From the NCBI RefSeq assembly GCF_016653465.1, contig NZ_NHSQ01000132.1, forward strand, positions 1 to 64,000: a stretch of DNA of 64,000 nucleotides, written 5' to 3'. Below are positions 1-64,000 of the stretch, piece after piece; position 1 is the first letter of the stretch, and each line of letters begins with the position of its first letter. The position numbers and the translations under genes are program-made. The notes under the pieces are model-generated. The model was not told the origin of the DNA, made no database searches, and worked only from the letters and a program-made list of their open reading frames with translations. Source of the DNA: Thiocystis minor. GTDB lineage: Bacteria; Pseudomonadota; Gammaproteobacteria; Chromatiales; Chromatiaceae.

Positions 1-1
1 C

Positions 2-652
2 ATCAAGCCCATGCTATCGGTTCCGGAATTCGCTGGGCGAGGACGAAAGCCAACCAAACTTCAAGCTGATCGCGACCCCACTCAAGTGAGATGGTATGCC
101 AAACATCTCCATCCTTTCCAATGGAGCACAATTGCCGTTCGCAATGGGACCAAAGGGCCGATCACGCTGTCCGTTCATACCGCTCCCGTGTGGGTCTGGG
201 ATGGCGAGTCGGAGCGCGTGACCGAGCGGGTATTGGTCATCAGCCGAAATCACGCGGACAACAAGATCAAATACTCACTCAGTAATGTTGATGATCGGAG
301 CACCCCGATCGAAAGACTGGCCTACATGCAAGCACAGCGCTATTGGGTTGAACGGGCATTTCAAGAAGCCAAAAGCGAATTGGGGATGTCAGATTATCAA
401 GTCAGAAAATGGAATGCCTGGCACCATCACATGGCACTGGTGATGTTGTCGTTGTCCTTTGTTGTTAAAGAGCGCATATTGCACAAAGCTGACTATCCGC
501 TGGTGAGTTGCCGCGATATTCGGCTTCTCATTATCGCATTACTACTCAAAAATCCGGATGCAGTCGAAAAAAGAATCGAGCAAATGCGGGTCAGGCATGA
601 GCAAAGACGCAAGGATATCGAACGCCATTACAAGCTGACTGCAACAGGATAG
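2..652 (+). pseudogene. DDE transposase, C-terminal part (IS701/IS4-like)
   Basis: This frame is open from the window edge, so the 5' part lies outside and the visible piece is about 216 residues. The segment YWVERAFQEAKSELGM followed by a WHHH stretch and a hydrophobic helix is typical of the region carrying the catalytic Glu of IS4/IS701-supergroup transposases, which cut and paste their element. Only this C-terminal part is visible, so whether the gene is intact cannot be judged. It marks the left end of the window as mobile DNA next to the tRNA-Ser-linked element. The IS family is inferred from the motif only. Confidence 0.75.
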
Positions 653-1112
653 TCAATATGCCTGAATGCAAAGTGACAAAGTAGAAGTAGACAGAAACTA
701 GGAAGCTAGAAACAGCGCTGTCAGAGACAGCGACTTGAAACGCAGGAATTAGGGACTAGGAGGTTTGGAACGAAGGGACTAAGAAGCTAGAACAGTGGCT
801 TGAACGCTGGTATTAGGAACGACTCTATCGATTGATAGAGGGCTTGGCAGCCTGTATTGCGAGACGAGGTACTTTGAGGAATAGGATTCTACGCCGATTC
901 ATGCGTAGTATACACTACTTTTATAAGTTATTTTTCATGTGGCGAATGAGTCAATCATTTGACGATGGCGGCAAAACTGTATCCAGGTGTGGCTTGGAAA
1001 CTCACCCAGTATTTGATCGCTTTGTTGGATGGGTGTTTAAAACCACCCACGATGCCTCTCGGTTGACAGGGTGGGTTTGAAACCCACCCTGCAACGCATT
1101 CTGCCGTGCCGA
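653..1112. other. Non-coding region with degenerate short repeats
   Basis: About 460 bases between the transposase and the ATPase gene hold no convincing gene. Positions 690-810 carry degenerate repeats built around GGAAGCTAGAA and GGGACTAGGAG. They resemble the short-unit tandem repeats seen elsewhere in this window. An 82-codon open frame at 832-1080 has no ribosome binding site or recognisable motif. Confidence 0.5.
1068..1090. repeat. Perfect 11-bp palindrome
   Basis: AGGGTGGGTTT and its exact reverse complement AAACCCACCCT are separated by one base, 23 bases downstream of the ATPase stop codon. A weaker copy (GGGTG then CACCC) lies at 1031-1048. There is no T-run on the minus strand, so it looks more like a REP-type palindrome than a terminator. 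Confidence 0.55.
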
Positions 1113-2870
1113 TTAACTCGCCAGTGCGAGTTTTTCTTCGACCGAGTAATGGGTTGTGCCATGGATTTTCCGTGTCGTCAGCGTGTAGCCATCAATGTTC
1201 CGACCTACGAGCCGCTTGAGTGAGATGCCAATCGAGTTGACGTTACTCCAGCCTTTCTGCGGTGGATGCCCGCTCAGATAATCGGCGTACATTTCTTTCA
1301 GTCGCTCGCTTTCTTGATGGCTGGATGCCGCTTGGAGCGTGACGGAGGTTTCCCCTTTTCTCACCAAATCCTGTGCTCGAAATGCCTTGCCGATACCAAA
1401 TCCGTGGATCAGGCCGAGCATCCAAGAGAACATCTGCTCATAGTCTGGCGACTGTTCACGTAAATCGTCGAACTTGGTAACAGGATCAGTAACCCCGGCA
1501 CGGAGCAAAGGCCAACGGACCATCTCATCCCATTGATGGAATCCGGATGGCCGTGCCTCCATCTCTACCTCACGGTGTCCATGCAAGATCGAGAGTGCGG
1601 CCTGCATCCAGCGCGTTCGATGGTTCAAGACGTGGCTGATGACATGAGGATGCGTGAAGCGTCGTTGTTCTGGGCGCGCGTCCTGAGATGTCAGGCGCAC
1701 TTCCAGTAAGCGCCGACTGAGATCCATGTCGGTTGTGATGTTGTTGCCAGTGATCAGGAACGTGGCGTTGGTAGGCAGCGCTGCCATTTTCGAGAAACCC
1801 AGAATCCGGCCTGTGTGCGTCGGAGAGGTGATCGCTTTCGCTAAGACCGGACTCGAAATCTTGTGTGCATCGGGGATGTTGTCGAAACACACGATAGGCA
1901 CGGACGCGATCAGCATGGCGGTTAATTCTTTGTTCTGCTCTGCCACGTTCTCCGACATCGACGCTACAGGTAGATCATGGCCCGTCACCAACAGATGAAT
2001 CATCCTCGCAAGCGTTGTTTTTCCACTCCCTTGCGTACTGGCGTTGATCATAAAGCCTGGGGCCATATCCAGAGTCTTGCGCTCAATCACGGTTAAGACG
2101 AGAGCTAGCGCCGCCGCTGCATCCGTCTCTGTGGCAAACTCGAACTCGCCAAGCATCTCCTCGCGCAGAATATGGACACCTTCCTCTGGCGTCATCTCGC
2201 CAGGCGCTTCAAACGTGATACCACCGAAATACACGTAGATGCCAGAGTCCGTGTGTAGTCCCTCCTCAATCAAGAGTTCCCCGTTGGGCAGTACCAACGG
2301 ATGCGTCACGAGTCCGACAGTCTCAGGAAAGTGACTATCGGGGTTATCGAGAATGAGAGGCACCAGCTTGCTTGGAACCTCGATGGGTTCCCAACCTTTC
2401 TTCTTGGCATTGGACATGAACGTGGCGCTTTGATCGATGCGCAGCAGCATCGCCGCTTTTTCGTAAGGCACGAGGCTCGGGATACTCGGCGCTTTCGTTT
2501 TCACATCGCCGATGGCATGGAAGTAACGCGGACTCGTGGCCGCGATGTAGCAGTGAATACCACCGTGGCGCAACACCTCTGATTTACCAGGAATGGTTCG
2601 GACGGCATCCTCAACGCTCGTGACCATCTGTGTGAGATTGGGCTTCGTGTAATCGCAGTAGATAATCCGTCGTCCATCCGCGCTGTATTCGGGGATGCGG
2701 TCCTGATCGTCGCTCTCTCCATCTTCGGCGGCGTGGTCGTCAACGTTTTGCTCTGGCGCGGCGTCAACAGCACTGCTCCAGTAGCCTGCCGGTAACTCAG
2801 TAAGCGTTCCATCGCTTGGGAGCGCCAGCGAAAAATCCCCGGTTTCTTGTGTCATGTCTGTCATGGTCAT
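1113..2870 (-). CDS. AAA+ ATPase of an integrated element (primase/helicase-like)
   Basis: A 585-residue protein with a clear P-loop ATPase core in its second half. Walker A is GSGKTT at 281-286, Walker B is VCFDN at about 327-331, a sensor-like GNN lies near 376, and a double arginine at about 386-387 could be the arginine finger. The N-terminal 270 residues are acidic at first and otherwise unfamiliar. This layout matches helicase-type ATPases of phage satellites and integrative plasmids, which load at an origin for element replication (family knowledge). It is the last gene of a minus-strand series after the HTH gene and the 221-residue protein. No ribosome binding site is obvious before the first ATG, and in-frame ATGs at codons 3 and 6 are alternative starts. 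A replication role is inferred. Confidence 0.6.
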   Translation of the reverse strand: MTMTDMTQETGDFSLALPSDGTLTELPAGYWSSAVDAAPEQNVDDHAAEDGESDDQDRIPEYSADGRRIIYCDYTKPNLTQMVTSVEDAVRTIPGKSEVLRHGGIHCYIAATSPRYFHAIGDVKTKAPSIPSLVPYEKAAMLLRIDQSATFMSNAKKKGWEPIEVPSKLVPLILDNPDSHFPETVGLVTHPLVLPNGELLIEEGLHTDSGIYVYFGGITFEAPGEMTPEEGVHILREEMLGEFEFATETDAAAALALVLTVIERKTLDMAPGFMINASTQGSGKTTLARMIHLLVTGHDLPVASMSENVAEQNKELTAMLIASVPIVCFDNIPDAHKISSPVLAKAITSPTHTGRILGFSKMAALPTNATFLITGNNITTDMDLSRRLLEVRLTSQDARPEQRRFTHPHVISHVLNHRTRWMQAALSILHGHREVEMEARPSGFHQWDEMVRWPLLRAGVTDPVTKFDDLREQSPDYEQMFSWMLGLIHGFGIGKAFRAQDLVRKGETSVTLQAASSHQESERLKEMYADYLSGHPPQKGWSNVNSIGISLKRLVGRNIDGYTLTTRKIHGTTHYSVEEKLALAS

Positions 2871-2987
2871 TTTGCTCTATTTGGTTGCCGGCTATATCGC
2901 CGGTAGAGCAAGTGTCCGCGCAAGAACAGGGGGATTATCAGTGGACAGTGGGGGGACAGAGGTGATAGACCGAAAAGATGATTATTT

Positions 2988-3653
2988 TCAGAGCGTTCCC
3001 AAGACTGGCAGATTTTTTGCCCAGGCTGGTGTCTTGCTAGGCTTCAGATAATCGCGGAGCGTCTGCTCATACACCTGCCACTTCGCAGCCATGTCGGACG
3101 CCACAGGGTCTTTAGAACTGCCCCGAGCGATCAACGCAATTGCCTCGGCATAGGCCAGTATCATCCTTGGCTGCACATTAGGACCAGGAAGATCGGTTTC
3201 CGCTGCTGTCGGTACTGCGTACCAATAACGGGGTGGGTTTGCGTGGTAAAAGAAAAGCGGTTTCTGGTGGCATCTGGTGAGGCCATCCTCATCGAACGAC
3301 AACAAATCTTCTGGGACGAAGAGACACGACAAATAGCGCGTTCCATCGCAAGTCTGCACGGCATTCTCGCTGAAGAAGAATTCGCTCTCGCAGAATTCAT
3401 CGATGGATAGTGATATTGGCTCTCGATCAGAGTGGCCTTCTGGCCAGCCGAAACACGCCAAGTTATCGGCGTCGCAGAGTTCCCGAATGCTGCTGATGGA
3501 TTTCCGATGCAGCTCCTCCCATTTTTCCGCATGGCCTTGCAGCATGTTGGGGACGAGCGATCTGAACTCGTTGAGATCTTTTTTCGAGAGAACCATTTCG
3601 ATTAGGCGTCCAACGAGTAGCGGCTCGTCAATCATCCCAGGGTGTAACAACAT
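2988..3653 (-). CDS. Hypothetical protein of the integrated element
   Basis: A 221-residue soluble protein that I do not recognise. It has no signal peptide or membrane segment, and its most distinctive stretches are FFYHANPPRYWYAVP near the middle and a C-terminal KPSKTPAWAKNLP. The start is well supported, because GGAG sits eight bases before the ATG. It lies between the AlpA-like regulator and the AAA+ ATPase on the same strand, so it is probably an accessory or replication protein of the same mobile element. That role rests on position only. Confidence 0.6.
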   Translation of the reverse strand: MLLHPGMIDEPLLVGRLIEMVLSKKDLNEFRSLVPNMLQGHAEKWEELHRKSISSIRELCDADNLACFGWPEGHSDREPISLSIDEFCESEFFFSENAVQTCDGTRYLSCLFVPEDLLSFDEDGLTRCHQKPLFFYHANPPRYWYAVPTAAETDLPGPNVQPRMILAYAEAIALIARGSSKDPVASDMAAKWQVYEQTLRDYLKPSKTPAWAKNLPVLGTL

Positions 3654-3687
3654 GCCTGCTCTCCATCTACTTAGGTACGCTTCGACA

Positions 3688-3713
3688 GCCTCGCCGGTGT
3701 CAACCGGCGAGGC
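3688..3713 (-). other. Hairpin between the HTH gene and the next gene
   Basis: GCCTCGCCGGT and ACCGGCGAGGC form a perfect 11-bp GC-rich stem with a four-base loop, placed between two co-directional genes. No T-run follows on the minus strand. It could slow transcription, protect the upstream mRNA or be a processing site, lowering expression of the two downstream genes relative to the regulator. Confidence 0.55.
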
Positions 3714-3723
3714 GCAGCATCGT

Positions 3724-3915
3724 TTAGTGCAAGGTTATCCTCTGTGCGGATAACCATGCCTGCTCGTCTTCCACAAGAATGCGTGTGGCGGTGCCAACCT
3801 TGATGATAGGTGGCATCAGCCCCGTTTTGACGTTGCGGTAAAACGTCGAACGATGGATGTTGTACTTCGTGCAAAAATCAGCAATGGTCATTGCCGTTGG
3901 ATTGTGGGGCTGCAT
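3724..3915 (-). CDS. AlpA/excisionase-like helix-turn-helix protein
   Basis: A 63-residue DNA-binding protein. The order is an N-terminal helix-turn-helix (IADFCTKYNIHRSTFYRNVK), then GLMPPIIKVG and a conserved ILVEDEQAWL segment. This is the arrangement of AlpA/MerR-like regulators of P4-type satellites and integrative elements, which control integrase or excision genes. The start at 3915 is chosen because GGAGG lies seven bases upstream. The frame stays open to an ATG at 4065, but that start has no ribosome binding site. It is the first gene after the promoter at 4177-4204. No integrase is present beside it, which is unusual for such a module. Confidence 0.75.
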   Translation of the reverse strand: MQPHNPTAMTIADFCTKYNIHRSTFYRNVKTGLMPPIIKVGTATRILVEDEQAWLSAQRITLH

Positions 3916-4176
3916 CAGCAGACCTCCGTTAGCAGAGGTCTCAACCAGATGCCAGTCACGGCAGAAACCGCTGGTAGCGGTGTGTCGCTTGCTAGACGAC
4001 GGCGGGGGTTGAATCATTCCCGAGTGCGAACTCTCTGGCTGATCAAACCAGATCAAATGTTCCATCTGCGAGTAGCATAGGACGTGGAGGGCGTGAGCCT
4101 ATCTCTCAGCGGTCAAGATTGCCGGAGATCCTGCGGATGTATGCGCTTTGTGTTGCAGGCCAACAAAGCGGAATTC

Positions 4177-4204
4177 ATCATACGCTTTGATTTTTGGATG
4201 TCAA
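4177..4204 (-). promoter_or_regulatory. Sigma-70 promoter of the element operon
   Basis: On the minus strand TTGACA (4199-4204) and TATGAT (4177-4182) are separated by 16 bases. The -35 is a perfect match and the -10 matches five of six positions. Transcription would start near 4170 and read into the AlpA-like gene after a leader of roughly 255 bases. Confidence 0.75.
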
Positions 4205-4280
4205 CTAGGCACAGCGAAATCGTGTCGCAACGTGTCGCTGCCAATCGCACCAGAGATGGCGGGTAGGTTGGCGGGTAGAA

Positions 4281-4306
4281 AATAAAAACGCGCTCTAAGG
4301 CGCGTT
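4281..4306 (-). terminator. Terminator of tRNA-Ser
   Basis: Read on the minus strand, AACGCGC, a six-base loop and GCGCGTT are followed by a T-rich run, directly downstream of the tRNA-Ser 3' end. This is a classic intrinsic terminator. Confidence 0.85.
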
Positions 4307-4319
4307 ATTGCTGCATGAT

Positions 4320-4411
4320 TGGCGGAGAGAGAGGGATTCGAACCCTCGATAGGTTTTAAAGCCTATACTCCCTTAGCAGGGGAGCGCCTTCAGCCGCTCG
4401 GCCATCTCTCC
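4320..4411 (-). tRNA. serV: tRNA-Ser(GCT)
   Basis: The 92-base gene has the seven-base acceptor stem GGAGAGA/TCTCTCC, the long variable arm of class II tRNAs, the T-loop GGTTCGAATCC, an encoded CCA and the anticodon loop CTGCTAA, which gives anticodon GCT. It sits downstream of csrA in the same position as serV in Escherichia coli. Such genes are common attachment sites, consistent with the mobile-element genes that follow its 3' end. Confidence 0.95.
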
Positions 4412-4477
4412 AGTAACAGATTTCCTGATTCCTAGCGATTAGGCGAACTTAAGAAAGTTTCCTAACGATCATCCTGA

Positions 4478-4550
4478 TAGGCTGTTTAGTGACCTGACAC
4501 ATCAACTCACTAGGAGTGATCAAGTAGTCTTGATCAGACTAAACATCCTA
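4478..4550. repeat. 73-bp two-level imperfect palindrome
   Basis: The outer arms TAGG-C-TGTTTAGT (4478-4490) and ACTAAACA-T-CCTA (4538-4550) pair with one mismatch. Inside lies a second perfect hairpin, TGATCAAG-TAGT-CTTGATCA (4517-4536). It lies between csrA and tRNA-Ser. It could be a miniature element, an attachment-site relic or a structured RNA, but nothing here decides which. Confidence 0.6.
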
Positions 4551-4575
4551 CCATGGCAGACATGGTTTTTCCAAC

Positions 4576-4794
4576 TCAATCTAGTTGGCCGGGATGCCCC
4601 ATTAGCATCTCACCTTGTCCTACCTCAGCCTGTTCCCGCTTGATCCGCTCGTAAATTTCTTCACGATGCACGGATACTTCCCTGGGTGCGTTGACGCCAA
4701 TGCGAACTTGATTGCCTTTGACCCCAAGGACGGTTACGGTTACTTCATCACCGATCATAAGCGTTTCACCTACGCGGCGAGTCAAGATTAACAT
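4576..4794 (-). CDS. csrA: Carbon storage regulator CsrA
   Basis: A 72-residue protein beginning [16 protein letters not shown], the invariant start of CsrA. The beta strands ([17 protein letters not shown]), the [13 protein letters not shown] core and a variable acidic tail follow. CsrA dimers bind GGA motifs in mRNA leaders to repress or stabilise translation and so control carbon metabolism, biofilm and motility. The start is preceded by an AAGGGAG ribosome binding site. It lies between lysC and tRNA-Ser in the conserved recA-recX-alaS-csrA-serV neighbourhood. A short inverted repeat (CCAACT/AGTTGG, 4571-4588) overlaps its stop codon. Confidence 0.97.
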
Positions 4795-4900
4795 CGTTAC
4801 TTTCTCCCTTCTTCAACCTAGTATTCCGATTCGATGATCCGCCCAAACCGGCAGCCCCGACCTGCTCAAGGGCCGCTCCCCGGAGGGCTGAATCACCTCC

Positions 4901-4924
4901 AGACCATGTATAGACAAATGGTCT
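4901..4924. promoter_or_regulatory. Inverted repeat upstream of csrA
   Basis: AGACCAT and ATGGTCT flank a ten-base spacer about 110 bases before the csrA start. On the minus strand TTGCAA and TATACA elements 16 bases apart overlap this repeat, so it may be an operator over a csrA promoter. Both the promoter and the regulation are inferred from weak matches. Confidence 0.35.
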
Positions 4925-5063
4925 TATGTTGCAATTCTAGCAATTGCGGCGGCATCGCCATAGTCTTTTTCTTTCCTGCAATAATATTTAGCCAAGGAAA
5001 TCGCTCGCAAGGTCGTCACAGGATAGTTTTCAGACCAGTGCTCAGCCGTTCCATCTTGACGAC

Positions 5064-6293
5064 TCAGACTGGCGTATCACGATCAAGGCCAAAGGCTTCG
5101 TGAAGTGTCCGCACGCCCAGTTCCAGATATTTTTCATCCACCACAACCGAAATCTTGATTTCAGAAGTCGAGATCATGCGGATATTGATCCCCTCCCCGG
5201 CCAGACTGGCAAACATCTGGCTGGCGATTCCGGCATGGCTGCGCATCCCGACCCCGACCAATGAAATCTTGACGATCCGCGCATCGCCGAGCACCTGACG
5301 CGCGCCAAGTATTTCAGCGGTACTCTGGAGAATTTCAAGTGCGCGCGCATAGTCGTTGCGATGGACGGTGAAAGTAAAATCCGTCGTAATTTCCTGGGCG
5401 GCGATGTTTTGGATGATCATGTCAACTTCGATGTTGGCGTCCGCGATCGGTCCCAGAATCCGGTGCGCCACGCCGGGCTGATCCGGCACACCGAGCACGG
5501 TCAGCTTGGCCTCGTCGCGACTGAAGGCGATTCCGGAAATCTTGGCGTCTTCCACAATATCTTCCTCGAAGGTGATCAGGGTGCCCTCGCCCTCGTCGAA
5601 GCTGGAGAGCACGCGCAAGGGAACCCGGTATTTGCCGGCGAACTCGACCGAGCGGATTTGCAGAACCTTGGAGCCAAGGCTCGCCATTTCCAGCATCTCC
5701 TCGAAAGTGATGCGGTCGAGTTTGCGGGCCTTGGGTTCGACGCGCGGGTCCGTCGTATAGACCCCGTCGACGTCGGTATAGATCTGACATTCGTCGGCCG
5801 TGAGCGCGGCGGCGATGGCAACCGCAGAGGTGTCCGAGCCGCCGCGCCCCAGGGTGGTGATATCGCCGTGTTCGTCGATGCCCTGAAAACCGGCGATCAC
5901 GACCACGCGCCCGGCGTCCAGGTCAGCCCGCACCCGCGCCGCGTCGATGTCGCGGATACGTGCCTTGTTATGGGCGCTGTCGGTCAGGATATGCACCTGA
6001 CCGCCGGTATAGGAGCGCGCCGGACAGCCCTTGGCGGCGAGCGCCATGCTCAACAGCGCGATGGTGACCTGCTCGCCGGTGGACAGCAGCACGTCGAGTT
6101 CACGCGGTTCCGGGCGTTCCTGGATCTGCTTGGCCAGCCCGATCAGGCGATCGGTCTCGCCCGACATGGCGGAGAGCACGACCACGACCCGATGCCCCTG
6201 GTCGGTCCAACGTTTGACCCGGTCGGCAACCCGGTGGATGCGTTCGACGCTCCCCACCGAGGTTCCACCGTATTTCTGCACAATCAGCGCCAT
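5064..6293 (-). CDS. lysC: Aspartate kinase
   Basis: A 409-residue monofunctional aspartate kinase, which phosphorylates aspartate as the first step toward lysine, threonine, methionine and diaminopimelate. The kinase signature KYGGTSVG is at residues 7-14 and TTLGRGGSDTSA lies in the nucleotide/substrate site. Two ACT regulatory domains occupy the last 150 residues (VLGVPDQPGVAHRILGPIAD and KISLVGVGMRSHAGIASQMF), as expected for feedback inhibition by lysine or threonine. Its length matches the proteobacterial single-function type. It is placed between alaS and csrA, where enterobacteria have no such gene, and may be transcribed with csrA. Confidence 0.95.
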   Translation of the reverse strand: MALIVQKYGGTSVGSVERIHRVADRVKRWTDQGHRVVVVLSAMSGETDRLIGLAKQIQERPEPRELDVLLSTGEQVTIALLSMALAAKGCPARSYTGGQVHILTDSAHNKARIRDIDAARVRADLDAGRVVVIAGFQGIDEHGDITTLGRGGSDTSAVAIAAALTADECQIYTDVDGVYTTDPRVEPKARKLDRITFEEMLEMASLGSKVLQIRSVEFAGKYRVPLRVLSSFDEGEGTLITFEEDIVEDAKISGIAFSRDEAKLTVLGVPDQPGVAHRILGPIADANIEVDMIIQNIAAQEITTDFTFTVHRNDYARALEILQSTAEILGARQVLGDARIVKISLVGVGMRSHAGIASQMFASLAGEGINIRMISTSEIKISVVVDEKYLELGVRTLHEAFGLDRDTPV

Positions 6294-6396
6294 CAGTTGT
6301 TCCAGCTTAGTTAGAAAATCGCCTTAAGACGATGTCCGGGAAACATCGATCTGGATGTCTAGTGCAACTGTGCGAAAGTCCCAGGACCGTCTCAGT

Positions 6397-6483
<87 letters not shown>

Positions 6484-6530
6484 AGGCCACGGTCTCGGAA
6501 CTTGGGCAGGCAGCAAAGCACTCGCCAGCT

Positions 6531-9137
6531 TCATCCGGCCAGCCGGCTTCTCACCCAGCCATCCACCAACTCCAGGGCGGCGGGCAGACCCGCGGGATCG
6601 TTCCCGCCAGCCTGCGCCATATCCGCCCGCCCGCCGCCCTTGCCGCCGACCTTCCCGGCAACCAGGCCGATGAGTTCGCCGGCCTTGAGCCGATCGGTCA
6701 GATCCTTGGTGACCCCGGCCACCAGACTGACCTTGCCGTCCGACTCCGTGGCCAGGACGACCACGGCGGAGCCGAGTTTGTCCTTGATCTGATCGAGCGT
6801 GGTCCGCAGGCTCTTGGGATCGGCGCCATCGAGCCGGGCGGCGAGCACCTTGACGCCTTCCACCAGGATCGCCTGCGAGGCGAGATCCTGACCGGCGGAA
6901 CTGGCGAGCTTGGATTTGATCTGCTCCAGTTCCTTTTCGAGCCGGCGCGCGCGCTCCATCAACTGCATGACGCGCTCGTCGACCTCCTCGCGTCCGCCCT
7001 TGAGCAGCCCGGCGAGGCGCAACAGACGATCCTCGTCGGCCTCGACCGAGTCCAGCGCCACGGCGCCCGTGGCGGCCTCGATGCGGCGCACGCCGGAAGC
7101 GATCCCGCCCTCGGCGAGAATCTTGACCAGACCGATGTCGCCGACCGCCTTGACGTGGGTGCCGCCGCAGAGTTCGGTGGAGAAGTCGCCCATGCGCAGC
7201 ACGCGCACCTGCTCGGAATATTTTTCGCCGAAGAGCGCGACGGCCCCGGACGCCTTGGCGTCCTCCAGATTCATGATCCGGGTTTCGACCAGATGATTGG
7301 CGCGAACCTCGCGATTGACCAGACGTTCGATGGTCAGCAACTGCTCGCGCGTGACCGGCTCGAAATGCGAAAAATCGAACCGCAGACGCTCCGGTCCCAC
7401 CAGCGAGCCCTTCTGCTGGACATGCTCGCCCAGAACTTGGCGCAAGGCGGCATGCAGGAGATGGGTCGCCGAATGGTTCAGTGCGATCGCCGAACGTCGT
7501 GCCGCGTCCACGCGCGCATCGACCCGGTCGCCGACGGTCAATTGACCCTCGGTGACGCGCCCGATGTGGATCACGACTCCCTCGCCTTTCTTTTGGGTGT
7601 CAAGCACCTCGAACCGGGCCGTCTCTGTGGTTAGCCAGCCACGGTCGCCGACCTGTCCGCCGGACTCGCCATAAAAGGGCGTGAGATCCAGGATCGCCAG
7701 TCCCTCTTGGTCGGCGTCCAGGGTGTCGCAGGAATGGCCATCGCGGTAGAGCGCAACCACCGTCGCCTCTTCCTGGAGCCGTTCATAGCCGCAGAAATCG
7801 GTCTCGCCCTGGATCTGGATATCCAGCGTCTGCGTGGCGCCGAATTGGCTCGCGGCACGGGCGCGCTCTTTCTGCTGCCCCATCGCCGCGTCGAAACCCT
7901 CCATATCCAGGCTCAAACTGCGCTCGCGCGCGATGTCCGCCGTGAGGTCGGTCGGAAAACCGAAGGTGTCGTAGAGCTTGAACACGGTCGCGCCGGGGAT
8001 GCGGTCGTCCGCAAGTCCTGCAATCGCCTCGTCCAGGATGCGCATGCCATGCTCCAGGGTCTCGGCGAAGCGTTCCTCCTCTAGCAGCACGATGCGTTCC
8101 ACCTGCGCCTGACTGGTCAGAAGTTCGGGATAGGCGGCGCCCATCTCCCTGACCAGCGGGGCCACCAGACGATGAAAGAAAGGCTCGGCGCAGCCCAGCC
8201 GGTAGCCATGCCGGATGGCCCGCCGCATGATGCGCCGCAACACATAGCCGCGTCCTTCGTTTCCGGGGGTGACGCCATCGACGATCAGAAAGGCCGCCGA
8301 GCGGATGTGATCGGCGATCACCCGCAGCGATTTATCCGCGCGGTCGGCGCAGGCGGTGACCTGGGCCGCCGCATCGATCAGGCGCCGGAAGAGGTCGATC
8401 TCATAATTGCTATGGATCCCCTGCATCACCGCCGCGAGGCGTTCCAGTCCCATGCCGGTATCGACCGAGGGACGCGGCAGCGGGGTCAGGTTGCCGTCGG
8501 CATCCCGGTTGAACTGCATGAAGACCAGATTCCAGATCTCGACATAGCGGTCGCCCTCGGCATCCGGGGAGCCGGGCGGTCCGCCGGGAATCTCGGGGCC
8601 GTGATCGTAGAAGATCTCAGAGCAGGGGCCGCAGGGGCCGGTCTCGCCCATCGACCAGAAATTATCCTTAGCGCCGCAGCGCGAGAAACGCGCGGGATCG
8701 ATGCCGATCTCGTTCAGCCAGATCGCCGCCGCCTCGTCGTCCTCGGTAAAGACCGTGATCCAGAGCTTCTCGGGCGGCAGGGTCAGTTCGCGGGTCAGAT
8801 AGTCCCAGGCGAACCCGATTGCCTCGCGCTTAAAATAATCGCCGAAGCTGAAGTTCCCGAGCATCTCGAAAAAGGTGTGATGCCGGGCGGTGTAGCCAAC
8901 GTTCTCCAGATCGTTATGCTTGCCGCCGGCGCGCACGCAACGCTGAGAACTGACAGCACGGGTGTAGGCCCGCCGTTCGCGACCCAGAAAAACCTCCTTG
9001 AACTGGACCATTCCGGCGTTGGTGAACAACAGGGTCGGATCGTTGGCGGGCACCAAGGGGCTGGACGCCACCCGCTCATGCTGGCGCTGCGCGAAATAGT
9101 CAAGGAAGCTCGCTCGAAGCTCTGCACTGGTCATCAT
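6531..9137 (-). CDS. alaS: Alanine--tRNA ligase
   Basis: The 868-residue enzyme charges tRNA-Ala with alanine and edits mischarged serine and glycine. The class II catalytic domain fills the N-terminal part ([20 protein letters not shown], then [14 protein letters not shown]). The editing domain carries the zinc-type ligands HSATHLLH and CGGTH, and a DHHA1 C-terminal domain ends with a glycine-rich [10 protein letters not shown] segment. Its length is close to the E. coli enzyme (876). Codon 2 is also ATG and could be the real start. It lies directly downstream of recX, as in many gammaproteobacteria. Confidence 0.97.
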
Positions 9138-9173
9138 TGGGAAGTCTCGAATGGACCGCTTGAGAGGGTCCGG

Positions 9174-9654
9174 TCAGTCAGGCCAGCGCAGGAAGCGCCG
9201 GATCGAATCCGTGGGAAAGCCTCGCTGCTCCAGGAAGCGGGCGCGTCGGCCATACTCGGCGTGATCGACGGGCGGCTCGGCACCGAAACGCCGATCGCAG
9301 GCGTCGGCCAGACAGGCCGGCCATTCGTCCCGCAGCGGTTCCAGCGCGCGCTCGATGAGGTCATCCTCAAGCCCTTTCTCGCGCAGCTCGCCGCGAATGC
9401 GCAGTGGACCGAAGCCCTTGCCAATCCGCTCAGCCACATAGTGTTCCGCCAGACGCACCTCATCGAGAGAGCCTTCGGCCACCAGACGATCAAGCGCCGC
9501 GTCAATGTCCTCCTCGGCAAAACCGCGCGCGGCAAGTTTGCGCGCCAATTCCCGCCGCGCATGCTCGCGGATCGCGAGCAGCTTCAGGGCCAGGCGTTCG
9601 ATCGCCGCCGCCGGATCTGCCTCGTTCGTCTCTTGGGCCTGAACGCTCAGAATT

Positions 9655-9659
<5 letters not shown>
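9174..9659 (-). CDS. recX: Regulatory protein RecX
   Basis: RecX binds the RecA filament and limits its growth and activities. The protein shows three tandem helical repeats: [20 protein letters not shown], then [27 protein letters not shown], then RRFLRWPD at the end. The conserved stretch [16 protein letters not shown] is present. No in-frame ATG, GTG or TTG lies between the recA stop and the first conserved residues. The best start is the ATT at 9657-9659, overlapping the recA stop (ATTGA), or a CTG three codons later. That gives about 161 residues, close to the usual length. A longer frame reaching an ATG inside recA is unlikely. Translation is probably coupled to recA. Confidence 0.85.
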
Positions 9660-10701
<1,042 letters not shown>

Positions 10702-11088
10702 TCAGTCTCCGTAAAATCTGATCTCAAGCCAGGGATCCCAAACGTTTGATTTGTGAGTCTTCGGCCACAGTGGAGGTCGATAAAGATGCCACCATCGATC
10801 TTGGAAAAAAGCGGATTATGGCATAGCCAACCTGGATGCGTCATTTCCCCGCTCGGCGGGTGTGCTTGATCTGTCCCGAATCTTGGATACAGCGAGCCGT
10901 TTCCCAGCCACGATCTGAGGACATGGAGATATCGAGAGTGAAGTGTACGCATCAAGCAGAGTATCAGACGCACATCGAGAGGGATCGCGTCCAATGCGCG
11001 CTCTCGCCCTGGCCATCGCCAAAGCTTCACGAAATTCGCCAGAAATACTGCGAGAGAGACGTGGGGAAGTCGCTCAATACTTTAAATC
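10702..11088. other. Intergenic region upstream of recA
   Basis: Apart from the possible recA promoter I see no gene. Several short open frames occur on both strands without ribosome binding sites or known motifs. Confidence 0.5.
10815..10844 (-). promoter_or_regulatory. Possible recA promoter
   Basis: On the minus strand ATGACG (10839-10844) and CATAAT (10815-10820) are separated by 18 bases, matching four and five of six consensus positions. The start point would be about 105 bases before the recA ATG. The only LexA-like half-site nearby is ACAG at 10776-10779. Confidence 0.3.
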
Positions 11089-11220
11089 TCACGCATCGCC
11101 CACCGTCATGCGCCCAGGATCGGTGAACGCGAAGTATGCGCGCCAAGCAGGGCGTAGCCCAGCGCCGAAGAGCGCACTCAGCAGTGCTGCGCTCGCCAGG
11201 GGATCAGTAAGCGTTTTCAT
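11089..11220 (-). CDS. Possible small protein overlapping the sugar transferase gene
   Basis: A 43-codon frame starts with ATG inside the last codons of the sugar transferase gene, 17 bases before the end of that gene, in a different frame. The predicted protein begins MKTLTDPLASAALLSALFGA, a hydrophobic stretch that could be a short membrane helix, and ends FTDPGRMTVGDA. There is no ribosome binding site, so translation would need coupling to the upstream gene. I recognise no family. It may be a real small protein or chance. Confidence 0.3.
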   Translation of the reverse strand: MKTLTDPLASAALLSALFGAGLRPAWRAYFAFTDPGRMTVGDA

Positions 11221-12715
11221 GAACGAAACCATTAAAGATCGTCCGGATCAGGATTTTAATATCCAACCACAGTGACCAATTCCGAATATATTCCAGATCG
11301 AACTGGACTCGCATTGCCATCTTATCCAGAGTTTCTGTTTCGCCCCGCCAGCCATTGACTTGAGCTAAGCCGGTAATGCCGGGTTTTACTTTATGTCTCA
11401 GCATGTATCCACCGACGAGGGGGCGATAGTACTCATTATGAGCAACCGCATGAGGCCGTGGACCAACAATTGACATACTACCTTGCAGGACATTGATGAA
11501 CTGAGGCAATTCATCGAGCGATGTGCGACGAATGAAGGAGCCAAAGGGCGTAATTCGCGAGTCTTTTTTCGTGGCCTGCGCTACGAGGTCGCCGTTTTCG
11601 CAGACGCTCATACTGCGAAATTTCCACACCATGATTTGCTCCCCCGCGAGGCCATAGCGCCGTTGCTTGAAAATAATGGGGCCAGGCCCAGATCGCTTAA
11701 CGCCGATGGCGATGACGATCATCGGGATTGCCAGAAGTACGATTGCGATCGTACCAAGCAGCAGATCTTCGACACGTTTCACCCATCCTGTCACACCAAG
11801 GAAAGGAGATTCATACACACTGAATGCGGGGATCCCATCGATCTCCATCCAACAGCGATGCAGTAAATCATGTTCCATCCGGGCGGCGGTCACACTAATC
11901 GCATCATCGCTGCGCGCAATGCCCATCTGGCGAGATCTTTTTCGCTCGCGACGATCCTGGACAATATAGACCGACGCGGTAGAATCGCTTAATCGCAAAA
12001 GCAATTGATTGATCTTTGCCGCCTCTTCGGCCAAAGGCATGGCAATAAAAACTGTATCAACCTCGCCATTACGGGCAAGTTTCACAAGTGAGTCGACACT
12101 TTCCACAGGAAAGTCCAAGGCACCATTTTCGCCACTGTCCTCGTCTGCGATTTCGTCAAATATGCCAACAGTTCGAAAACCCATCCAAGGGTTCGCCGCG
12201 ATGGTTCTGGAGAAATGGTGCGAGATTTGGCCCGTGCCAACAATCGCCAGAAGACGGGTGTTGACACCATGCATTCTGACAATACGCAGTATTTGACGGA
12301 CACCGAAGCGAGAAGCGGCCAGCAAGACTGGCGTCGCTAACAACCAGCTCAACATGACCTCGCGCGGATAGGCGGTCTCGGGCCACAGATAACCGCTTAT
12401 AAATAAAATGGCGAAGACGGCCAACCAAGCTTCTAATGTGTAGAGTATTTCAGTGAAGATCGAGCCTGTTCGCCAAGATCGATAGATGTTCTTTATATCG
12501 GCGAAAATCGAAAAAAAACCGACCGCTAGTGCAGCCGTCACGTTGAACTCAACGATCCATGGCGTTCCTGTGAGAACAAATGCCGCCCATAAGCAAAGCG
12601 TGATCGTCAATATATCGAAGGCGCGCTGAATAAACGTGACCAGGCTTTGATGTTGTCGTAAACGGACTCCTCGATGGACCTGGTTCAATACCCCGGCGAT
12701 CCCATCGTCATTCAT
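11204..12715 (-). CDS. Undecaprenyl-phosphate sugar phosphotransferase (WcaJ-like)
   Basis: This 503-residue membrane enzyme would transfer a sugar-1-phosphate, usually glucose or galactose, to undecaprenyl phosphate. That is the first step of exopolysaccharide repeat-unit assembly at the inner membrane. Four N-terminal membrane helices (about 30-130) and a CoA-binding-like domain (LLAIVGTGQISHHF) precede a fifth helix and the catalytic bacterial sugar transferase domain. That domain has KFRSMSV, RRTSLDELPQFINVLQGS and SIVGPRPHAVAHN. The length fits the WcaJ/polyprenyl glycosylphosphotransferase family. No Wzx, Wzy or glycosyltransferase is beside it, so the rest of the pathway must lie elsewhere. 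The sugar specificity is unknown. Confidence 0.92.
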   Translation of the reverse strand: MNDDGIAGVLNQVHRGVRLRQHQSLVTFIQRAFDILTITLCLWAAFVLTGTPWIVEFNVTAALAVGFFSIFADIKNIYRSWRTGSIFTEILYTLEAWLAVFAILFISGYLWPETAYPREVMLSWLLATPVLLAASRFGVRQILRIVRMHGVNTRLLAIVGTGQISHHFSRTIAANPWMGFRTVGIFDEIADEDSGENGALDFPVESVDSLVKLARNGEVDTVFIAMPLAEEAAKINQLLLRLSDSTASVYIVQDRRERKRSRQMGIARSDDAISVTAARMEHDLLHRCWMEIDGIPAFSVYESPFLGVTGWVKRVEDLLLGTIAIVLLAIPMIVIAIGVKRSGPGPIIFKQRRYGLAGEQIMVWKFRSMSVCENGDLVAQATKKDSRITPFGSFIRRTSLDELPQFINVLQGSMSIVGPRPHAVAHNEYYRPLVGGYMLRHKVKPGITGLAQVNGWRGETETLDKMAMRVQFDLEYIRNWSLWLDIKILIRTIFNGFVHENAY

Positions 12716-12892
12716 TATTCACTCCAAATAGTCAACGTTGGCGATGAAAACCGCTGCAGGATCGAGATGAATGCTCGCTCGCGAAACAAGTTGACGCAAA
12801 TCAATGCACACTGCTCCTGCTGCGGTTTAGATATCTCAAATATGACAAAGAAGCGAACGATGTTAAAAGTCTTTTTTCAGGCGTCGTAACCA

Positions 12893-13702
12893 CTATTGGT
12901 TCTTTGGAACACTATACAAGTGCCGTTTAGCACAGCCTTTAGCTCGCTTCTCGTTTCCATGCTCACCAGAATCTTCTTCGGTTCGGTTTAAACCATAAAA
13001 AAAACTATTGCTCTGCAGGAAGCTGCCGCGAACCTGATGGATCGAGCAGAAAATCTCGTCAAAATCCAGCATAAGAGCTTTTAACGCAGCAGGAGAAAAG
13101 CGCCAATATTCCTTTGTATCGGGTGCGTAGGGAGTATTGAAAGGCGCTTCGATCCATATTTGACCGCCCGGCGCCATCTTTTCGCGAATTTCGGCAATGA
13201 TCTGAGCGGGATTATATAAGCACTCGATACCAGTACACATGACAAATCCGAGCTCGTTTCCATGCAAATCCGATCGTGTCTCACTCCAATTCGGAACCGA
13301 GTTGACCAAGTCATCTTGCTCACGAGCCGTCCTCGCCTCCACAACAGGCGACACAGCTCCAGTGTCAAATTGAAAATGGACGAACGTCTGACCTCGACTA
13401 CTTGAAAGAAAGCGCTGCAACAAGCAGCGATACTCATGGTCACTTTCATGAAGACCTGCAGTAGCGTCCCAATAAACAAGCAAATCTCCGGCAATCTTGC
13501 GGATGTTGCGCACACCCCGAATTGATCGGCGAATCATGTCAATAAATTGGTGTTGAGGAGCCACCGCCATGCGATCCTCTTGAGTGCGCGTCCGAATGAT
13601 TGTTGCCATCACGTCCGCTGGTTCTAAATTATTGGTGATGGCGGACTTCAAATATCCAGGTGTCACAGAGACATGCTGTTTGTGGATGTCAGTAATTAAC
13701 AT
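12893..13702 (-). CDS. Methyltransferase-like protein, degenerate SAM site
   Basis: A 269-residue protein whose C-terminal half matches the end of class I methyltransferases: CTGIECLYNPAQIIAEIREK, then PGGQIWIEAPFNTPYAPDTK and EYWRFSPAALKALM. These are common in proteins of polysaccharide clusters. The glycine-rich SAM-binding motif I normally found 60-80 residues earlier is not visible, since this region reads FVHFQFDTGAVSPVVEAR. It may therefore be an inactive or highly diverged enzyme. It is on the same strand as the WcaJ-like gene, 177 bases upstream of it. A role in modifying the polysaccharide is inferred from position. Confidence 0.6.
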   Translation of the reverse strand: MLITDIHKQHVSVTPGYLKSAITNNLEPADVMATIIRTRTQEDRMAVAPQHQFIDMIRRSIRGVRNIRKIAGDLLVYWDATAGLHESDHEYRCLLQRFLSSSRGQTFVHFQFDTGAVSPVVEARTAREQDDLVNSVPNWSETRSDLHGNELGFVMCTGIECLYNPAQIIAEIREKMAPGGQIWIEAPFNTPYAPDTKEYWRFSPAALKALMLDFDEIFCSIHQVRGSFLQSNSFFYGLNRTEEDSGEHGNEKRAKGCAKRHLYSVPKNQ

Positions 13703-14320
13703 ATTTTCACACGATACGGATTCGGTTGATATTTTTTATTTAAGCAATGATCGCGCCAGATCCAAGGCGACCCTGATGCATCGGTATCTAGCGGTGCCTG
13801 CCGAAACGCGCGCTCATGGGCTAAAAAACGACCAAAGTACTTCTACTTCTACCCTAAAGACATCCCCTCTGCCCGAATTTTGGTCTTAGAGCGAGCATGA
13901 GAAGTGGGGCGACAGCTATGCAACTTCCATGGTAATTGCGTAAAAATAGCACAAGAAATTTACAGTTTCGGTTTTGAGAGTCTGGGAGTCTGGGAGTCTG
14001 GGAGTCTGGGAGTCTGGGGATCGAGGCAAGCCCACCCCAAAAATGGCGGAGCCATTGGCTTTCGATCAGCGGATGCCGATGTCCACTCCGCGCCCCCAAC
14101 AGAATGCCTTTTGTGCGTCTGATACACCTAAGGGAGTGTAGCGTATCGTCATCATGACGCCAGCAAGAAGTTCCTGCCGCCGCCGAAACTCGGGGAGTTG
14201 CGGCCAATCATTGATGGTCCGCAGCACCAGGGACAACCCGCCACGCGTCCTCCCCCTGGCGGGCAAGCGTATGAAGGCAAAGCCGAACAATAACAGCAGC
14301 ATCTTGATTTAATTGAATAC
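13703..14320. other. Intergenic region between the polysaccharide genes and their regulator
   Basis: This 620-base stretch contains an octamer array at 13981-14020 and no gene I can support. A 78-codon minus-strand frame at 14066-14302 starts with a leucine-rich stretch but has no recognisable domain and no ribosome binding site. Confidence 0.5.
13981..14020. repeat. Octanucleotide tandem array TCTGGGAG
   Basis: Four perfect copies of TCTGGGAG and a fifth ending GGGA instead of GGAG run without interruption. The unit length differs from the heptamer and hexamer arrays elsewhere in the window, but the intergenic setting is the same. Confidence 0.9.
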
Positions 14321-15706
14321 TTAAATACACTCCGGTATTTTTTGCTTTTGCCAGTCGATACCGTGCGTTTCCATGAGGCGATAAAGGGTAACCCTAGAAA
14401 TTCCAAGGGCCTTGGATGCACGAGTGACATTATTTCGAGTCGTCTTTAGGGCCGTGATGATCGCATCTCTCTCTGCCTGCAGTCGCGCATCCGTCAGCGT
14501 GATCAAATTCCGCACCGCGGCCATGCCCGATAGATCAAGATCCTGTGGCTTGATAATACGCTCCTCGCACATCGCGACTGCTCGCTGCACTCTGTTTATC
14601 AATTCCCGGACATTCCCTGGCCATGAGTAAGAATTCATGATATCGATAGAGGATTGGCTAAACCCTTTCGGTCCGTCTGGCAGACGTTTCGACAACTCAT
14701 TGAAAAAAAACTCGGCTAGCACGGGGATATCTTCCGGGCGCTCACGAAGGGGAGGGATCTGTAATTGCAGGACGTTCAGACGATAATAAAGATCTTCACG
14801 GAACAAACCTTTTTCCACCGCTTTCTCCAAGTCGACATTGGTTGCAGCAATGATACGAACATCGACAGGTAGCGATGCCGACCCGCCAATTCTATCAATG
14901 ACTTTCTCTTGGAGAAATCGAAGCAGATTGACTTGCAGTTCGAGTGACAGATCGCCGATCTCATCGAGAAATAAGGTGCCTCCGGATGCCGCCTCGATGC
15001 GGCCAATATGGCGGCGCTGAGCGCCCGTGAATGCGCCACGTTCATGTCCGAAGAGTTCTGTCTGAATCAGATCTTTCGGAAGAGCTCCGCAATTCACTGC
15101 GACGAAAGGCCCTGCAGCTCGACTAGATGTGCGATGTATGGCTTCTGCCGTGAGTTCTTTTCCTGTCCCGCTTTCTCCACGAATTAAAACGCTTAGGTCG
15201 AGATTCGCGACTCGATGTATCTTGCGGAAGAGCGCCTGCATACACGCGCTCTTTCCAATCATGCGATGCTGAACGAAGCGGCTCTCATTCCGAGCCAAGG
15301 CGGCTTGACTGGCAATCTCTGCCATTCCATATGCATGTCCGAGTGTAAAGTCCAACCTTTTCGTGTCCATCGGAAGCGTATGGTAATCGTAGAAATAATT
15401 GGCGAGAATACCGGAAGAAGGCTGAAGCAAAAGTTCGCGATCAGATAATAAAGCAACCCAATGGATAGCGTTGTTTGTTTCTTTAAGATGCTGAAGATCA
15501 CGCGCGAGCTGTTGCAGATTGGATCCATCGACATGTACCAGCCCAACCATATAGTTTCTTTTCGCGATTAAGTCGTGCGCTTGACCGGAATGGCTCGCGA
15601 CCTGGACTTCCCAGCCTTGGCGCCGGACAATTTCTGGCAATACATCCGAACATCCAGAGGAATTTAGGTAAAGAAGATGGCGTGCTTTCAGTTGATGCGC
15701 TGACAT
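14321..15706 (-). CDS. Sigma-54 enhancer-binding regulator (VpsR-like)
   Basis: A 461-residue regulator with an atypical receiver-like N-terminal domain (1-120, with Asp60 in VGLVHVDG as possible acceptor). A complete AAA+ domain follows, with Walker A GESGTGKE at 177-184, the sigma-54 contact loop GAFTGA at 224-229 and FLDEIGD. A Fis-type helix-turn-helix lies at about 420-450 ([20 protein letters not shown]). The domain plan matches VpsR of Vibrio cholerae, a c-di-GMP-responsive activator of exopolysaccharide genes (family knowledge). Here the GAFTGA loop is intact, so sigma-54 activation is plausible. It stands upstream of, and co-directional with, the methyltransferase-like and WcaJ-like genes. 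Confidence 0.85.
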
Positions 15707-16256
15707 TGTTGAATTACCTGATGGCTTGCCAATGGAAGATCAGGTCAGTCAGGGAAGAGACGATGCCCTTTTGACCTTTTCGGTTTTCGTCTCACCGATT
15801 TTGTTCTGCCGCGAGTTTTATTCGGCATGGAGTCTCGTTTAGATATCTCCATATTCCGCAAAGTCGTTGATTATGGGGTTGAGCATGTGATCACAATTCA
15901 ACCGCACACTACACGCCAAAAGGCTGATTGGCGCAATAAGGCAGTGATTACCTGAATACATGCACAGCGAGGAAATATCGCCCATTGATATTTTCGGCAA
16001 TTCCGCGAAAGCGGGATGTGACGAATGTCTCAACAATGTGTTGCTGTCAAAAACGGAGTTGGCGTGCCTGTGCGGCGACCAAAAAATGGGCCTGATCGAG
16101 TAGATCAGACACAACTTGGGCAAAGGCATTTGATTCGGATGTGAGGCGCAGCCTGCTTTGAGATATGGGACTATTTGAGATTGAGCAGGGATAAAACGAC
16201 CAAGATTCCGTTTCGATAACAAAAACAGCCGATTTTAGGTTTTTCGACGAAATGTC
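15707..16256. other. Intergenic region upstream of the sigma-54 regulator
   Basis: No gene is supported in these 550 bases. A 127-codon minus-strand frame at 15839-16222 looks random in composition. The regulator's own promoter must lie here, but I could not pick one with confidence. Confidence 0.4.
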
Positions 16257-16489
16257 GACGCAAGAAGGCGTGGAAGGAAACCCAGCGGCACGCACGCACT
16301 AACTAGCCGGGAACGACAGGCGCAGTACATGAACCGGCTGAGAGCCGAGAATCAGCGATTGCAGGAGCAACTGACCAGGAAGGCCGCGGCGCTGGATCGA
16401 GCTTTGGATCGGATGGGGGATCTGGCGCTCCCTCGCGGGGCTGGGGCGCAGCATTGGTTCAAGATCGATGCGTCCGTGTCAATGGACCG
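16257..16489 (+). pseudogene. Remnant of a coiled-coil protein
   Basis: An open frame without a good start reads a basic segment (ARRRGRKPSGTHALTSRERQ) followed by a heptad-like coiled coil from Met at 16329 (MNRLRAENQRLQEQLTRKAA). The N-terminal part resembles short basic proteins of mobile elements with an ALT-x-x-ER-x-x-x-Y pattern. The frame then runs into a terminator hairpin, suggesting the original 3' end is lost or lies near 16440. It could be the tail of a decayed element gene beside the tRNA genes. Identity is unknown. Confidence 0.3.
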
Positions 16490-16512
16490 AACCGCCCGCG
16501 TGGCGGTTTTTT
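16490..16512 (+). terminator. Intrinsic terminator
   Basis: AACCGCC, a five-base loop and GGCGGTT are followed immediately by further Ts on the plus strand. It ends whatever transcript comes from the coiled-coil remnant to the left. Confidence 0.75.
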
Positions 16513-16576
16513 GTGGGGGTGGATTCATGGCAAAAAAGCCCTGCACCAAATCATCTCTCCGGAAAAGTTCCGGACG

Positions 16577-16608
16577 AAAAAAAAGAGCCTACGTTTTCAC
16601 GTAAGCCC
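16577..16608 (-). terminator. Terminator of the tRNA-Ala/tRNA-Glu transcript
   Basis: Read on the minus strand, a ten-base stem with GU pairs (GGGCTTACGT/ACGTAGGCTC) and a GAAA loop precede eight Ts. The plus strand also ends in five Ts, so it may work in both directions. Confidence 0.85.
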
Positions 16609-16618
16609 TTTTTCCGAT

Positions 16619-16694
16619 TGGCGTCCCCACGGGGGTTCGAACCCCGGTTACCGCCGTGAAAGGGCGATGTCCTAGGCCACTAGACGATGGGGAC
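16619..16694 (-). tRNA. tRNA-Glu(TTC)
   Basis: The 76-base gene has acceptor arms GTCCCCA/TGGGGAC, an encoded CCA, a standard T-loop (GGTTCGAACC) and the anticodon loop CTTTCAC, giving anticodon TTC. It is the second gene of a two-tRNA transcript ending at the terminator just downstream. Confidence 0.95.
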
Positions 16695-16755
16695 TAAACT
16701 TTTATCGATACTCTAGCGCGGGAAACTGAGTACGGATTTTTTATAATGCATTGTT

Positions 16756-16831
16756 TGGTGGAGCCAGGCGGGATCGAACCGCCGACCTCAACACTGCCAG
16801 TGTTGCGCTCTCCCAGCTGAGCTATGGCCCC
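16756..16831 (-). tRNA. tRNA-Ala(GGC)
   Basis: The 76-base gene has acceptor arms GGGGCCA/TGGCTCC with one GU pair, an encoded CCA and the anticodon loop CTGGCAG, giving anticodon GGC. It is the first tRNA after the promoter at 16864-16892 and is followed 61 bases later by tRNA-Glu. Confidence 0.95.
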
Positions 16832-16863
16832 GCATTCCAAGGCAATTCGCCCTGAGTCCGAGA

Positions 16864-16892
16864 ATATTACTGGCTGTTTTCTCGTTTGTCTA
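16864..16892 (-). promoter_or_regulatory. Promoter of the tRNA-Ala/tRNA-Glu unit
   Basis: TAGACA (16887-16892) and TAATAT (16864-16869) are separated by 17 bases on the minus strand, 32 bases before the tRNA-Ala 5' end. The -35 matches five of six positions and the -10 four of six. Confidence 0.6.
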
Positions 16893-17029
16893 CTATAGAT
16901 TTAAGGTTCAGGTCCGGGGAAAATGCCCGCGTTATGATTGATCCGCCCCCACCCTTGCCGCAAGCCGATCCTCCTGGCCCAAGGCAATGCCGTGGCGTCC
17001 TGCACTCACACTCCGGGGTTTCTAACGAT

Positions 17030-17917
17030 ATGCTGCGTCTCTTTTTGTTTCTCGCGACCAATGTCGCGATCCTAGTCGTGATCAGCGTGGTTTTCCGACT
17101 CCTAGGTCTGGACAGCGCGCTGATGGCGAGCGGTGGGATCGACATGACCTCCCTGCTGGTGATGGCGGCCATCATCGGTTTCAGCGGTTCGCTGATCTCG
17201 CTATTTCTCTCGAAGACGATGGCGAAGCATGGCATGGGCGTGCAAATCATCGAACATCCCTCGACGACACTGGAGCAATGGATGCTGGAAACCGTCGCGC
17301 GCCAGTCCGAGCGGGCTGGCATCCGGATGCCAGAAGTAGGCATCTTCGACTCGCCGGACCCCAACGCCTTCGCCACCGGCTGGAACCGGAACGCCGCGCT
17401 GGTGGCGGTGAGCACCGGCCTTCTCCGGCACATGTCGCGCGAGGAGGTAGAGGCCGTCGTCGGTCATGAGATCAGCCATGTCGCCAATGGCGATATGGTG
17501 ACGCTGTCGCTGATTCAGGGCGTGGTCAACACCTTCGTGGTCTTCCTGGCGCGCATCATCGGCAGCCTCGTGGATCGGGTGGTCTTCAAGAACGAACGCG
17601 GCCCTGGGGTCGGTTATTTCGTGGCCTCGATGGTCGCGCAGGTGCTGCTGTCGGTCCTGGCCACCATGATCGTGATGTGGTTCTCGCGTTACCGCGAGTT
17701 CCATGCCGACGCGGGCGGCGCGCGTCTGACCAGCCGGACCCAGATGGCGAATGCGCTGCGGGCGCTGCAACGTGTCCATGAGCCCCAGGATCTGCCGGCC
17801 GGCGAGTTTGCCGCCTTCGGCATCTCGGGCCGGATCGGCGAGGGTTTCTCGGCGCTCTTCCGTAGCCATCCGCCACTGGAAAAACGCATCGCCGCGCTGG
17901 AACGGATGTCTTCGTAA
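17030..17917 (+). CDS. htpX: Membrane zinc metalloprotease HtpX
   Basis: The 295-residue inner-membrane protease degrades misfolded membrane proteins together with FtsH. Two N-terminal membrane helices start at MLRLFLFLATNVAIL. The catalytic zinc motif HEISH lies at 146-150, two more helices follow it, and the third ligand is in FSRYREFHADAGGARL. The start at 17030 fits the family N-terminus, and the open frame upstream to 16886 is proline-rich non-coding sequence. The ribosome binding site is weak (CCGGGG). It faces the esterase gene tail to tail with only 30 bases between them. Confidence 0.96.
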   Translation: MLRLFLFLATNVAILVVISVVFRLLGLDSALMASGGIDMTSLLVMAAIIGFSGSLISLFLSKTMAKHGMGVQIIEHPSTTLEQWMLETVARQSERAGIRMPEVGIFDSPDPNAFATGWNRNAALVAVSTGLLRHMSREEVEAVVGHEISHVANGDMVTLSLIQGVVNTFVVFLARIIGSLVDRVVFKNERGPGVGYFVASMVAQVLLSVLATMIVMWFSRYREFHADAGGARLTSRTQMANALRALQRVHEPQDLPAGEFAAFGISGRIGEGFSALFRSHPPLEKRIAALERMSS

Positions 17918-17947
17918 GCGCGAGACGTTGTTCCATCCTTGAGATCC

Positions 17948-19048
17948 TTAACGCTCCCGCAGACGCTGTCCGGCAAAGAACCGCAGCATCTCGCGGGATG
18001 CGTCGGGTCCGCGCGGTTCGGTATAGGATCCGGCGGCGCTCCCGCCGAACCAGCCATGACCCGCCCCATGGACGATCCAGAGAATGGCCTTTGAATGACC
18101 TTCACTGTCCTGATAGCGCGTACGGGTAAAGGCATAGCCGCCTGGAATCCGCCCTTGTTCAACACGCAACTCGTCCTCCGGAAAGGACAGGCGATCGGTT
18201 TCGAACGGATGCGCGCGAGCCTGCGCGATCACCTGAGCGGCATTGGCCGGATGGACGGTGGTATCGCAGTCGCCATGGAAGACGATGGCCGGAAAGGCGC
18301 GCCCGGCGTCTGGCGGCAACGACCAACCGCTGCGTATCGCGCCCTGCCGCATCGCGCCGACCGCAGAGAGCAGATCATGCGCCGCCGCATGCGGAAGACC
18401 GGAATGGACGCCGACCGCCGCGTATAGATCGGGATAGGCGACCGCCAGCGTGATCGCCATCGCCCCGCCCGCCGACAGACCGGCGACATAGACGCGCTCC
18501 GGATCGATTCCATGGGACATCATGACCTGACGCGTCAGCTCGGCGATGATCGACGGTTCGCCCAGGCCCCGTTGCTGATCCGCCGCGTTGAACCAGCTCC
18601 AGCAGCCCGACCCGTTGGCCGAGGTCGACTGCGCCGGATACAGCACCAGAAAACCCTGTTCTTCGGCAAGCTGATTCATGCGGGTTCCCGCGGCAAAATC
18701 GTCCGGATTCTGCCCGCAACCGTGCAGCATGACGACCAGAAATCGGCTTCGCTTCCGATCGCTGGCGAGCGCATCGCTGGGGAGGTACAGTTTATAGTCG
18801 CGCGTACCGGCCCCATTGATGAAGGTGCCGCTGATGAAACGGGCATCCCGGCCACGAACCTCGGCGTCCACGACATCAAGGCCATGGTCGATGACCGCCA
18901 GGTCGGCATTGGCCCTGGATCGTCCCCCTTCGGCAGCGGTGGGCGCGCCCATGAGGGCGCTCTGGATAAGATCGGTCGCTTCGGCAAGCCGACCCGCCTG
19001 GGTCAGTCGGGCGGCTTCAATCATGGCGATTCTGACAGCGTCTTTCAT
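17948..19048 (-). CDS. PHB-depolymerase-family esterase
   Basis: A 366-residue alpha/beta hydrolase of the PHB depolymerase/feruloyl esterase family. The oxyanion-hole region is VVMLHGCGQNPDDFA. The nucleophile Ser192 lies in the lipase box GLSAGG, and the Asp is probably in FHGDCDTTVHP. The catalytic His is in HGAGHGWFGG near the C-terminus. No signal peptide is present, since the first 50 residues are a short helical segment, so it may act on intracellular polyhydroxyalkanoate granules, a carbon store of purple sulfur bacteria. GGAG eight bases before the ATG supports the start. Substrate is inferred, and other esters are possible. Confidence 0.85.
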   Translation of the reverse strand: MKDAVRIAMIEAARLTQAGRLAEATDLIQSALMGAPTAAEGGRSRANADLAVIDHGLDVVDAEVRGRDARFISGTFINGAGTRDYKLYLPSDALASDRKRSRFLVVMLHGCGQNPDDFAAGTRMNQLAEEQGFLVLYPAQSTSANGSGCWSWFNAADQQRGLGEPSIIAELTRQVMMSHGIDPERVYVAGLSAGGAMAITLAVAYPDLYAAVGVHSGLPHAAAHDLLSAVGAMRQGAIRSGWSLPPDAGRAFPAIVFHGDCDTTVHPANAAQVIAQARAHPFETDRLSFPEDELRVEQGRIPGGYAFTRTRYQDSEGHSKAILWIVHGAGHGWFGGSAAGSYTEPRGPDASREMLRFFAGQRLRER

Positions 19049-19274
19049 TGCGGCATCTCCGCCAAGCGTTGATCTGCCTTGCGGCTGATAAATGGATGAT
19101 GTTCAGCCATGGCGCGTCTGCTCGCGTCCATGCCAGCCTGGACTGGAATGATCACCGAGGCGTCCACCGCGTTCTCTTTTCCGCAACTAGCCCCCATTGT
19201 GCTGCCATGCGTGGAACGGAATGGTTCCGTATCGCTCCCGCCAGACAACTCCGCCGCTCTCACGAGGCAATACG

Positions 19275-19913
<639 letters not shown>

Positions 19914-19997
19914 AGCCGCCAGCCGCCAGCCGCCAGCCGCCAGCCGCCAGCCGCCAGCCGCCAGCCGCCAGCCGCCAGCCGCCAGCCGCCAGCCGCC
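19914..19997. repeat. Heptamer array AGCCGCC x12
   Basis: Twelve perfect copies of AGCCGCC start at the base after the folE stop codon. A short version of the same unit, about two copies on the opposite strand, occurs downstream of the parC stop at 37641-37656. Confidence 0.95.
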
Positions 19998-20040
19998 AGA
20001 AACTGGAATCGCCTCGGAACTATTTTGCAACCCACACCGA

Positions 20041-20100
20041 AGCTGATAGCTGATAGCTGATAGCTGATAGCTGATAGCTGATAGCTGATAGCTGATAGCT
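20041..20100. repeat. Heptamer array AGCTGAT x8.6
   Basis: Eight perfect copies of AGCTGAT and a partial ninth end six bases from the stop codon of ilvC, which reads toward it. With the AGCCGCC array it fills most of the gap between the converging folE and ilvC genes. Confidence 0.95.
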
Positions 20101-20106
20101 GGCCCC

Positions 20107-21147
<1,041 letters not shown>

Positions 21148-21289
21148 CTAAAAATGGGTGGTGGTCAGATAAATACTACCTGATCCGGTCGCGATAAACG
21201 CCCTCATCGAATGGCCTGCGACGGTTCAGGCAGCGTGGGCAAGCAGGTGACAAAGCATTTCAACTTTCGTGACAGTTCAAGCCGGCTTC

Positions 21290-21532
21290 TTAGGCGACGT
21301 TTTGCAGCAGATTCGCGAAATCTCTTCCAGAGGTCGCCCGAGGAAGGGGCTTGTTGTCGAGACGGCAGAGTTCAATCATTTCTTCAACGATTTGGCAAAG
21401 ATCCTCAAAGACAGCCTTCTCGTCGTCGCCGTGGCAGCCTCCGAACATGAGACCAGGGCAACTTCCCACATAACAGCCATCTTCCTCCGACCATTCAACG
21501 ATCTTTGCGTATCGGGCACTCTCTTTCATCAT
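21290..21532 (-). CDS. Orphan HicB-like antitoxin
   Basis: An 80-residue protein beginning MMKESARYAKIVEWSEEDGC, with the HicB half-RNase-H fold pattern YAKIVEWSEEDGCYVGSCPG followed by AVFEDLCQIVEEMIE. HicB proteins neutralise HicA mRNA nucleases. The start at 21532 fits the fold, and AAGGA lies about ten bases upstream. No HicA reading frame adjoins it, since the next complete hicAB pair begins 130 bases away with its own HicB. It may be a survivor of a second module or a solo regulator. Confidence 0.7.
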   Translation of the reverse strand: MMKESARYAKIVEWSEEDGCYVGSCPGLMFGGCHGDDEKAVFEDLCQIVEEMIELCRLDNKPLPRATSGRDFANLLQNVA

Positions 21533-21663
21533 GGTTGTGATTCCTTGATCGCTCTCTGCACCGTCTGGTGATTTCTCGCCTAAAGCGCGGCTAAGCAGCC
21601 CGCTTGGCAGGGCGTTGCAGAAGAGCACCGTGCCGTCTGCTGGGTTCGTGATTGAAACGTTTG

Positions 21664-21879
21664 TCAGGCTGCTACTTCCACGTACTCGACATGGCTCTGT
21701 GGAACAGGAGGTGCGATTCCATCTTCTCGCATACCCGCCAGGTGGAAATCAATCGCCTCCTTGATTTCCTTCGAGACTTCCTTAACCGAGTTCCCTGTCG
21801 CAATGCAACCGGGAAGGTCAGGAACATAGGCGGAAAAATTGCCTGCTGCTTTTTCGATAACGATTGCGTAGCGCATCAT
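21664..21879 (-). CDS. hicB: Antitoxin HicB
   Basis: The 71-residue protein starts MMRYAIVIEKAAGNFSAYVP and continues with DLPGCIATGNSVKEVSKEIKEAIDFHL, the standard HicB partial RNase H-like domain that wraps and blocks HicA. It lies one base after the hicA stop codon, so the two are one operon with the toxin first. The C-terminus is short, with no separate DNA-binding domain visible, so autoregulation may need the HicA-HicB complex. Open frame upstream of 21879 overlaps hicA and is not likely coding. Confidence 0.9.
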   Translation of the reverse strand: MMRYAIVIEKAAGNFSAYVPDLPGCIATGNSVKEVSKEIKEAIDFHLAGMREDGIAPPVPQSHVEYVEVAA

Positions 21880-21880
21880 T

Positions 21881-22066
21881 TCACGTCCAGCCTGCTTGTT
21901 TGAAGATACTGTTCTTGGTTCCCGGCGCGACATCATCATTCGGTCTTCCGGGGACCGTTACGCGCCCCGGCTTCGTTGGATGTTTGAATTGACGATGGCT
22001 TCCCTTTGTCGCAACCAAGAACCAGCCGTCATCTTTGAGCATGGCGAAGATTTCCGTGATCTTCAT
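21881..22066 (-). CDS. hicA: mRNA interferase toxin HicA
   Basis: The 61-residue toxin has the double-stranded-RNA-binding fold typical of HicA: MKITEIFAMLKDDGWFLVAT, then KGSHRQFKHPTK with the conserved catalytic His, and GRVTVPGRP. It ends SIFKQAGWT. HicA cleaves mRNA and arrests growth until HicB is resynthesised. The start at 22066 is the family start, and the frame open to 22165 adds residues that do not belong to HicA. The module is complete and looks functional. Confidence 0.9.
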   Translation of the reverse strand: MKITEIFAMLKDDGWFLVATKGSHRQFKHPTKPGRVTVPGRPNDDVAPGTKNSIFKQAGWT

Positions 22067-22096
22067 CGGTTGCCAAATCTTCCTTTCGTTGATGGT

Positions 22097-22125
22097 GTAG
22101 AGGCAAGGCAATGCCTTGTCTCTAC
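22097..22125. repeat. REP-like palindrome GTAGAGGCAAGGC
   Basis: GTAGAGGCAAGGC and GCCTTGTCTCTAC pair over 13 bases with one GU/GT mismatch and a three-base loop. It lies 30 bases upstream of hicA. Similar GTAGAG...CTCTAC palindromes are widespread repeats in several bacterial groups (general knowledge). Confidence 0.7.
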
Positions 22126-22338
22126 TTTCGTTCACCCCATCCTTGTATGTTCTGATTCCAGTCATTGACAGGGATTTTCGATCAATGGATTTTATGAAGA
22201 GTGAACCGGGGAAGCCGTCCCATCCCGAGCCTTCGAGCTTGTCGGTCGATTGGCTCCCCGCCCTCTTCGCCCATCCCGAAGAGTATCCGAGGCCGCGAGC
22301 GTCGCTCGTGAGCCTGCAGACACAAGGTCGGGAGGCGA

Positions 22339-22507
22339 GCCAGAGTAGTCACACGCGCCGAAGCATCATGTTTGCACCATATAAAACGCTCCGGGGATAC
22401 CGGGAGCGTTCAATTCTGCCTTCCAGTTCAGTGGTTCGATGGGTTTCGTGACCGACAGGCTTCCGTACCCAATCATCAACGTTGTGCCACGGTCACTCTA
22501 CCCATCC
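22339..22507 (+). repeat. 169-bp direct repeat, copy 1
   Basis: These 169 bases recur at 23009-23177 with no insertions or deletions and only scattered substitutions. The unit contains a hairpin (CGCTCC...GGGAGCG) and a second inverted pair, GTGACCG and CGGTCAC, near its right end. I recognise no gene in it. The two copies bracket the brnTA module. Confidence 0.85.
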
Positions 22508-22514
22508 ACCTCGC

Positions 22515-22727
22515 TTAGCGGGACAAAACCCGAGCCAGGGTTCGTAGCGCTTCATTGACCGATGCAGAATCCGGAAAGATTTTCGCGACATCCGAATCGA
22601 GTAATACGGTGGTAGCATTGACAGAAAATTCTTTGGCGTACTTTCCTCGAACGCATCCTTCCATATTCGCGAAATCATACTCTTCACGCATGTCATCAAC
22701 TTCGTTAGTGGTTTGATTGCTGTTCAT
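22515..22727 (-). CDS. BrnA-type antitoxin
   Basis: A 70-residue antitoxin whose start (MNSNQTTNEVDDMREEYDFA) overlaps the end of the toxin gene by 23 bases. It has the EYDF...VRGKYAKEF segment common in antitoxins paired with DUF497 toxins, then VLLDSDVAKIFPDSASVNEALR, a ribbon-helix-helix-like C-terminus that would bind the operon promoter. The pairing with a BrnT gene makes the assignment firm, but the exact antitoxin subfamily is less certain. Confidence 0.8.
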   Translation of the reverse strand: MNSNQTTNEVDDMREEYDFANMEGCVRGKYAKEFSVNATTVLLDSDVAKIFPDSASVNEALRTLARVLSR

Positions 22728-22986
22728 AGAAAGCGTACTCTTTTGTCGTCGCTTTTCTTGCGCTAATGATCCGAATTGTATCTTCACGAAAAACGTGAGA
22801 AACAACCAATACTTTAGCAGATGTTGTTGCACCGATTATCAGATAACGATCCTCACTATCAGAATGATCGATATCCGGATAAGTCATCGATAGAAAATAT
22901 TGAAATACTGTGATCGCTTCAGCAAACGAAATATCATGCTTCGCTTCATTTTTCTGGGCTTTTTGATCATCCCATTCAAATTCCAT
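22705..22986 (-). CDS. brnT: BrnT-type toxin (DUF497 ribonuclease)
   Basis: The 93-residue toxin reads MEFEWDDQKAQKNEAKHDIS, then FAEAITVF, DIDHSDSEDRYLIIG, and ends with the conserved RIISARKATTKEYAFYE. BrnT has a RelE-like fold and cleaves RNA to stop translation, and it is neutralised by BrnA. The catalytic-site residues of the family (His in the KH segment, the R-I-I-S-A-R motif) are present. It is the promoter-proximal gene of the pair. The module sits between two 169-bp direct repeats, beside an IS110 fragment. Confidence 0.88.
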   Translation of the reverse strand: MEFEWDDQKAQKNEAKHDISFAEAITVFQYFLSMTYPDIDHSDSEDRYLIIGATTSAKVLVVSHVFREDTIRIISARKATTKEYAFYEQQSNH

Positions 22987-23008
22987 AAAAGCCTAATGTT
23001 TTGTTTTT

Positions 23009-23177
23009 GCCAGCGTAGTCACACGCGCCGAAGTATCCTGTTCGCACCGCAAACAGCGCTCCGGGGATACCGGGAGCTTTCAAGTCTGCCTTCCAGTTCA
23101 GTGGCTCGATGGGTTTCGTGACCGACGGGCTTCCGTACTCAATCATCAACGTTGTGCCACGGTCACTCTACCCATCC
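23009..23177 (+). repeat. 169-bp direct repeat, copy 2
   Basis: This copy matches 22339-22507 base for base in length. It ends in the same CTCTACCCATCC, after which copy 2 continues directly into the IS110 transposase fragment while copy 1 continues into brnA. The repeat may be the flank of an IS110 insertion that has been duplicated. Confidence 0.85.
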
Positions 23178-23374
23178 TACGCTGGCTGTACATGGCCACC
23201 ATCGTGGCGATCCGTTACAACCCCCATGTCAAGGCGCTCTACGAACGCTTGCTGGCGCGCGGCAAATCCAAAATGGCCGCCCTGGGTGCCGCGATGAAAA
23301 AACTCGTTCATCTGTGCTTCAGTGTCCTCAAAAATCGGACACCGTACCAAGCCGATGACGTCAAAGCGGCTTGA
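23178..23374 (+). pseudogene. IS110-family transposase, C-terminal fragment
   Basis: The frame reads RWLYMATIVAIRYNPHVKAL, then YERLLARGKSKMAALGAAMK and KLVHLCFSVLKNRTPY before a stop. This is the end of the Transposase_20 domain of IS110-type DEDD enzymes, which act as site-specific recombinases. The catalytic half is missing, replaced on the left by the 169-bp repeat, so it is a dead remnant. It shows that the toxin-antitoxin cluster has been reshaped by insertion sequences. Confidence 0.9.
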
Positions 23375-23415
23375 TGGGCAAGACGGTATCTACCTCGCTA
23401 AATATTTGTACACAT

Positions 23416-23820
23416 CTAGAACTTCCGCTCAGGGACATCAATAATCGTACACGAGCCTCGACGAATGATCTCGCGTGGTGCAACTCCAAGCGACTTATCC
23501 ACCGCCTCACCTTTCCATAAGTGCATTACAGAGAGATCGACGCGATTGATTGTGAACTGATCAATAAAACATGCACCAGAACTGCAACGCACGTCCTTAT
23601 AGCTCAACTCTCCCACTGAAAACACACCGTCGGTAGAAAATACCCTCCCGCCCTCGCTCTTACCCTTGTGAGCGATATTGTGTGTTTTCTCATCAGCAGT
23701 CACCTCAAACTCATACGTCTCATTATTATCTGAAGACGTATTGCACAGCATAGATACAGGTGACGCAAAACTCTGCCCTGATGAAAAGAGAATTACAGCT
23801 AATAGAAATGAACGGTGCAT
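23416..23820 (-). CDS. Secreted hypothetical protein
   Basis: A 134-residue protein with a clear signal peptide, MHRSFLLAVILFSSGQSFAS, likely cleaved after FA-S. The mature part is small with five cysteines, including CSSGACFIDQF, so disulfides in the periplasm are likely. The start at 23820 is supported by GAGG six bases upstream, and the ORF start 16 codons earlier lacks one. I do not recognise the family. Its lower GC content than the surrounding housekeeping genes fits an acquired accessory gene. Confidence 0.6.
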   Translation of the reverse strand: MHRSFLLAVILFSSGQSFASPVSMLCNTSSDNNETYEFEVTADEKTHNIAHKGKSEGGRVFSTDGVFSVGELSYKDVRCSSGACFIDQFTINRVDLSVMHLWKGEAVDKSLGVAPREIIRRGSCTIIDVPERKF

Positions 23821-23898
23821 TACCTGCCTCTTATGCTTAACGTGTTTTAAACTTATCGCATTACACACAAATCTGTAGCTTGCTGATTTTTATAGCCC

Positions 23899-23974
23899 GG
23901 TAGGCTGGGGTGAGGAACGAACCCCAGCAGACACCGCCAATGCTGGGGTTCACTTCCGTTCACCCCAGCCTACC
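23899..23974. repeat. 76-bp inverted repeat GGTAGGCTGGGGTGA
   Basis: Arms GGTAGGCTGGGGTGA (left) and TCACCCCAGCCTACC-type sequence (right) enclose a second inverted pair, AACCCCAGCA/TGCTGGGGTT, making one long cruciform. It lies 22 bases downstream of the DUF29 gene stop. It looks like a miniature mobile repeat. Confidence 0.75.
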
Positions 23975-23995
23975 CGACTCGTGAAAAACAGATGG

Positions 23996-24466
23996 TCATC
24001 CGCCAACGGACGCGCGTTCAGATCCAGGACGCGCGAGAGGAAACCAGTCTGGATCGAGAATCGCGTCGACGCGCCACGGACAGGATTCCGGAAAATCGTC
24101 CAAACCCGTCTCTTCGGATGCCTTGGCGACGGCATCCGACCAGACGCCCGCCCACCAGTCGGCATCGTCGAGACTGACCTTCAGGCTGGGGGTGTTCCTG
24201 ATGCACAGCGCAATGGCTTTGCGCTGTTCCTTGATCGTGCGGCGCCAACTGTTGACCTGGCGCTCTGGCTGATGCCGCCATTTCAGCAGGTGGGCCAGTA
24301 AGAGCGCCATGCGGCTGGCAAGTTCGCGGCGTTCGCTTTTCCCCACGTCCTCGATTTCCTCGGCAATGTGCGCGATGTCCAGTTGCGCGAACAGCCCAGC
24401 GCGCAGCAACCGCGCCTGCTCGTCAGCCCAGGCAATGATGTCGTCGTCGTAAGCGGTGGCGGTCAT
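23996..24466 (-). CDS. DUF29 family protein
   Basis: A 156-residue all-helical protein: TAYDDDIIAWADEQARLLRA, then DIAHIAEEIEDVGKSERREL, LLAHLLKWRHQPERQ and SWRRTIKEQRKAI. This is the DUF29 pattern, a family of unknown function abundant in cyanobacteria and purple sulfur bacteria, often beside mobile elements. The start at 24466 fits family members, and an earlier ATG at 24502 overlaps the ilvN stop region. It lies 35 bases downstream of ilvN on the same strand. Confidence 0.85.
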   Translation of the reverse strand: MTATAYDDDIIAWADEQARLLRAGLFAQLDIAHIAEEIEDVGKSERRELASRMALLLAHLLKWRHQPERQVNSWRRTIKEQRKAIALCIRNTPSLKVSLDDADWWAGVWSDAVAKASEETGLDDFPESCPWRVDAILDPDWFPLARPGSERASVGG

Positions 24467-24501
24467 CGTTGCAGTGTCTCCGATGGGTCGCGCGCGACCC
24501 A

Positions 24502-24996
24502 TTACGACAGCGTCAGACCCTTTTCGCCGCGGGTGATGCCGGTGGGACCGGAGCGGACAACTTCGATCAGCAGTCCCTCGGGGATGGCGTCGATGAAGGC
24601 GTCGAGCTTTTTAGAAGCGCCGGTGAGTTCGACGACATAGCTGGTCTCGGTCACGTCGATGATCTTAGCGCGGAAAATCTCGGTGAGACGCTTGAGTTCC
24701 TCGCGATCCGGGCGCTCGGCGCGCACCTTGACCATCATCATCTCGCGCTCGATGTGCGGTCCGTCGGAGAGGTCCAGCAGCTTCACGGTGTCGATCAGCT
24801 TGTTTAACTGCTTCTTGATCTGCTCGACGATCTCCTCACTGCCGGTGGTGACCAGCGTCATGCGCGAGAGGGTCGGGTCGTCGGTGGGGGCGACGGTCAG
24901 AGATTCGATGTTGTAGCCACGGGCCGAGAACAGGCCCGCAACGCGCGACAGCGCTCCGGCCTCGTTCTCCAGCAACACGGCGATGATGTGTCTCAT
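24502..24996 (-). CDS. ilvN: Acetolactate synthase small subunit
   Basis: The 164-residue regulatory subunit of acetolactate synthase binds valine and activates the large subunit. The N-terminal ACT domain reads MRHIIAVLLENEAGALSRVA, with GLFSARGYNIESLTVAPTDD, and the C-terminal domain includes EIFRAKIIDVTETSYVVELT. It is the IlvH/IlvN long form. The start at 24996 is the family start. It is separated from ilvB by 212 bases filled with two 88-bp inverted-repeat elements, so expression relative to ilvB may be altered. Confidence 0.96.
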   Translation of the reverse strand: MRHIIAVLLENEAGALSRVAGLFSARGYNIESLTVAPTDDPTLSRMTLVTTGSEEIVEQIKKQLNKLIDTVKLLDLSDGPHIEREMMMVKVRAERPDREELKRLTEIFRAKIIDVTETSYVVELTGASKKLDAFIDAIPEGLLIEVVRSGPTGITRGEKGLTLS

Positions 24997-25016
24997 GGTG
25001 AAAATCTCGTGTCGTA

Positions 25017-25104
25017 TTAAACCGCGTCCATCCGGATATGCGTCGTGTTGAGCGGTCGGCCAGGTTTGCATGAACCGGTGACCGTCGGCGTCGACGCGGT
25101 TTAA
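25017..25104. repeat. 88-bp inverted-repeat element (TTAAACCGCGTC), copy A
   Basis: Perfect 12-bp terminal repeats TTAAACCGCGTC (25017-25028) and GACGCGGTTTAA (25093-25104) bound an 88-bp unit between ilvB and ilvN. The interior is unlike that of copy B, but the length is identical. Confidence 0.85.
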
Positions 25105-25123
25105 ATCATTTAAAATTCAATCC

Positions 25124-25211
25124 TTAAACCGCGTCAGCGATGACGCGCATTGGATACATGCGTGGCCAAACCAAAACACCAGCCACGCAAAATCCTGTTG
25201 GACGCGGTTTA
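25124..25211. repeat. 88-bp inverted-repeat element (TTAAACCGCGTC), copy B
   Basis: TTAAACCGCGTC (25124-25135) and GACGCGGTTTA (25201-25211) bound a second 88-bp unit. Its right end provides the TAA stop codon of ilvB (25209-25211). Confidence 0.85.
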
Positions 25212-26999
25212 GGCCAGTTCGCGGTCAGTCAGGCTGGGCGACAGGTGCATCTCGTGATGCCCCTTCCCCGCCGCGATCATGGGATAGACGTTCTCGGTCG
25301 GATCGACCACGACATCCATGAACACGAAGCGGTCCTTCATCGCGAAGGCTTCGCGCATGGCGTCTTCCAGATCGCCGGGCCGTTCGACCCGCATTCCGAC
25401 ATGGCCGAAGCTCTCGGTGAGTTTCACGAAGTCCGGCAGCGCGTCGACATAGGAATGCGAGTAGCGGCTTTCGTAGAAGAGTTCCTGCCACTGGCGCACC
25501 ATGCCCATGTAGCCGTTGTTGAGCAGAATCACCTTGATCGGCAGCGAATACTGCTTGCAGGTGGCTAACTCCTGGATGCACATGAGGATGCTGGCCTCGC
25601 CGGAGACGCAGGCGACCTGGGCCTCGGGAAACGCCAGTTGCACGCCCATCGCCGCCGGCAGTCCGAAGCCCATGGTGCCGAGGCCGCCGGAGTTGATCCA
25701 GCGCCGCGGCTTGTCGAAGGGATAGAACTGCGCCGCGAACATCTGATGCTGACCCACGTCGGAGGTCAGATACAGATCCCCATCGGTGACCTTGCACAGT
25801 GTCTCGATGGCGAACTGCGGCTTGATGGCGGCACTGGTCCGGTCGTACTGGAGACAGTCCAGACGGCGCCAGTCGGCGATCTTGGCCCACCAGTCGGCGA
25901 TCGGCGCGGGATCCGGCTGGGGTTTTTGCGCTTGATAGAGCCGCAGCATCTCGGTCAGCACGCCCGCCACCTGGCCGACGATGGGCACGTCCACCCGAAC
26001 GTTCTTCGAGATCGATGACGGATCGACATCGACGTGGATGATCTTGGCATGCGGACAGAAATGCTCGATCTTACCGGTCACCCGATCATCGAAGCGGGCG
26101 CCGATGGCAATCAGCACGTCGGTTTCGTGCATCGCCATGTTGGCCTCGTAGGTGCCATGCATCCCGAGCATGCCGATGAACTGAGGATCGGTCGTGGGAT
26201 AGGCGCCGAGGCCCATGAGGGTGCTAGTGACCGGAAAGCCGGTGGCGCGCACCAGCTCGGTGAGCTGGGCCGAGCCTTCGCCGAGCACCACGCCGCCGCC
26301 GGTGTAGAACACGGGGCGCGTTGCCTGGAGCATGAGATCCACGGCCTTTTTGATCTGCCCCGGATGTCCCTTCTCGACCGGATTGTAAGAACGCATCCGG
26401 ATCTCGCGCGGGTAATGATAGGGGATCTTGATGTTGGGATCGGTCACGTCCTTGGGGATGTCCACCACCACCGGGCCGGGTCGACCCGTGGTCGCGATAT
26501 GGAACGCCTTGCGAATGGTCAGGGCCAGATCGCGCACATCCTTGACCAGGAAGTTGTGCTTCACGCAGGGCCGGGTGATGCCGACGGTATCGACCTCTTG
26601 GAAGGCGTCGCTGCCGATCACCGGCGTGGGCACCTGCCCGGTTAGCACCACCATGGGGATGGAGTCCATGTAGGCGGTGGCGATGCCGGTGACGGCATTG
26701 GTCGCGCCCGGCCCCGAGGTGACGAGACAGACGCCGCACTTGCCGGTGGCGCGCGCGTAACCGTCCGCCGCGTGGGAGGCGCCCTGTTCGTGACGGACCA
26801 GGATGTGCCTGACCGTCTCCTGTTTGAACAGGGCGTCGTAGATATGCAGGACCGATCCGCCGGGATAGCCGAAAACGAGTTCGACTCCCTCGTCCAGCAG
26901 TGCCTGAACGACAATTTCGGCTCCGCTCAGTTCCCTGTTTGCCTTGGCATCGGCCTCAGCCTTGTCCGCCCCATTCGGTTTCGCCCCAGTCAGTGCCAC
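25209..26999 (-). CDS. ilvB: Acetolactate synthase large subunit
   Basis: The 596-residue thiamine-diphosphate enzyme condenses pyruvate with pyruvate or 2-oxobutyrate, the first common step of branched-chain amino acid synthesis. The three ThDP-enzyme domains are visible: N-terminal LVFGYPGGSVLHIYDALF with the catalytic Glu in VRHEQGASHAADGYAR, the central FAD-binding type domain, and C-terminal DVGQHQMFAAQFYPF with a GDG-like SGEASILM...NNGYMGMVRQW. The GTG start at 26999 has GGAGG nine bases upstream and is preferred to the longer ATG frame. It adds about 25 residues before the conserved core. Its stop codon lies inside a repeat element. Confidence 0.96.
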   Translation of the reverse strand: MALTGAKPNGADKAEADAKANRELSGAEIVVQALLDEGVELVFGYPGGSVLHIYDALFKQETVRHILVRHEQGASHAADGYARATGKCGVCLVTSGPGATNAVTGIATAYMDSIPMVVLTGQVPTPVIGSDAFQEVDTVGITRPCVKHNFLVKDVRDLALTIRKAFHIATTGRPGPVVVDIPKDVTDPNIKIPYHYPREIRMRSYNPVEKGHPGQIKKAVDLMLQATRPVFYTGGGVVLGEGSAQLTELVRATGFPVTSTLMGLGAYPTTDPQFIGMLGMHGTYEANMAMHETDVLIAIGARFDDRVTGKIEHFCPHAKIIHVDVDPSSISKNVRVDVPIVGQVAGVLTEMLRLYQAQKPQPDPAPIADWWAKIADWRRLDCLQYDRTSAAIKPQFAIETLCKVTDGDLYLTSDVGQHQMFAAQFYPFDKPRRWINSGGLGTMGFGLPAAMGVQLAFPEAQVACVSGEASILMCIQELATCKQYSLPIKVILLNNGYMGMVRQWQELFYESRYSHSYVDALPDFVKLTESFGHVGMRVERPGDLEDAMREAFAMKDRFVFMDVVVDPTENVYPMIAAGKGHHEMHLSPSLTDRELA

Positions 27000-27185
27000 C
27001 TTCAGCGACCTCCGGTCAGCCCGTTCAACCGGGGGGACGCATGGCCCGTCGGCGGATGCCCGCAAATGAAGCGGCGTCCGCGTGACGCGACCGCGATCAC
27101 GGCGAACCCGCGATCTTCAGGAGGCGTCGACAATCCATGGTTCCCCGGTTGCACGGGGGATAATGAAAACGTTGAAAAGGGATCG

Positions 27186-27214
27186 AAGTTACAGCGATCG
27201 TTCCTGACGGTCAA
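27186..27214 (-). promoter_or_regulatory. Possible ilvB promoter
   Basis: TTGACC (27209-27214) and TAACTT (27186-27191) are 17 bases apart on the minus strand, about 190 bases before the ilvB start. The -35 is good, the -10 poor. I see no leader peptide rich in branched-chain codons in the segment between. Confidence 0.3.
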
Positions 27215-27272
27215 GCCAGGCGGAGCCGGAGTTGGCCATTCTCGGGTTGACCCGAAGCGTCCCGGACATGAC

Positions 27273-28325
27273 CTAAACCCGTCGGCCAACCTTGAGCGTG
27301 TTACCTCTTGCGGCGGAAATGCCGTAGGAAAGGTCATGCACATTCTGCAAAAATTCCAACTCTTCCCACGCCTCCGCTGGCCAGCCATCGGGTTGTCCCT
27401 GATCCCCTAACACCAGGTCGCGAAACAGAACTTCGAAGGCATCGACATCTCCCCAGCCAACCGTCAGACGATTGAGCGCTTCCGGAAAATCCGTTTCCAG
27501 TACGCAGGGCAGGCCGCTTTTGCCCAACCGCTGCGCCTTTTCGGCGCTTGAGACCCTGGCCAGAGGAGTGGCGCGAATCCAGTCGGGAGCATCGGAGAGA
27601 TGCCCGGACACGGACTCGTCGCGCGCTTCCGGCAAATGGCTCAGAAAGAGATCGACGAATGACTGGATCGATTTTCTGGGATGCTCAAACTCCAGCGTCA
27701 GCGTGTACAACTGAGTCCAGTCAAATCCGGTCGGCCGGGATTTTTGCGCGTCGACCACGCGGGCCCTCAGCCGAATCCCGGGGGCTCCGCCGGTCCCCGC
27801 GATCGATAGCTTGATACTTTGATTGATGTCATAAGCATCGAAGACGGTCACAACGTGACGTCCCGTCACAATCTGCGCCAGCATGTAACGCAGGTCTTCG
27901 ATATCATTGGCGGTCACCTCCAGTTCCCTGACCAGATCGCCGGATCGACCGCTTTGTTCCGTCGACCGCCCCCCGTGCAGCATCTTCAGCAAGAGTTCGA
28001 GCCGCGAATGACTGCGCGGAGTCAGACTAAAAAACCGTGCGGCAATCAGATAGGTTCCGTTTTGCAGCGATTTCGCGCGGATCAGATGGGCGTCGGCCGT
28101 AATCTTTTCGCCTTTTTTCCACGGCAGAACGATCTGCATCGAACTCGCCTGCGCGGGAGGCGCTTGGTCAATGGAGAAGAGCACCCCGCCCCAGGAAATA
28201 TCCAGATTGATCGCGGTGATCGGGTCGGTCATTCCCGAAAACGTCACCTGAATTGGAATGTTGACCTGAATCCGCGCCTGGGTGCGGCGATCAAGCCTGA
28301 CCGCCTCGTTCTGGAGCTGCTTCAT
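27273..28325 (-). CDS. PilZ-domain c-di-GMP receptor protein
   Basis: A 350-residue cytoplasmic protein with an N-terminal PilZ domain (about 10-115). Both c-di-GMP contact motifs are intact: R-x-x-x-R in DRRTQARIQV and D-x-S-x-x-G in NLDISWGGVLF. The following 230 residues contain a second, PilZ-like beta segment (TLTLEFEHPRKSIQSFVDLF) and an acidic C-terminal region I do not recognise. Binding c-di-GMP would let it pass the signal to a partner through the C-terminal part. It is monocistronic between ilvB and proS, facing away from proS. The partner is unknown. Confidence 0.8.
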   Translation of the reverse strand: MKQLQNEAVRLDRRTQARIQVNIPIQVTFSGMTDPITAINLDISWGGVLFSIDQAPPAQASSMQIVLPWKKGEKITADAHLIRAKSLQNGTYLIAARFFSLTPRSHSRLELLLKMLHGGRSTEQSGRSGDLVRELEVTANDIEDLRYMLAQIVTGRHVVTVFDAYDINQSIKLSIAGTGGAPGIRLRARVVDAQKSRPTGFDWTQLYTLTLEFEHPRKSIQSFVDLFLSHLPEARDESVSGHLSDAPDWIRATPLARVSSAEKAQRLGKSGLPCVLETDFPEALNRLTVGWGDVDAFEVLFRDLVLGDQGQPDGWPAEAWEELEFLQNVHDLSYGISAARGNTLKVGRRV

Positions 28326-28578
28326 ATCGTCATTACCCCGTGACCGGTCAGCAAGGATTTCTTTCGCTGTTGTCGGGTTGTGTCCAGATGAATCAAGCCA
28401 CGTTTCAATAACATCGCGGACTCCAACGGTTCGGAAAAAATACGTCGATTAGAACAAGATTATCCGGACAATGCATCCTGTCCTGAATGGCGTTCCAGAC
28501 TTCGGCGGGAACAGGCCCGGCATCGGAAGAGTTGTTTCCAAGCTCATTGAACCCTAAACTCGCCTGCTTTCCCTTGCA

Positions 28579-30312
28579 ATGACTGTCCCCATGCGCACCT
28601 CACAGTTCCCTTTGCAGACCATCAAGGAAATCCCCGCCGACGCCGAGATCGCCAGTCATCGGCTGATGCTGCGCGCGGGTCTGATCCGTAAACTCGCCGC
28701 CGGACTCTATACCTGGCTGCCCCTGGGCCTGCGCGTGCTGCGCAAGGTCGAGCGGGTCGTCCGTGAAGAAATGGACCGCGCGGGGGCGCTAGAGGTTTCC
28801 ATGCCGGCCGTGCAGCCCGCCGAACTCTGGCAGGAATCCGGCCGCTGGGAGAAATACGGCCCCGAACTCCTACGCTTTCATGACCGCCACCGGCGCGAGT
28901 TCTGTTTCGGCCCGACCCACGAGGAGATCATCACCGATCTGGCCCGCAACGAACTGAAGAGCTACAAACAACTCCCGATCAATTTCTATCAGATCCAGAC
29001 CAAATTCCGCGACGAGATCCGCCCGCGCTTCGGCGTCATGCGCGCGCGCGAATTCCTGATGAAGGACGCCTATTCCTTCCATCTCGACGAAGCCTCGCTG
29101 GCCGAGACCTATCGCCAGATGCACGAGACCTATTGCCGCATCTTCACCCGCTGCGGGCTCGACTTTCGTCCGGTGCAGGCGGATACCGGCAGCATCGGCG
29201 GCAACGCCTCGCACGAGTTCCATGTGCTGGCGGCCTCCGGCGAGGATGCCATCGCCTTCTCCACCGGCAGCGATTATGCCGCCAACGTCGAGATGGCGGA
29301 GGCCGTGGCGCTCGCCGCCGCGCTTCCGCCGCCCGCCGAGGACGCGCGTCTGGTGGACACGCCCAACGCGCGTACCATCGCCGATTTGGTCGAAGAATTC
29401 GGTCAGCCGATCGCGCGCACGGTCAAGACGCTGGTGGTCGCCGCCTCGGACGCCATCGAGGCCGATCTGGTCGCGCTGCTGGTACGTGGCGACCATGAAC
29501 TCAACGCCATCAAGGCGGAAAAACTGCCACAGGTCGCCGCGCCGCTACGCATGGCGACCGAGGCCGAAATCCGCGCGGTCATCGGCGCCGGCCCCGGCTC
29601 GCTCGGTCCAAAAGACCTGCCCATCCCCTGCATCGTCGACCGCACCGTCGCGGTCACCGCCGACTTCAGCGCCGGCGCCAACCAGGACGGCAAACATTGG
29701 TTCGGCCTTAACTGGGGCCGCGATCTGCCACTGCCCGAGGTCGCCGATCTGCGCAACGTGATCGAGGGTGACCCAAGCCCGGATGGACAGGGCACCCTGA
29801 CCATCGCCCGTGGTATCGAGGTGGGACATATCTTCCAGCTCGGGCGCAAATACAGCGAGGCGATGAAGGCGACCGTCCTCGGCGAGGACGGGCGCGCCAC
29901 CACCCTGACCATGGGCTGTTATGGCATCGGTGTCTCGCGGGTCGTGGCCGCCGCCATCGAACAGCATCACGACGAGCGCGGCATCCGCTGGCCCGCGCCG
30001 ATCGCCCCTTTCGAGGTCGCGCTCTTGCCGATGAAGCTCGGTAAATCCTACCGCGTCCGCGAAGCGACCGAACAACTCTACGCCGACCTCCAGGCGGCCG
30101 GGATCGAGGTTCTGCTCGACGACCGCGACGCCCGCCCCGGCTTCATGTTCGCGGACATGGAACTGATCGGTATCCCTCACCGCATCGTAGTCGGCGACAA
30201 GGGACTCGACGACGGCCAGGTCGAGTACAAGGGGCGCGCCGACGAGGAGATGCAATTGGTTCCACTCGCGGAGATCGTCGCGTTCATCCGCGACCGCTTA
30301 AACCGCGTCTAG
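28579..30312 (+). CDS. proS: Proline--tRNA ligase
   Basis: The 577-residue bacterial-type prolyl-tRNA synthetase has its class II motifs 1-3 in order: [20 protein letters not shown], then [20 protein letters not shown], and [20 protein letters not shown] YbaK-like editing domain that removes alanine is inserted between motifs 2 and 3 (about 225-385), and the anticodon-binding domain is C-terminal. An ATG four codons in (28591) is the more usual start, MRTSQFPL. The last codons and stop lie within a TTAAACCGCGTC repeat element, so the C-terminus LNRV is encoded by the repeat. Confidence 0.97.
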
Positions 30313-30382
30313 CGTCACCGGCATTATCTCGGATAGTTCCAGCCTTGCGCTTACCCGCCAGGATCGGCTGGTCGCGGTTTAA
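30298..30382. repeat. 85-bp inverted-repeat element, copy C
   Basis: TTAAACCGCGTC (30298-30309) and GTCGCGGTTTAA (30371-30382) pair with one mismatch. The left arm overlaps the last codons of proS, and the element fills most of the gap to fabA. Confidence 0.8.
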
Positions 30383-30408
30383 ACATTCAAAGAAAATCAA
30401 GGAGCTAC

Positions 30409-30924
30409 ATGACCAAAGAAGCCACTTTCAATCGCGATGAACTCCTCGCCTGCGGCCGGGGCGAACTGTTCGGACCAGGCAACGCACAGTTGCCGGTCCC
30501 GAACATGCTGATGATGGACCGGATCGCCCGCATCGCGAATTTCGGCGGAGCCAACAGCAAGGGCGAGATTCTCGCCGAACTGGATATCACACCGGAACTC
30601 TGGTTTTTCCAATGCCATTTTCCGGGCGACCCGGTCATGCCCGGCTGTCTCGGTCTGGATGCGCTGTGGCAACTCGTCGGCTTCTATCTGGGCTGGATCG
30701 GCAATCCCGGCCATGGCCGGGCGCTGGGCGTGGGCGAGGTCAAATTCACCGGCCAGGTTCTGCCCACCGCGAACAAGGTCACCTACCACATCGACATGAA
30801 ACGGGTCATCACCCGCAAGCTGGTGCTCGGCATCGGCGACGGGGTGGTGCAGGTCGACGGGCGGACCATCTATACCGCCAAGGATTTGCGAGTGGGTCTG
30901 TTCACGTCGACGGAAGGGTTCTGA
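30409..30924 (+). CDS. fabA: 3-hydroxydecanoyl-ACP dehydratase/isomerase FabA
   Basis: The 171-residue hot-dog-fold enzyme dehydrates 3-hydroxydecanoyl-ACP and isomerises the product, starting anaerobic unsaturated fatty acid synthesis. Catalytic His70 lies in [14 protein letters not shown] and Asp84 in [14 protein letters not shown], at the same positions as in E. coli. A good AAGGAG site precedes the ATG. It is followed 16 bases later by holC on the same strand. A partner fabB is not in the window. Confidence 0.97.
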
Positions 30925-30940
30925 GCGGTCGCAGCCTGGG

Positions 30941-31372
30941 ATGACCCGAATCGACTTCTACAGCCTGGAGCCGGAGAGTTGCGGCGATCGCTTTCTCCTG
31001 GCCTGCCGGCTTGTCGAGCGGATTCGCGCCAAGGAACTGCGCGTCCTCATCCACTGTCCGGATCCGGAGCGGGCGCGCCATCTGGACCGCCTGCTCTGGA
31101 CCTTTCGCCAGGACAGTTTCCTGCCCCATGGGCTGGTGGGCCAAACCGATCCCGAACTCACGCCCGTCCTCATTAGCGACGACGGAAGGCCGGAAACCGA
31201 GCACCAGGTTCTGCTCAATCTCTCCCACGAGATTCCCGGTTTCGTGGATCGTTTCGAGCGCGCGTGCGAGCTGATCGACCATGACCCCAATGCCCGCGCC
31301 ACCGGGCGCGAGCGCTTCCGCGCGTATCGCGAGCGTGGCTATCCGCTGGAGCATCATCGGATACGGCTTTAG
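30941..31372 (+). CDS. holC: DNA polymerase III chi subunit
   Basis: The 143-residue chi subunit belongs to the clamp-loader complex and connects it to single-stranded DNA-binding protein. The family pattern is present: RIDFYSLEPESCGDRFLLAC, then RIRAKELRVLIHCPDPERAR, LDRLLWTFRQDSFLPHGL and a C-terminal RFRAYRERGYPLEHHRIRL. It follows fabA by 16 bases and may be co-transcribed. In many relatives holC lies near pepA and valS instead, so this placement is unusual. Confidence 0.9.
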   Translation: MTRIDFYSLEPESCGDRFLLACRLVERIRAKELRVLIHCPDPERARHLDRLLWTFRQDSFLPHGLVGQTDPELTPVLISDDGRPETEHQVLLNLSHEIPGFVDRFERACELIDHDPNARATGRERFRAYRERGYPLEHHRIRL

Positions 31373-31476
31373 TGCGTGTCATCAATTGGATTCGTGTGGG
31401 ATGATCGCCGCCCCGCCAATGTTCTCAGGCATCGGATCGATGCGCTCGACGCGAAGGTTGCGCGGCATCCTTAGTT

Positions 31477-31538
31477 AGGGGCGAATTCATTCGCCCCTGC
31501 CTGCATCGGAACAACCGACGTGGCGAATGAATTCGCCC

Positions 31539-31541
<3 letters not shown>
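31477..31541. repeat. 65-bp inverted repeat AGGGGCGAATTCATTCGCC
   Basis: Perfect 19-bp arms (31477-31495 and 31522-31540) separate holC from the histidine kinase gene, each arm being itself near-palindromic around GAATTC. Read on the minus strand the repeat begins with TAG, which is the stop codon of the kinase gene. Confidence 0.85.
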
Positions 31542-35845
<4,304 letters not shown>

Positions 35846-35849
<4 letters not shown>

Positions 35850-36976
35850 GCTCGGCCGGGGCGGTTACCTGTTGGCAAGTCTGGCTCGTTTTCAAGGTAA
35901 CGAACGGCAATCTCGCGAAATTCCTCGAAGGTGGCGAGAAAGGCATCGGTCACGTCCGGATCGAAATGACTGCCGCGACCGGCGACGATGATGTTGAAGG
36001 CATCCTCGAAGGTCATGGGCGGTTTGTAGACGCGGGGAGAGATGAGCGCGTCGAAGACGTCGGCGAGCGCCATCAGGCGCGCGGCGATCGGAATGGCGTC
36101 GCCGGCAAGGCCCTCGGGATAGCCGCTACCGTCCCATTTCTCGTGATGATAGTGGGCGATATCCTTGGCCAGGACAAGAAATTCGACCAGCCGGTCGGCA
36201 TCGCGCTCGGCCTGCTCGATGGCGTCGCTGCCCAGCTTGGCATGGGTCTTCATGATCTCCCACTCGTCCGGCGTGAGCTTGCCCGGCTTGAGCAGGATGG
36301 AATCGGGGATGCCGACCTTGCCGATGTCGTGCAGGGGGGCGGACTTTGCCAACTGGTCGATCACGCGGTCGGTCAGGAACTCGGAGAAGCGGGGATGATC
36401 GCGCAATTGATGGGCCAGCGTGCGGACATAGCCCTGGGTGCGCCGCAGATGGTTGCCGGTCTCCGGATCGCGGATCTCGGCCAGGTGCGCCAGCGCATGA
36501 ATGCTGACCTCCTGCACGACCAGATTCTCGCTCATGCGCCGCGCGAGCTCGGCCTCCAGATAGGCGTTCTGGTCCTTCAGCCAATCGCGCGCCTGCTTGA
36601 GTTCCAACTGGGTGCGGACACGCGCCAATAAGATCGACGGCACGATCGGCTTGGCGATGTAGTCCACCGCGCCGACATCCAGACCGCGCAGTTCGGCCTC
36701 GGCGCTGTCCATCGCGGTGACGAAGATCACCGGAATCTCGCGGGTCAGGGGATCGGCGCGCAAGCGGGTGAAGACCTCGTAGCCATCCATGCCCGGCATC
36801 ATCACGTCCAGCAGAATGAGATCCGGCCAGGGCGCGGTGGCGGCGATCCGCAACGCCTTCTCGCCGGACGTGGCCGCGCGTACCCGATAGTCGAGCTGCA
36901 AGAGTTCGCTCAAGACCGTGAGGTTTTCGGGCGAGTCATCGACGATCAAGATCGTCGGCAGGGCTCCGTCCAGCAT
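35846..36976 (-). CDS. Response regulator with HD-GYP domain
   Basis: A 376-residue protein with a CheY-like receiver (1-120; acidic pair DD, phospho-acceptor in [16 protein letters not shown], conserved K in DYIAKPI), a coiled-coil linker and an HD-GYP domain (about 160-350). The phosphodiesterase signature is complete, with [12 protein letters not shown] and [16 protein letters not shown]. Such proteins hydrolyse c-di-GMP, under phosphorylation control. It is the first gene of a two-gene operon with the hybrid kinase, its probable partner. Confidence 0.93.
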
Positions 36977-37284
36977 TCAACCTCCTAAAAAGATGGGGAT
37001 TATGCGTCTATCCCTGACGGTGGACGGATATCATAGAGGAATAATCGGCGAACGGCAGCCTCGCGGCATGTTTCGACCATAAAACTATCATGGATTTTTC
37101 ATAAACCACACACCCAATCAGGTCTGTCACCTTGCCTTTTTCGCTTGGCCGGCGAGCGAACGCGGTATAAACAGGGGTTGACGCAGCCGCGTTTCCGACT
37201 AAATTAATAGGTCAAGAAGATCGATCAATCATGGCATAAATCAAATTAATGACTGCCTATCAACTGACATGGGAGCGCGGCACG
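36977..37284. other. Divergent regulatory region
   Basis: About 300 bases separate the HD-GYP/kinase operon (minus) and the DsrC-like gene (plus). A plus-strand promoter candidate lies at 37178-37205. An AT-rich segment around 37080-37110 probably belongs to the minus-strand promoter. No gene is seen. Confidence 0.5.
37178..37205 (+). promoter_or_regulatory. Promoter candidate of the DsrC-like gene
   Basis: TTGACG (37178-37183) and TAAATT (37200-37205) are 16 bases apart, matching five and four of six consensus positions, about 80 bases before the chosen start. Confidence 0.45.
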
Positions 37285-37629
37285 ATGATTCAGTCCAGCA
37301 TACAGCAGCAAACGCCCGCTAGGGGGCGCCCCTTGCCACTCGATCAAGACGGATTTTTAGTCGATCCGGAACTCTGGAATCGGGGCATGGCGAAGTTCAT
37401 CGCCAAACTCGATGGCGTCTGGCCGCTCGGTCCCGAGCATTGGAACATCATCTACTATCTGCGCGAGCACCGCCTGACCTATGGCGCATTGCCGCCAACC
37501 TCGCAAATCTGCCGCGCCCACGGCCTGGAGCGTCACGCGGTGCAGCGGCTGTTCGGCTCCTGCCGCGAGGCCTGGCGCATCGCCGGGCTCTCGCATCCGG
37601 GCGAGGAAGCGCTGAACCACATGATCTGA
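37285..37629 (+). CDS. DsrC/TusE-family protein lacking both redox cysteines
   Basis: A 114-residue protein of the DsrC/TusE sulfur-relay family: LPLDQDGFLVDPELWNRGMA, then GPEHWNIIYYLREHR, CRAHGLERHAVQRLFGS and EAWRIAGLSHPGEEALN. In DsrC a Cys in the ACRxAGLPKP segment and the penultimate Cys of the C-terminal arm form the active disulfide or trisulfide, and TusE keeps only the last one. Here the first position is Trp (EAWRIAGL) and the arm ends NHMI, so both are missing. It therefore belongs with the cysteine-free RspA-type relatives and is unlikely to carry sulfur, so a regulatory or structural role is inferred. GGGAG nine bases upstream supports the 37285 start over 37249. Confidence 0.85.
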   Translation: MIQSSIQQQTPARGRPLPLDQDGFLVDPELWNRGMAKFIAKLDGVWPLGPEHWNIIYYLREHRLTYGALPPTSQICRAHGLERHAVQRLFGSCREAWRIAGLSHPGEEALNHMI

Positions 37630-37660
37630 CGCCCGTGCTTCGGCTGGCGGCTGGCGGAAG

Positions 37661-39910
37661 TCAGTTCGCCTCCAATCCTTCCACCCGCTGAAATCCGCGC
37701 GGCAGCAGGCGTCCGCGCCGTCCGCGCTCGCCCTGATAGACCTCCAGGTCGATCGGCTTGAGCGTGAACTCGCGCTTGCCGGACAGGATCTTCAGGCTGC
37801 CGCCCGCCGGCACCACCGCCAGCGCCACCATGACTTCCTCGCGCGCCGCGACTTTCGCGGTCGGAATCCCGATGATTTTGTTGCCCTTGCCGCGCGCCAT
37901 CTCGGGCAGTTCGGAGACCGGAAACACCAACAGATAGCCCGCGCTGGTGGTCGCCGCCAGCCGCGCGCCGACGGCGTCGCCAAGCGGAACCGGAACCAGC
38001 ACATTGGCGCCCGGCGAGAGACTGATGATCGCCTTGCCGGCCTTGGGCTTGGCGAACAGATCCTCCATCCGGGCGATGAACCCATAGCCCGCGTCCGAGG
38101 CGAGCACATAGCGGCTCTCGGGCAAATCCCCGAGCACGGCGACGAAGCGGGCGCCCGGCGGCGGATCGAGCCGACCTGTCAGCGGTTCGCCCTGCCCGCG
38201 CGCCGAGGGGAGTCCGTTGGCCGGGAGCGAATAACCACGCCCCGTCGAGTCGAGAAAGACCACGGTCTGATGACTGCGGATGCGCGCGGCACCCAGAAAG
38301 CGGTCGCCAGAGCGGTAACTGAGTCCAACCACGTCCACCTCGTGCCCCTTGGCGGCACGGATCCAACCCATCTCGGATAGAACGACGGTCACCGGCTCGC
38401 TCGGCGCCAGTTCGTTCTCGTCGATCGCGGCCGCCGCGCGACGCGCGACCAGCGGCGAGCGGCGCGCGTCGCCGTATTTCTCGGCATCGGCGGCGATCTC
38501 GTCGCAGATCAGCGTTTTCAGCACACCTTCATCGCCCAGGATCCGCTGCAACCCATCGCGTTCCGCAGCCAGTTCCGCCTGCTCGGCGCGGATCTTCATC
38601 TCTTCCAGCCGCGCGAGCTGGCGCAGTCGGGTGTTCAGCACATAGTCGGCCTGGGCGTCGGTCAGGGCGAAGCGCGCCATCAAAATCGGCTTGGGCTCGT
38701 CCTCGGCGCGCACGATGCGAATCACCTCGTCGAGATTCAGGAAGGCGATCAGCAGACCGTCGAGCAGGTGCAGGCGTTCGAGCACCTTGTCCAGACGATG
38801 CTGCAAACGCCGGCGCACGGTCTCGGTGCGGTAGATCAGCCATTCGACCAGGATGTCGCGCAGACTCATGACTCGCGGGCGGCCGTTCAGGCCGATCACG
38901 TTCATGTTCACCCGATAGCTGCGCTCCAGATCGGTGGTCGCGAACAGATGTAACATGAGGCGTTCGACATCGACCCGGTTGGAACGCGGCACGATCACGA
39001 AGCGGGTCGGGAATTCATGGTCGGACTCGTCGCGGAAGTCCTCGATCATCGGCAGTTTCTTGGCGTTGAACTGCGCGGCGATCTGCTCCATGACCCGGCT
39101 GCCCGAGACCTGATAGGGCAACGCCGTGATGACGATCTCGCCCCGCTCGATCTCGTAGCGGGCGCGCTGTTTCACGCTGCCGCCGCCGGTCCGATAGAGC
39201 TTCAGGAGTTCATCCGGCGGGGTGACGATCTCGCCGGCGGTCGGGAAATCCGGCCCCGGAATCAGCCGGACCAGATCCTCCACCGTCGCATCCGGATGTT
39301 CGAGCAGATGCATGCAGGCTTGGGCCACCTCGCGCAGATTGTGCGGCAGGATGTCGGTCGCCATACCGACGGCGATCCCGGTGGTGCCATTGAGCAGCAG
39401 ATTCGGCAGACGCGCGGGCAGCAGCCGGGGCTCCTCCAGCGTCCCGTCGAAGTTCGGCTGCCAGTCGACCGTGCCCTGATCCACCTCCCCGAGCAGCAGC
39501 TCGGCATAGGGCGTCAGGCGCGACTCGGTGTAGCGCATGGCGGCGAAGGATTTAGGGTCGTCGGGCGAGCCCCAGTTGCCCTGCCCGTCGATCAATGGAT
39601 AGCGATAGCTGAAGGGCTGGGCCATCAGCACCATGGCCTCGTAACAGGCCGAATCGCCATGTGGATGGAACTTGCCCAACACATCGCCGACGGTGCGCGC
39701 CGACTTCTTGAACTTGGCCGTCGCCGACAGGCCCAGCTCGGACATAGCGTAGAGGATGCGCCGCTGCACCGGTTTGAGTCCGTCGCCCACATAGGGCAGC
39801 GCGCGGTCGAGGATGACGTACATGGAATAATCCAGGTACGCCTTTTCGGTGAAATCTTTCAGAGGGCGGCGTTCCAGGCCCTCCGCGTTATACAGCAGGG
39901 TATCCGTCAT
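37661..39910 (-). CDS. parC: DNA topoisomerase IV subunit A
   Basis: The 749-residue subunit breaks and rejoins DNA to unlink daughter chromosomes, working with ParE. The N-terminal breakage-reunion domain holds the active-site Tyr127 ([15 protein letters not shown]) and the [15 protein letters not shown] segment in which quinolone-resistance changes occur. The C-terminal half carries the beta-pinwheel repeats ([12 protein letters not shown] and similar). The length and the absence of a GyrA box favour ParC over GyrA. About two copies of the AGCCGCC heptamer lie just after its stop codon. Confidence 0.95.
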
Positions 39911-39973
39911 GGGTCATCTTGGATTCGGTCGCAAACAGGGCGGGCATGATGCGGCAAGGAGGCGCGAATCACA

Positions 39974-40059
39974 ATAAACCACGCCTCGTGGGGCATGCGA
40001 AATTCGCGCTTCACGCGGTCTTGTCAGGACTCGCGAAGGTCGGAGCGGGCGCGGTTTAT
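39974..40059. repeat. 86-bp inverted-repeat element, copy E
   Basis: ATAAACCACGCC (39974-39985) and GGCGCGGTTTAT (40048-40059) pair with one mismatch, marking a diverged copy of the TTAAACCGCGTC element upstream of parC. Confidence 0.65.
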
Positions 40060-40071
40060 AATTTTTATCCG

Positions 40072-40125
40072 ATAAACCGCGTCCGATCACTCGCAACGAC
40101 GCATACCACGACGGACGCGGTTTAT
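40072..40125. repeat. 54-bp inverted-repeat element, copy D
   Basis: Perfect 14-bp arms ATAAACCGCGTCCG (40072-40085) and CGGACGCGGTTTAT (40112-40125) bound a short copy. Its right end contains the TAA stop codon (40122-40124) of the methyltransferase gene. Confidence 0.8.
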
Positions 40126-40850
40126 ATCCGACACAACAGATCCACCCGGTGCGGCTTGAAAAACCGCGCGCCGTCCGGCGTCAGATGACGCTCGAAGGCG
40201 GCGCGGATCCCGGCGAGACGGGCGGCATCAAGGTTGCGCTCGCTGTGGGTCACCTGGATGAACCTGTTAGCGAAGCTCTCCCAGTCGGGATAGACGCCTT
40301 CGGACTCGTAGAAAACCTCGCGTTCCAGCCGGAACAGACCCGCGTCGATCGCGCGTCCCAGTGCCGCGAAGGCGGCGGTTCGCACCTCGCGCTCGTCATC
40401 GATCAGACGCATGATCTCGTTAAAATCGCCCCAATAGACCGGTTCGGAGACATAAAGCAACCCACCCGGCGTTAGCACCCGGTGGATCTCGCCGAGCGCC
40501 TGATCCATCAATTCGATAGGGACATGATGCAGCGACTTGAACATGAACACCCGCTCATAGGATGCGTCCGGATCGGCGATCGACTCGGCGCCGCCCACAC
40601 GGAACTCGATCGCCGGCAGATCCGTCAAGGCGAGGTTTTTCGCGTGCTGGATCGCATCGACCTCGGTCGCCGTTACCTGGGCCGCACCCAGTCGCGTCAC
40701 CAGCTCGCGGGTCGTCCAGGCGGCGCCGCAACCGAGTTCAAGAACCCGCGACCCCCGCACACCGAGCAGATCCTCGATCACCTCAAGCTCGCCGCTGCGG
40801 CGATAGGCGGTGGGGTCATTGATTTGCATCGGATGGCTGATGGACGCCAT
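40122..40850 (-). CDS. Class I SAM-dependent methyltransferase
   Basis: A 242-residue methyltransferase with a clear motif I (VLELGCGAAWTTRELVTRLG), an acidic residue after strand 2 (VTATEVDAIQ) and a post-motif region FKSLHHVPIELMDQALGEIH with RVLTPGGLLYVSEP. The fold is the Methyltransf_11 type. Substrate cannot be read from the sequence. It has a start near MASISHPMQI and stands alone between parC and the efflux operon. The stop codon lies inside a repeat element. Confidence 0.85.
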   Translation of the reverse strand: MASISHPMQINDPTAYRRSGELEVIEDLLGVRGSRVLELGCGAAWTTRELVTRLGAAQVTATEVDAIQHAKNLALTDLPAIEFRVGGAESIADPDASYERVFMFKSLHHVPIELMDQALGEIHRVLTPGGLLYVSEPVYWGDFNEIMRLIDDEREVRTAAFAALGRAIDAGLFRLEREVFYESEGVYPDWESFANRFIQVTHSERNLDAARLAGIRAAFERHLTPDGARFFKPHRVDLLCRI

Positions 40851-41045
40851 AAAAACTCCAGGGTTTCGGTTCTCGTTTCACTGCCATGGCAGCCTATACT
40901 ACAAAACGCTGTCATTCGAGCCGCAAAGAGCGATTGAGGCTCAGCAATTCTCATTTTGACGCCAAAATTAGAACTGCTGATTGAAGCTGGCCCCCGTGAC
41001 CGCCCCCTCACATTGATCGATTCCGCCAAGAGGCATTGACCGCCT

Positions 41046-42149
41046 ATGTTCGTCCGTCTCCTACTGGTGCTGTTGGCACTCGCCGCAATCGTCGCCGGTC
41101 TTGCCTTTCTCAAATACCGTCAGATCCAGACCGAAATCGCGCTGTTTTCCCAGCCGATGCCAGCCCCAACGGTCACCGCAGCGGTCGTGAAGACGAGCGC
41201 CTGGGAGCCAGCACTGAACGCGGTCGGGACCGTGCGGGCGGTCCAGGGCGTTGATCTCAACAACGAGGTCGCGGGACAGGTCAAACAGATCCTGTTCGAC
41301 TCCGGCGCCAAGGTGAAGCAGGGGCAGATTCTGCTGCGTCTGGAGGACGATGTGGACCGGGCCGAACTCGAAGGCTTGCAGGCGGCGGAGCGTCTGGCCC
41401 AGATCCAGTTGGACCGCAACCGCGCCTTGCTCAAGGATCGCGCCGTCGCCCAAGGCGATGTCGACGAGATCGCCGCTCAGCTCGATCAGGCGCGCGCACA
41501 GGTCAAGTCCAGGCAGGCGAGCATCGAGAAAAAGGCGATTCGTGCGCCCTTCGCCGGTCAGTTGGGCATCCGCCAGGTGAATCTGGGGCAATACCTGGCC
41601 GAAGGTTCGGCAATCGTGCCGCTCCAGGCGCTCGACCCGGTCTATGTCGATTATTCGCTGCCCGAGCGCCATCTGGCCCAGTTGCGCGTCGGTCAACCGG
41701 TGAGCGTGCGGGCGGCGCCCTACCCCGACCGGAGCTTCACGGGCAAAATCCAGGCGATCAGTCCCGGCATCGATCAAGGCACTCGCAATGTATTGATTCG
41801 CGCCCGTTTCGACAATCCCGATCTCGCGCTACGCCCTGGCATGTTCGCCCGCGTCGCCACCCAACTGCCGGTCCAGGAACGTGTTCTCACACTCCCCCGC
41901 GAGGCGGTCACCTTCAATACCTATGGCGATTCGGCGTTCCTGATCGAGGAAACAAACGGCAAAACCCTGGCGCAGCGCCGCCAGATTCGCACCGGCGCCG
42001 TGCGCGGCGATGAGGTCGCGGTCCTCGACGGACTGACCGAAGGGGATCGCGTCATCGTCGCCGGTCAGGTGAAACTCACCAACGGGCAGGAAGTCAGCAT
42101 CGTCTCGGACAGCGACGAGGCGGCCGCCGCGCCGGCGCAACCCGAATGA
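41046..42149 (+). CDS. RND efflux periplasmic adaptor subunit
   Basis: A 367-residue membrane-fusion protein of the HlyD/MexA type, joining an inner-membrane RND pump to an outer-membrane channel. One N-terminal membrane anchor (LLLVLLALAAIVAGLAFL) is followed by a lipoyl half (VAGQVKQILFDSGAKVKQGQ), a coiled-coil hairpin (about 105-160), the second lipoyl half (KAIRAPFAGQLGIRQVNLGQ), and beta-barrel and membrane-proximal domains. Its end overlaps the permease start by four bases (ATGA). No outer-membrane TolC partner is encoded nearby. The substrate is unknown. Confidence 0.94.
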   Translation: MFVRLLLVLLALAAIVAGLAFLKYRQIQTEIALFSQPMPAPTVTAAVVKTSAWEPALNAVGTVRAVQGVDLNNEVAGQVKQILFDSGAKVKQGQILLRLEDDVDRAELEGLQAAERLAQIQLDRNRALLKDRAVAQGDVDEIAAQLDQARAQVKSRQASIEKKAIRAPFAGQLGIRQVNLGQYLAEGSAIVPLQALDPVYVDYSLPERHLAQLRVGQPVSVRAAPYPDRSFTGKIQAISPGIDQGTRNVLIRARFDNPDLALRPGMFARVATQLPVQERVLTLPREAVTFNTYGDSAFLIEETNGKTLAQRRQIRTGAVRGDEVAVLDGLTEGDRVIVAGQVKLTNGQEVSIVSDSDEAAAAPAQPE

Positions 42150-45100
42150 CCTTCACCGACACTTTCATCCACCGCCCGGTGCTCGCGACCGTCGTGAGCC
42201 TGCTGATCCTGATCCTGGGGGTACGCGCCTTCCTGGATCTGGACCTGCGTCAGTACCCCAAGACGCAAAACACCGTGGTCACCATCACCACCGCCTATCC
42301 GGGAGCGAGCAGCGATCTGGTGCAGGGATTCATCACCCAACCGCTCCAGCAGGCCATCGCCGAGGCCAACGGGATCGATTTCCTCGCGTCCACCAGCTCC
42401 GCCGGGGTCTCGATCATCGAGGCCAACATGCGCCTCAACTATGACCCCAACGCGGCGGTCGCGGAGATCCAGGCCAAGGTCGCGAGCCAGCTCAACGTCC
42501 TGCCGGAGTCGGCCCAGAATCCGGTGATCGACTCCACCACCGGGGACAGCACGGCGCTCATGTATCTGGCGTTCTATAGCGAGGAGATGGATCTGCCCCA
42601 GATCACGGACTATCTGATCCGGGTCGTGCAGCCCCAGCTTCAGGCGCTCCAGGGGATCGCCAAGGCCGAGTTGATCGGCAACAAGACCTTCGCCATGCGG
42701 ATCTGGCTGGATCCGGCGCGCATGGCCGCACTCAAGGTGACCGGCGACGAGGTGGCGCGGGTGCTGCGGACCAACAATTATCTCGCGGGTGTCGGACGGA
42801 TTCAGGGCGAGCTGGTCCAGGTGGATCTGTCCGCCACGACCGATATCAGCCGCGTCGAGGACTTCCGCCGGCTGGTGGTGCGCGCGGAATCCGACACCCT
42901 GATCCGGCTCGAAGACATCGCCGAGATCGAGCTGGGCGCCGCCGACTACAACTCGACCACACTGTACAAGGGCATCCCCGCCATCTTCATCGGTATCGAG
43001 CCCGCGCCCGGCTCCAATCCGCTCGATGTCGCCGAGCGTGTCCATGATCTGATGCCGGGTCTCAAGGCCGATTTCCCCGAAGGGCTGAACGCCTTTATCC
43101 CCTACGACGCCAGCGAATTCATCCAGGAGTCGATCAAGGAGGTCTTCAAGACGCTGGCCGAGGCGGTGCTGATCGTGCTGCTGGTGATCTTTCTGTCGCT
43201 CGGTTCGCTGCGCGCCGCGCTCATCCCCTCGGTGGCGGTGCCGCTCTCGATCATTGGGGCTGGATTTCTCATGCTGTTGATGGGCTTTTCCATCAACCTG
43301 CTCACCCTGCTCGCCATGGTGCTCGCCATTGGTCTGGTGGTGGACGACGCCATCGTGGTGGTGGAGAACGTGCACCGACATCTGGAAATGGGCAAGCCCC
43401 GAATTCAGGCGGCGGTGGACGCGGCCCGCGAGCTGGCGCTGCCGATCATCGCCATGACCACCACCCTGGTCGCGGTTTATGCCCCCATCGGTTTCATGGG
43501 CGGATTGGTGGGCTCGCTCTTCACCGAATTCGCCTTCACCCTCGCCGGGGCGGTGCTGGTCTCGGGGATCGTCGCGCTCACGCTCTCGCCCATGCTGTCC
43601 GCTGCGGTGCTGCGCGAAGGCGGTCAGCAGGGGCGGTTCGAGCAGACGGTCGAGCATTTTTTCGAGCGGTTCGCCAACGGCTACCGGCGCTTGCTGCATG
43701 GCTGGCTGCGCTATCCCAGCGCCACCCTCCTGGTGGCGGTCGTGGTGCTCGCGGCCATCTATGGCATGTACAGCATGACCCAGAAAGAACTGGCCCCGAC
43801 CGAGGACCAGAGCATTCTGTTTTTCATGGCCACCGCGCCCCAGACCGCCACCATCGATTACAACCAGCGTTTTGTCGCGCAAATGAGCCCGCTCTTCGAG
43901 TCCTTCCCTGAGTACCAGGAAAGCTTCATCCTGGTCGGCTTCGGGGACGCTAGCACCACCTTCGGCGGCTTCAAGATGCCCCCGCCGAACCAGCGGGAGC
44001 GCTCGCAAATGGAGATTCAGCCCCAGCTTCAGGGCGCGCTGTCCCAGATCGCCGGACTCGATACCGTCGCCTTTTCGCTCCCCAGCCTGCCGACCCCTGG
44101 CAGCGGGATGCCGGTGGAATTCGTCGTCCTCTCCGACCGGGGAGCCGAGGAACTCGCCGGCCTCGCCGACCAGTTACTCGGTCAGGCGATGGCCAGCGGC
44201 AAGTTCATGTTTCTGATGAAGGACGTCAAGCTGGAACGGCCTCGCACCGTGCTGGAAGTGGACCGCGATCTGGCCGGCGACCTCGGGATCAGCATGCAGG
44301 ATCTCGGGCTCAGCCTCTCGGGCATGCTCAACGAGGACTATGTGAACTGGTTCAGCCTGGCGGGCCGCAGCTACAAGGTCATCCCCCAAGTCGAGCGGGG
44401 CTATCGCAATGATGCCGGGGAACTGCTGGACTATCAGGTGCGAACCGCCGCCGGGGAACTGGTGCCGGTCAGCGCGCTGGTGACGCTCCGCCACCAGGTC
44501 GAACCCTCCAAGCGCGTCCAATTCCAGCAGTTGAATGCGGTCACGCTCTCCGGCGTCATGACCCCCGGCGTCACCCTGGGCGATGCATTGGGCTATCTGG
44601 AACAGGAATCTCGAACCATCTTTCCCCGTGGCGCGCGTATCGATTACAAAGGCGAATCGCGCCAGTTCAAGCGCGAAGGCGCGGCGCTGGAGGTCACCTT
44701 CTTCCTGTCCCTGCTGATCATCTATCTGGTCCTGGCGGCCCAGTTCGAAAGCTGGCGCGACCCCTTTGTCATCCTGATGTCCGTACCCCTATCGATCGCC
44801 GGCGCCATGGCGTTTCTGTTCCTGGGCTTCGCGAGCATCAACATCTACACCCAGGTCGGGCTCATTACCCTGATCGGACTGGTCGCCAAAAATGGGATCT
44901 TGATCGTGGAATTTGCCAATCAGCTCGGCGAGCGCGAGGGACTCGCCAGACGCGAGGCGATCGAGCAGGCATCGGCCATCCGGCTGCGCCCCATCCTGAT
45001 GACAACGGTTTCGATGCTGGTCGCCATGATCCCGCTCCTCACCGCCAGCGGTCCGGGCGCGGTCAGCCGCTTCGACATCGGGCTGGTAATCGTCACCGGA

Positions 45101-45214
45101 CTTGGCATCGGCACGGTCTTCACGCTGTTTGTCGTGCCGGCATTTTATCTGCTGCTCTCGCCGACGAGTCATCGGCGCATCGGCGAGAGACAGGGCGCTG
45201 CGCACACTATCTGA
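42146..45214 (+). CDS. RND efflux permease, HAE1 family
   Basis: The 1022-residue inner-membrane proton-driven pump has 12 helices and two large periplasmic loops. Helix 4 carries the proton-relay acidic pair in AIGLVVDDAIVVVENVHRHL, and the second half ends LITLIGLVAKNGILIVEFAN. Hydrophobe/amphiphile efflux (multidrug, detergents) is typical of this family and no heavy-metal signature is seen. It is coupled to the adaptor by an ATGA overlap. Helix TM4 asparates and the conserved Lys of TM10 (VAKNG) are present, so the pump looks functional. Confidence 0.95.
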   Translation: MTFTDTFIHRPVLATVVSLLILILGVRAFLDLDLRQYPKTQNTVVTITTAYPGASSDLVQGFITQPLQQAIAEANGIDFLASTSSAGVSIIEANMRLNYDPNAAVAEIQAKVASQLNVLPESAQNPVIDSTTGDSTALMYLAFYSEEMDLPQITDYLIRVVQPQLQALQGIAKAELIGNKTFAMRIWLDPARMAALKVTGDEVARVLRTNNYLAGVGRIQGELVQVDLSATTDISRVEDFRRLVVRAESDTLIRLEDIAEIELGAADYNSTTLYKGIPAIFIGIEPAPGSNPLDVAERVHDLMPGLKADFPEGLNAFIPYDASEFIQESIKEVFKTLAEAVLIVLLVIFLSLGSLRAALIPSVAVPLSIIGAGFLMLLMGFSINLLTLLAMVLAIGLVVDDAIVVVENVHRHLEMGKPRIQAAVDAARELALPIIAMTTTLVAVYAPIGFMGGLVGSLFTEFAFTLAGAVLVSGIVALTLSPMLSAAVLREGGQQGRFEQTVEHFFERFANGYRRLLHGWLRYPSATLLVAVVVLAAIYGMYSMTQKELAPTEDQSILFFMATAPQTATIDYNQRFVAQMSPLFESFPEYQESFILVGFGDASTTFGGFKMPPPNQRERSQMEIQPQLQGALSQIAGLDTVAFSLPSLPTPGSGMPVEFVVLSDRGAEELAGLADQLLGQAMASGKFMFLMKDVKLERPRTVLEVDRDLAGDLGISMQDLGLSLSGMLNEDYVNWFSLAGRSYKVIPQVERGYRNDAGELLDYQVRTAAGELVPVSALVTLRHQVEPSKRVQFQQLNAVTLSGVMTPGVTLGDALGYLEQESRTIFPRGARIDYKGESRQFKREGAALEVTFFLSLLIIYLVLAAQFESWRDPFVILMSVPLSIAGAMAFLFLGFASINIYTQVGLITLIGLVAKNGILIVEFANQLGEREGLARREAIEQASAIRLRPILMTTVSMLVAMIPLLTASGPGAVSRFDIGLVIVTGLGIGTVFTLFVVPAFYLLLSPTSHRRIGERQGAAHTI

Positions 45215-45242
45215 TAACTGATTATTTCCCGGAGACCTCACG

Positions 45243-45671
45243 ATGAAGTCACATAACCCCATCGATCGCTGGCTGTCGACGCTCTTTCACTACATCGAAA
45301 AGGCGGTTCTGGTCGGTGTCGGCGCGCTGGCGCTCGTCGGCATCGGGCAACTCATCCAGAGCATCTACCAGCATGGACAAGTCAAACTGGAAGACTTGCT
45401 CCTGATGTTCATCTTCATCGAGATCATGGCGATGGCGAACGTCTATTTCGTCCGCCGGTCCGTGCCCTTCACCTATCCCATGTTCATCGCCGTCACCGCG
45501 CTCTCGCGCTTGATCGTGCTTCAGGGCAAGAACATTGCCCCCGAGAACCTCCTCTACGAGAGCGGTGCCCTCCTGCTGGTCAGTCTCGCCATCCTCATCA
45601 TTCGCTTCAGTCAACGCTATAGCGCGGCCGCCATCGAGACCGAGGAAACCGAGGACGAGAAGCACGAGTAA
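45243..45671 (+). CDS. PsiE-family membrane protein
   Basis: A 142-residue protein with four predicted membrane helices (AVLVGVGALALVGIGQLIQS, LEDLLLMFIFIEIMAMANVY, PMFIAVTALSRLIVL and GALLLVSLAILIIRFSQRY) and an acidic tail. This matches PsiE, the phosphate-starvation-inducible protein of E. coli, whose molecular function is not known. GGAG lies a few bases before the ATG. It follows the RND permease by 28 bases and may be co-transcribed with it. Confidence 0.85.
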   Translation: MKSHNPIDRWLSTLFHYIEKAVLVGVGALALVGIGQLIQSIYQHGQVKLEDLLLMFIFIEIMAMANVYFVRRSVPFTYPMFIAVTALSRLIVLQGKNIAPENLLYESGALLLVSLAILIIRFSQRYSAAAIETEETEDEKHE

Positions 45672-45792
45672 CCCAAGGGAAGCTGAGCGCTTCGAGGATT
45701 GTCACGGTCGACGATGGGAGTTAACCTTGATCGAAGCAGGGGATCTCGCCGCTGTCGGCGGGAATGTGATTATCACGAAGGGGTGGAGAGTC

Positions 45793-46188
45793 ATGCTGAG
45801 TAAGCAAACGGTGATTGCCTGGGTGATTGGGATCGTCGGCGTCTTTTTTCTTCTCGATGCGTTTGGATCCGCGTCAATCTCGGATGCCTTTGCCAGGGTT
45901 GCGGTTGTCGCGGTCGTCGCCTTGTTCCTCCTGTATCGAATCGGCAAACATCGCGAAGGATACGAAAAACTCATCGCCGCCGGGGTTGCGGTCGACGGCA
46001 AACCATCGTTACGGGCGAGTTGCTATGTCGCGACGACTCAACATGGCGAGGTCCGGTATCGCCTCGGTTCATACACCGGCATTCAGCGCATCATCAGAGA
46101 GCTACCCGCCGGGACACCTCATCAATGGGGGCATCTCGATGCCGTATCCATCTACCGAACGCCCCAGGAGCTGACCCGCGGCGCATAG
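45793..46188 (+). CDS. Small membrane protein of unknown function
   Basis: A 131-residue protein starting MLSKQTVIAWVIGIVGVFFL, with two N-terminal membrane helices (about 7-22 and 30-48) and a soluble cytoplasmic part containing YKL-like KHREGYEKLIAAGVAVDGKP and TQHGEVRYRLGSYTGIQRII. GGAG eight bases upstream of 45793 fixes the start; the longer frame upstream runs over psiE in another frame and is not coding. I do not recognise the family. It is terminated by the hairpins that follow. Confidence 0.65.
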   Translation: MLSKQTVIAWVIGIVGVFFLLDAFGSASISDAFARVAVVAVVALFLLYRIGKHREGYEKLIAAGVAVDGKPSLRASCYVATTQHGEVRYRLGSYTGIQRIIRELPAGTPHQWGHLDAVSIYRTPQELTRGA

Positions 46189-46211
46189 GGCGATTACAAT
46201 CCAGACGCGGC

Positions 46212-46233
46212 GAGCCCGCCAAACGGCGGGCTC
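46212..46233 (+). terminator. Hairpin after the small membrane protein gene
   Basis: GAGCCCGCC, AAAC and GGCGGGCTC form a perfect nine-base stem 24 bases after the stop codon. The T-run is poor, so it may act as an RNA stabiliser or weak terminator. Confidence 0.5.
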
Positions 46234-46259
46234 CATTACACCAAGATCTAACCCATCCA

Positions 46260-46291
46260 CGCACACGGCATGCCATGCCGGGTGCGTTTTT
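46260..46291 (+). terminator. Intrinsic terminator
   Basis: CGCAC-A-CGGCAT, a three-base loop and ATGCCG-G-GTGCG are followed by five Ts. The T-run overlaps the stop codon of the converging dehydrogenase gene, so it ends the plus-strand psiE-region transcript. Confidence 0.75.
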
Positions 46292-47195
46292 AATGAAGAT
46301 AGCTCGGCACCACGAAATCGAGATCCGTGGCCGATATCCCAAGTTCCTTGAGTCCCTCGCGCGCGCACACGCTGTCCACCTGAAGCGACAGATAGTTGTC
46401 CAGGGTGAATGGCTTGCCCGGCAAACGTTGAAAGACACTCGCCTGCAGCCGCGACAGCCGATCGTCGAGCCCCACCACCCACACCTCGCGCCCGATCCGC
46501 TCGCCGGTATAGACGACCAGTTCGCGGAGCGAGAAGGCGCGCGGGCCGCAGAGTTCGTAGGTCTTGCCATGGGTGTCAGGGTCATCCAGACAACGCAGCA
46601 TGGCCTCCACCACATCCCCGACGTAGACGGGCGCGAAACGAGCATCCGGACAGGCGAGCGGAAAGGGACCGGGGAGCAGTCGCAACAGCCCGGCGAAGCG
46701 GTTGAAGAAGCTATCTCCGGGGCCGAAGATGACCGACGGGCGGAAGCTGGTCACCGCCAGCCCCTCCCCTACCGCCGCGAAGGCCAGCGCCTCGCCGCGC
46801 CCCTTGGTCCGCAGATAGTCGCTGGGTCCGCTCTCCGCATTCGCGTGCAGCGCGCTCATGTGCAGATAGCGCGTCACGCCGGCCTGAAGCGCGGCGCGGG
46901 TCGCGGTCTCCACCGTCCGCACATGGGTCTGCTCGAAGGTGCGCCCGCCGCTTTCATTGAGAATCCCCGCGAGGTTGATCAGAACCGTGCAGCCGGCCAT
47001 CGCCTCGGCCAGTGGCGCCGTCTCCCAACCCGCGATCTCGCACAGCTCGCAGCCTGGAATCAGTCGCAGATGACGCTGCCGGTGCGGATGGCGCGTCGGC
47101 ACGCGGCACGCCATCCCGGCGCGGGACAGACGGTTCAACAGGTGCTGGCCGACGAAGCCGGTTCCTCCAAGGACAAAGACGCGGTGATGTTTCAT
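46290..47195 (-). CDS. NDUFA9-like NAD(P)-binding protein
   Basis: A 301-residue atypical short-chain dehydrogenase. The Rossmann motif FVLGGTGFVGQHLLNRLSRA is at the N-terminus, followed by LINLAGILNESGGRTFEQTH and a SFRPSVIFGPGDSFF segment, with the Tyr-x-x-x-Lys pair probably in YLRTKGRGE. It matches the complex I NDUFA9 (39 kDa) subfamily, whose bacterial members are thought to act as quinone- or lipid-linked reductases. No complex I genes are nearby. Substrate and partner are not known. Confidence 0.8.
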   Translation of the reverse strand: MKHHRVFVLGGTGFVGQHLLNRLSRAGMACRVPTRHPHRQRHLRLIPGCELCEIAGWETAPLAEAMAGCTVLINLAGILNESGGRTFEQTHVRTVETATRAALQAGVTRYLHMSALHANAESGPSDYLRTKGRGEALAFAAVGEGLAVTSFRPSVIFGPGDSFFNRFAGLLRLLPGPFPLACPDARFAPVYVGDVVEAMLRCLDDPDTHGKTYELCGPRAFSLRELVVYTGERIGREVWVVGLDDRLSRLQASVFQRLPGKPFTLDNYLSLQVDSVCAREGLKELGISATDLDFVVPSYLH

Positions 47196-47387
47196 CTCAG
47201 TTGTGACTCATGCAGGGGTGCTGAAGCGCCGATTCGCCGCGTTGCGGTGCGATCGCGCGATTGCGTGCTCAGAGCGCCATCAGGGTTGAGCAGGTGTCGC
47301 GTATTATAGCCACCGAGCCACAAAGCTCTTGACGATGTTTCCTCCTCCATCCCCGGATTCGAACCCCTTCGCAAGCGATCAGATCAG

Positions 47388-48185
47388 ATGCCAGCCGTCG
47401 AACTCTCCGCCTATCTGACGCTCGGCATCCTGTCGGGCCTGCTCGCCGGACTCTTTGGGGTCGGCGGCGGCGTGGTCATCGTGCCCGCCCTGATCCTGAT
47501 CTTCACCCGGATGGACATCGGTGGAGACTGGATTCCGCATCTGGCGGTGGGCACCTCGCTGGCGACCATCATCGGCACCGGGGCCGCCTCGACCCGCGCC
47601 CATCATCGCCGCGGCGGTGTCCGTTGGGAACTGGTGGCCCGGCTGGCGCCCGGCATCGTGCTCGGCACCTGGGCCGGGGCGGGACTGGTCGCGGTCATCC
47701 CGGAATGGTGGTTGAAACGGCTCTTTGCGGGGTTTCTGATCTTGGTGAGCCTGCGCATGCTGATCCGGTCAGCACCGAAACGCAGCGTCCCGCTGCCTGG
47801 AACAGGCCGTCTGTGGGCGGTCGGTGGCGGGATCGGGATGCTCTCCGCGCTGGTCGGGATCGGCGGCGGCACCATGACCGTACCCTTTCTGAATCGCCAT
47901 GGGCTGGAGATGCGTCAGGCGGTCGGCACCTCCGCCGCCGTCGGGCTGCCCATCGCGATCGCGGGCGCCATCGGCTTGATCCTGGCCGGTTGGGGGCGGG
48001 TCGGGCTCCCCGCGTTCAGCACCGGTTTCGTCTATTGGCCGGCGGTCGGGGTCATGCTGCTCGCCAGCATGCCGGCCGCGCCGCTCGGGGCACGTCTCGC
48101 CCACGCGCTGCCGGTCGATCTTCTGAAACGTCTCTTCGGACTCCTGCTGCTTGCGGTCGCGCTCCGGCTCGCCTTCAGCGGCTAA
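47388..48185 (+). CDS. TauE/SafE-family sulfite/sulfonate exporter
   Basis: A 265-residue membrane protein with about eight helices in two homologous halves, each carrying the family signature GVGGGVVIVPALILIF or GIGGGTMTVPFLNRHG. Members export sulfite, sulfoacetate or related anions, which suits an organism that oxidises reduced sulfur compounds (inference). It is divergent from the NDUFA9-like gene. Its last 11 bases overlap the end of the converging secreted-protein gene. Confidence 0.9.
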   Translation: MPAVELSAYLTLGILSGLLAGLFGVGGGVVIVPALILIFTRMDIGGDWIPHLAVGTSLATIIGTGAASTRAHHRRGGVRWELVARLAPGIVLGTWAGAGLVAVIPEWWLKRLFAGFLILVSLRMLIRSAPKRSVPLPGTGRLWAVGGGIGMLSALVGIGGGTMTVPFLNRHGLEMRQAVGTSAAVGLPIAIAGAIGLILAGWGRVGLPAFSTGFVYWPAVGVMLLASMPAAPLGARLAHALPVDLLKRLFGLLLLAVALRLAFSG

Positions 48186-48834
48186 TCGATCCAGCCCCCT
48201 GACCAAGCACCAGACGCCGATAGAGAAAGACCTCGCCGCCCTGACTGCGCATCACCAGACGGCCCTGATCGAGCGCGAACTCGAACGTCTGGGTGAAATT
48301 CTCCCGCGAGTTGGTCAGTTCGATACGGGTCGGTCCGATGCCAATCCCGCCCTCGATGAAACCGTCGCAGGCGGAGTAAATTCGATAGAACGCGCCCTGC
48401 ACGATGAGCAAACCGCCCTGGTTGTCCTCCCAGATTCCCTCCAGCGACGAACCGCTCCAGGGCGTCGCCCCTGCCCCGCCGGACAGCGGCAGGCTCTGGG
48501 AGAAACGATCCGCCATCTGATTCATTTGGGCGCCGCCGGGCATGGTCTGACCGCCAGGGACGGCGCCAAAGGGCGAAGGCAGACCCGTCATCCCCGGCAT
48601 GCTCATGGGATTGTAGGGCATCGCCTGACCCATGGCGGGCAGGCCCGTGCCCGGCCCGCCCACGCCGGTATTGGCGAAGCCCATCGATTCCATCATGCGC
48701 GCGATCGCATTGGCCATGGCCTCGGCCATCGTCTGCTCGGCGCACGCGCCCCCCGTCAGACCGAACGAGAGCGCAAGCGCCAGGAGAAATCGCGCGACGA
48801 GCGGAAGGGAACGGCGATACGCGATCGACATCAT
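48175..48834 (-). CDS. Secreted or lipid-anchored hypothetical protein
   Basis: A 219-residue exported protein. The signal peptide MMSIAYRRSLPLVARFLLAL continues to LSFGLTGGACAEQ, where cleavage could be by signal peptidase I or, less likely, II. The mature part has a Gly/Met/Pro-rich low-complexity stretch (about 50-110; MGQAMPYNPMSMPGMTGLPS) and a folded C-terminal domain with TFEFALDQGRLVMRSQGGE. I do not recognise the domain. The start at 48834 is preferred over 48897 because it opens the signal peptide. Confidence 0.6.
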   Translation of the reverse strand: MMSIAYRRSLPLVARFLLALALSFGLTGGACAEQTMAEAMANAIARMMESMGFANTGVGGPGTGLPAMGQAMPYNPMSMPGMTGLPSPFGAVPGGQTMPGGAQMNQMADRFSQSLPLSGGAGATPWSGSSLEGIWEDNQGGLLIVQGAFYRIYSACDGFIEGGIGIGPTRIELTNSRENFTQTFEFALDQGRLVMRSQGGEVFLYRRLVLGQGAGSISR

Positions 48835-48950
48835 CAGAATTTCAACCAAGGGTACGGAGAGCGAGACAAAGCCGGAACGGCGACGCTCGGGGATCACGGT
48901 CGGTCGGCCAGGCTAACGCCGCTTTAACGGAATGCGTCAAGTGCGAGAGT

Positions 48951-49245
48951 CTAACAGACCAGGGCGCATTCCGAGCGGATCGCCATGCCGAATCGTTCAG
49001 CCTGAGTTCGGCAATTGGAACCGCAAAGCCGCTCGGTCGCTGGACGGACGGCCATGTATGCCAGCGCGACCACAAGGCGGTCGTCGTTGCCCTTGAGCTT
49101 GAAGACGACGCGGCGGCCCTTGAGGATACGCGCGCTGGAAAAAGTGCTTTGATGCCGGCTGGTGTGCGCCATTGGGCACAGCACCTCGTCATGCCAGGCG
49201 CGCAGGGGCTGTTTCGCATCAGGATGCCGCGCCCATCACTCCAGG
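48951..49245 (-). pseudogene. Decayed HigB-type toxin gene
   Basis: The frame reads HPDAKQPLRAWHDEVLCPMA and then ILKGRRVVFKLKGNDDRLVV, the two best-conserved parts of HigB mRNA-interferase toxins, including the arginine-rich VVFKLKGND core. A TGA lies in frame four codons before HPDA (49236-49238), where the family has Trp or Arg, and the segment after LVVALAY diverges, lacking the normal FVGTHAEYD end. No higA antitoxin is present. The toxin is therefore inactivated, lying between the secreted protein gene and slt. Confidence 0.75.
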
Positions 49246-49260
49246 GTCGGGTGATCACGT

Positions 49261-51234
49261 TCAGGGCTCCAGCCGCGCCTCACGCCAGAAAACGGCCGCC
49301 GGCACCGGCGGCAACAGTTCGCTCAGGCGCACCGGCGCAAGCCCCAGGCGATCCGCATAGATCACGCGATAGGTCAAGACACGCTCCACATAAGCGCGCG
49401 TCTCGGCAAAGGGGATCCGGGCAATCCAGAGATCCGCGTCGAGACACTCCTCGGGCAGCCAGCGCGCGACCCGGCTCGGTCCCGCGTTATAGGCCGCCGT
49501 AGCGAGCGCGGCATGCCCGAAGCGATCGCGCATCCGTGCCAGATAGGTACTGCCGAGCGCGATGTTCAGTGCGGGGTCGAGCAATGACCAGCGCGAGGGC
49601 GCGTCCAGGTCCAGTTCCGCCGCCACCTCCGCCGCGGTGGCTGGCATCAGCTGCATCAGCCCGATGGCGCCGGCGTTCGAGGCGATCGTGCGCGCGAAGA
49701 CGCTCTCCTGACGCATCACCGCGAAGATCCAAGCGGCATCGATTCCGGTCTGCCACGCCTGCTCGGTCACCAGATCGCGATAGGTCACGGGAAAGCGCAG
49801 ATGCAGGTCGTCCCAGTAACCGGTGCGCGCCAGCGTGAAGATAGCCTGATCGTGCCAGCGCAGCGCATCGGCGATCACGGCCGCCGCCAGCAGGTCCGCC
49901 GATTCCAGATTCCGGGTCAAGGCGCGCCATTCGCGGCGGATATCGGTCTCACGCCCCAATGGATGCAGTTCCCGAATCCGCTGAAACGCCGGCGTGAGGA
50001 CGAGACGGCGAATCCGCGCCGGCTCCGCCGGGGTCGGCGCATGATCCAGACGATAGGGTTGTCCGATTCGGTCCGCCGCCATGAAGCCCCAGAAACCGCG
50101 TTGGCGTGCCGCCTGCTCAAAACTGGCTTGAGCCTCCGCCGCGTGGCCAAGCCGCTCCTCGGCGCGTCCCTGCCAGTAGAGCCAGCGGTCGCGTTTTTCC
50201 TCGCTGTCCGGCATGCGCGCGATCCACTTGGCCACCCAGTCCCACGCGCTCAACTCGATGGCGGCGCGCAGACGCACCTCCTGATCCGGGAGATTCTCCC
50301 CGGTCTCCCGCAGACCGTCCCAATAGGCGAGTCCCAGACGATCGCCGGTGCGCGCGAGCGCGCGACCCACGGCGGCATGGGCGCGGTCGAGCGCCACCGG
50401 GTCGACCGACAGCGCCTCGCGCCACTGCATCAGCGCCCAGGCCGCGTCATCCGGCGCGCGCCGTGCCAACCGCACAATCCCATGGGCCAGAATCGCCGCG
50501 CGCAGCGGATGCTCCCCGGCAAATCCCGCCGACTCCAACACCTGGACGGGGTTCTGATCCACGTCCAGCCAGCGTTCCAGCCAGGCACGCTCGGCCTCGG
50601 GCAGAAGCTTCCCGAGCCCACGGGCCAAGCCCGCCTCGCCAGACTCCATCGCCAACCGGATACGCCGCCAAGTCAACTCGGGCGTCAGATGACCGGCCTG
50701 CCGCCAGGCCGCGAAGACGGGATCGCAGACATCCGGCCGCGAACGCGCCGACAGCCAGACCGATTCGACCTGGGGCATGGCCTCCTCGGCGCGCCCAGAC
50801 TCGATCAGCGCGCGCAGAAACAGACAGCGACGTTCGACCGACTCGTCCGCCCGATAGATCCGCGCATACTCGGTCCAGCGTCCGGCGTCGGCGAGCCGGC
50901 GCAGGTAGGCCAGGCGCAGACGGTCGGCCAGCGGCGAATCCGGATCGGCGGCGAGAAAGTCCTCGATCGCGGCGTCCGGTGCCGCCTTCAGGTTTCCGGT
51001 CAGATCGGCGAAGCGCAGATAGGGATAGAGTGGATGCTCGCGCAGCGTGTCGGCCAGCGACTCGAAACGCGCCCGATCGCCATCCTTGAGCGCCTGCTCG
51101 GCGGCGAGAAAATCATCCCGACCGTCCGCGCTGGCCGCCATTGCGGTCAACGTCAACAGGCTGGCCAGCACTAGGCGCAAGACATCGGAGGCAAGACGCC
51201 GGGAAGAAGAAACACAAGGGAGGTTGGCAGTCAT
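49261..51234 (-). CDS. slt: Soluble lytic murein transglycosylase
   Basis: The 657-residue periplasmic enzyme cleaves peptidoglycan to 1,6-anhydromuropeptides. A signal peptide (LRLVLASLLTLTAMAASA) is followed by a long alpha-superhelical U and L domain and a C-terminal goose-lysozyme-like domain. The catalytic Glu is in FAVMRQESVFARTIASNAGA, then IGLMQLMPATA and ATAAYNAGPSRVARWL. The start at 51234 is chosen to begin just before the signal peptide. Upstream ATGs at 51264 and 51333 are possible but add no conserved sequence. Confidence 0.94.
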   Translation of the reverse strand: MTANLPCVSSSRRLASDVLRLVLASLLTLTAMAASADGRDDFLAAEQALKDGDRARFESLADTLREHPLYPYLRFADLTGNLKAAPDAAIEDFLAADPDSPLADRLRLAYLRRLADAGRWTEYARIYRADESVERRCLFLRALIESGRAEEAMPQVESVWLSARSRPDVCDPVFAAWRQAGHLTPELTWRRIRLAMESGEAGLARGLGKLLPEAERAWLERWLDVDQNPVQVLESAGFAGEHPLRAAILAHGIVRLARRAPDDAAWALMQWREALSVDPVALDRAHAAVGRALARTGDRLGLAYWDGLRETGENLPDQEVRLRAAIELSAWDWVAKWIARMPDSEEKRDRWLYWQGRAEERLGHAAEAQASFEQAARQRGFWGFMAADRIGQPYRLDHAPTPAEPARIRRLVLTPAFQRIRELHPLGRETDIRREWRALTRNLESADLLAAAVIADALRWHDQAIFTLARTGYWDDLHLRFPVTYRDLVTEQAWQTGIDAAWIFAVMRQESVFARTIASNAGAIGLMQLMPATAAEVAAELDLDAPSRWSLLDPALNIALGSTYLARMRDRFGHAALATAAYNAGPSRVARWLPEECLDADLWIARIPFAETRAYVERVLTYRVIYADRLGLAPVRLSELLPPVPAAVFWREARLEP

Positions 51235-51608
51235 CGGTCGCGTGAGATGGCGGAAACCAGTCATGGATACGCAAGGAGCCCAGTGTACCTTGAACTCCAG
51301 CCCCGATTTGAGCATGGTCACGATCCAAGGCACGAACCATCGCCATCGCCGAAATTCGCGCGCAAAGCGCCGCCGTCCCCGTCGAGGCGGGAATCGAGTG
51401 GATCGAGGATGCCGCAGGTTGCCACAAGCCCACCGCGAACTGAATCGGCGTCCGCCGCGGGCCAGCCTGCATGAATCGGGACGCCCTTAAGATCGCTGGC
51501 TCGGCACCGGAGAGGCATGAACCTTCTGCGCGAGAGACGTTATAGTTACTGTATGGATTTTGCCTGCAACCGGTTTTGTCCAACACCAGATCCGCAGGAG
51601 GTACCGCC
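51235..51608. other. Divergent promoter region slt / memo
   Basis: About 370 bases between the divergent slt and MEMO genes hold only the promoters. TATAGT near 51542 is a possible -10 for the plus strand, but I could not match a -35. No gene is supported. Confidence 0.4.
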
Positions 51609-52394
51609 ATGTTACTGGTTCGACAACCCGCGGTGGCCGACCGCTTCTACCCCGGCGACCCGCGTGAACTGACGCGGATGCTGGACGGTTTCCTGGCCGA
51701 CACGCCGCCGCGCACCCCGCCGCCCAAGGCCGTGATCGTCCCGCACGCCGGTTATATCTACTCCGGCCCGATCGCCGCGACCGCCTACGCCACGCTGGCG
51801 CCGGCACGCGAGAGCGTCACCCGCGTCATCCTGATGGGACCAAGCCACCGGGTTCCGTTTCGCGGTCTGGCGACGAGCAGCGCCGACCGGTTCGACACCC
51901 CGCTGGGCGCGGTGCCGCTGGACCGGACGGCCATCAATCAGGCGCTCGCCCTGCCCCAGGTCCGGACCATGGACGAGGCGCACGCGCTGGAACACAGCCT
52001 GGAGGTTCAGCTTCCCTTTCTGCAGCGGGTGTTGGCGGATTTCAGCCTGGCGCCCTTCGTGGTCGGCGACGCCAGCCCCGAAGCGGTGGCCGAGGTGCTG
52101 GAACTGCTCTGGGGCGGTCCCGAAACACTCATCGTCATCAGCTCCGACCTGAGCCACTATCATGACGACCGCACCGCGCGACGCCTGGATGCCGCCACCT
52201 CTGCGGCCATCGAGGCGCTGCGTCCGGACGATATCAGTTACGACCAGGCCTGCGGCCGCACCCCGGTCAACGGACTCCTGACGGTGGCGAAACGGCGCGG
52301 TTTGCAGGCGCGGACTCTGGACCTACGCAATTCGGGCGATACCGCCGGATCGCGCGATCACGTCGTGGGGTATGGCGCCTATGTCTTCCATTGA
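51609..52394 (+). CDS. AmmeMemoRadiSam system protein B (MEMO1 family)
   Basis: A 261-residue protein of the MEMO1 family, related to non-haem iron dioxygenases. It starts MLLVRQPAVADRFYPGDPRE, has the metal-type histidines in IVPHAGYIYSGPIAATAYAT, VILMGPSHRVPFRGLA and DLSHYHDD, and ends GSRDHVVGYGAYVF. A perfect AGGAGG is eight bases upstream of the start at 51609. It forms an operon with the AMMECR1-family gene, overlapping it. In many genomes these two are joined by a radical-SAM enzyme, the AmmeMemoRadiSam system, thought to act in RNA or metabolite modification. That third gene is not here. Confidence 0.9.
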   Translation: MLLVRQPAVADRFYPGDPRELTRMLDGFLADTPPRTPPPKAVIVPHAGYIYSGPIAATAYATLAPARESVTRVILMGPSHRVPFRGLATSSADRFDTPLGAVPLDRTAINQALALPQVRTMDEAHALEHSLEVQLPFLQRVLADFSLAPFVVGDASPEAVAEVLELLWGGPETLIVISSDLSHYHDDRTARRLDAATSAAIEALRPDDISYDQACGRTPVNGLLTVAKRRGLQARTLDLRNSGDTAGSRDHVVGYGAYVFH

Positions 52395-53031
52395 GTCCAA
52401 GCCGGCCGACGACACCGAGCCACTCGACATCGCTCAGAACCAGCAACGCCGGATCTTGCTGGAGGTGGCGGTGCGCTCCATCGCCACCGGCCTGGAGCGC
52501 GGGATGCCGCTGGAGCTGGATCCCGCCGACTACCCCGAGCCGCTGCAGACAATCCGCGCCACCTTCGTCACCCTTGAGATTGACGGCGCGCTGCGCGGTT
52601 GCATCGGCGTCCTGGACGCCTGTCGCCCTTTGGTGGAAGACGTCGCCCACCATGCCTTCGCCGCCGCCTTCCAGGATCCCCGCTTCCCCCGGCTGCACCC
52701 GGACGAATTTCCCCGGCTGACGATCAAGCTCTCCATCCTCACCCCGCCGGAACCGCTGGAGTTCGCCTCCCAGTCCGATCTGCTCGACCGCATCCGTCCA
52801 GGGGTTGACGGACTCATTCTCACGGACCAGGGACGGCGCGGAACCTTCCTACCGTCCGTGTGGGAACAGTTGCCGGATCCCGCGTCCTTCCTGGAACATC
52901 TCAAACGCAAGGCCGGGCTGCCCTTCGGGTATTGGTCCGACACCTTGCGGGTGTCCCGCTACGCCACCGAATCGTTTGGCGGATCCTTCAGCGACATCGA
53001 TGCACGGATCCAGGCTCAGGCACCGAGCTGA
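52372..53031 (+). CDS. AmmeMemoRadiSam system protein A (AMMECR1 family)
   Basis: A 219-residue AMMECR1-domain protein: FVTLEIDGALRGCIGVLDAC, then AAFQDPRFPRLHPDEFPRL, EFPRLTIKLSILTPPEPLEF and GLILTDQGRRGTFLPSVWEQ. The catalytic-type Cys and the RGCIG motif are intact. It begins within the last codons of the MEMO gene (start 52372 or, with a second ATG, 52381), so translation is coupled. Its function in bacteria is not established. Confidence 0.9.
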   Translation: MAPMSSIESKPADDTEPLDIAQNQQRRILLEVAVRSIATGLERGMPLELDPADYPEPLQTIRATFVTLEIDGALRGCIGVLDACRPLVEDVAHHAFAAAFQDPRFPRLHPDEFPRLTIKLSILTPPEPLEFASQSDLLDRIRPGVDGLILTDQGRRGTFLPSVWEQLPDPASFLEHLKRKAGLPFGYWSDTLRVSRYATESFGGSFSDIDARIQAQAPS

Positions 53032-53065
53032 ATCGCATCCAACCTGAACAAATTTGAAATCACGC

Positions 53066-53530
53066 ATGAACTACTGGCTCTTCAAATCCGAACCCGAGAC
53101 CTTCGGCATCGACGATCTGGCATCGCGCCCCGATCAAACCGAGCCCTGGGACGGGGTACGCAATTATCAGGCGCGCAACATGCTTCGCGATCAGATGCGG
53201 ATCGGCGACCGGATTCTCTTCTACCACTCCAATTGCGAAGTGCCAGGGGTGGTCGGGATCGCCGAGGCGTCGAGCGCTCCCCGTCCGGACCCCTCCGCTT
53301 TCGATCCCGAGGCAAAGTATTTCGATCCCAAGAGCCGTCTCGAACAGCCACGCTGGTATCTGGTGGATGTGCGCTACGTACGTCATCTGAAACGGACCAT
53401 CCCGCTTGCGCAACTCAAGGAATACGCGCAGGGCGAGTTGGATGGGATGCCGCTGGTGCGCAAAGGCAATCGGCTCTCGATTATGCCGGTCAGCCCGGAG
53501 CAGTGGCGGTTCATCCTGGGACTGGAGTAG
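53066..53530 (+). CDS. EVE-domain protein
   Basis: A 154-residue protein made almost entirely of one EVE domain: MNYWLFKSEPETFGIDDLAS, WDGVRNYQARNMLRDQMRIG, FYHSNCEVPGVVGIAEASS and QPRWYLVDVRYV. EVE domains resemble PUA and YTH folds and bind modified bases in RNA or DNA (family knowledge). The start at 53066 is chosen because family members begin at MNYWLFKSEP. It follows AMMECR1 by 34 bases. Confidence 0.9.
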   Translation: MNYWLFKSEPETFGIDDLASRPDQTEPWDGVRNYQARNMLRDQMRIGDRILFYHSNCEVPGVVGIAEASSAPRPDPSAFDPEAKYFDPKSRLEQPRWYLVDVRYVRHLKRTIPLAQLKEYAQGELDGMPLVRKGNRLSIMPVSPEQWRFILGLE

Positions 53531-53589
53531 ACCGCCATTGCTCGGTGCGACGCGCGTGAGGCAACCGAATCTGCCGACGGATCTCGCGT

Positions 53590-53946
53590 CTACAGTTGCC
53601 TGACGACTGGCGCCTGCTGGAGCCCAAGCATCTGCCTGCCAAGCTTGATCGCCTGTTCGGCGAAGGTCTCCAGATCGCCCCAGCAGTCGTTCGTATCGAC
53701 CACCTCGGACATGAGCGCGCTCACGACCCGCAGTCGATAGGCGCCATCGGCCCGCTCGGCGGCTGGCGTCTGCTCGGCGCAGACATAGAGGACGGGCTCG
53801 CGCTGCGCCGGCGGGACGAGCGCCAGGATATACCGGTAGAAACGGCTATCCCCGCTCTCGATCTCGCCCAGGAGCGAGGCGGTATGGTCGCCCACCTGAT
53901 AACGGCGTTTCGGAATCGCGGTCTTGATCGCTGGACGGTCTTGCAT
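53590..53946 (-). CDS. Hypothetical protein
   Basis: A 118-residue protein with no signal or membrane segment. It contains AIPKRRYQVGDHTASLLGEI, ESGDSRFYRYILALVPPAQ, AYRLRVVSALMSEVVDTNDC and CWGDLETFAEQAIKLGRQML. I do not recognise the family, but its well-formed alternating strands and helices suggest a folded domain. It is on the same strand as the SET-domain and CbbO-like genes downstream, with 72 bases to the next gene. Confidence 0.5.
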   Translation of the reverse strand: MQDRPAIKTAIPKRRYQVGDHTASLLGEIESGDSRFYRYILALVPPAQREPVLYVCAEQTPAAERADGAYRLRVVSALMSEVVDTNDCWGDLETFAEQAIKLGRQMLGLQQAPVVRQL

Positions 53947-54018
53947 CGGCTTGCTCCGTTAAAATGTTCTGAACAGATGGGGACGCACCGCGCGGAACGC
54001 GAGACGAAGCGGTTTGGT

Positions 54019-54354
54019 TCAGGATCCGGCGGCATAGTCGATGCTGATTTCCTCATCCACGGCGATCGTCCGCCGGGCATAGAGGTCGAAACCGTCGAAT
54101 TCCGCATTCGGCCGATCGCTGTGATTCAGCCAGCGCAGCAGATTATTGCCGCGCCGGCCGATCAGGACGCCCGTCTCGGCCGCATAAAGCCAGAGCACAT
54201 GAGGGCCGTCCTCATCGACCTCGACGCCTTCGAAGGTTCCGATGTAATCCCCGACAGCGAAACGCATGCGGGCAAAACAACCTTGACCATGAATCGGCGA
54301 CGGGGCCGCATAGAGCCGGCGGCGCAATGGGTCGAGTGCATGATGGCGATGCAA
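54019..54354 (-). CDS. Small SET-domain protein
   Basis: A 111-residue protein consisting of a minimal SET domain: SPIHGQGCFARMRFAVGDYI opens it, then GNNLLRWLNHSDRPNAEF supplies the NHS-x-x-PN motif that contacts SAM, and ARRTIAVDEEISIDYA closes it with the catalytic Tyr region. SET enzymes methylate lysine side chains, and bacterial ones act on ribosomal, histone-like or regulatory proteins. No pre- or post-SET domain is present. The gene lies 33 bases downstream of the CbbO-like gene stop, on the same strand, so it may share its transcript. Confidence 0.8.
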   Translation of the reverse strand: MHRHHALDPLRRRLYAAPSPIHGQGCFARMRFAVGDYIGTFEGVEVDEDGPHVLWLYAAETGVLIGRRGNNLLRWLNHSDRPNAEFDGFDLYARRTIAVDEEISIDYAAGS

Positions 54355-54387
54355 GATACAACGGGATCCCGTCTATAAAGAGTGAGC

Positions 54388-56604
54388 CTACACCGTCATC
54401 CGCCGATAAATCTCCGAGACGCGCAACGGTAGCTTACCGACCTTTTCGACCAGGACGTAACCAGCCGGTCCAAACACGTGGGGCAGGTATTCCTGGGCCT
54501 GGTCGTCGATGGTGATGCAGAAAGGGTGAACGCCCCGACCGCGCGCTTCCAGCACCGCCTGGCGGGTGTCTTCGATGCCATAATCGCCACGGTAGCCATC
54601 CTCGTCGTCCGGTCGACCGTCGGACAGGACGATCAAGACGCGGGTGCGCGCCTCGACCGCCAGCAGCTTGCGTGTCAGATGGCGGATGGCGACGCCCATG
54701 CGGGTGTAGTCCTGGGGCCGGATGCCGCTGATACGGGCCTGCACCTTGGCGTCGTAGGACTCGTCGAAATTCTTGATTCGATAGCTGTCGCAGCGGGTGT
54801 GGGTATAGCCGGAGAAGCCGTGGATGGCGTAGCGGTCGCCCAGACGTTCCAGCGCCTCGCACAGCAGCACCAGCGATTCGCGTTGGGCGTCGTTGATCCA
54901 GCCCTTGGTGGATCCGCTCATGTCCACCATGAACAGCACCGCGAGATTGCGGTCGAGCTTGCGGCGACGCAGAAACAGGCGGTCGGTCATCTCCAGTCCC
55001 TGTGCCTGATCGGCGTGGGCCTCGACCAGTGCATCGATATCCAGATCGTCGCCGAAGGGTTCACGCTTGATCAGCCGCTCCTCGCCGCGGATCGCCTCGA
55101 AGGTGCGGTAGAGGTGTTTCAACAGTCCCCGGTATTTGTGACGGGTCGCGGCAACGAAGTCATCCGGCTGGGGGTGAACATCCTTCTCGCGCAGTTGACA
55201 CCAACCCTTGCGATAGCCCTGACGGCCGGCGTCCCATTCGTCGTAGAGGAAGGTATCGGGCGCGTGCGTGGGCGCGCCATCATCCCGCGCCTGGACCGAC
55301 TGGCGCTGATAGACGCCCTGCCCCGCCGCCTCCAGATACTCGGGCGGGATATGGCCGAAGTCCTGCGCGATGGATTGCAGGAGCTGCACGGTCGCGGGGA
55401 TCGAGCGCACCGGCTGGTCGCCCAGCCGCAATTGGAAGGCGAAACCGTCGGGCCAGTCATCATCGGGCTCGGGATCGACCCGAAACGTCGGCGTTTCGCC
55501 AGCGGGCGAACGACGGCCGACGGCCTGCTCGGCGACGATCTGGGCCAGCGTCGCGTGCAACAACTCGCGTTCGCGGGCGATTCGCACGGCGGCGATCTCG
55601 GCCACCCGTTCCGGGCGGAGGTCGCCCTGATAGCAGAGAGGCGCCAGCGGAACGACATCAGCGGCGTACAGCTCGGCGACCAGCGCCCAACTCAGGGCTG
55701 CGTCGGCCTCGGGACGGGTCACCCGCTCGGCGATGGTGCGCCAGCTCGGCGAGAGCGACTCGCGGCCCGCCAGTCGACGCATCTCGCGCCAGAGACCGGG
55801 GAGTTCGGTGGCGAGCCGGGCATCCAGCCTGAATCTCTCGATCGACTGGAACAGGGCGAGTGCGCGACTGGAATCTGGATACGTCGCCAGATGGACTAAC
55901 GCGGGTTCGCGCCAGGTGCCGCACCAGGTCTGGGCCCAGAGGTAGGCGACGATCGCCTTGTAAAGTCGAAAATTATCAGCCGGGTCGGGAAATTGGCTCA
56001 GGAACGGGGGCAGAAAGAGCGTTTCGGTGTCGGTATGGATGACCGCGTCGGTTTCCAGACGGAGCCCGCGCCCCGCAAGGCCGATGGTCCATGACTCCAG
56101 CACCGGCTGAACCTCAGCGAAACGCACTTGGCAGCGACGCTCGCGCAAGGTTCTGGCGTCGTCGGCAACCCCTTGCATGACGCGGATGCCGCCCTGGGTA
56201 CCCGAGCGGTCGTAGGTGTCCAAGAGCTGGACGATCCAGTCATGGATCTCGTCGTCCGGGAGATGGCGCAGGATCTCCGGCGCGTGGATGCAAAGATGAT
56301 AGGTCAGCTCCAGGCTGGTGCGGGCGACCCGTGCCAGATGGCCGAACATCGCCTCTACCCGAGCGGCGGGGAACCAGGCCAGCGCCTCGGCGGGCGGGCG
56401 CACACTGCGGCGCATCGACAGCACCCGATACACGAGCGTTTCGAGTCGTTCATGAATGCTGTCCTCGGAGAGGGCATCGGAGGCCCGCCGTCCCTCCTGT
56501 CCATAACGGGCGGCCAAGACCTCGACATTGAGTGGGTTGGCACGGATCCGTGCCAGGCATTCTTCCTGACCGATCTGGATGTCGATACGGCGGTCGTCGT
56601 TCAT
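54388..56604 (-). CDS. CbbO/NorD-like von Willebrand factor A protein
   Basis: The 738-residue protein has a long helical N-terminal region of about 520 residues and a C-terminal VWA domain with the metal-ion site DMSGSTKGW near residue 560 and VLSDGRPDDED further on. This plan matches CbbO, which works with the MoxR-type ATPase CbbQ to reactivate Rubisco, and the related NorD adaptor. The start at 56604 follows the first Met giving the family N-terminus MNDDRRIDIQ. No cbbQ or norQ gene lies on either side, so the partner must be elsewhere. The SET-domain protein follows it. CbbO is the likelier identity in an autotroph, but NorD cannot be excluded. Confidence 0.75.
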   Translation of the reverse strand: MNDDRRIDIQIGQEECLARIRANPLNVEVLAARYGQEGRRASDALSEDSIHERLETLVYRVLSMRRSVRPPAEALAWFPAARVEAMFGHLARVARTSLELTYHLCIHAPEILRHLPDDEIHDWIVQLLDTYDRSGTQGGIRVMQGVADDARTLRERRCQVRFAEVQPVLESWTIGLAGRGLRLETDAVIHTDTETLFLPPFLSQFPDPADNFRLYKAIVAYLWAQTWCGTWREPALVHLATYPDSSRALALFQSIERFRLDARLATELPGLWREMRRLAGRESLSPSWRTIAERVTRPEADAALSWALVAELYAADVVPLAPLCYQGDLRPERVAEIAAVRIARERELLHATLAQIVAEQAVGRRSPAGETPTFRVDPEPDDDWPDGFAFQLRLGDQPVRSIPATVQLLQSIAQDFGHIPPEYLEAAGQGVYQRQSVQARDDGAPTHAPDTFLYDEWDAGRQGYRKGWCQLREKDVHPQPDDFVAATRHKYRGLLKHLYRTFEAIRGEERLIKREPFGDDLDIDALVEAHADQAQGLEMTDRLFLRRRKLDRNLAVLFMVDMSGSTKGWINDAQRESLVLLCEALERLGDRYAIHGFSGYTHTRCDSYRIKNFDESYDAKVQARISGIRPQDYTRMGVAIRHLTRKLLAVEARTRVLIVLSDGRPDDEDGYRGDYGIEDTRQAVLEARGRGVHPFCITIDDQAQEYLPHVFGPAGYVLVEKVGKLPLRVSEIYRRMTV

Positions 56605-56761
56605 GAATCCATCCCGTGAATCAATCGGGGCGACCGATGCGGACCAGGTCGAGATATGATCAGACCCATTTCCCCCGACGGGAGATGGGCGAAACCCGAC
56701 CTGAGAAGCTCCACGGACGATCGATGACCGCCCCGGAGCCACACGTCACGTTGGATGCGCG

Positions 56762-57235
56762 TTAGTCCTCATAGCGCAAGAAGATGTTGCTGTCCGAATC
56801 TTGACGCCAAAAATCGCTCCCAGCCGATCCCATGCCCGTGCCGGACGCATACATGCCGGAGGATGACGTGCTGGATGACGATCCCATCGGCATGCGCTCG
56901 AAGGCGGAGAATTCGGTCCGTTCCTCGCTCGTCCGATTGTAGGGCCACTCGTAGTTAAGGAAGTTGTTGGTATACCAACCGCTCCACCCCCCGACACCGT
57001 GCGGATTCGATCCTCCGCTGTACGATTCAAAGGCGGAGAATTCGGCCCGCTCCCCGCTCGTCCCATGGTAAGGCGATTCGTAGTTGAGGAAGTTGTTGGT
57101 TCGCCAACCGCTCCATCCCTCGAAGCCGCCACGATCCGCTTCGCCGTACTCGGGCATGTTTGAGGACGACACCAGACTCGTCTGCAACAGACCGGCCGCA
57201 AGCAAGCCTAGCGCAAAACTGCCTTTCGTCTTCAT
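56762..57235 (-). CDS. Secreted protein with two EFSAFE repeats
   Basis: A 157-residue exported protein. The signal peptide MKTKGSFALGLLAAGLLQTS is followed by two tandem repeats of about 35 residues, each GxxGWSGW...TNNFLNYE-P-Y..ER.EFSAFE, at roughly 40-73 and 80-115. A Ser/Gly-rich tail and a C-terminal FLRYED close the protein. The leader before the ATG, GAGGTATCGAG, is almost identical to that of the other EFSAFE protein at 58410. I do not recognise the family. It lies upstream of, and co-directional with, no other gene on this strand within 150 bases. Confidence 0.7.
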   Translation of the reverse strand: MKTKGSFALGLLAAGLLQTSLVSSSNMPEYGEADRGGFEGWSGWRTNNFLNYESPYHGTSGERAEFSAFESYSGGSNPHGVGGWSGWYTNNFLNYEWPYNRTSEERTEFSAFERMPMGSSSSTSSSGMYASGTGMGSAGSDFWRQDSDSNIFLRYED

Positions 57236-57558
57236 CTCGATACCTCATCAAGTGGAAACACGAAATATCATGCATACCTTGACCCCTGTGCCCGAACGGC
57301 AGAACCCGCGAGCAATCGTCTCCGCGCCGCCCCCAACACAGGATGGTCAACTCGATTTAAAGTATGGATAACGATTTCCACAAAAAAACCGCTCGGTTTT
57401 TAGCCTATTTTCGTGGTCAATCGCGCCATGTTGTCTGCGCCCCTGGCGGATCGCGGCAACAAGCGAGGCGGGAATCGCAAAGGGATACATTCAGGTGGTG
57501 AGCGCCCACTACATGGACGCGACCTGCCTCCGCCCTCCTCGCGGTGGCAGGTTCGGGA
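57236..57558. other. Intergenic region with the EFSAFE1 promoter
   Basis: Positions 57236-57400 should hold the promoter of the secreted EFSAFE protein. A weak A/T-rich hairpin at 57384-57401 is the only structure I see. No gene is supported. Confidence 0.4.
57384..57401 (-). terminator. Possible terminator of the protease gene
   Basis: AAAAACC, GCTC and GGTTTTT form a short hairpin followed by further Ts on the minus strand, 158 bases after the protease stop codon. It is AT-rich and therefore weak. Confidence 0.4.
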
Positions 57559-58077
57559 TCAGTCGGTGGCGGCGTTAAAGGCAACCGCCGACGGGGACGC
57601 CGCAGCGGCCGTGGCCGCGCAGTGACTCAACACCAGCGACGGCGGATCCACCGAAAAGATGAAGGGGGCTGCCTTGCGAAGGGCGCTCAGACCCAGGATC
57701 TGGCGCGTCCCGGCGGGGAACACCGCCGCTTCCACATCGTGGAGCCAGCAGTCGCCGCCGATGTTCAGCGCGCCGATGGCATAGATCGAGACCTCCATCT
57801 CGCTGCCATTGGCGAGGATGCCCTGGAGCCGTTTGACATAACGAACGCCACCCTGGCGCTTGAGTGTGCGAAGGGTACCCTCGTTGATCGTGACATAGCC
57901 CGAACCGGTGTCGACCATCAGTTCCGTATCGCCGAAACCCTGGATATGGGTGGGAACATAGAAGGTTGCCGCCGCCCTCTCCCGCATCGCGATGCGGGTA
58001 TCGAACTCCGCCGCCAAGGCTGGGTTCAAGGTCAATAACAGCACTGTCAACGGCACAAAAAACAACCTTGATCGCAT
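57559..58077 (-). CDS. Secreted retropepsin-like aspartic protease
   Basis: A 172-residue exported protein. The signal peptide MRSRLFFVPLTVLLLTLNPA ends at LAA-EF. The mature domain carries the aspartic protease motif ELMVDTGSGYVTINEGTL, a flap-like segment VRYVKRLQGILANGSEMEVS, and a second half WLHDVEAAVFPAGTRQILGL, as in single-chain retropepsin-like proteases that work as dimers. The start at 58077 is chosen because it opens the signal peptide, and AAGGAAAG lies about ten bases before it. It sits between the two EFSAFE protein genes. Confidence 0.8.
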   Translation of the reverse strand: MRSRLFFVPLTVLLLTLNPALAAEFDTRIAMRERAAATFYVPTHIQGFGDTELMVDTGSGYVTINEGTLRTLKRQGGVRYVKRLQGILANGSEMEVSIYAIGALNIGGDCWLHDVEAAVFPAGTRQILGLSALRKAAPFIFSVDPPSLVLSHCAATAAAASPSAVAFNAATD

Positions 58078-58409
58078 GGAACGCTTTCCTTCGAAGGAGG
58101 TGAAAGTGCACACTAGCCCAGAGTCTATCCTGAAAGAAAATGAATATTCCGTGACGAGCGTCACTGTTTGGTCGTCGATACGGTACCGGCGGTCGGGTCG
58201 TTCTTGCCGACGTCGCTCGGCAACGTCGCCCGAGTCCGTGCTAGCAACCGAATCAAGCCCAAAATTCACCTAGGTTTTGCTCGGAACTCACCGCGCCGCC
58301 CTGAACTCGAATACCGTGACAAGTGCCGCCGGGTGACGGAACGCGGGTCAAGCCGTCTCGGTCACCGGACATCGCGGCACGGATCCTGTCCCACTTGGGA
58401 GGTATCGAG
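58078..58409. other. Divergent region between protease and EFSAFE2
   Basis: Divergent promoters must lie here. GTGACG-AG-CGTCAC at 58151-58164 is a perfect operator-like palindrome. A 55-codon frame from a GTG at 58106 has a perfect AAGGAGG site but arginine-rich random-looking content. Confidence 0.4.
58151..58164. promoter_or_regulatory. Operator-like palindrome
   Basis: GTGACG and CGTCAC flank two bases, forming a perfect 14-base dyad in the gap between the divergent protease and EFSAFE2 genes. A dimeric regulator could control both. Confidence 0.4.
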
Positions 58410-58925
58410 ATGAAAACCATAGGCAATTTCACGCTGAGCCTGCTCGCGATCGGCATGCTGCAGGTGACTCCGGCGTTGGCGGCCGATCTCAGCGGCCTGC
58501 CGCCGGCTCAAATGCACAATGGCATCACCTATATCACCGGCGGTATCGGCCAGCCCGAGTCCGACGCCATGAAGGCGGCGGCTGGTCGTTACGACCTCAT
58601 GCTGACCTTCGCGGAGCGTAGCGGCGCCTATCTCGCCGGCGTCAAGGTCAACATCGCCGATCGGAGCGGCGACACCATCCTGGATCTTATTTCCGGGCCG
58701 ATCCTGCTGGTCGATCTACCCGCCGGCAGCTATCGAGTGCGGGCGGACGTGGCCGGCAATCCGCTGGTCAAGACCATCGACATCGCTGGCAAGACGCACC
58801 GCCATGTCGCTTACGCCTGGCCCAACAACATCGACGAGCGAAGCGAATTCTCCGCCTTCGAGTCCGAGCCGATGGAGCGCGCGCCATCCAAGTCCACCGG
58901 GACATCCTCCGGCATGAGCGAATGA
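58410..58925 (+). CDS. Secreted protein with carboxypeptidase-regulatory-like domain and EFSAFE tail
   Basis: A 171-residue exported protein. The signal peptide MKTIGNFTLSLLAIGMLQVT is cleaved after ALA. The mature domain (about 30-135) has GAYLAGVKVNIADRSGDTIL and LLVDLPAGSYRVRADVAG, the beta-sandwich pattern of carboxypeptidase-regulatory-like domains that bind surfaces or sugars. The C-terminus (about 137-171) reads AWPNNIDERSEFSAFESEPM and a Ser/Thr-rich tail ending SSGMSE, matching the tail of the EFSAFE1 protein. The start at 58410 has GGGAGG seven bases upstream, the same leader as EFSAFE1. Confidence 0.75.
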   Translation: MKTIGNFTLSLLAIGMLQVTPALAADLSGLPPAQMHNGITYITGGIGQPESDAMKAAAGRYDLMLTFAERSGAYLAGVKVNIADRSGDTILDLISGPILLVDLPAGSYRVRADVAGNPLVKTIDIAGKTHRHVAYAWPNNIDERSEFSAFESEPMERAPSKSTGTSSGMSE

Positions 58926-58965
58926 GGTGGAATGAGTAGACCGAAGCGGATGATCGCCGTTCCGG

Positions 58966-59784
58966 TCAGAGGTCGAAGCTGGCCCACACCGGACAGTGAT
59001 CGGAGGGCTTCTCCATGCCACGGATGGCATGGTCGATGTCCGCGCCGAGAAGACGTTCTCGGAGTGGCGCCGTCACCAGCAGATGATCGATCCGCAATCC
59101 ATGCTTGGGCTCGCGTTCGAACCCCCGCGAACGATAATCGAACCAACTGAACTGATCGTCGACTTCGGGGTGAAACGCCCGATAGGCGTCAGTCAGCCCC
59201 CAGTCCGTGACCGCCTTGAGCCAGTCCCGCTCTTCCGGCAGAAAGCTGCATTTGCCGGTTCGCAACCAGCGTTTCGCGTTATCCGCGCCGATTCCGATGT
59301 CCAGATCCAGCGGGGCCACGTTCATATCGCCGAGCACCACCAGCTTCTGGTCCGGCGCGAAGTCCGCGCGCAGATAGTCCAGCAGATCTGCGTAGAATTT
59401 TCGTTTCGCAGGGAATTTCAGCGGATGGTCGCGGGCCTCGCCCTGGGGGAAATAGCCGTTGATGACCGTGATTTCATCGCCGTTCGACAAGGGGTAGCGT
59501 CCGGCGATCACGCGGCGCTGGGCGTCTTCGGCATCGCCCGGAAAGCCTCGGGTCACGACCAGCGGCTCGACCTGGCTGAGCAGGGCCACGCCATAGTGGC
59601 CTTTTTGACCGTGAACGTGGGTCGCGTAACCGAGTCCCCGCGCCCAGTCGAACGGAAACTGCTCGTCGGCGACCTTGCATTCCTGAAGCCCGATCACGTC
59701 GGGGGCGTGCGCCGCTTGCAGCGCCTCGATCTGATGCGGGCGAGCGCGAATTCCGTTGATGTTAAACGACACGATCTTGAACAA
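58966..59784 (-). CDS. xthA: Exodeoxyribonuclease III
   Basis: The 272-residue AP endonuclease and 3'-exonuclease repairs abasic sites and blocked 3' ends. The four-layered metal-dependent phosphoesterase motifs are [26 protein letters not shown] (catalytic Glu34), [26 protein letters not shown] and [14 protein letters not shown] ending [12 protein letters not shown]. It is a single gene on the minus strand with short gaps to both neighbours. Confidence 0.96.
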
Positions 59785-59871
59785 AGCAGGCAGCCTCCAG
59801 TGACTCGATGCGTCGGAAGGCTAGCATGCCGAGCAGAACATCCAAACTGTTCAATCACATTATAAATCTTT

Positions 59872-59922
59872 AATATTGCCAGTCACTGACGGGAATATTG
59901 TTAGTCCCTAACGGGAATATTG
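59872..59922 (+). promoter_or_regulatory. Three 22-bp-spaced AATATTG sites upstream of the SulP gene
   Basis: AATATTG occurs at 59872-59878, 59894-59900 and 59916-59922, exactly 22 bases apart, and the last two are each preceded by AGTC-N-CT-N-ACGGG. Sites two helical turns apart on one face of the DNA suggest tandem binding of a regulator over the transporter promoter. The regulator is unknown. Confidence 0.55.
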
Positions 59923-60032
59923 GTTGTTCTCGACGGGACCGGCCACGGCCGACGCCAATCCGGCCCAGCGCAACCGTACACAACGACCTCGATTCTCGCC
60001 CTCTTCCATTTTGCCCAGGACTTCGCCTCGCC

Positions 60033-61787
60033 ATGAAAACCGCCCGCTTGCCCAATTGGTCCTGGATGCTGCCTTTCATGACCTGGCTGCCGGGGATTGG
60101 GCGCGTCGAACTCCGGGCCGATCTGGTCGCGGCGCTGACCGGCGCCATCGTCGTACTACCGCAGGGCGTCGCCTTCGCCACCATCGCCGGGATGCCGCCC
60201 GAGTATGGTCTCTACGCCGGTATGGTGCCGGCCATCATCGCCGCGCTGTTCGGCTCGTCGCGCCATCTGGTCTCCGGGCCGACCACGGCCGCCTCGGTGG
60301 TGCTCTTTTCCTCGCTCTCCATCATGGCGATTCCGGGCACGCCCGATTATGTCACCCTGGCCCTGACCCTGACCTTCATGGTCGGCGTGATGGAACTCGC
60401 CTTGGGGTTCGCCCGCATGGGCGCGCTGGTCAATTTTATCTCGCACTCGGTGATCGTCGGCTTTACTGCGGGCGCGGCGGTTCTGATCGCGGCCAAGCAG
60501 CTCAAATATTTCTTCGGCATCGAGATGGACAGCGGCGGCCATCTGCATGACATCCTGCTCCACTTCGGCCAGCACATCGTCGAGATCAATCCGCTCGCCA
60601 CCCTGGTGGCCGCCGTGACGTTGGCGATCGGCATCGTCTGCAAACGCTGGCTGCCGCGCATCCCCTACATGATCGTCGCCATGATCGGCGGCAGTCTGCT
60701 GGCGGTGGCCCTGGATCTCTGGCTGGGGGCCGACCGCACCGGCATCGCCACCGTGGGCGCCCTGCCCGCGAGTCTGCCGCCGCTCTCCTCGCCCTCGCTG
60801 ACGCTCGATCACATCCGCCAATTGGCGCCCACGGCGCTGGCCGTGACCCTCTTCGCCCTGACCGAGGCGGTCTCCATCGGCCGCTCGCTCGCCGCGCGCG
60901 GCGGTTATCGCATCGACGGCAATCAGGAGTTTATTGGCCAAGGGCTATCCAACATCGCGGGTTCCTTCTTCTCGGGCTATGTCGCGACCGGCTCCTTCAA
61001 CCGCAGCGGGGTCAACTACGAGGCCGGCGCGCGCACGCCGCTGGCGTCCATCTTCGCCGCCTTCATGTTGATGGCCATCGTGTTGCTGGTGGCGCCCTTC
61101 GCGAGCTATCTGCCCAAGGCCGCGATGGCCGGCGTGCTGTTCCTTGTCGCCTGGGGACTGATCGATTTCAAGGAGATCGGCCATATCCTGCACGCCTCCC
61201 GGCGCGAAACCGGCGTCCTGGCGGTGACCTTCTTTTCCGCCATCTTCCTGGAACTGGAATTCGCCATCTTCTCCGGGGTTCTGCTGTCGCTGGTGCTCTA
61301 TCTTGATCGCACCTCCAAGCCGCGGATCGTGAGTCTTGCGCCGAATCCTCTCCTGCCCAATCACGCCTTCTCCAGCGATCCGGATCTGACCCAATGCCCG
61401 CAGTTGCGCATCCTGCGCATTGACGGCTCGCTCTTCTTCGGCTCGGTCGCCCATGTCGAGCAGTTCTTCGACCGGCTGCGCGCGGAACACCCCGAACAGA
61501 AACACCTGGCCCTGATCGCCAACGGCATCAATTTCGTCGATCTTCAAGGCGGTCAGACGCTGGCGCTGGAGGCCGAGCGGCGCCGGGCGGATGGCGGCGG
61601 CATGTATCTGATCAATGTCAAACAAGGTCTGTGGGAGGAACTGGAACGCTGCGGCTGTCTGGACGCCACCGGCGCGCGCAATGTCTTCCAGGCCAAGACC
61701 GCCGCGATCCGCGGCATCTATCAGAAACTGGACAAGAGCGTCTGCGCCACCTGCGACAAGCGGATCTTCCGCGAGTGCAACGCCTGA
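60033..61787 (+). CDS. SulP-family anion transporter with cysteine tail
   Basis: The 584-residue inner-membrane transporter of the SulP/SLC26 family carries sulfate, bicarbonate or related anions. It has 10-12 helices, with the signature VVLPQGVAFATIAGMPPEYG near the N-terminus and a typical FSGYVATGSFNRSGVNYEAG. A cytoplasmic STAS domain follows (about 450-560; LRILRIDGSLFFGSVAHVEQ). After STAS it ends CATCDKRIFREC, with three cysteines (571, 574, 582) not usual in the family. The start at 60033 is MKTARLPN; AGGA lies 12 bases before it. The upstream frame from 59898 would cover the operator sites and is rejected. Confidence 0.9.
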   Translation: MKTARLPNWSWMLPFMTWLPGIGRVELRADLVAALTGAIVVLPQGVAFATIAGMPPEYGLYAGMVPAIIAALFGSSRHLVSGPTTAASVVLFSSLSIMAIPGTPDYVTLALTLTFMVGVMELALGFARMGALVNFISHSVIVGFTAGAAVLIAAKQLKYFFGIEMDSGGHLHDILLHFGQHIVEINPLATLVAAVTLAIGIVCKRWLPRIPYMIVAMIGGSLLAVALDLWLGADRTGIATVGALPASLPPLSSPSLTLDHIRQLAPTALAVTLFALTEAVSIGRSLAARGGYRIDGNQEFIGQGLSNIAGSFFSGYVATGSFNRSGVNYEAGARTPLASIFAAFMLMAIVLLVAPFASYLPKAAMAGVLFLVAWGLIDFKEIGHILHASRRETGVLAVTFFSAIFLELEFAIFSGVLLSLVLYLDRTSKPRIVSLAPNPLLPNHAFSSDPDLTQCPQLRILRIDGSLFFGSVAHVEQFFDRLRAEHPEQKHLALIANGINFVDLQGGQTLALEAERRRADGGGMYLINVKQGLWEELERCGCLDATGARNVFQAKTAAIRGIYQKLDKSVCATCDKRIFRECNA

Positions 61788-62453
<666 letters not shown>

Positions 62454-62582
62454 ACCGCGATCCCGGGAGCGAAGATCGAACCGGGCGCTATACTGGATTC
62501 AGGCAACGGCGAAGCAACCGCGCGCGCCATCCGAAAGCATCTTCATCTCTCGCGAACGTCATTCACGAATCGATAGAGGATC

Positions 62583-62819
62583 ATGATGAACATTCAGATT
62601 GCCGACATTACCCTGCACATCGATGAGTCCCTGGATGCCGAAAACCGCGCGCGCATCGAAACCGCGATCCGCGCCGTCGATGGCGTGGTCAGCGTTCATG
62701 CCCAAACGGACCGCCCCCATCTCATGATTGTCGGATACAACCCCGAGAAAACAAGCAGCGCGGCCATCCTGGAGGCCGCGACCGCGCAAGGCATCCATGC
62801 CGAGTTGATCGGGCTGTAA
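62583..62819 (+). CDS. HMA-like small protein without metal cysteines
   Basis: A 78-residue protein with the beta-alpha-beta-beta-alpha-beta outline of heavy-metal-associated domains: IADITLHIDESLDAENRARI, ETAIRAVDGVVSVHAQTD, then LMIVGYNPEKTSSAAILEAA. The CxxC metal-binding pair is absent, so metal delivery in the usual way is unlikely. The start is either of two adjacent ATGs (62583 or 62586), with GAGG a few bases upstream. It lies between murU and the ligase gene. Its role is unknown. Confidence 0.65.
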   Translation: MMNIQIADITLHIDESLDAENRARIETAIRAVDGVVSVHAQTDRPHLMIVGYNPEKTSSAAILEAATAQGIHAELIGL

Positions 62820-62848
62820 CGCGATTTTGCCGCCGCTCGCACGCGCGC

Positions 62849-64000
62849 ATGGGTCAGGCAATCGCCGCTTCGCAGTTTACGCAACGCGACTTCGACGAGT
62901 TTTCCAAGCGTCTGCGTCAGGAGACCCGTTTGCTGGAGCGCTGGTTCGCGGATGGCATGCTGGAAAACGGGGAGCCAACCGTCGGCTACGAGTTGGAAGC
63001 CTGTTTGGTCGCGCCCGACATGCTCCCCGCGCCACAGGTCGACGCCTTGCTGAAACAGGTGGCGGACCCGCTGGTCGTCCCCGAACTCGCCACCTTTAAC
63101 GTCGAGTTCAATGGGACCGCGACCCGCTTGCAGGGCAATGCGCTCTCACGTCTGGCGGGAGAACTGACCGCGACGCTGGAGCAAGTCAACCGCGCGGGCT
63201 CGGGTCTTCAAAGTCGCCTGACCATGATCGGCATCCTGCCGACGGTGCGCCCGGAGCATCTCGCCCTTGACTTCATGACCCCCCGCGAGCGCTTTCGCGC
63301 ACTCAATGCCCGGATCTTCGAGCTGCGCCACGGACGCCCCCTGCGACTCCTCATCGAAGGGCGTGACCGTCTGGACCTGGAGTGGCGCGACGTGATGCTG
63401 GAGGCGGCGGCCACCTCCTTCCAACTCCATCTCAAGGTCACGCCGGACGAGTCGGCGCGGGTCTATAATGCCTCGAAAGTGGTCAGCGGCCCGCTGGTGG
63501 CGATCAGCGCCAACTCGCCCTATCTTTTCGGTCGCGATCTCTGGGACGAGACCCGCATCCCGCTGTTCGAGCAAGCAGTCTCGGTGGGCGGCCCCATCCT
63601 GCAGGAGCGCGCCAATTTCGGTTTTCGCTACGCCGAGCGCTCGATCCTGGAAACCTTCCGCGCCAATTTCGACCGTTATCCGGTGCTGCTCCCTCAGTTG
63701 ATGGATTCCCCGCCGGAGCGACTCGCCCATCTCTGCCTGCACAATGGCACCATCTGGCGCTGGAATCGTCCGCTGATCGGCTTCGATGCGTGCGGCCGTC
63801 CGCATCTGCGCATCGAGCATCGGGTGATGCCCGCCGGCCCCTCGGTGGCGGATGCGATCGCCAATGCGGCGTTCTATTTCGGTCTGATGCGGAATCTGGC
63901 GCGGGATGAAATACCGCCCGAGTCGCGCTTGCTTTTTCTTCACGCGCAGAAGGGATTTTATACCTGCGCCCGCGAGGGACTCACCGCGCGGATCCCCTGG
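62849..64000 (+). CDS. GCS2-family carboxylate-amine ligase (partial)
   Basis: The frame is open for 384 codons from ATG at 62849 to the window end, so the C-terminus is outside. It starts MGQAIAASQFTQRDFDEFSK, has the substrate-site GYELEACLVAPDMLPAPQ and PELATFNVEFNGTATRLQG, and continues through GRDLWDETRIPLFEQAV and GGPILQERANFGFRYAERS to FYFGLMRNLARDEIPPESRL. This is the glutamate-cysteine-ligase type 2 (YbdK-like) fold, whose members join an amino acid to a carboxylate with ATP. The substrate is not clear, since classical GshA lies in another family. Confidence 0.85.
   Translation, partial: MGQAIAASQFTQRDFDEFSKRLRQETRLLERWFADGMLENGEPTVGYELEACLVAPDMLPAPQVDALLKQVADPLVVPELATFNVEFNGTATRLQGNALSRLAGELTATLEQVNRAGSGLQSRLTMIGILPTVRPEHLALDFMTPRERFRALNARIFELRHGRPLRLLIEGRDRLDLEWRDVMLEAAATSFQLHLKVTPDESARVYNASKVVSGPLVAISANSPYLFGRDLWDETRIPLFEQAVSVGGPILQERANFGFRYAERSILETFRANFDRYPVLLPQLMDSPPERLAHLCLHNGTIWRWNRPLIGFDACGRPHLRIEHRVMPAGPSVADAIANAAFYFGLMRNLARDEIPPESRLLFLHAQKGFYTCAREGLTARIPW

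Follow-up and report, generated by a model that had tools for sequence, protein, structure and literature searches.

The window, a stretch of 64,000 nucleotides from Thiocystis minor (contig NZ_NHSQ01000132.1), carries genes for two exported proteins, here called P1 and P2, with the gene for an exported retropepsin-like aspartic protease between them (Table 1). The original prediction had described three EFSAFE segments in two exported proteins on either side of such a protease, and this is what we find: P1 contains two ERxEFSAFE segments and P2 contains one. Throughout, signal peptides were called by eye or with a crude script rather than with SignalP.

Table 1. Features of the P1–protease–P2 locus, in positions of the window
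Feature	Position	Strand	Description or basis
P1	56762..57235	-	Repeat protein of 157 aa, exported and rich in Gly/Ser/Trp
First EFSAFE of P1 (residues 65-70)	57026..57043	-	Sequence and DNA-pattern search
Second EFSAFE of P1 (residues 108-113)	56897..56914	-	Sequence and DNA-pattern search
Leader GAGGTATCGAG, abutting the P1 ATG	57236..57246	-	Leader search
Retropepsin-like aspartic protease, exported, 172 aa	57559..58077	-	PF13975/PF13650; predicted fold; PDB match 5c9f
Catalytic D-T-G of the protease (residues 56-58)	57904..57912	-	74/74 aligned relatives
Leader GAGGTATCGAG, abutting the P2 ATG	58399..58409	+	Leader search
P2, exported, 171 aa	58410..58925	+	Carboxypeptidase-regulatory-like domain and low-confidence tail with EFSAFE
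EFSAFE of P2 (residues 146-151)	58845..58862	+	Sequence and DNA-pattern search

P1 contains two 38-residue repeats with 27 of 38 residues identical, each holding one motif copy in the pattern W-S-G-W-x-T-N-N-F-L-N-Y-E...ER-x-EFSAFE. Neither Pfam nor NCBIfam matches it at E <= 1, and homologues are found in G132 (85%) and in G031 (43%), a genome of another genus whose P1-like protein carries ERSEFSDRES and ERSEFSALES and whose protease lies on a different contig. Viral contigs contain no P1 relatives, and the single weak match in genome contigs, to a Treponema MAG (E 2e-5; 29% across a portion of P1), was judged to be due to chance. When P1 is shuffled with its first 22 residues excluded, EFSAFE arises at a rate of 8e-5 (200,000 shuffles), and it never arises in 200,000 shuffles of P2. 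The EFSAFE DNA pattern has three matches in the T. minor genome, all within P1 and P2; a search for EF[SA]xFE in this genome and G132, in which AGY serine codons are missed, returns four further matches that resemble noise frames.

P2 has no Pfam match above cut-off, and its body is homologous to a carboxypeptidase-regulatory-like family. Matches to this body at E <= 0.1, weak ones counted, occur in 49 of 146 genomes of the family, and also in 34 plasmid records (hosts Paraburkholderia, Burkholderia, Cupriavidus, Caballeronia, and Variovorax), several of them annotated as carboxypeptidase-regulatory-like. The closest members in G087, G049, and G101 end before the EFSAFE tail, while that of G022 has a different, proline-rich tail. 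The AlphaFold model of P2 shows a confident domain at residues ~34-138 and a motif-holding tail with pLDDT ~50, in which a low-confidence helix (141-148) covers part of the motif.

Upstream of both genes lies a common leader of 11 bases. Searched with up to one mismatch, GAGGTATCGAGATGA occurs twice in the T. minor genome, at P1 and P2, both exact; G132 has two exact copies, again at P1 and P2, and one more with a mismatch elsewhere, and the reversed leader gives 0 matches in the six genomes searched. The signal peptides are also similar (66 bp, 79%, between P2 of the window and P1 of G132). Since P1 and P2 are alike only in leader, signal peptide, and motif, we reject the view that they are simple paralogues. 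The likeness of leader and signal peptide noted in the original prediction is real, and the body of P2 belongs to a separate, widespread family.

In G132, a close relative, P1, the protease, P2, and all three motifs are kept on one contig, with dN below dS for P1 (0.074/0.227), P2 (0.046/0.073), and the protease (0.032/0.217). Here, two extra genes, presumably encoding a GPR1/FUN34/YaaH-like transporter and a Cache-like protein, separate the protease from P2. As such, the flanking arrangement is true of the window but is not a conserved trait.

The protease has a VDTGS motif, a C-proximal RQILG, and matches to PF13975 and PF13650 above the Pfam cut-offs; against TIGR02281 (clan_AA_DTGA) it scores 24.8 bits, below the cut-off of 57.95. 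Its predicted model has a retropepsin fold (mean pLDDT 86) that best matches APRc, the Rickettsia retropepsin (5c9f), followed by the HIV and FIV proteases, and APRc is the nearest solved structure both by sequence (E 4.5e-5) and by fold (E 1.2e-7). A scan of 22 proteases returned only PF13975 and PF13650 at E <= 0.01, and not the Pfam family of RimB/RloA, which we take to be PF05618. In an alignment of 74 of the 76 protease loci (G229 and G473, partial or marginal matches, were left out), D56, T57, G58, C110, and C153 are present in 74/74 sequences and Arg-125, which precedes ILG, in 71/74. There is one D-T-G per chain, so the protease very probably works as a homodimer, and Arg-125 could meet the acidic residues that flank the motif. 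Gauged from the ILG motif, Arg-125 would take the position of V82 in HIV protease.

Co-distribution of the protease and the motif

We searched 146 genomes of the family and 369 of the class, four of them shared, i.e. 511 unique gammaproteobacterial genomes. Relatives of the protease are present in 23 genomes of the first set and 54 of the second, two shared, which gives 75 of 511 and includes the marginal matches of G473 and G352. The raw, unread EFSAFE DNA pattern occurs in 40 of these 75 genomes vs 32 of the 436 others (p ~1e-19), and the reversed pattern in 16 of 511 (6 in the family set and 10 in the class set). The original prediction staked the pairing on the motif not being widespread where the protease is missing, and the 511 genomes bear this out: in an unblinded reading, exported proteins with a C-terminal EFSAFE are found in 37/75 protease-bearing genomes vs 0/436 others (Fisher p ~1e-35), or 3/436 if the anchored borderline cases of G058, G220, and G347 are added (p ~9e-32). 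With the taxonomic families of the class set as the unit of counting, they occur in 12 of 34 families with the protease and 0 of 148 without (p ~3e-10).

In the 32 protease-lacking genomes with the raw pattern, the matches fall in noise frames or in proteins that are not exported, apart from a few near-exceptions. These are a membrane-anchored DUF4340-like protein (G220 and G347), a Cox11-like protein with EFTAFE (G311), and a membrane-anchored sensor-like protein whose motif lies 91 residues from its end (G058), all named by sequence reading rather than family search; in the anchored proteins of G220, G347, and G058, EFSAFE is outside the C-terminal tail. G352 was counted as protease-bearing on a 48-residue match, and its EF-hand motif protein is intact on that contig, so that it becomes a counter-example to the pairing if this genome is not protease-bearing.

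Proteins that carry the motif (hereafter carriers) also cluster around the protease gene. Across the 76 loci, EF[SA]xF[ED] lies near the C-terminus of 46 of 618 signal-peptide-like open reading frames within 1.5 kb vs 6 of 1459 farther away, and the six distant ones, 1.6-5.3 kb from the protease, are themselves plausible carriers. The signal-peptide filter is crude: it lets noise frames through (e.g. EVSVLE in G164) and loses some carriers. EFSAFE is nearly palindromic, so its reverse matches the motif itself; we therefore dropped the reversed-motif control and used scrambles instead. Near and far counts are 0/0 for scr2, 1/5 for scr3, 4/14 for scr4, and 16/3 for scr1, all 16 near matches of which overlap the motif itself (VDAAEFSAFE and similar).

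A carrier within 1.5 kb is found at 51 of 76 loci by reading (that of G170 being weak) and at ~49 of 76 by filter and broad motif. With exact and variant forms taken together, reading finds a carrier in 59/75 protease-bearing genomes, a count with no genome-level control, as variants were recognized post hoc and looked for only near proteases. The remaining 16 show none, and the pairing is therefore not universal. Carrier-less clades include G154/G416/G307 and G353/G230/G455, and comparison of carrier-less loci within clades reveals no conserved motif-bearing neighbor, except for an OmpA-like protein of G300 ending in VVDFSAFEEVK. Phylum-wide, high-scoring protease relatives among 349 genomes are confined to the class (T. 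minor itself, G491, and G779), and six genomes outside it have weaker matches (E 1e-15 to 8e-9). Taken together, we are highly confident that the motif and the protease are functionally linked.

Carrier proteins and motif variants

Besides P1 and P2, there are further carriers, and the protease itself is widely distributed, neither of which was part of the original prediction. Carriers include EF-hand, PRC-barrel (PF05239), peptidoglycan-binding (PG_binding_1, PF01471), OmpA-like (PF00691; G477), and domainless exported proteins (G330, G188, and two in G328). EF-hand proteins are the commonest type, and in the small ones EFSAFE closes the last EF hand. PRC-barrel carriers without an EF hand are found in G117, G135, G130, G481, G299, and G452, and a PRC/EF-hand fusion in G042. 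A Pfam scan of ten carriers, exact or variant, assigned two to PRC and one each to PG_binding_1, OmpA, and EF-hand, with five unmatched; names beyond these ten were given by eye. When six carriers were scanned with NCBIfam, none of the models spanning the motif scored up to its cut-off. Often the carrier gene adjoins the protease gene, and some carriers are unlinked, i.e. on other contigs or distant in protease-bearing genomes (G330, G328 with two, G188, G190, G452, G428, G159, G225, G135, and G042). By eye, the tails that follow EFSAFE in P1, P2, and the other carriers read are hydrophilic or of low complexity, with no hydrophobic anchor.

Variant motifs are numerous. EFSALE occurs near the proteases of G145, G065, and G227; EFARFE in G350, G453, G266, G380, and G386, where an EF-hand protein and a peptidoglycan-binding protein each have it; EFAQFE in G200 and G266; EFAKFE in G345 and G276; ELAIFE in G277; and EFAAFE in G483, 1.6 kb from the protease. 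A repeat protein at the second protease of G200 has both AEFAKFD and AEFAPFS. OmpA-like proteins show EVSAIE (G349), ELSAME (G225), and DFSAFE (G300), and proteins that look lipoprotein-like by eye show EMAKFE and DMAKFE (G236 and G318). The form D-V/I-A-x-L-E is present in G379, G264, G491, and G779, doubled in the last two and weak in G170, and DVAQLE is among the forms near divergent proteases. These variants mostly group by clade in a tree built from 74 proteases, in which the deep order is unsure and several branches are long. The general motif may be written as [DE]-hydrophobic-[AS]-x-hydrophobic-E, itself near-palindromic.

EF-hand homologues of the G050 carrier are present in 52 of the 146 family genomes, 32 of which have no protease. 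In the 11 of these 32 that were read, EFSAFE is absent; the same position holds, among others, EFSKFV, EFATYA, EFAAYE, EFGKME, EFMAFE, and EFAVYQ, and two sequences have no EF. EFAAYE (G126 and G029) and EFMAFE (G106) come close. Unlinked EF-hand paralogues in protease-bearing genomes have EFASFV (G117 and G135), EFAKFE (G003), EFAAFE (G128), and EFSALE (G130), and no such hexamer is seen in those of G042 and in the second of G130.

Proposed recognition and possible cleavage of the motif

According to the original prediction, the protease could read EFSAFE as a signal for processing or for anchoring. The reading part has strong comparative support, as the co-distribution, the unrelated carriers, and the letters that change with the protease clade all point to it. 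Anchoring fares worse: by eye, the tails read lack a hydrophobic anchor after the motif, so processing would be favored. Recognition by the protease would also be the simplest account of the length of the motif, its C-terminal place, its repetition in P1, the unrelated folds that bear it, and its variation with the enzyme. A retropepsin cleft reads 6-8 residues, about the length of the motif, and the near mirror symmetry of E-F-S and A-F-E would suit a twofold-symmetric enzyme.

We consider it rather likely that a secreted, dimeric retropepsin recognizes EFSAFE and most likely cleaves there, the locus then being a protease with two of its targets; that the motif is indeed cut by this protease appears fairly likely from the sequences compared. 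We infer a series of steps that covers dimerization, binding, cleavage, the scissile bond, and a purpose. The protease would be exported and act as a homodimer, and this dimer would recognize EFSAFE in flexible stretches of exported proteins, mostly toward the C-terminus, with ERSEFSAFESEP as a candidate target stretch. A cut within the hexamer would trim the tail of P2 and sever P1 at each repeat, and the purpose is perhaps the maturation or release of envelope proteins. APRc prefers large hydrophobic residues at the P1 position of its substrates (PMC4140852), so that the cut could equally fall after Phe or at the symmetric Ser-Ala bond.

This preference also bears on the best-surviving alternative, according to which the motif is bound and not cut, and docks to, activates, or inhibits the protease, with the carriers as regulators or sensors. 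The symmetric Ser-Ala bond is unlike what APRc favors, co-distribution and neighborhood fit any type of recognition, and the many EF-hand carriers could be calcium sensors. However, many unrelated folds, including domainless proteins, are easier to see as substrates than as regulators, and one P1 chain has two copies of the motif; we regard binding without cleavage as unlikely. Less probable still, and in our view doubtful, is the view that the motif marks proteins for localization or assembly through another envelope partner, the protease belonging to the pathway without being the reader. Several carriers are indeed of envelope types, i.e. OmpA-like and peptidoglycan-binding by Pfam and lipoprotein-like by eye, yet it would be a coincidence for the variants to follow the protease clade if another protein read the motif.

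Finally, EFSAFE could be the mere end of an EF-hand helix, acquired by P1 and P2 through fusion from a neighboring EF-hand gene, with the protease nearby by shared locus ancestry; EF hands are the most frequent carriers, their fold itself favors 'EF..F', and the G042 fusion could be an intermediate, but this reading is very improbable and its helix-end part, largely refuted, is rejected, given carriers without an EF-hand match (P1 and P2 at E <= 1, OmpA, peptidoglycan-binding, PRC-only, and domainless), several carriers unlinked to the protease, and the absence of EFSAFE from the homologues read in protease-lacking genomes.

Returning to recognition with cleavage, its broadest form is a post-export processing system, widespread in gammaproteobacteria, whose soluble dimeric retropepsin would cut many unrelated envelope proteins at a hexamer tag that is near-palindromic and co-evolves with the enzyme by clade. 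This would be, as far as we have searched, the first such tag-directed maturation in bacteria by an HIV-protease-like enzyme, and we see the case for this wider view as evenly balanced. No description of the protease-motif pairing is found in open-licence PubMed Central papers, and the string 'efsafe' occurs there only in papers on unrelated subjects. For bacterial retropepsins hardly any substrates are known, and the comparison yields an enzyme together with candidate substrates and a predicted site. If true, a soluble enzyme class would join the shared-tag processing systems for exported proteins, a large set of uncharacterized small exported proteins would gain a role, and the symmetric protease site might possibly be useful.

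Relation to known protease systems

Another retroviral-type aspartic protease of bacteria is PerP of Caulobacter, which acts in the periplasm on a single protein, PodJ; PerP is named in work on APRc (PMC4140852). APRc (RC1339) of Rickettsia conorii (PDB 5c9b/5c9d/5c9f; PMC4140852) is likewise a bacterial retropepsin-like enzyme, with ~20% identity to the window protease. Only moderate specificity is reported for it (PMC4140852), the proposal that it acts as an autotransporter peptidase has been contested (PMC10414592), and the examined portions of these two papers give no EFSAFE-like target.

In the parts of the literature consulted, the nearest logic is that of GlyGly-CTERM/rhombosortase (PMC3237569), PEP-CTERM/exosortase (PMC1569441), and MYXO-CTERM/myxosortase (PMC11980579). 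As in the GlyGly-CTERM system, a short, near-C-terminal motif is shared by unrelated exported proteins and co-distributed with a single family of proteases (many-to-one), though incompletely here (16/75 without a carrier seen); in many genomes the protease gene adjoins a target gene, and further targets are unlinked. By contrast, the enzyme is a soluble retropepsin rather than one that works inside the membrane, EFSAFE is not followed in the tails read by a transmembrane helix and basic cluster of the GlyGly-CTERM type, and it may be repeated and is not strictly terminal (e.g. in P1). The enzyme class and the missing anchor set the system apart from GlyGly-CTERM/rhombosortase.

RloA of Pseudomonas is a secreted retropepsin whose reported substrate is a specific acidic peptide with eight or more Glu (PMC12239564), which shows that dependence on such a peptide is possible for a secreted retropepsin of bacteria. 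The window protease differs from RloA/RimB in its Pfam family and in that the target proposed for it is a genome-encoded motif.

Protease cysteines and neighbouring genes

Two cysteines of the exported aspartic protease encoded between the EFSAFE proteins P1 and P2, C110 and C153 (residue numbering of the window protease), are conserved in all 74 of the proteases aligned and probably form a disulfide in the exported enzyme. Comparison of loci also reveals that the proteases of G353, G230, and G455 (L230, L234, and L223) have a distinct, conserved exported neighbor of ~142 aa that lacks the EFSAFE motif, and is perhaps another partner type.

EFSAFE is further found in proteins that we take to be DUF4340-like, both in 2 genomes without the protease (G347, L317; G220, L285) and in 1 with it (G486, L284).

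Surroundings of P1 and P2

The vWA-domain protein encoded beside P1 (table below), presumably NorD/CbbO-like, carries this domain at its C-terminal end. In the close relative G132, the ORF beyond P1 is a different one (379 aa). G132 also harbors a cassette, presumably a GPR1/FUN34/YaaH-like transporter and a Cache-like exported protein, that is absent between protease and P2 in the window.

Features of the compared loci
Feature	Location	Strand	Remarks
vWA-domain protein gene	window 54388-56742	-	adjoins P1; product 784 aa; PF00092 match
Two-gene cassette of G132	L050 6978-8144		between protease and P2
Second exact GAGGTATCGAGATGA leader in G031	L143 6541-6610		only very short frame downstream

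An additional leader

GAGGTATCGAGATGA directly precedes the ATG of P1 and P2; its second occurrence in G031, from another genus, may, with the short frame after it, be the remnant of a further member of the family.
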